Positions 1 to 25,608 of a DNA stretch of 25,608 nucleotides are shown here, one piece after another. The stretch is from assembly GCA_031273385.1 (NCBI GenBank), contig JAISRY010000137.1, positions 1 to 25,608 of the forward strand, in the 5' to 3' direction. Position 1 is the first letter of the stretch; every line of letters starts with the position of its first letter. The position numbers and the translations under genes were made by a program. The notes beneath the pieces were generated by a model. It had not been told where the DNA came from and did not search any database. It was given only the letters and a program-made list of their open reading frames with translations. This DNA comes from Tannerellaceae bacterium. Its GTDB lineage: Bacteria > Bacteroidota > Bacteroidia > Bacteroidales > Tannerellaceae.

Positions 1-245
1 TACCCAATAAACTGCGTTTATCAAAAAGGGGAAATGACGAGAATTGATTGATTTTTAGCCGATTGTAAATTCTCGTCATTATAAACGCAGTGAAGCAATC
101 CAGGAGTGCGACACACAGACGCACTTCTGGATTGCTTCACTGCGTTCGCAATGACGGGAACTGCTTAATTGTAATCGGCTGGAAAACAACGCTATCGCCG
201 TCATTTCCCTTTTTGATAAACCTGGTTTATTGGGCGCTCGCCCTT
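1..245. repeat. Compound palindromic repeat, copy 1
   Basis: An inner hairpin has arms 74-110 and 120-156 that pair almost fully (core GCAGTGAAGCAATCC) around the loop ACACACAGA. An outer inverted pair surrounds it: 2-39 (CCCAATAAAC...) is the reverse complement of about 199-236 (...TTTATTGGG), and AGCCGATT near 57 faces AATCGGCT near 173. Most of the 240 bases can therefore fold on themselves. Bases 74 to about 242 recur in the same orientation at 12863 to about 13028 with only scattered differences. No transposase is visible, so a non-autonomous palindromic element or REP-like family is possible. Confidence 0.85.
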
Positions 246-337
246 AGGATGATAAGATCGTTCCTGCGCCGGACTAAGAGATGAGTAACGAAGAACTCAT
301 ACTTTGTTCGTAAACAACTATTGTTCAGGTCGGCACA

Positions 338-437
338 AACTAATGGTTTCACAGCTGTGAGGCGATCTCTTCACAGCTGTGATCCGATCGCCCAACAGCT
401 GTGAAGCGATCGCCTCACAGCTGTGAAACCATTAGTT
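338..437. repeat. 100-bp palindrome made of 22-bp units (array A)
   Basis: CAGCTGTGA starts at 352, 374, 396 and 418, an exact 22-bp period. Between these lie CGATCT (363) and CGATCG (385, 407), so two-fold symmetric hexamers sit every 11 bp. The outer arms 338-360 and 415-437 are perfect reverse complements (23 bp). The inner arms 361-387 and 388-414 pair at 22 of 27 positions. The dyad of the whole element is at 387.5. Weaker inverted similarity extends outwards to about 329 and 448. Confidence 0.9.
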
Positions 438-516
438 GTTCCCGACCTATTCATTAGTTCCTCCCGATGTAATCATTAGTCCCTCGTTATGTAATCATTA
501 GTTTCTACCGAGCAAA
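430..516. repeat. 22-bp-period CATTAGT direct repeats
   Basis: CATTAGT starts at 430, 452, 474 and 496, exactly 22 bp apart. ATGTAATCATTAGT occurs twice (467-480 and 489-502). This continues the 22-bp rhythm of the palindromic array just upstream, but the repeats are direct, not palindromic. No open frame of note crosses them. Confidence 0.8.
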
Positions 517-597
517 ATGCAAATTACTCGGCATCCAATTGAGATTTTCTCGGGAGCTAATTTTCTGCTATTTTATTGATAAATAGTTAGTTATTTG

Positions 598-630
598 TTT
601 GGTGAAACCCCATTTCGTGTTGTATATTCG
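598..630 (+). promoter_or_regulatory. Possible promoter of the VapE-like gene
   Basis: TTTG at 598-601, a 21-base spacer and TATATTCG at 623-630 resemble the Bacteroidetes -33/-7 promoter (TTTG and TAnnTTTG), with one mismatch in the -7 box. A start near 636 would give a leader of about 19 nt before the ATG at 655. This is a match by eye only. Confidence 0.35.
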
Positions 631-654
631 CGCTGAATTTTAAATTATAATCGT

Positions 655-1965
655 ATGATAAAAGACTCAATCAAACTTTTTTTGAGGCGTATTTATGGAA
701 ACCTGTTTCCGGTAGTGATGAAAAATAATGAACCCGTGCCGGCAGGATACGGCAAGGCGGTAGTGGAAAGAAAACCGTCGGAGCGGAAAAGGACGGACGG
801 GGAAACGCCGATGTTGCAGCAGATGGAAGATTTTCTGAAAAAGCATTATCTGTTTCGTTACAACCGGTTGACCGAAACGACGGAGTTTCGGGGAAAAAGG
901 CGGGCGAGAGAACCTTTCCGCTTAGTCGGGCAGCGCGAATTAAACACATTTTGCCTTGATGCACAGCGCCATGGGTTGGATTGTTGGGACAGGGATATTG
1001 CACGCTATGTTCATTCGGAACGTATCCCCTCTTACCATCCGTTTCATACCTGGATGAACGGCCTCCCCAGTTGGGATGGGACGGACAGGGTCGACGCCCT
1101 GGCGCAACGGGTATCCGATTCGCCGTTGTGGGTAGAAAGTTTTCACCGTTGGATGCTGGGACTGGCGGCACAGTGGGAGGGGCGCGACTCGCTTCATGCC
1201 AACAGTGTGGCGCCGGTGCTGGTCAGCCGCAGGCAGGGCATGCACAAATCCACCTTTTGCCGCATGTTGGTGCCCCCCTCCTTGCAAGGGTACTATACCG
1301 ACAGCTTCGATCCGGGTATTTCTTCCGGCTCGGAGCAGAAACTGACGGCGTTCGGCCTGATCAACATCGACGAACTGGATAAGCTGTCGGACAAGAAGAT
1401 GGCGCTACTCAAGAACCTGATGCAGATGGCAAAAATGAATATCCGCAAAGCGCACAAGAAAAATTTCGACCCACTTCCCCGCCTGGCCTCGTTCATTGCC
1501 ACATCGAACAGAAAAGACCTGTTGACCGACCCGACCGGAAGCCGCCGTTTCCTCTGCGTCGAGGTGAAACAAAAGATCGACTGTTCGCCCATCGACTACG
1601 AACAGCTCTATGCCCAGTTGAAGTCGGAGCTTTCCGCCGGTGTGCGCCATTGGTTTACGACCGAAGAAGAGACGGCGATTATGGAGAACAACGCCCCTTT
1701 CCGCCGGCAGGGGATGGAGGAAGATGTGTTTCACCGCTGCTTTCGTTTTCCTGAAAGCGGCGAGAAAGGCGAGCTGCTTTCCGCCGCCTGTATCTTCGAC
1801 ATACTGAAACGGACTAACCCTTCCGCCATGCGCGAAGTGACCGCTTATGCGTTCAGCCGTTTGCTTCCCGCCATAGGCGCCCCTCGCGTACATACTAAAC
1901 ATGGCAACCTGTACCACCTTATCCCCCTCCATCCACGCCGCGCCGCCCTATCAACCGAACGCTAA
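655..1965 (+). CDS. VapE-like P-loop protein with DUF3874-type C-terminus
   Basis: A 436-residue protein resembling the virulence-associated protein E (VapE) group, primase/helicase-like superfamily 3 P-loop proteins common in Bacteroidetes islands and phage-related elements. The ATP-binding loop is QGMHKST, with His where the usual glycine precedes Lys. LINIDELDK is the Walker B strand, and TSNRKDLLTDPTGSRRF is the family's sensor-like segment. The last 70 or so residues (from about LSAACIFDILKRTNPSAM to VHTKHGNLYHLI) match my memory of DUF3874. No N-terminal primase or BT4734-type domain is present, so the protein is shorter than fused homologues. It stands alone, facing sprA tail to tail, with palindromic arrays upstream. 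The exact biochemical role is unknown; DNA unwinding or replication initiation for an element is inference. Confidence 0.85.
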   Translation: MIKDSIKLFLRRIYGNLFPVVMKNNEPVPAGYGKAVVERKPSERKRTDGETPMLQQMEDFLKKHYLFRYNRLTETTEFRGKRRAREPFRLVGQRELNTFCLDAQRHGLDCWDRDIARYVHSERIPSYHPFHTWMNGLPSWDGTDRVDALAQRVSDSPLWVESFHRWMLGLAAQWEGRDSLHANSVAPVLVSRRQGMHKSTFCRMLVPPSLQGYYTDSFDPGISSGSEQKLTAFGLINIDELDKLSDKKMALLKNLMQMAKMNIRKAHKKNFDPLPRLASFIATSNRKDLLTDPTGSRRFLCVEVKQKIDCSPIDYEQLYAQLKSELSAGVRHWFTTEEETAIMENNAPFRRQGMEEDVFHRCFRFPESGEKGELLSAACIFDILKRTNPSAMREVTAYAFSRLLPAIGAPRVHTKHGNLYHLIPLHPRRAALSTER

Positions 1966-1968
1966 GCC

Positions 1969-2052
1969 CTCCTTTCACCTCCTTTCACCCTCCCTTCACC
2001 ACATTCAGCTATTTGTCAATGTGTTACGCGGAAGGTGAAGGGGTGAAGGGAG
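1969..2052. repeat. CTCCTTTCACC repeats and facing inverted copy between convergent genes
   Basis: Three near-identical CTCC(T/C)TTCAC units lie at about 1969-2000. GGTGAAG and GGTGAAGGGAG at 2034-2052 face them, giving an 11-bp perfect stem (1990-2000 with 2042-2052) or an 8-bp alternative. The element fills the 101-bp gap between the VapE-like gene and sprA. There is no U-tract after the stem on either strand, so a classic intrinsic terminator is not supported. Confidence 0.6.
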
Positions 2053-2066
2053 AAAAAAGCAAAACA

Positions 2067-5000
2067 TTATTGGGTGAGGGAGAAGCGGATGGTGATGCCG
2101 TAGCTGGAGTTGGTGGTGGGGTAGGCGTTGCTGGAGACTAAGGGCTGGTTGATTTGGAGGTCGTAGAATGCGCGGAGGGTTAGGGAGCGGCTTAGGCCGT
2201 ATTCGGCGGAGAACTGGATGACTTTGGCCTGGTTGCCGCTGGTGGCTTGGGTGAGGTTGTCGGATATTTTGCGGATCAGGGACTGCATTTTCTTGTAGGA
2301 ATAATCCAGTTTGACGGTCAGGTCGTTGCTGAAATCACGGCTTTTCTTCATTTTCAGTATCTTGTTGAACTCGGCGTAGGTGTATCCGACGCCGACTTTG
2401 TATTCGTCGGAGACGGCTTCGATGATCTGGTAGGAGGAGATGTTGAGGTTCAGGGTGCGGGTCGTCCGGTAGTCGGCCTGCAGCGTGATGTTGTTCAGGA
2501 GGGTTCCCTCGACGCCGAACAGCGGGGTGAATCCCTCGATGATGCTCACCGTCCCGATGACGTAGGGCGAAGAGGGCAGGATGTCGTTGGTCTGTTTGTC
2601 GAGCGTAAAGCCCAGGCCGTTACCGGCGCTGACCCAGTCGAGCGACGAGTTGTAGCTTCCCACCGAATAGGAGCCGCGGTATTGGTGGCTCAGGACGACG
2701 CTTTTGAAGTACTTCTTTATGCCCGGCAAGCGCACCAGTCCGTCGTAGGTGATGCGCCAGTTCGGTAGCAGGCTGGCGAGCGAGGGAAAGGGCGAGAGTG
2801 TGATGCTCTTTGCGCTTCTCCCGGTATAGGCCGCCAGGAATGCGGGGATCAGCACATCCGTCGCGTTCTCTTTGACGCCGCCATTGAGGGGGCTGTAGGG
2901 TTGGCCGGCGAACGAGGTGCCGGCGAAGAATCCGGTCTGTGGATAGGAGGTGCCGGCGTAGGCGTTTTCCAGGCGTTCGGCGATGATTTTCCGGTTGTTC
3001 AGAAAGGTCTCGAACGTGGGGGAGGCGTAGCCGTTCTGGGCATTGCCGATGCCTTTGAACGATGTCCCGAGGGCGATCGTCGTCATGGTAAAGGTGCCGC
3101 CGTAGATCTCGGGACGTCCTTTGTACATGTATTGAACGGTGGTGTTGCGGGTATCGACGCGGTCTACGTTGAGGTTGATCTTCAGCCCTGCGGCAGGCTC
3201 AAGGAACATGGTTGCTTTCAGGTTCTTGGCGCTGTTGATGATGGCGGGGTTGATGTTGTTGCTATTCATGACGAGGTGGTCCCTTGCGATCAGCTTGTCG
3301 ATATAGCTCCGGTTGGTGGCGCCGAAAGCGAACCCCAGGCCGGGCGTCAGTCCGCCGGTAGAGCGCCCTTGCCCGAACATATCGCCGATTTCGGGGCGGA
3401 ACCCGGGGATCATCATCCCGTCGGTCAGCGTGTATTGGATCCCCATCTGGCGGATCATCATCAGGAAACGGGCGCCATATTCGGCCGTTTGGTAGAGGAA
3501 GTTCTCCGAAAGGGGCGGCTTGGGGTAGACGGTGACGTTGAGCTTTGCGGTGTCGCGGTTCAGGATGCGGATCTGCGTATCGTCGACGGCTTTGAACTTG
3601 ACGGTATAACGCTTGCCGCCGGCGCCTTTTGCGGTGACGAGCAGCCGTTTCGTTTTCAGGTCATGCTTGAGAAAGGTTGCGCTGTCGGGGCTGAGCTGAA
3701 CCTCTTTCTCGACTTTCTTCTGCCGGTTCCTGTCCGCTGCGGTTTGGGGGAGTCCGGTGCGGTTACGGGTTGCCGGTGCGGTGCGTGTGGAGCCGGAGAA
3801 TTTCTGGTTGACGGAGCGCAGGAATTTGCTTTTGTTGTAGAGGTTGACCAGGCCGAAATTGGCCTGTATTCCCTCTTCGCGGTGGTTGCGGATGATGTTT
3901 CCCAGCTCGGTATTGGTGTCGATGATGGCGCCGCGATCCCAGTTGTAGGTGGCGTTGTAGGTGATGCCGGTGGTCATCCAGTCGAGCCCGGGCAGGCGTT
4001 GGAACGGCACGTTCCAGGTTACTTTCAGCGACTGGTCGTATTTCATGGGCGTCCCCAGATCGGCGATGCTTTGCCGGATGGAGTCTTTCCATACCTGGTA
4101 TTGGTCGGGGTTTAGGCGTTTGTTGACCTGTACGTGCGGCTCTTCGATGCGGGCGTTGGTGCCGGAGGTGAACGTGGCTTTCAGGTCGTTGGTGAAGTTC
4201 CAGGAGAGGGAGAACGCCCTGTCCCAATAGAAGTTCTGGCTGAAAGAGACGGGCAGGTTGTTGCTTCCCGTCGTGTTGTTGAGGTCGCGCAGCTGTATCT
4301 CGTAGTAGTTCCTGACGAGGGATGTCTGGAAGGTGATGGTTGCCGGCAGGTAGCTAATGCTCAACTGCTTGAGGTAATTGTTGTTTTGCTTTAGCTTCTC
4401 GAACGGGCGGAGCGGCTTGGCGTATGGCGTATAGGTGTAGCCGAAATTGGCGCGGTAGTCTTTGGTCGTCTCGTACTCGGTATCGGGCTTGTTGCGCTGG
4501 CTTTCGCTGTAGGAATAGCCGAGCGAGAAGTTGGCGGGATCGTAGGGCATCGGGTTCTTGCTGCGTATGTCGACTTTGACGTTGTTGAGGGCGATGCTTT
4601 TGGTGTTTGTCCGTTCGCGGGCGAAGTTGAGGATGGAGTCCCTTTCGCTTTTCGTGGCTACGGCATCCAACGCCTCCTTGAGCTTGACGTCCTGATCGAG
4701 GGGATTGTATTTCGGGTCGATGACCTCTTTCGAGTAGGCATAGTAGAGGGGGATACTGACGTTGGTTTTGGCGGGGAAGAATTTGCCCAGCTCGACGGAG
4801 GTGGCGACGCTGTATTGCGTGTAGTCGTCGAGGCGGCGTTGGTTGAGCGTCTGATCCAGCCCGCCGAAACCGGCCGTCTCGATGCGCCCTGCCAGGTTGA
4901 CCGTTCCGAGGTCGGAGAGGGCGATGTTGAGGCTTCCGTTGGCCGCCCATCCGCCCGATTCGTTGAAGTCGGAGATGCGCAATTCGTTGATCCATACTTC

Positions 5001-8000
5001 GGCGCTTTTGAGGCTGTTGGAGTTGTTGCGTATCCCGATCATGATCACCTTTACTTCCGCCAGGCTGGGGTTGCCTACTACGGTGACGGTATTGCGGGTA
5101 TTGTCGGGATCGTATTCCGAATAGGGCGTCTGGTAGGTGACGCCGCCTACGCCCTCGCTCTTTGCACGGTTGCGGCGGAGCTTGAGGCCGGTCAGCGTTT
5201 CGAGGCGGAAGTCCAGCAGGTTGTTCCTTGGCCAGACGGCCTCCTGGTCGCCGGCGTTGTTGGTGTTGTAGGTGTTGCTGTGGGGGGTAAGGGCGAGCGG
5301 GACTTCATACTCGTAATAGTTGTTTTTATAGTCGGAGCCTAAGCGGATAAAGACCGACAGCTCGTCGTTGCGGAGGTCTGTCACGTCGTTGATAAGCGCT
5401 TCGGCATGTGTAAAGAGTTGCATCCGCTTGTATTGGCGGAAGTCGTAGAATGTATTCTTATAGACCGCCCGTGCATCCTGCGAGGCGAGGTTGGTGATCT
5501 TCATGGAGAGCGCCTGCTCGTTCTGTTTCGTGATCTGTGGCTGCCCGGGGTCGATCATGCGCGTGATGCCCGGCGGCAAGACATAGTTGACGGGCTGGCG
5601 GTCGCCGTTCTCTTCGATATTGACGGTCGAGACGTCCAGCGTCCCGTTGATCGCGGGGGCTGTCCCTCTCCTGGCGAGGTCTTGCCCATAGCTGCGCCAC
5701 TCTCCCCGCACCAGTTTGAACGTCCCGAAACGGAGGATGGTCGTGTCGCGGAATCCGGTCATATAGAGCCGCATGAAACGGATGGTCTTAAAGTCGCGGA
5801 TAGACCCGACGGCCCGGGTATACTCCTTTACCGGCACCTTGAACTGATACCATGTGACGCTCTCCTCCCCGGAGTTTTCCAACCGCACGGTGGCCGTGCG
5901 TTCGTTGACGATGTAGTTCATCCCCACGTTCATGCTGTCGGGGTGGAGCCGTATCCTGTATTGGAAATATTTCTCGTTCTCGTTCATCGTATTGTCCTGG
6001 TTGAGGTCTTCGACGTCGGGGACGGAGCGGGAGGAGCCGTTGTACTGCTCGTTGGTGTCGTTGGAGCGGGAGTTTCCCTCGGTGCCGTTGTAGCGCTTGT
6101 AGCGGTCGAGGATGGAGGTCTCTTCGCGGTCGAAAAGGGAGTTGCGGTAGTGCATGAAATCATCGGCGGAGGGGTCGGCGGAGATGCGCTGGTAGGCGTC
6201 GGGCGTTAGCCGGCCTTGCAGCTGTTGGAGGTAGGCGGCATGGTGCGTTTGTTCGTCGGCGGAGGATAACCCGTCCAGCCCGACGTCCTGCACTTCGCGG
6301 GCACCCGCCGAATTGTCGAACGCATAGACCGTACTCTGCTGGCGGGGAACCCTCCCCCAAACCGTCTGTTCCACCTTGGCCGTATCGCCGTCGATCGGCA
6401 GGCCGTTCTCGTAGAACTTCTTTTCGTCTTTCAGGATATCTTCCGATACCTCCCCGAGGTTGAAGTAGAGGTATCCTCCCTCCGACTGGGGCTTATAGAT
6501 ATAGGGATCCAGCATCCAGAACTCAATGTACTCGATGTTGGAGGCTTCGAAGTCCGTCTGATCCAGCTTACGCATCATGCCTCCCCACCGCTTCTGTGGC
6601 TCCCTCAGCCACCCCTCTTCATCCAGCTCGTCGGCGATCAGGTTGTAGGGGCCGCGTTCGTTGGGGTAGTAGGCGACGTTCAGTACGGGGAGAATATTGT
6701 TTTCGTTATAGCCCAATTGCCGGTTGGGGAAGAGTTCGTCCGAGCGGACGGAGCGCACGTAATGGTTGGATAGCTGCTCCCTGTCCCTTTTCAGGTAGGA
6801 GGGCATGAGGGAGGAGTTGGTGCGCGTAAACATCCCGTCGATATAATACCAGGCGAGCAGGGCGCGGTTCTTCCCGTAGGTGAGGTCGTTGACCGCCCGG
6901 GCTTCGTCGAACGCCTCGTAGGGGGTGCTGGCCAGGTTCCAGGGGTAGGGCTGGAGCAGGTCGATACCGCTTTGCGTCGATTCGAAATCGTCGAGGTAGG
7001 AATAGCCGCCGGTATATTTGTTCTCGTAATGGCCGGCGATCAGGTGGGCGAACTCGGCGTTGAACGAGATCTGGCTGGGCTTGGTGAGGGTGAGCAGCGG
7101 GAGCTTGTCGACGAGGTTGGTCAGCCACTGGCTTTCGCCCTTGTAGGCGGTGTTGACGCCCCATAGCGTATTACGGATGGACTCGTCGCCAAAGGCCGTT
7201 TTCGTCGTCAGCGGCATCTCGGACAGGTGCATCAGCGTACCGCCCAAGAGGAAGTCCTTGCTGAACTGGTATTGCAGGTCAACACCCATCATCGTTTTGC
7301 GCTGCATGCTGTACATGCTCTGATTCTCGAGGCTGACGCTGATTTGCGAGCCGCTGAGGTTTTCGTTCAGGATCGTCACCGTGCCGGAGGTATAATCCAC
7401 CGTATAATCCACATTCTCGGTCAGCAATACGCCGCCGGCCATCACCCTGACGGAGCCACGCGCGACGTTGCTGGCTTCGAGCTGTATCTCCGATCCGGAG
7501 GAGGCCTTGTATTCGCCCCGGAGGATAAACTTATTCTTTTCGGCGATCTGGCGGGCGACGGTAAGGGTCGAGTCGTACAGCTCCTGGTAGACGTATTTGT
7601 CGGCGATATTGTCGTTTCCTATCTTCTTGCGCAGGTAGGAGCCGAAGGGTTCGACGGAAGGGAAGATGATCCGCCCGTTTTCGGGCAGCGCCGTTACGCC
7701 CTGCACGAAATCGAAGAAGCCGTCGGGATAGGGGTTATCCCTGGCGTCCAGCCGGTCGAGGTTCATCACGCGCAGCAGGATAAGGCCGTTCACGTCGCCC
7801 TCCTGGAGGTAGTTCAAATAGATACCGGTCGTATCGCTCTGGTAGAGGATATCCAAGCGGAATTTCTCTTTCTGCACGGAATAGGCGTCTAAGGAATAGA
7901 CATTCTTCATCATCAGGTTCCAGTACATCATGTCGGGCGACAGGGTGGTGCCTTTCAGCAGCTTGACGAACAGGCTGGCGGCGGTGTTCTCTACATTGTC

Positions 8001-9488
8001 GGTCGAAAACTCGCCCACCTGGTAGGCCATCCCGCCCACCTGGTAATCAAACGCGACGGCCAGCACCTCGTCCGGCTGTAGCTGCGTCCGGAGCGAAATG
8101 TATCCCAACTGCTTATTGACGGTATATTCCGCTTCGCTCAGCCGGCGGGCGCTCTCGATCTTCTCGTATTCCCGTCCGCCCTCCATCGGGACGGTAGCCA
8201 ATACCTGGTTGACGCGGCTGATCTCCCTCGCTTCGGGGAAATTTGTCCGTATATCGTTGTGCAGGGTGTTCGCCCCGTTGTGCGGAAAATCGTTCGTGCC
8301 GGAGGGCTGGAAACGGCTGTTGCCGATATGCCGCGGATCGTGTTCCGCCAGGTCGGTAAAGGCGACGATATTGCGCGCCTCGCCGAAGTTGCTGCGTTTG
8401 TTGGTGACCCAGACCTCCACGCGGTTGATGCTGATCGGGGAGCGGATGAAAGAGAGTTGTTCGACAAACTCGTCGTAATGGTCGCGGAAGTAATGGCTGA
8501 GGAAGAAGTGGCGGTTCTCGTCGTACCTATCTACCGTAATCTCGAACGGCTTGGTCTGTACCCCTCCTTTGGAATTGACGGTTTTGGATTCCGATTCCTG
8601 CTGTGCCAGGAGGGCGTTGACCCGCAGTTTCCCGAACTGCATATCGGTCTTTACGCCGAACAGCGCCGCGCCGCCGTTGATCAGGGAGTTGCCGGTCATC
8701 ATGCTGACGTTGCCGGCCTCTATGCTTTTGATGATCTCGTCCTCTTCGCCCGAATAGGCGAGGTTCAGTTTCTTGGAGTCGAAGTCGAACGAGGTTTCGG
8801 TATTGTAGTTCATCCCGAAGTTGAGCTTGCTGCCTACGCTGGCTTTGACATTGAGCTGCACCTTTTCGTCGAAGTTGAAATAGGTACGGCTGCGCGAACG
8901 TTCGGGCAGGGAGGGGTTGTTGGTCGTATTGGTTTTCAGTCCGAGCGTGATCTCCGCCGACCCTTGGGTTTGCAGGCGGACGCCTCCCTTTCCGAAGATC
9001 TTCTCGGCGGCGCCCAGGTCAAACTGGAGGTCGGAGAGGTTGAAGCGGTTCTTCTCTTCGTTCTGAAATTCCTCGTCGTTTTTCTTCCTGAAATAGGAGT
9101 GCAACGATTGCCGCAGGCTATAATCCCGGTACTCTTCGGGCGTGAGCGATAGCGGGACGGATACCTCCATATCGCCGACCTTTGTCCGCACGATATACAT
9201 CCCCGAGCGGTTGTCGTACTCGATGGCGGTCTTGACGTTCTCCGGATCACGCAGGTCGGCGGGAGGCTGTTTCAGCAGCTCTTCGTAATCTTCCGGTATG
9301 GTCTTGGCGACGGGATAGCGGGGCGGCGGGAGGGTATCTTCCGGAGCGGCGGCTTCCGGCAGGCTATAGTGCAGGGCGCCCTCCGGCGGTGAGGCCGATG
9401 AGGAGAGGTAGCCGGCATGGAGGCTGAATAGCCCAAACGCCGACAAACATACGGTTAATGGGATGAGGTATGTCTGTTTTTTTTTCAT
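2067..9488 (-). CDS. sprA: T9SS outer-membrane translocon protein SprA/Sov
   Basis: At 2473 residues it has the size expected for SprA (gliding Flavobacteriia) or Sov (Porphyromonas), the very large beta-barrel through which T9SS substrates cross the outer membrane. An N-terminal signal peptide ([20 protein letters not shown]) is followed by long stretches of alternating polar and hydrophobic residues typical of a giant barrel. The chain ends in a beta-strand-like segment (YGITIRFSLTQ). Its ATG overlaps the ruvA stop codon by one base (TAATG), which implies translational coupling. A run of nine A follows the ATG directly. A ruvA-sprA neighbourhood is, as I recall, found in other Bacteroidetes. 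Long open frames on the opposite strand are shadows of its GC-rich codons. Confidence 0.95.
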   Translation of the reverse strand: MKKKQTYLIPLTVCLSAFGLFSLHAGYLSSSASPPEGALHYSLPEAAAPEDTLPPPRYPVAKTIPEDYEELLKQPPADLRDPENVKTAIEYDNRSGMYIVRTKVGDMEVSVPLSLTPEEYRDYSLRQSLHSYFRKKNDEEFQNEEKNRFNLSDLQFDLGAAEKIFGKGGVRLQTQGSAEITLGLKTNTTNNPSLPERSRSRTYFNFDEKVQLNVKASVGSKLNFGMNYNTETSFDFDSKKLNLAYSGEEDEIIKSIEAGNVSMMTGNSLINGGAALFGVKTDMQFGKLRVNALLAQQESESKTVNSKGGVQTKPFEITVDRYDENRHFFLSHYFRDHYDEFVEQLSFIRSPISINRVEVWVTNKRSNFGEARNIVAFTDLAEHDPRHIGNSRFQPSGTNDFPHNGANTLHNDIRTNFPEAREISRVNQVLATVPMEGGREYEKIESARRLSEAEYTVNKQLGYISLRTQLQPDEVLAVAFDYQVGGMAYQVGEFSTDNVENTAASLFVKLLKGTTLSPDMMYWNLMMKNVYSLDAYSVQKEKFRLDILYQSDTTGIYLNYLQEGDVNGLILLRVMNLDRLDARDNPYPDGFFDFVQGVTALPENGRIIFPSVEPFGSYLRKKIGNDNIADKYVYQELYDSTLTVARQIAEKNKFILRGEYKASSGSEIQLEASNVARGSVRVMAGGVLLTENVDYTVDYTSGTVTILNENLSGSQISVSLENQSMYSMQRKTMMGVDLQYQFSKDFLLGGTLMHLSEMPLTTKTAFGDESIRNTLWGVNTAYKGESQWLTNLVDKLPLLTLTKPSQISFNAEFAHLIAGHYENKYTGGYSYLDDFESTQSGIDLLQPYPWNLASTPYEAFDEARAVNDLTYGKNRALLAWYYIDGMFTRTNSSLMPSYLKRDREQLSNHYVRSVRSDELFPNRQLGYNENNILPVLNVAYYPNERGPYNLIADELDEEGWLREPQKRWGGMMRKLDQTDFEASNIEYIEFWMLDPYIYKPQSEGGYLYFNLGEVSEDILKDEKKFYENGLPIDGDTAKVEQTVWGRVPRQQSTVYAFDNSAGAREVQDVGLDGLSSADEQTHHAAYLQQLQGRLTPDAYQRISADPSADDFMHYRNSLFDREETSILDRYKRYNGTEGNSRSNDTNEQYNGSSRSVPDVEDLNQDNTMNENEKYFQYRIRLHPDSMNVGMNYIVNERTATVRLENSGEESVTWYQFKVPVKEYTRAVGSIRDFKTIRFMRLYMTGFRDTTILRFGTFKLVRGEWRSYGQDLARRGTAPAINGTLDVSTVNIEENGDRQPVNYVLPPGITRMIDPGQPQITKQNEQALSMKITNLASQDARAVYKNTFYDFRQYKRMQLFTHAEALINDVTDLRNDELSVFIRLGSDYKNNYYEYEVPLALTPHSNTYNTNNAGDQEAVWPRNNLLDFRLETLTGLKLRRNRAKSEGVGGVTYQTPYSEYDPDNTRNTVTVVGNPSLAEVKVIMIGIRNNSNSLKSAEVWINELRISDFNESGGWAANGSLNIALSDLGTVNLAGRIETAGFGGLDQTLNQRRLDDYTQYSVATSVELGKFFPAKTNVSIPLYYAYSKEVIDPKYNPLDQDVKLKEALDAVATKSERDSILNFARERTNTKSIALNNVKVDIRSKNPMPYDPANFSLGYSYSESQRNKPDTEYETTKDYRANFGYTYTPYAKPLRPFEKLKQNNNYLKQLSISYLPATITFQTSLVRNYYEIQLRDLNNTTGSNNLPVSFSQNFYWDRAFSLSWNFTNDLKATFTSGTNARIEEPHVQVNKRLNPDQYQVWKDSIRQSIADLGTPMKYDQSLKVTWNVPFQRLPGLDWMTTGITYNATYNWDRGAIIDTNTELGNIIRNHREEGIQANFGLVNLYNKSKFLRSVNQKFSGSTRTAPATRNRTGLPQTAADRNRQKKVEKEVQLSPDSATFLKHDLKTKRLLVTAKGAGGKRYTVKFKAVDDTQIRILNRDTAKLNVTVYPKPPLSENFLYQTAEYGARFLMMIRQMGIQYTLTDGMMIPGFRPEIGDMFGQGRSTGGLTPGLGFAFGATNRSYIDKLIARDHLVMNSNNINPAIINSAKNLKATMFLEPAAGLKINLNVDRVDTRNTTVQYMYKGRPEIYGGTFTMTTIALGTSFKGIGNAQNGYASPTFETFLNNRKIIAERLENAYAGTSYPQTGFFAGTSFAGQPYSPLNGGVKENATDVLIPAFLAAYTGRSAKSITLSPFPSLASLLPNWRITYDGLVRLPGIKKYFKSVVLSHQYRGSYSVGSYNSSLDWVSAGNGLGFTLDKQTNDILPSSPYVIGTVSIIEGFTPLFGVEGTLLNNITLQADYRTTRTLNLNISSYQIIEAVSDEYKVGVGYTYAEFNKILKMKKSRDFSNDLTVKLDYSYKKMQSLIRKISDNLTQATSGNQAKVIQFSAEYGLSRSLTLRAFYDLQINQPLVSSNAYPTTNSSYGITIRFSLTQ

Positions 9489-10072
9489 TAAAGCATCCTG
9501 AGCGCACTCTTTATAATCTGCTCAACCGGCAAGGCGGGCGAACTTTTCAGGATAGAGGCCACCACTTTCTGCGAAGCGGCTTTCTGGAATCCCAGCATAA
9601 CCAGTGCGGCGACGGCCTCTTCCGCCACTCTCGAAACGGCTGATGCCGGTCGCTCCCCCGCGATGCTTTCCACCGGCTTCACCTTATTCTTCAGATCGAC
9701 CAGGATCCGTTGCGCCGTCTTCAACCCGATCCCTTTGACGGCCGTGAGCGCCGCTTCGTTCCGTTCGGCAATCACGGCGATCAGCTCCGACGGAGGGAGG
9801 GAAGAGAGGATCATACGCGCGGTGTTCGGCCCTACGCCCGACACCGAAATAAGCAACAGGAACAGCTCCCGTTCGGCCTTTTCCGCAAAACCGTACAGCA
9901 AATGGGCATCTTCGCGGATGACCTCATAGACGTAGGCCTTTGCCGAGGATTTCCCGTTAAAGGCGCTATACGTATTCAGCGAAATATGGAGCTCGTACCC
10001 GATACCGCCACATTCCATCACCATACGGGCGGGCGCGAACGCGACAATTTCGCCCTTTATATATTCAATCAT
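9488..10072 (-). CDS. ruvA: Holliday junction branch migration complex subunit RuvA
   Basis: A 194-residue protein of normal RuvA length. RuvA tetramers bind four-way DNA junctions and load the RuvB motor during recombinational repair. The N-terminal OB fold begins [10 protein letters not shown]. Two helix-hairpin-helix motifs are visible: GVGPNTA at 79-85 and GIGLKTA at 114-120. The C-terminal RuvB-contacting domain spans about 145-194 ([12 protein letters not shown]). The chosen ATG has purine-rich AGAGAGAAAGAAG immediately upstream. The stop overlaps the sprA start by one base. The ABC-F gene ends 76 bp upstream, so read-through from it is possible. Confidence 0.96.
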
Positions 10073-10148
10073 CTTCTTTCTCTCTTAGTTATTCGTACCT
10101 ATTATAACGTAAAAAAAGAAGAAAACGTATACCAAGGGCGAAGACTTT

Positions 10149-11765
<1,617 letters not shown>

Positions 11766-11797
11766 TTATACCTATTCAAATTACTATAAAGAAAATG

Positions 11798-11805
11798 CAA
11801 AGGTA
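11798..11805 (-). promoter_or_regulatory. -7 promoter box upstream of the ABC-F gene
   Basis: The minus strand reads TACCTTTG here, an exact match to the Bacteroidetes -7 element TAnnTTTG. It lies 36 bp before the ATG and predicts a leader of roughly 28-30 nt. No convincing TTTG is seen 19-21 bp further upstream. Confidence 0.5.
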
Positions 11806-11818
11806 CGAAATTTCCCGT

Positions 11819-11847
11819 CAGAATCAGGATTTTCAGGATTATAGAAT
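11819..11847 (-). repeat. Inverted copy of the 31-bp tandem unit
   Basis: Read on the minus strand this is ATTCTATAATCCTG followed by AAAATCCTGATTCTG, close to the unit repeated at 13058-13138. The pair therefore brackets the 1.3-kb repeat island in opposite orientations. Confidence 0.6.
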
Positions 11848-12047
11848 TTTCAGAATGGCGGAGGCTTCGACAAGCTCAGCCACCGAGTCGTATTTTCGAG
11901 ATATCAAGGTGTTTCGCCCGATGATGAATAGGCTGTTAAATAATTGGAAATGGCCCCTAAGCCCACGATAGACGAACGGGCAGCCTACGACCGGTACAGC
12001 AAGAAAATACCTTTTTAAATCCCATTGTTGGGCATCCTTCATAAATT

Positions 12048-12082
12048 ATCCGGAGCAAGGAAACATGCTCCGGATTTTTTTT
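12048..12082 (+). terminator. Strong intrinsic terminator, plus strand
   Basis: A perfect 10-bp stem ATCCGGAGCA (12048-12057) / TGCTCCGGAT (12066-12075) with loop AGGAAACA runs directly into eight T. No plus-strand gene is recognisable between the divergent ABC-F start and this site. The only plus-strand frame of note is a 22-codon one at 11950-12018 (begins MAPKPTIDERAAYDR). Confidence 0.8.
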
Positions 12083-12090
12083 GCCCTTTC

Positions 12091-12189
12091 TGGTCATTTT
12101 GTGGTCATTTCATGGTCGTTGTGGTCATTTCGTGGTCATTTCGTGGTCATTGTGGTCATTGTGGTCATTTCGTGGTCATTTCGTGGTCA
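12091..12189 (+). repeat. TGGTCA tandem array, ten copies
   Basis: TGGTC(A/G) starts at 12091, 12102, 12113, 12122, 12133, 12144, 12153, 12162, 12173 and 12184, always 9 or 11 bases apart. Because neither spacing is a multiple of three and the unit contains no stop, all three plus frames stay open across it. This explains the overlapping Trp/Gly/His-rich frames there. Confidence 0.9.
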
Positions 12190-12377
12190 TCTGTTTTTCT
12201 CCCAATCCCCGTTTTCAGCCCAAAAAGGGGCAAAAAAGTGGAGTAAAAAGGCAAAAAGTGGAGAGGAAAAAAGGGCTTCCACACTTGAAATTAGCGAAAA
12301 AAACGAGTTTCCGGAGAACGGGAAATGACAGCCTAACGAAACCATAAAAAACACGCAATCAGCCCTTTCTACTCTAC

Positions 12378-12422
12378 TTACTCTCTTTCTTCCTTTCTTT
12401 AGAGAAGAGAAGAAGAGAGTAA
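12378..12422. repeat. Pyrimidine/purine hairpin
   Basis: TTACTCTCTTTCTTC... (from 12378) faces ...GAAGAAGAGAGTAA (to 12422), an imperfect stem of about 20 bp with strict pyrimidine/purine strand asymmetry. No U-tract follows. Confidence 0.55.
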
Positions 12423-12431
12423 TAAGTTGGA

Positions 12432-12537
12432 AAGTGGGGAGAAAAAGCGAAAAATGAAAACCTTAGAAAAAAAACAGAAAAGCCCAAAAAGTCTATATAG
12501 AGTTAAACATGCGTTTTTACCCCCCTTCTCCCCACTT
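12432..12537. repeat. 12-bp inverted repeat around an A-rich segment
   Basis: AAGTGGGGAGAA (12432-12443) and TTCTCCCCACTT (12526-12537) are exact reverse complements 82 bp apart. The intervening DNA is A-rich and has no usable frame. Confidence 0.5.
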
Positions 12538-12551
12538 GATGCTGCGGTAGA

Positions 12552-12661
12552 CAATTGTGTAGCGGGAGCTACCCAGTTGTGTTGTCGGGGCTACCCAGTT
12601 GTGTAGCGGGGACAACACAACTGTGTAGCGCCGACGGGACAGTTGTGTAGCCGCCGTCGTC
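12552..12661. repeat. 22-bp-phased palindromic array (array B)
   Basis: CA(A/G)(T/C)TGTG occurs at 12552, 12574, 12596, 12618 and 12640, exactly 22 bp apart (CAATTGTG, CAGTTGTG twice, CAACTGTG, CAGTTGTG). Smaller dyads such as GTAG...CTAC centred on 12565.5 lie 11 bp from the CANNTG centres. The array as a whole is an imperfect palindrome centred on 12609.5: positions 12563-12609 pair with 12610-12656 at most positions. The plan matches array A at 338-437, with different filler sequence. Confidence 0.85.
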
Positions 12662-12685
12662 AAGGTTCGACACACACAACCGTAG

Positions 12686-12814
12686 GGGCAGACCTGCGTG
12701 TCTGCCCCTATCCATCGAACAATGACGGGCACAATGACCCACAATGACGGACACAATGACCCACAATGACGGACACAATGACCCACAATGACGGGCAGAC
12801 ACGCAGGTCTGCCC
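12686..12814. repeat. ACAATGAC array between inverted hairpin copies (array C)
   Basis: GGGCAGAC...GTCTGCCC forms a hairpin with a 6-base loop at 12686-12707, and its exact reverse complement lies at 12793-12814. Between them ACAATGAC starts at 12719, 12731, 12741, 12753, 12763, 12775 and 12785, with spacings alternating 12 and 10. The composite period is again 22 bp. The open frames crossing this on the minus strand are low-complexity products of the repeat. Confidence 0.9.
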
Positions 12815-12862
12815 TACCCACAATAACGACGAATCATAATCACCTGAAAATCAAATAGTATT

Positions 12863-13036
12863 CGTCATTGCGAACGCAGTGAAGCAATCCAGGAGTGCGA
12901 CACACAGACGCACCTCTGGATTGCTTCACTGCGTTCGCAATGACGGGTACTACTTGATTATAATCGGCTGTAAATCACGCAATCGCCGTCATTTCCTTTT
13001 TTGATAAACGCAGTTTATTGGGTACTCGCAATGACG
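12863..13036. repeat. Compound palindromic repeat, copy 2
   Basis: The inner hairpin has arms 12863-12899 and 12909-12945 around ACACACAGA, with a single mismatch. Its outer end (CGTCATTTCC...TTTATTGGGTA, 12987-13023) matches the right arm of copy 1 and, inverted, the left arm of copy 1. The left outer arm is absent here, so this copy is shorter. It ends in a further GCAATGACG at 13028-13036. Confidence 0.85.
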
Positions 13037-13057
13037 GATACCAGTTTAATTCTGTAA

Positions 13058-13138
13058 ATTCTATAATCCTGTAAATTCTGATTCAGACATTCTATAATCC
13101 TGTAAATTCTGATTTAGACATTCTATGATTCAGACAGT
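13058..13138 (+). repeat. 31-bp tandem repeat, 2.6 copies
   Basis: ATTCTATAATCCTGTAAATT starts at 13058 and 13089, and a shortened ATTCTATGATTCAGACAG starts at 13120, each 31 bp on. It sits directly downstream (3') of the minus-strand isomerase-family gene. Confidence 0.75.
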
Positions 13139-13144
13139 TATATA

Positions 13145-14575
13145 TCAGCAGATCCTGACGACGGGGATGTGCAGCAGGAAAGCCAGTTTCTCTATTTTGT
13201 GGGCTAAATGGCCTACGCCGATGGCACAGTGGTGGGAGGGGCCGGCTTTGCTCCAGTTGTCCATGAATTTGCGGGCGCCGCAGGAAAAGCGGTAGCGGCT
13301 GTTGGTGTTACCGATTTGCAGGACAGGGCCGGCGACAGATTCACCCTCGGCAACAAGAAAGAAGACCCCCTCGCGGTTTTCACAGACCGAAAGCAGCGTC
13401 ACTTTGCCGTGTTTCACCGTCATCTGGATCGAAAGGCCGTTGCCCGGCTTGCCATGGTAGACGGGTAGGGGCGTCATTTTGACCTTTTCCTCCGCAATGG
13501 CGAAATGAGCAGGCCCGTCATGCCCCAGCATCACAATGTCGTCGGTAAAGTCCATCGCATAAAATTCGGAAAATGAACCGCCTGCCCCGAATCCGGCCAT
13601 AATTTTCATCGCCTGTGCGTTTTTCACTTCACATTCTCCCGCAATGGGGATCTGTTTCCCTGTCAGCAACGTGTTTCCGGGAATAATCGAGGTGACGATG
13701 TTTTCGTAGTCATTCCCGCTTTCCCCCTCATAGTAATAGGCCATCGAGCCTAAACGGTGCCGCGCTACCAGCTTGTCCAAAGCGACCGAAGTCAGCGCTG
13801 CCCTCCTGATCTGATGCGGCTCACACGCGGGGACGACGTCAAATGTTTCGTGAAACTCCCTTATCTTGGCCTGTACCTCCTCTTCCGTCGCCTCGTCGCG
13901 CAACTTTTTGAGTTCGCACATCTCCAACAGCTCGATATGCGTACCGAAAACGGCCGATTGCTGCGTAAGGTCGGTATACACATCCAGCATACCGCAATAG
14001 TAATGCCCTAAAATTCCCAGGCGGTTATTGTTCATGATCGCTTTCACCCGTGCGGCATCCGTCCACCCCTCGATTTCGCTCCAGGCCGTTTCGTCTTTCA
14101 GATAACCGGTGACAAAATCATACCTCAACCCGCTTCTGTTAAACACATTCGCAATCTCGGGCACTGAACAGGCCTGGCAATGGGCAAGCCAGTAACCGGT
14201 CATCTTACCGCTGTCGCCCAAATGGTTGATATAGTCATAATCAATGGCAGGGACAGGCTGTAAATTCAATACAATGACCGGACAATTGAGATGCTGAGCC
14301 ACGGGCAAAATGGTAGACGACAGGGAGTAAGTGGCTACATAGAGATAGACCAGGTTCACCTCTTCGCGGGCAAACAACGACGCCGCCTCGACCGCTTTCT
14401 CCGGATTATCCACCATACCCGCATCAACGACCTGCACGTTGCAACGCCCCTCAATACCATCCCTGATCTCCGCCTGATAGCGTTTCAACGAATCCAACAA
14501 CCCCTCAAACTGCCCCCAATACGTATCCAACCCGGTACCAAACAGCCCTACCTTAAAGGCTTTTTCTATTTTCAT
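13145..14575 (-). CDS. L-arabinose/L-fucose isomerase family protein
   Basis: From the ATG at 14575 the protein has 476 residues and begins MKIEKAFKVGLFGTGLD, the usual start of this family. A longer frame begins at TTG 14641 and adds 22 unlikely residues. The fold is that of AraA/FucI-type aldose-ketose isomerases. Candidate metal or catalytic residues are Glu314 (GECE), Glu337 (SFSEFY), His352 or His357 (GHDGPAH) and His448/449 (PSHH). Their spacing is close to the Glu306-Glu333-His350-His450 set I recall for E. coli AraA. The true substrate cannot be told from sequence; many Bacteroidetes members of this branch are annotated only by family. No kinase, epimerase or sugar transporter adjoins it, so it looks like a single-gene unit. 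Confidence 0.88.
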   Translation of the reverse strand: MKIEKAFKVGLFGTGLDTYWGQFEGLLDSLKRYQAEIRDGIEGRCNVQVVDAGMVDNPEKAVEAASLFAREEVNLVYLYVATYSLSSTILPVAQHLNCPVIVLNLQPVPAIDYDYINHLGDSGKMTGYWLAHCQACSVPEIANVFNRSGLRYDFVTGYLKDETAWSEIEGWTDAARVKAIMNNNRLGILGHYYCGMLDVYTDLTQQSAVFGTHIELLEMCELKKLRDEATEEEVQAKIREFHETFDVVPACEPHQIRRAALTSVALDKLVARHRLGSMAYYYEGESGNDYENIVTSIIPGNTLLTGKQIPIAGECEVKNAQAMKIMAGFGAGGSFSEFYAMDFTDDIVMLGHDGPAHFAIAEEKVKMTPLPVYHGKPGNGLSIQMTVKHGKVTLLSVCENREGVFFLVAEGESVAGPVLQIGNTNSRYRFSCGARKFMDNWSKAGPSHHCAIGVGHLAHKIEKLAFLLHIPVVRIC

Positions 14576-14610
14576 GATATGCTGATTTAAAGATTTAATC
14601 AATGTCGGGA

Positions 14611-14641
14611 CGAAAATAATAAAGAAAGCATGAGATACCAA
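14611..14641 (-). promoter_or_regulatory. Possible promoter of the isomerase-family gene
   Basis: On the minus strand TTGG (14641-14638), a 19-base spacer and TATTTTCG (14618-14611) approximate the Bacteroidetes -33/-7 pair, each with mismatches. It lies just downstream of the preceding operon's terminator and 36 bp before the ATG at 14575, which supports the shorter start. Confidence 0.3.
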
Positions 14642-14660
14642 GCAAAAAGCGCGGAAAAAG

Positions 14661-14694
14661 AAAATAAAAAAAGGGTGTCCAAATTGGGCACCCT
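14661..14694 (-). terminator. Intrinsic terminator of the susCD operon
   Basis: On the minus strand AGGGTGCCC pairs with GGACACCCT (14694-14686 and 14680-14672, one G-U) around a 5-base loop, then runs into seven T. It begins 19 bp after the stop codon of the T9SS-sorted protein and separates the operon from the isomerase-family gene. Confidence 0.9.
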
Positions 14695-14712
14695 CTTATT
14701 TCGTCTTATGGC

Positions 14713-17166
14713 TTACTTGACGACTTTCACCGTTTCCGTTGTTTTTCCTGAAAATTTCAGGATATAAACGCCTTTGGAAAGGTTGGCCGCCGGTAAAACA
14801 TGCGTTCCGGAAGCGTTTAAGGTGTGTTCCGACACCTTTTGGCCGGCTATCGTATACACCGCTACCGAAGTAGTTCCCTTTGGATAGGACAACCAGAAGG
14901 CATCGCCTTGGCGCACCGCTTTTACCGCGCTTGTCCGAACCGTAGAGAGTCCGGTGAACGAACTGTCGCCCTGTTTGATTTGCAACGTCAGGCTGCACCC
15001 ATAAGAGGCTATCTTGATGTCCGCATTACGGCCGGAAACGCCCTCGGGCAACGCCGCAACGGTAACAGGCAAAGTAACGACGCCGGTCTCTTCATCCGTA
15101 ATCTTTTCTCCCAATGCAATCCAGTCGGGAAGATCTTCTTCATACCACCAACCGTCCGGCGTCCACAACGAGATGATATTAAACTCTTTGGTACCACCGG
15201 CATCCGGCGCGGCGTATTTGTTGGCCTCCTCACCCTCATCTTCAAGCAGCAAGAATGGGAAAGCCGCATCTATATCAAAAAGAGCGGATGTTGCTCCAAA
15301 ATACTCCAAGGGCAGATAACCTTCTTCCAAGACAACATAAGCATAAGCGTCTCCTGAAGAACTTTCGTCTTGGAAAAGTATATAGGCGGATTCGTAATTG
15401 GTCAATTCGGCGACAAAGGCGCTGTTAATTTCCAAATAGGTATCCTCTTCGCGACCGGTTTCCGGATCAACCTTCTTGAACTTAAAAGGAATGGTTTGAT
15501 AGTTATCTCCATCGTCCTCAAATCCTACAATGAGATCGGACGGATAGGCTTCCGAAGAGGCGATTAAACCTCCCACATTCCCCTCTTCATCCACAGCATA
15601 GATCTCTAATTTGATGGGTTCGCCCTCTTTGGCAACAACATTAGCGGCATGGACATTCAATGTCTCAAAGATATATGTACCGGTCGGTTTTTCAAAGAGG
15701 TTGGCAACTCCCTTAAACGTGCCGTAATCAATTAAACCCTCGGCGTTAAGGTCTGAAAAACGGAAAGATTGATATTGTGGATCATAATTACCCAAGCCGA
15801 ATAATTGAAGTTCAGGTTCTTCCTCGCCAACATCCCATGTATTGGTTCCTCCCAACTTCATCCAATTGTAGTCACCCTCAACTCCCAACTGGAATTCGGT
15901 CGTACCTCCTCCATTGCTTGCGCTTAAAACAGGGGTATCGTATACGTTATAGGGCAACGTGATTATGGGTTCGGTTTCATTGAATACCGTACCATCGAAA
16001 TCCCAACTGACTGCGTCTGCATTTTTAACGTTCCCTTTCCACTCGGTAGGCGTGTAAGCATTCCCAGCGATCAGATTCAAACCGTCCAGATAACGATAGT
16101 CATCGGAATAACCCGATATCAAATAGCCTTCCGGACGCCGGTAAGAGGCTTCCACCTTAGGATAACGAACCGGAGGATAGCCAATCGTTACCGCATCGAC
16201 ATAAGCGGATTCGCCATCGTCATTGATGTAACGGATCGCCGTTTTAATCTCTTGTCCGGCATATTCACTTAGGTCTATTGTAACCCTAACCCACGGAAAA
16301 GCGCCCATAAGTTCCCAAAGCTCATCTTCAGAGTATTGGGCGGCGTCTTCCCGGTTGTCCCATTTTTTTGCCCATGTTGCCCCGTTGTCGGTCGAGATAT
16401 GCGCTTCGATCACGGTACGTAATTCGCCAAATTCATACATTTCGGTCTCTTCATTATAACCGGCAAGAAGGCTAAAGAGCGGATCATAATACAAATCAAA
16501 GTCCCAAACATAATCCGCCTCTTCGACGGTTACACTTGGAGAGATTAGCCATTCATCCTGACGGGTATCCAGCGTTACGTCGCCGATCGGGTAAGGAGGA
16601 ACAAACGAAACAAACGCGTAGTAAGCGCCGTCCGTCGGATCCACCGGAGAGAAACTTCCGGGGTCTGTTGTTTCCCAGGTAAAATTATACTCATACTCAC
16701 CATCTATCAAACTTGAGGGCGTGTTCAGTTTACTTTCGTCAACCCATCCATCGGGAATCCAGTCCCGCGTTTCGCCATCCCATCCTTCAAATCCCTCGAA
16801 GAAGGAGCCCTCTGTCGCTGTGGCTTTTACTCCCGCTTTTGAACGGGGTTTGGAGGGTGTGGAGATTTTGTTTTTTAATTTCCTGGACGGATTAAGCAAT
16901 TGCTTCTTTATCATTCCATTGTCTAATCTGACGATACGGTAAATAGAACCATCTTTCATCTTTTTTGAAGAGATGACCTCTTTCACTTTCGAGTCTGTTA
17001 AGATGCTCCGTTCCCCCATCATCTTCTTTTCTACCCGGGTGGCGGTTACTTGCCCGGTGTGGTTCACAAGCGCTTTCCGGGTCTTTGAACCCGTCGTCGA
17101 AACCGGCTGCGCACTTGCGCAAATACCGGCGACCAGCCATACTAAAAGGAGTAAATTTCTTTTCAT
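14713..17166 (-). CDS. T9SS-sorted secreted protein: choice-of-anchor J and BACON-like domains
   Basis: An 817-residue exported protein. Residues 1-20 are a signal peptide (MKRNLLLLVWLVAGICASAQ). After a basic linker, about 120-330 resembles the choice-of-anchor J / cleaved-adhesin fold (FFEGFEGWD, DEWLISPSV, VDAVTIGY). Residues of roughly 640-725 look like a BACON-type Ig fold (GGTKEFNI, LPDWI, RNADIKIAS, LTLQIKQG). The last 80 residues form a type A T9SS sorting domain (VAVYTIAGQKVSEHTL, GVYILKFSGKTTETVKVVK) that would carry it through SprA and is removed at the surface. No protease or glycosidase motif was seen, so a binding or adhesin role is more likely. It is the last gene of the operon, 40 bp after the DUF4302 gene, and is followed by a terminator. 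Confidence 0.9.
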   Translation of the reverse strand: MKRNLLLLVWLVAGICASAQPVSTTGSKTRKALVNHTGQVTATRVEKKMMGERSILTDSKVKEVISSKKMKDGSIYRIVRLDNGMIKKQLLNPSRKLKNKISTPSKPRSKAGVKATATEGSFFEGFEGWDGETRDWIPDGWVDESKLNTPSSLIDGEYEYNFTWETTDPGSFSPVDPTDGAYYAFVSFVPPYPIGDVTLDTRQDEWLISPSVTVEEADYVWDFDLYYDPLFSLLAGYNEETEMYEFGELRTVIEAHISTDNGATWAKKWDNREDAAQYSEDELWELMGAFPWVRVTIDLSEYAGQEIKTAIRYINDDGESAYVDAVTIGYPPVRYPKVEASYRRPEGYLISGYSDDYRYLDGLNLIAGNAYTPTEWKGNVKNADAVSWDFDGTVFNETEPIITLPYNVYDTPVLSASNGGGTTEFQLGVEGDYNWMKLGGTNTWDVGEEEPELQLFGLGNYDPQYQSFRFSDLNAEGLIDYGTFKGVANLFEKPTGTYIFETLNVHAANVVAKEGEPIKLEIYAVDEEGNVGGLIASSEAYPSDLIVGFEDDGDNYQTIPFKFKKVDPETGREEDTYLEINSAFVAELTNYESAYILFQDESSSGDAYAYVVLEEGYLPLEYFGATSALFDIDAAFPFLLLEDEGEEANKYAAPDAGGTKEFNIISLWTPDGWWYEEDLPDWIALGEKITDEETGVVTLPVTVAALPEGVSGRNADIKIASYGCSLTLQIKQGDSSFTGLSTVRTSAVKAVRQGDAFWLSYPKGTTSVAVYTIAGQKVSEHTLNASGTHVLPAANLSKGVYILKFSGKTTETVKVVK

Positions 17167-17206
17167 AACACGTTGTTTTTGAATTAAGTTTATAATAATA
17201 CCACGT

Positions 17207-18493
17207 TCACTTCAAAATCAGTTTAAACCAATTGTTTGGATTGGAAACCCCGGTTAATGTCAGTACGGTCGGGCATATCGGGGAGTCTGCCGTCACCGTA
17301 TACGTATCTCCGCCCAGCGCGGCGATAAAGTCGCCGATACCGCCGATATTCGCCAGGTAGATTTCGCCGTTCCTGTCAGCCGTTCCTTTGTAGGTAAAGA
17401 CAGGCCGGTCATTGACCAGGGCTATTTCGAAATCGTATGCCCCCTCATACCTGCCGCTTTTGAACGAAAAGGTTTTTCCTCTCCGGGCGCCTTTGTAGGT
17501 CAAAAAGAAAGAATCAAAATCCTCTTTGTACTTGGTTTTACAATTCTCGACCACTTGCTGGTAGGCCGTTGAAAACAGGCCGCCCAGGTGCTCTTTGTCT
17601 ATGACCCAGGCGTTGGTTCCCGTCCAGTTCAGGCTGTCGAGGAAAAAGGCGGTAGCCGGTTGGCCGGTTATGCGAACCGTACTATTCTCCGAAGCCACCA
17701 ACGCTGTCTTATCGGGATTCAGCACAAAGTGTTGCACTTCGATTTTCTCGCTCCCTTCGCCCGATTCATAGGGTTTATACAGCCTAAGGCCGTTCGGGGT
17801 GACGATAAAAGGCAGTCTCTCCGGCTCAGACAGGTTTTTGTCCGCACCCTCGGGCAACATCGAAAATACATGGTTGGCTCCCTCGGTGGCGATGTATTTT
17901 TTGTCTCCTATATGGACAAAAAGGCTCGGCGCTTTCGGGTCGAAAAGGAAAGCATCCATATCGTGAACCGTATTGGCAAACGCTTCCCATCCCTCTTCGG
18001 CGGTTAGTTTCCGCAGCCGTATATCCGTCGCCCGTTTCTTTCCTTTCAGCTTGATCAAGTCGTCGGTTACCTCCAGGATAATAAATTCATAATCGCCGCC
18101 CAACCCGATACCGGTCGGATTTTCGGGGTTCGAGAAAGAGTGAAAGAGGTCGTTATAGGAGTTAAAGGTCAGTACCGGCCCGTTGTCACCGATCACATCG
18201 AACGTTCCCGAACTGCTGGTGAATGTCGGGAAATAGGTATTCCGGGCGGCAACAGTAGCCAGCCCGCTCCGGTCGAATTTGACCAGTAACGTGTAGCCGC
18301 CGCTTTCGGGCGTCGGGAAATAATCCATGACCCAGCCCGTCTCTGCGGCCAACAGCGTTGCTTTTGCCTGGTCGATGGCATGATTCAATCGCAAAGCGGC
18401 TGATTCCGGAAATAAATCGTCCTCTGTCAACAAACAGGAAGACAGGGAAAAGAGCAAAACCACCAACAAACAATGTCTACTATCTATTTTCAT
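17207..18493 (-). CDS. DUF4302-type lipoprotein
   Basis: Starting at ATG 18493 this is 428 residues with a lipoprotein signal (MKIDSRHCLLVVLLFSLSSC, lipid on Cys20), so it is predicted to be anchored in the outer membrane. An upstream TTG at 18511 would add six residues and spoil the signal peptide; TAGG lies about 6 bases before the preferred ATG. The body (ATLLAAETGWVMDYFPTPESGGYTLLVKFD near the N-terminus, later PEGADKNLSEPERLPFIVTPNGLRL) fits my memory of DUF4302, a Bacteroidetes family repeatedly found beside SusCD pairs with a zinc-metallohydrolase lipoprotein. Its biochemical role is not established. The gene starts 25 bp after the metallopeptidase stop. Confidence 0.8.
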   Translation of the reverse strand: MKIDSRHCLLVVLLFSLSSCLLTEDDLFPESAALRLNHAIDQAKATLLAAETGWVMDYFPTPESGGYTLLVKFDRSGLATVAARNTYFPTFTSSSGTFDVIGDNGPVLTFNSYNDLFHSFSNPENPTGIGLGGDYEFIILEVTDDLIKLKGKKRATDIRLRKLTAEEGWEAFANTVHDMDAFLFDPKAPSLFVHIGDKKYIATEGANHVFSMLPEGADKNLSEPERLPFIVTPNGLRLYKPYESGEGSEKIEVQHFVLNPDKTALVASENSTVRITGQPATAFFLDSLNWTGTNAWVIDKEHLGGLFSTAYQQVVENCKTKYKEDFDSFFLTYKGARRGKTFSFKSGRYEGAYDFEIALVNDRPVFTYKGTADRNGEIYLANIGGIGDFIAALGGDTYTVTADSPICPTVLTLTGVSNPNNWFKLILK

Positions 18494-18518
18494 ATCGTAC
18501 CTAAATTTCAAGTCGTTA

Positions 18519-19478
18519 TTACCAGTAAGATTCGTTTAACGCTTCCGCTATATGCAATTGACGTTCCTGCACTTCTGCGCGTAACGTCTTTAAATCAATC
18601 TGCCACGCCTCTTTCAGCCATTTCTCGGCGATCCCCAGCTTGATTAGAATCAGGGCTTTCCCGTCCAGCGGGTCTTGTACCGTTTCTCCGCTCTGATTGA
18701 CGCCGGGCCTGGACGCCCTATCCAGTATGGCGTTCCATTGGGCATCCGTTTTCACGATATAGTTGGCGATTATTTCTACGAAATCTTCCCGGGGCTGACT
18801 GCCGGCGTAGGTAGAAACAAACCCCAGCGAAGCCGCTTCCGATTCGCTTCGGTGTTGCCATCCATCCGGATCGTAATAGCCGGCGGAATAATTCTCAAAT
18901 TCCCGCGGGTAGGTCCTTTTCTGATGCAGGATATGCGCAAACTCATGGTGTATGGTTTTGAAATAGTATTCGTTCATAATATCTATATTCAGGTTATTCA
19001 CGTCCAGCATATTACAATTATAGAGCGTCACCTTGATTCCCCCTTCCGCCGTCCCCAGCACCATTGTCCCCAGCGAGGGATTGTAGGCGGGAGAGCCGAT
19101 TAGGTGAATAATCCGGGGGCCGTGTTCTTTCAGGAACGACTCGGAAACAACCTCTTTATAGACGTCGAACCACAAATATTTGACCAGTATAGCCATGCTT
19201 TCCGACCGCTCCAGGCTGGTGGGTACCAGGTTGTAGTCCATATCCGAACCGACGTCCTGCATTTTATAACGGAATTGCAGGTTGTACGGTACCAGGTAAT
19301 TCGCCTCCAGCCAACTGTCAAAGGCGTAAGTGGCCGAATTGGGATCCAGTTCCGGCTGGTCTACGAATATGGATTCGGTAAATGTATCGCCTTCATTACA
19401 AGCCGTAACCGAAAGCAACAGAATCATCGCCACCAATAGGAGATGCATCCATGCGCCAATGTTGTATGCAGGTTTCAT
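18519..19478 (-). CDS. Zinc metallopeptidase-like lipoprotein linked to SusCD
   Basis: A 319-residue lipoprotein with lipobox SVTAC (Cys27) after a hydrophobic segment; Met11 is an alternative start giving a shorter signal. HHEFAHILH holds the zinc motif H178-E179-x-x-H182, with His185 close by and acidic EDFVEIIANYI at about 230 as a possible further ligand. This fits the family named substrate import-associated zinc metallohydrolase lipoprotein (putative zinc-binding metallopeptidase), which by definition accompanies TonB-dependent importers. It probably sits on the cell surface and trims peptide or protein before import. The gene lies 12 bp after susD and 25 bp before the DUF4302 start, so it is co-transcribed with both. 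Confidence 0.88.
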   Translation of the reverse strand: MKPAYNIGAWMHLLLVAMILLLSVTACNEGDTFTESIFVDQPELDPNSATYAFDSWLEANYLVPYNLQFRYKMQDVGSDMDYNLVPTSLERSESMAILVKYLWFDVYKEVVSESFLKEHGPRIIHLIGSPAYNPSLGTMVLGTAEGGIKVTLYNCNMLDVNNLNIDIMNEYYFKTIHHEFAHILHQKRTYPREFENYSAGYYDPDGWQHRSESEAASLGFVSTYAGSQPREDFVEIIANYIVKTDAQWNAILDRASRPGVNQSGETVQDPLDGKALILIKLGIAEKWLKEAWQIDLKTLRAEVQERQLHIAEALNESYW

Positions 19479-19490
19479 ATTGTCTTGATT

Positions 19491-21098
19491 TTAATTAGAT
19501 TCAACCAATGTCTTTTTAAGATCGCCGTTCGAACCGTTCTGCGGACGCGGATTGGGCGCCAAACCTGCTCCGGTGACGTCGGACGGAATCTGGATCGCGC
19601 GGCGGTCGTCGTCGTAAGTCAGGTATTCCCGTTGGGCGCTTGCCCCAATAATATGCTCCAGCTCAATCCCGTAACGTTTGATGTCGAACCAGCGGTCTCC
19701 CTCGTACATCCTTTCCAGGCGCCGAAAATGCAAGACACAATCCACAAACGGCTTTTGTTCGGGAGTCACCACAAACTGGGGGCTCAATTCGGACGTATGG
19801 AACGTAAACACGAAATTCGCCCTGTCCGGGGTATAAAAGGCCGTGATGTTTTGCCGTGTCAGCGTCGTCGTCGCCCGATGGCTTTTGTTCCAGATCTGCA
19901 GATCGGCCACCGCGCCGTTGATGTCATTCAAAAAGATCCTGGCTTCGGCGCGGTCGAGCAATGTCGCATCGGTCGTAAATTCGGTTCGTACACAGTGGGG
20001 ATACCCAATGCCGGCTATCTTATCGGTAAATTCAAAATACTCATCCATTTTTTGCACGAATATCCCATACAGCTCCCCGTAAGTCCATACCCACCCTTGC
20101 AGGAATGGCGGCCTCCCTGTCCAGGTCGGGCCTCTGTCCGATATATTTCCCCTCACCGCCTTGCCGTTGTGGGCATAGCGGTTGTTCTGGAAACGGCGAT
20201 GAAAGACCGAGAGCGTAGGAATCAGCAGCAAGTTGGCCGGAGAATCGGCGCTGATATAGGCGTTGGCCTCTGCATCCGGGTTGCTGTAAATGGTCACCCA
20301 ATCCCTCAAAAGGAGCGACGGGTCGCCGGCGCCCAACACCGCGTCGGCATGTTCCACCACTTTGGCATATTCTTTTTTGTATAAATAAAACTTAGCGGCA
20401 AAAGCGTGTGCAGCCCTTTGGTTGAAATGATACTTGGGCACTTCGTAGGTATCGTCGTCGATCAGGCCGATGCCCTCCTCCAAGTCTTTGGCAATCAAAT
20501 CGTATACTTCGGCCACACTGTTTCTTTCATAAGCGGCGCCCGCCTCCGTTTCCGGCTTCGTCGAATAGGGAATCCCCAGGTCTGATTGGCTGGTTAGCGG
20601 GTCTTTATACGCCTTCGCGAAAATATTGACCAGCATAAAATGGGAATAGGCGCGTAACACCAACGCTTCCCCCTTTTGCGAATGCATGGATTCTGTCCAT
20701 TTACCGCCGGCTTCCAACGCTTCAATAGCCTGAATCGCATGGTTTGCGCCGGCAATGGATTGATAATAGGATTCCCACAGGAAGTAGGGCGAATCCTCGT
20801 CGTTGGAACTGACAATCTCTTTCCACGCAAATATCTCATCGTCCATCCTATCGAAAGCCAGCGTGTTCAGTACAATCCCCATTTCGTTCGGAGCGCGGTT
20901 GTCGACCCGGTTGTCCGAACTCAATTCGGTAATCAACGAATAATTCCCTACCGGGTAAGATGTCACCAGCAGCTCTTTGATTTTTTCCGGCGTATCCAAT
21001 AGCGTCCTGTTATCCGGCATTTTATCCAGAAAATCATCGCAGGAAAGCAGGAAACCTCCGGCAAGCACGATCCATCCACAGTAAATACTCTTTTTCAT
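19491..21098 (-). CDS. RagB/SusD-family surface lipoprotein
   Basis: A 535-residue SusD-type protein, the lid that binds substrate over the SusC barrel. It has a lipoprotein signal (MKKSIYCGWIVLAGGFLLSC, Cys20) and then the typical CDDFLDKMPDNRT start. TPR-like helices fill the N-terminal half (EALVLRAYSHFMLVNIFAKAY). The conserved C-terminal signature RRLERMYEGDRWFDIKRYG is present. Its ATG overlaps the susC stop (ATGA), so translation is coupled, as expected of partners made in equal amounts. Sequence does not settle the ligand, but the peptidase next door favours peptides over glycans; no glycoside hydrolase is in the operon. Confidence 0.95.
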   Translation of the reverse strand: MKKSIYCGWIVLAGGFLLSCDDFLDKMPDNRTLLDTPEKIKELLVTSYPVGNYSLITELSSDNRVDNRAPNEMGIVLNTLAFDRMDDEIFAWKEIVSSNDEDSPYFLWESYYQSIAGANHAIQAIEALEAGGKWTESMHSQKGEALVLRAYSHFMLVNIFAKAYKDPLTSQSDLGIPYSTKPETEAGAAYERNSVAEVYDLIAKDLEEGIGLIDDDTYEVPKYHFNQRAAHAFAAKFYLYKKEYAKVVEHADAVLGAGDPSLLLRDWVTIYSNPDAEANAYISADSPANLLLIPTLSVFHRRFQNNRYAHNGKAVRGNISDRGPTWTGRPPFLQGWVWTYGELYGIFVQKMDEYFEFTDKIAGIGYPHCVRTEFTTDATLLDRAEARIFLNDINGAVADLQIWNKSHRATTTLTRQNITAFYTPDRANFVFTFHTSELSPQFVVTPEQKPFVDCVLHFRRLERMYEGDRWFDIKRYGIELEHIIGASAQREYLTYDDDRRAIQIPSDVTGAGLAPNPRPQNGSNGDLKKTLVESN

Positions 21099-24000
21099 AA
21101 GCCCATCCTAATTGTCAGTGTGAATTGTTTGGGGAGCGGGTTGGCCACTCCTCCGCTATTATAAAATTCCGGATCCTGTCCGTTCAGTTTCTTATCGGCA
21201 TACAGCAGGAATAAATTCGTAGCCATCAGTTTCAATGAAATATCGCCGAACCGTATCGCGTTCGTCCACTTTTTGGGCAGGTCATAACTGAGCGAAACAT
21301 CTTTCAAGCGGATAAAATCGCCTTTTGCAATCCGTTCGGTCGAATAGTTATAGGCATTGTACGCCTGATCCAGGCTGGATATGTTCATCGCCTGGCGGCG
21401 GCTGGCAATCACCGGAATCGTCGTTATTTTCTCATCGCCCGGATTTACCCACCGATTCTTAAACTCTTTCGGCATCGCATCCAGGTCGGAATATTCATCC
21501 GAAAATACCGGATCCAGGCGGACGACATTCCCAAAGGCGTAAGTGACAAAGACATTCAGGCGAAAGCCTTTGTATGCCAATGTATTCGTCAGGGAGCCGG
21601 TGAGGGTAGGGTCAATCTGCCCTTCGTATTTTAAGAAATCCAGTTCCGTATTTTCCTGGAAGTTGATATCCGATATGGTCTCTTCGCCTTTTTCATTGAT
21701 AAACGTAGGCAACCCCTCATCGTTCAAACCGGCAAAAGGGATGGAGAATAAAGCGCCTACCGGATAGCCTGCCCGCCGGGAAAAGAGATTCCCCCTGACC
21801 AGGTCGATGACGCGCGGATGAGAATCCAGCGCGGTGATTTCGTTGACCGACTTGCTGAAAATAAAGTCGGTAGACCATTGGAAGTCTTTCGTGACAATGT
21901 TTTTTGCAAAGACAGCCAACTCGACGCCGCTTGATTTCATCGTGGCGGAATTGGCGTATTTCCGGATATTTCCCCCGTCGCTTTCCGTCAGCGAAGTTCC
22001 GCCGCCAACGCCGATAGTGTATATTTCGCCGATCAGGTCGAACTGATTCCGCCGGTACACATCGCCGGTGAACGAAAGGCGGTCGTTAAAGAATCCCAGA
22101 TCCACGCCGGCGTTAAACTCATACTTCTTTTCGTACGTCAACAGGCTGTTTTCCGGATCATCCAACACAATACCCGGCTCCAACACCGAGGCGAAAGGTC
22201 GCCAGGGCGTGTTGGACACAAAAACGGGAAGGGAGTTGGTCACCCAGGCCGGGCCCCTGTCCGCCGCCAGCGAATAGGAAAGCCGCAGGGTTCCGTGCGA
22301 GAGCGTTTCGTTTTTGAACCAGCCCTCTTCGTGGGCGTTCCAGGCGCCCGACACGTTCCACGTCGGCAACCAGCGGGCGCTGCGGGATTTCCCCAACTTG
22401 TTCGTTCCCTCATACCGGGTCGTTCCGCTCAGGGTGTATTTCCCTTGATACGAATAGGTTCCCGTGGCGAAGAAAGCCGTGTTCAGGTACAGGGTAGACG
22501 TCCGGGAATAGTAATCGGAACCCTCTTCCTTTCCCTGCTTGAACGCCATATAGTCGTAGAATGGGCTTCCCCCTTTATCGTACTGGTAGCCCCAACCGCG
22601 AAACCAGGTCTTTCCGCGTTCGGTAGAATTGGCCTCCATTCCCCCGAACAGGCTAATGACGTGAACATCACGGAAGTTGGTGGCATAATTGCTCGAAAGC
22701 CGGAAGTCGACGCTTTTCAAGTTATTGGAGCTCAATTCGTAAATCCCCCCTTTCGGGAGAATGGTTTCCGGTAAGGCGCTCAGGTCGTCCGGGTCGCGGT
22801 AGAGGTAGCGGTTGCTCCCGCGGATGGTTTCATTAACGCCGCCCTCGCCCTCTTCCACTCCCGCGCGGTAAGCCATGGCTTGATTGGAACGGTCTTTGAT
22901 GTGATGTTCCTGCTGCGACGACATGTACCGGATCGCGCCCAGAGCCGTAACGTCCCATCCTTTCAGGACTTTCCACGTCAGGTCACCCTGAAGTTTGACA
23001 TCCTTCACGTCCAGGTCGATATAGTTGTTTTCCAATTCATGGTAGATATTGAACGATGCAAAATTCTTCCGGTAATATTCGTCCGGGTCTAATGTGCGGG
23101 AGGTGTTCAGGGCATAACTGTAGGGGTTGATATCGAAACTCCGGTTTACTTTCCCGGATACGACGTCCACATCCCGGCTCGAAGTGCCCGGCGCCTTTTG
23201 CTTCCGGTTGGATCCGGATCCCAGCATATTCAATGTCAGGCTGGGCGAAATATTGTAGGAGGCCTTCACATTCAACGTGTAGCGCTCCACGGCGCTGGCC
23301 TTCGACCATCCGGGATCGTTCAATGCGGAAAGCGACGTGTAGAACGTCGACTTTTCCGTACCGGTATTAAAACTGAGCGAATGAGTCTGTTGCAGGCTTT
23401 GATCGAACAAGAGGCCAAACCAGTCCGTATTGATAAATTCCGATTTGCGGAGGAAAGCGTTCATTTCGGCGTCGCGTTGGCGGAGGGCATATTCGTCGCC
23501 GCCCAGGTATTGATTCACCAATTCGTACATTTTACCGTAAACCCCCGAATTGGAAGCGCCGTCGATCTTCGTAAATTCAAGCCAGCCCTTTTCTTCCATC
23601 TCTTTGTAGATACCCATCTGTTCCTGGGAATTGGTGATGTTGAACTCACGATAGGTGGGTCTCAGGCGGACGGTAAACTCGCCGGTGTAGGAGAGGCGGC
23701 TTTGTCCGGCTTTCCCTTTTTTCGTGGTAACGACCACCACGCCCGACATCGCGCGGGCGCCGTATATAGAGGTAGCCGAACCGTCTTTCAGGATTTGGAT
23801 GCTTTCGATATCGTCGGCGTTCAGGCCGGCCACCGCCGACGAAATCAGCGTTTCGGCATTACCGGAAGAGAGGTCGTCCGACGATATTTCGATATTGTCT
23901 TCCATCACGATACCGTCGACAACCCAAAGGGGACGGGAGTTTCCATAAATCGAAGTGGCTCCGCGCACCCTGATTTTGGGAGCGGCGCCGAATGTGCCCG

Positions 24001-24457
24001 ACACATTTTGCGCGGTAACTCCGGCTGCGCGCCCCTCCAACGAGCGGCTGATGTCGGCCAGGCCGTCGATCTTTGCTTTGCCGGCGTCGATTTTACTTGT
24101 CGCCCCGGTGAACAGCCGTTTGTCAATGCGTTGCATACCGGTTACGACCACCTCTTCCAACTGCTGGGCGTCGGGCTGCATCACGATCGTCAGTACCGGT
24201 TTGATGGCCACTTCCTGCGGTTTCATCCCGATATAGGAAAAAAGCAGGAATTTACTGCCTTCGGGAACTTGCAATTTAAAATGGCCGTCAATATCGGTGA
24301 CCGTACCCAGTCCAGGGTTCCCTTTTACCGTTATCGAAGCTCCGATAACCGGCTCATTATCTTCGGATGAAGTGACGGTTCCCTGTATCAATTGCTGGGA
24401 AAACCCGATCGTCGAAACGAGCAGAAACAGCATAAACAGACATGCGCGATAGATCAT
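21095..24457 (-). CDS. SusC/RagA-family TonB-linked outer-membrane importer
   Basis: A 1120-residue importer. Signal peptide 1-20 is followed by a carboxypeptidase-regulatory-like domain (about 23-95, IQGTVTSSEDNEPVIGASI). The EEVVVTG box (101-107) and plug (about 108-245: IRVRGATSIYGNSRPLWVVDG, ILKDGSATSIYGARAMSGVV) come next, then a 22-strand-type barrel closing with FTLTIRMGL. It takes substrate from SusD and moves it across the outer membrane using TonB energy. No STN domain is present and no ECF sigma/anti-sigma pair is in view, so trans-envelope signalling is not indicated. It is the first gene of the five-gene operon. The antisense frames within it are shadows. Confidence 0.96.
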   Translation of the reverse strand: MIYRACLFMLFLLVSTIGFSQQLIQGTVTSSEDNEPVIGASITVKGNPGLGTVTDIDGHFKLQVPEGSKFLLFSYIGMKPQEVAIKPVLTIVMQPDAQQLEEVVVTGMQRIDKRLFTGATSKIDAGKAKIDGLADISRSLEGRAAGVTAQNVSGTFGAAPKIRVRGATSIYGNSRPLWVVDGIVMEDNIEISSDDLSSGNAETLISSAVAGLNADDIESIQILKDGSATSIYGARAMSGVVVVTTKKGKAGQSRLSYTGEFTVRLRPTYREFNITNSQEQMGIYKEMEEKGWLEFTKIDGASNSGVYGKMYELVNQYLGGDEYALRQRDAEMNAFLRKSEFINTDWFGLLFDQSLQQTHSLSFNTGTEKSTFYTSLSALNDPGWSKASAVERYTLNVKASYNISPSLTLNMLGSGSNRKQKAPGTSSRDVDVVSGKVNRSFDINPYSYALNTSRTLDPDEYYRKNFASFNIYHELENNYIDLDVKDVKLQGDLTWKVLKGWDVTALGAIRYMSSQQEHHIKDRSNQAMAYRAGVEEGEGGVNETIRGSNRYLYRDPDDLSALPETILPKGGIYELSSNNLKSVDFRLSSNYATNFRDVHVISLFGGMEANSTERGKTWFRGWGYQYDKGGSPFYDYMAFKQGKEEGSDYYSRTSTLYLNTAFFATGTYSYQGKYTLSGTTRYEGTNKLGKSRSARWLPTWNVSGAWNAHEEGWFKNETLSHGTLRLSYSLAADRGPAWVTNSLPVFVSNTPWRPFASVLEPGIVLDDPENSLLTYEKKYEFNAGVDLGFFNDRLSFTGDVYRRNQFDLIGEIYTIGVGGGTSLTESDGGNIRKYANSATMKSSGVELAVFAKNIVTKDFQWSTDFIFSKSVNEITALDSHPRVIDLVRGNLFSRRAGYPVGALFSIPFAGLNDEGLPTFINEKGEETISDINFQENTELDFLKYEGQIDPTLTGSLTNTLAYKGFRLNVFVTYAFGNVVRLDPVFSDEYSDLDAMPKEFKNRWVNPGDEKITTIPVIASRRQAMNISSLDQAYNAYNYSTERIAKGDFIRLKDVSLSYDLPKKWTNAIRFGDISLKLMATNLFLLYADKKLNGQDPEFYNSGGVANPLPKQFTLTIRMGL

Positions 24458-24509
24458 ATAATTATAGTCTAATTAAGGGTGATCAAAATAAGTTTTTACA
24501 TTCTAAGGG

Positions 24510-24517
24510 CAAAGGTA
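24510..24517 (-). promoter_or_regulatory. -7 promoter box of the susC operon
   Basis: The minus strand reads TACCTTTG, an exact Bacteroidetes -7 element, 53 bp before the susC ATG. It predicts a leader of roughly 45 nt. No clear -33 TTTG is seen at the usual distance, which may mean that an activator is needed. Confidence 0.55.
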
Positions 24518-24584
24518 TACTTTTTATCAAGAAACTATTTAAATTTAGAAAAAAATATTGATCATCTTTCCCCGGCAGGCCGCG

Positions 24585-24625
24585 AAACTATCAAAACTTG
24601 CAGATTTTGCAAGTTTTGATAGTTT
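24585..24625. promoter_or_regulatory. 18-bp perfect hairpin overlapping the ATPase promoter
   Basis: AAACTATCAAAACTTGCA (24585-24602) and its exact reverse complement (24608-24625) flank a 5-base loop GATTT. The -33 box of the downstream gene falls inside the structure. A protein dimer bound here, or a cruciform, would compete with RNA polymerase, so an operator is the likeliest reading. There is no U-tract suited to a terminator for susC, which starts and runs the other way. Confidence 0.75.
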
Positions 24626-24636
24626 TAGTATCTTTA
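24606..24636 (+). promoter_or_regulatory. Promoter of the AAA_14/DUF4143 gene
   Basis: TTTG at 24606-24609, a 19-base spacer and TATCTTTA at 24629-24636 match the Bacteroidetes -33/-7 arrangement with a single mismatch. The start site would fall at or within a few bases of the ATG at 24641, implying a leaderless or nearly leaderless mRNA. Confidence 0.5.
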
Positions 24637-24640
24637 CAGC

Positions 24641-25608
24641 ATGAAGAGGATCATAGAACGCAAAGAATATATTGGTAAACTTCTGTCGTATAAGGACAAA
24701 GGGATGATCAAAGTCGTAACGGGGTTGCGGCGGTCGGGCAAATCCACGCTACTGGAGCTGTTCGGTCGTTACTTGCTGGAAGATGGTGTAACGCCTTTGC
24801 ATATCCAATTTTACAATCTTGAATTGCCCGAAAATTACCTCGGCAAAACGTGGGATGTCCTTTATTTTGAGATCAAGGCGAAACTTCAAAGCGACACCAT
24901 GAATTATGTTTTTCTTGATGAAATTCAGCATATTGACGAATTTGAAAAATTGGTTGACGGACTGTTTGCGACGGCGAATGTCGATATTTACATCACCGGA
25001 TCAAATGCGAATCTATTGTCGAGCGAAATAGCTACTTTGCTAAGCGGTAGGTATATAGAAATATCCATATTGCCTTTCTCTTTCTCCGAATATCTCGAAT
25101 TTAGAGAAATAGATACATCAAATAAATACTTGAATTACGAGGCGCTTTTCTTCGACTATGTGAACGAAACGTCTTTACCTAAAGGAGTTGAGTTGCGGAC
25201 TGATGGTTACGACAAAGTGTTTGAATACCTCCATTCGGTTTACGACACCGTGATAGAAAAAGATGTCATACAGCGGCATGCGATACACGAAAAAAGGGCT
25301 TTTGCCAATATTACCAAATATGTGGCGGCAAACATCGGCAGTCGAATGTCGCCGCATAGTATCTCAAAAGCATTAAAATCAGACCATCAATCGGTTCATC
25401 ATACAACTGTTGAAAAGTTTTTGGATTATCTTGTGGGATGTTTTTTGTTTTATCGGGTAAACCGTTTTGATATAAAAGGCAAAAAACAGCTTGCCACACA
25501 GGAAAAATATTATCTTGTAGATATAGGATTGCTCAATATTCTGGTGGGTAGGGAAAAAACAACGGAACGGGGACATATTCTTGAAAATGTGGTATACCTG
25601 GAATTGCA
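24641..25608 (+). CDS. AAA_14 / DUF4143 family ATP-binding protein (cut by window end)
   Basis: The frame is open from ATG 24641 to the last base (322 codons, no stop), so the C-terminus is missing. The N-terminus MKRIIERKEYIGKLLSYKDKG leads into Walker A GLRRSGKST (28-36). Walker B is YVFLDEIQ (89-96) and ITGSNANLLSSEIATLLSGRY is the sensor-like region. This is the AAA_14 ATPase. The DUF4143 part follows (KYVAANIGSRMSP, KFLDYLVGCFLFYRV, KYYLVDIGLLNILVG), ending just after RGHILENVVYLEL. The family is widespread, often in many copies, in Bacteroidetes. Its function is unproven; roles in mobile or defence-related loci are suggested but uncertain. Its AT-rich, relaxed codon use differs from the GC-rich sprA/ruvA block, which hints at separate ancestry. 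Confidence 0.92.
   Translation, partial: MKRIIERKEYIGKLLSYKDKGMIKVVTGLRRSGKSTLLELFGRYLLEDGVTPLHIQFYNLELPENYLGKTWDVLYFEIKAKLQSDTMNYVFLDEIQHIDEFEKLVDGLFATANVDIYITGSNANLLSSEIATLLSGRYIEISILPFSFSEYLEFREIDTSNKYLNYEALFFDYVNETSLPKGVELRTDGYDKVFEYLHSVYDTVIEKDVIQRHAIHEKRAFANITKYVAANIGSRMSPHSISKALKSDHQSVHHTTVEKFLDYLVGCFLFYRVNRFDIKGKKQLATQEKYYLVDIGLLNILVGREKTTERGHILENVVYLEL

Follow-up and report, generated by a model that had tools for sequence, protein, structure and literature searches.

Array B, a block of five 22-bp units at 12544..12653, is best read as the conserved terminal module of an intergenic repeat that is dispersed through the genome and carries phased dimer sites for a putative protein reader, a reading to which we assign a probability slightly above one half (about 0.55). 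The window, that is, the whole stretch of 25,608 nucleotides that was analysed, is contig 150 of the source genome (G000; 2.3 Mb, 251 contigs, 70% complete). The dispersed-repeat part of this reading rests on many copies at unrelated loci, mostly with no shared neighbour family, and on an empty site in the examined congeners. The DNA-geometry part rests on the nearly fixed number of sites, the 22-bp step and the lack of covariation between paired positions.

The initial annotation had described five CA(A/G)(T/C)TGTG cores at an exact 22-bp step within 12552..12661. The results showed cores starting at 12552, 12574, 12596, 12618 and 12640, every step being 22 bp. The whole window contained eight core pairs at 22 bp, four in array B and four in a second array, A, versus none in 100 dinucleotide shuffles, so the description was borne out. 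The array does lie at the place described, but its natural block is 12544-12653, with no strand, consisting of five 22-bp units centred on dyads between 12554/12555, 12576/12577, 12598/12599, 12620/12621 and 12642/12643, and BLAST finds copies of this block in the genome. The proposed overall dyad at 12609.5 is present (arms 12563-12604/12615-12656, 76% complementary), together with a second and longer dyad at 12598.5, on core 3 (arms 12548-12597/12600-12649, 74% complementary). The fillers are unlike one another even inside this single array.

Further members were then counted in the source genome. A search for CARYTGTG-N14-CARYTGTG gave 78 hits on one strand and 77 on the other, where the reversed pattern had no hit on either; of the 155 places, about 100 are among the matches listed. 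BLAST of the 110-bp block returned at least 62 matches at no fewer than 40 distinct places (the best 40 of 63 candidates). These 40 places and seven found by the pattern search alone make at least 47 TAGC-type arrays, with GTGTAG flanks; the genome-wide scan proposed earlier thus does recover further members, here and in other Tannerellaceae. Bacterial tandem repeats commonly change their unit number. Five cores were present in 38 of the 43 arrays uncut by contig ends. The first 35 arrays (33 from the source genome and 2 from G013) comprised 29 with five units, two with six, one with four and three with two, two of the last three sitting at contig ends. Fourteen held-out arrays, unused in framing the five-unit rule, gave ten with five units, two with six and two cut by contig ends. 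The copies are kin by descent, so core and unit counts are not independent.

The spacing was kept strictly. Among 131 neighbouring core distances of up to 60 bp at the array loci of the source genome, 120 were 22 bp, the others being 15, 25, 27, 37 (twice), 44 (three times), 46, 51 and 57; distances of 20, 21, 23 and 24 bp never occurred. The held-out arrays gave 22 bp in 52 of 54 distances, neither of the exceptions (60 and 87) being a multiple of this step. Other Tannerellaceae yielded 76 distances of 22, one of 21 and one of 23 plus scattered values, and G040 yielded 78 at 22, seven at 44 and no others; the phase slips in one G020 array. Mean whole-array mismatch was 14% within type I and 23% within type II. 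Gap openings per 100 mismatches, counted with one aligner, were 15.5 in the leader, 4.6 in type I arrays and 6.1 in type II arrays, where the arrays were all 110 nt and all array pairs were kept; on the leader side, copy L052, whose leader has 66 nt, and the 3 pairs out of 55 that exceeded 35% mismatch were set aside. Because the phase is kept while the fillers diverge, and no 20-, 21-, 23- or 24-bp distance occurs at the array loci of the source genome, the earlier suggestion of selection on geometry is supported, and the phase is likely under constraint. Homologous recombination, shuffling units between copies, could also keep the phase.

Alignment of the 33 source-genome arrays and two G013 arrays gave a unit made up of GCTACACA-RY-TGTGTAGC and some four free bases. 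In the profile (173 units, 6 of them from the type III array L048), information peaked between positions -6 and +8 relative to the dyad and was low between units, so that a centre of about 14 bp is kept and the fillers are freer. The 143 perfect TAGC-type cores comprised 59 CAATTG, 58 CAGTTG, 26 CAACTG and no CAGCTG, against 10.5 CAGCTG expected (p 2e-7 if independent, ignoring shared descent); L048, which carries three CAGCTG cores, was excluded from these counts. The held-out arrays contained 27 CAATTG, 9 CAGTTG, 12 CAACTG and again no CAGCTG. The TAGC-type core thus seems to require at least one A/T-type half, and this avoidance is subfamily-specific because type III arrays use CAGCTG. In G040, 87 of 90 junctions between units joined one TTTTT half-word to one other word; three had no TTTTT and none had two. 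The arrays of that genome (L223-L261) draw on a small vocabulary of 11-bp half-words, the partners of TTTTT being CTTTA, GCTTT, CAGTT, CTGTT and the like.

A longer repeat of mosaic build, which starts upstream of 12087, has array B as its 3' end. The type I element runs, on the + strand, through a terminator-like hairpin, an 11-nt minisatellite, an A-rich leader and the array. A 22-aa open frame, MAPKPTIDERAAYDRYSKKIPF (11950..12018), tentatively marks its 5' edge; in C196, C25 and C66 a frame of 26-29 aa beginning ATGGTACGCG replaces it, and similarity among these copies starts there. The hairpin, TCCGGAGC..GCTCCGGA followed by T8 (12049..12082), is common to several copies. The minisatellite (12087..12190) consists of units of about 11 nt, TTTCGTGGTCA, and most element copies carry another unit at the matching place. 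Comparison of this place in C57, C132, C157, C108, C61, C2, C196, C66 and C184 showed that the unit differs between most copies and is internally similar, with GTGGTCATTTC, ATGTTCCTTTT, GTGCACCTTTC, AAGTGTCTTCT and others, C196 and C66 being alike and C108 and C157 alike; it looks as if the minisatellite were rewritten copy by copy. The leader (12210..12543) ends at the first core and holds a pyrimidine/purine inverted repeat at about 12365-12434, read from the sequence. In the source genome it had 18 matches, which fall into about 13 copies, 97-69% identical, and outside that genome it was found only in G013 (70 genomes including its own; best 10 candidates per genome). Copying, which had been offered as the alternative to selection on geometry, therefore also happens.

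The same array, which as a rule has five units, is carried by both type I and type II elements. Type II is without the leader and mostly has AGCTCCCG-type repeats next; its outermost units are mirror-imaged (ACAATAGTGTAG / CTACACTATTGT) in L039 and L047, with one of the two changes in several more. Array A (286..511, no strand) belongs to type III, of which the genome has at least two arrays of CAGCTGTGA type, array A itself and one on C120 (L048). Its four CAGCTGTG cores (352-425) start at 352, 374, 396 and 418 in a 22-bp-phased inverted repeat with 95-nt arms (286-380/395-489), and 22-bp repeats with the core CATTAGTT extend it in the same phase over 430-511. The match claimed between arrays A and B holds for core and step; the two belong to different subfamilies, and their kinship is confined to core and step.

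Other features of the window were also recorded. An ORF of 2473 aa at 2067-9488 presumably encodes a SprA/Sov-type gliding/secretion protein. Another 22-bp-period tandem repeat, ACAATGACGGACACAATGACCC, lies at 12719-12794 (3.5 copies, 98%), near an exact 22-nt inverted repeat at 12686-12707/12793-12814. A 31-bp tandem duplication, ATTCTATAATCCTGTAAATTCTGATTCAGAC, occupies 13058-13126 and has an inverted copy at 11817-11856. A second dispersed repeat with the hairpin CGTCATTGCGAACGCAGTGAAGCAATCC is found near both arrays, at 12822-13037 and 73-241, and looks like a CGTC-tagged REP as described in the accessible part of PMC3733652.

The long imperfect inverted repeats raise the alternative that the arrays are hairpin elements, working as RNA or cruciform stem-loops (terminator, mRNA stabiliser or structured RNA) whose symmetry is held by pairing; stem-loops are also predicted for the BrickBuilt repeat in the available part of PMC4596501. 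We compared pairing within 29 five-unit arrays with pairing after the 3' arms had been swapped between copies. The two were equal for three structures: 0.771 vs 0.781 for the between-core hairpins, 0.712 vs 0.711 for the core-3 hairpin and 0.751 vs 0.752 for the 12609.5 hairpin. A per-pair count on 12 of these arrays gave 75.7% paired vs 76.6%, and one pair was changed on both sides vs 3.0 in shuffles. The compensatory change across the dyad that had been anticipated was therefore not borne out, within-copy pairing being no better than pairing between copies. In many G040 units the two halves differ, a TATA-type half adjoining an ACAG-type one, and one filler occurs in opposite orientations in different copies. 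Since within-copy pairing is no better and halves are often unlike, the symmetry resides in the consensus, as in dimer sites, and not in pairwise repair. Selection for a hairpin was rejected on the arm swapping and pair counts. Rfam gave no match at gathering score in nine array loci of several genomes, nor in 11700-13200 of the window, where weak microRNA-precursor matches and one snoRNA match below that score were taken as chance; membership in a known RNA family was rejected on this basis. Taken with these results, the hairpin reading is very unlikely.

To return to the phased protein sites, we asked how far core and step extend beyond the source genome. The pattern matched 25 of 71 Tannerellaceae genomes and was absent from 46; G025 and G035, among the 25, also matched the reversed control, G035 about equally, and are weak witnesses. 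Two of the 47 other genomes in the same search (G093 and G099) gave single matches. Elsewhere in the order, 8 of 388 genomes matched vs 2 of 388 for the reversed control; G093 and G099 are among these eight, G234 and G406 proved on inspection to hold real arrays, G338 has an 11-bp step, and the remaining five, G093 and G099 included, are known as match lines. The matches in G338 come mostly from an 11-bp-period repeat, CAATTGTGATT, with a similar core differently arranged. Outside the order, 4 of 389 genomes matched, about the reversed-control rate there (3). The pattern was drawn from the source genome and misses arrays with other cores: in G040 it found 1 place, whereas BLAST found about 40 (85 matches merged to 40 loci). 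Across 39 of these loci, L248 being left out as no array was placed in it, 19 arrays had three cores, 16 had four and four had two. In other genera the fillers are again different and arrays of three or four cores prevail, with up to seven cores in G020; in some of these arrays inverted flanks run on in 22-bp phase. The core is kept across genera and the remainder is not. The type I element had no match in plasmid or phage records, and none of 29 viral contig stretches with a 15-mer of the unit had a second core in phase; a phage or plasmid origin was rejected on these grounds.

We also compared the arrays with known repeats. The nearest known design, as far as the accessible part of PMC4596501 describes it, is the BrickBuilt MITE of Porphyromonas gingivalis, reported from P. 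gingivalis and P. gulae, with 19 dispersed intergenic copies of a 23-nt unit in 1-22.8 units. Both are intergenic, dispersed and modular, with a tandem unit of similar length and a flanking leader or tail. They differ in unit number (a 22-bp unit, five in 38 of the 43 uncut arrays, versus 1-22.8 units of 23 nt), in their ends (the IS5-like ends GAGACCTTTGCA given there had no match within 2 mismatches in the window) and in range (core and step in several genera of the family versus two species in that account). The leader-plus-repeat modularity and intergenic dispersal would fit a plain minisatellite of a BrickBuilt-like MITE, with phase and number owed to recent descent only; the nearly fixed unit number, set against 1-22.8 in the part of that paper available, and a core that is kept across genera when the rest is not make this explanation unlikely.

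GTAG- and CGTC-tagged REPs (PMC3733652) and BIMEs (PMC2817692), in the parts of these papers available, are likewise short intergenic palindromes in many copies, and BIMEs alternate in orientation at regular spacing. GTAG REPs as described there carry the tag at one end of a 20-40-bp palindrome; in a typical TAGC-type unit of the arrays, GTAG has an internal position. It is missing from the arrays of G015 (3/3), G020 (2/2) and G027 (2/3) and is present in most G021 arrays and in all four G029 arrays. The RAYT domain PF01797 (Y1_Tnp) was found in 6 of 18 array-bearing versus 6 of 12 other genomes, and was not found in G000 (70% complete), G027 and G040, among others. Its absence from 12 of the 18 led us to reject RAYT mobilisation for most carriers. 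No binding protein or transposase was found, and no signal of a target-site duplication, the mark expected of a DDE-type MITE, appeared in 4608 offset/length combinations over 35 G040 copies, a test confined to that genome, with its four two-unit arrays left out, the 5' edge in the source genome being unsure. Iteron arrays of plasmid origins, such as the 22-bp iterons of R6K, are likewise direct repeats about two turns apart, in a small fixed number beside AT-rich DNA; unlike them, the present arrays occur in dozens of dispersed copies, and the type I element had no plasmid or phage match. Iteron origins also adjoin a replication initiator gene; most of the arrays had no shared neighbour family by BLAST clustering. 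The best reading is that the arrays belong with MITE/REP-like repeats. We found no published account of them in a literature searched mostly without subscription journals, which agrees, within that literature, with the earlier hint at an undescribed family.

The genomic context was examined in the source genome and its relatives. One flanking protein is 94% identical to that of the Tannerellaceae MAG Kf353_bin119 and 74-76% identical to those in three 'Tannerella sp.' MAGs; the isolate codes suggest termite guts as sources. G013 is probably Kf353_bin119, as the stretches fetched from them have identical ends. At the array B locus no synteny was seen with L059, the closest of the named MAGs. 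The ABC-F gene beside array B was found in 7 of the 10 congeners searched; the stretches fetched upstream of it in these seven (in G013, about 220 nt to the contig end) contained no phased TAGC-like core pair. None of the congeners examined has an array at the array B site. The congener pairs G034/G040 and G027/G036 have arrays in common but not flanks. The gene on one flank of a G040 array recurs in G021 and G034, in neither case with an adjoining array, and the other flank is not syntenic. At about 1290-1390 of L219 (G034) are AAAGGATATTTTTCC..GGAAAAATAACCTTTAT, which look like the outer arms of the G040-type element with no core between them.

SusC-type and ECF sigma-factor families are common in such genomes. 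In a mixed set, 147 mechanically called flanking ORFs clustered by BLAST into only 13 pairs, and a recurrent neighbour gene, suspected from ORF lengths of about 430 aa, was rejected. In G040, the 133 flanking ORFs yielded a cluster of four that was the array itself translated, a cluster of four SusC-type receptors and a cluster of three ECF sigma factors, seven recurrent neighbours having been scanned against Pfam; SusC-type receptor genes are near 4 of the 39 loci and ECF sigma-factor genes near 3. The mixed set of 55 arrays comprised 17 in tandem, 9 in convergent and 9 in divergent gene contexts, with 20 undecided, and G040 had 23 tandem, 2 convergent and 14 divergent. The 14 divergent versus 2 convergent gaps and the SusC and ECF neighbours may point to a regulatory role. 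That each array regulates its neighbouring genes through one family-wide regulator is nevertheless quite improbable: dimer-like sites in phase, the avoidance of convergent gaps in G040 (2/39) and the proximity of some arrays to SusC-type or ECF sigma genes speak for it, but most copies have no common neighbour family, contexts in the mixed set are varied, the array is closer to the preceding stop than to the next start in 15 of the 23 G040 tandem gaps, and the stretches upstream of ABC-F in the seven congeners have no array.

Nucleoid-occlusion proteins bind dispersed palindromic sites, and the arrays might by comparison be nucleoid or segregation sites peculiar to the family. Two genomes with about 40-50 arrays each would suit such a role, as would the placement of all eight arrays found in G027 (one contig) within 47% of the circle (P 0.04). 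Against it, copy number is very uneven (about 40 in G040 against 8 found in G027), the origin and terminus were not firmly placed by GC-skew sampling, 46 of 71 family genomes are without a pair having this core, and the sites turn over; we give a chromosome-organising function of this kind little credence.

For the reading that we prefer, a phased set of protein sites at the end of a dispersed repeat, the following mechanism is proposed. Each palindrome of about 18 bp, GCTACACA-RY-TGTGTAGC, would be bound by a protein dimer, and the 22-bp step, close to two helical turns, would align the dimers along a single side of the helix, where the set may form one cooperative complex. One-face dimer binding would be the simplest reader of symmetric cores about two turns apart. 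Such a complex could let the repeat be copied, the array then being the end at which a non-autonomous mobile element is bound; alternatively, it could be the reason why the cell tolerates the repeat.

That number and helical phase are kept while the intervening sequence drifts suggests a protein that reads geometry. The core and step could serve as bait for this putative protein, and with about 40 copies in G040 and at least 47 in G000 there is material enough for functional tests. More tentatively, and possible rather than probable in our judgement, the arrays may constitute a family-wide, hitherto undescribed class of nucleoprotein platform, in which a conserved Tannerellaceae protein would recognise a near-fixed number of dimer sites at a 22-bp step through CARYTG while species-specific fillers turn over, and which, copied around the chromosome, may organise or mark it.
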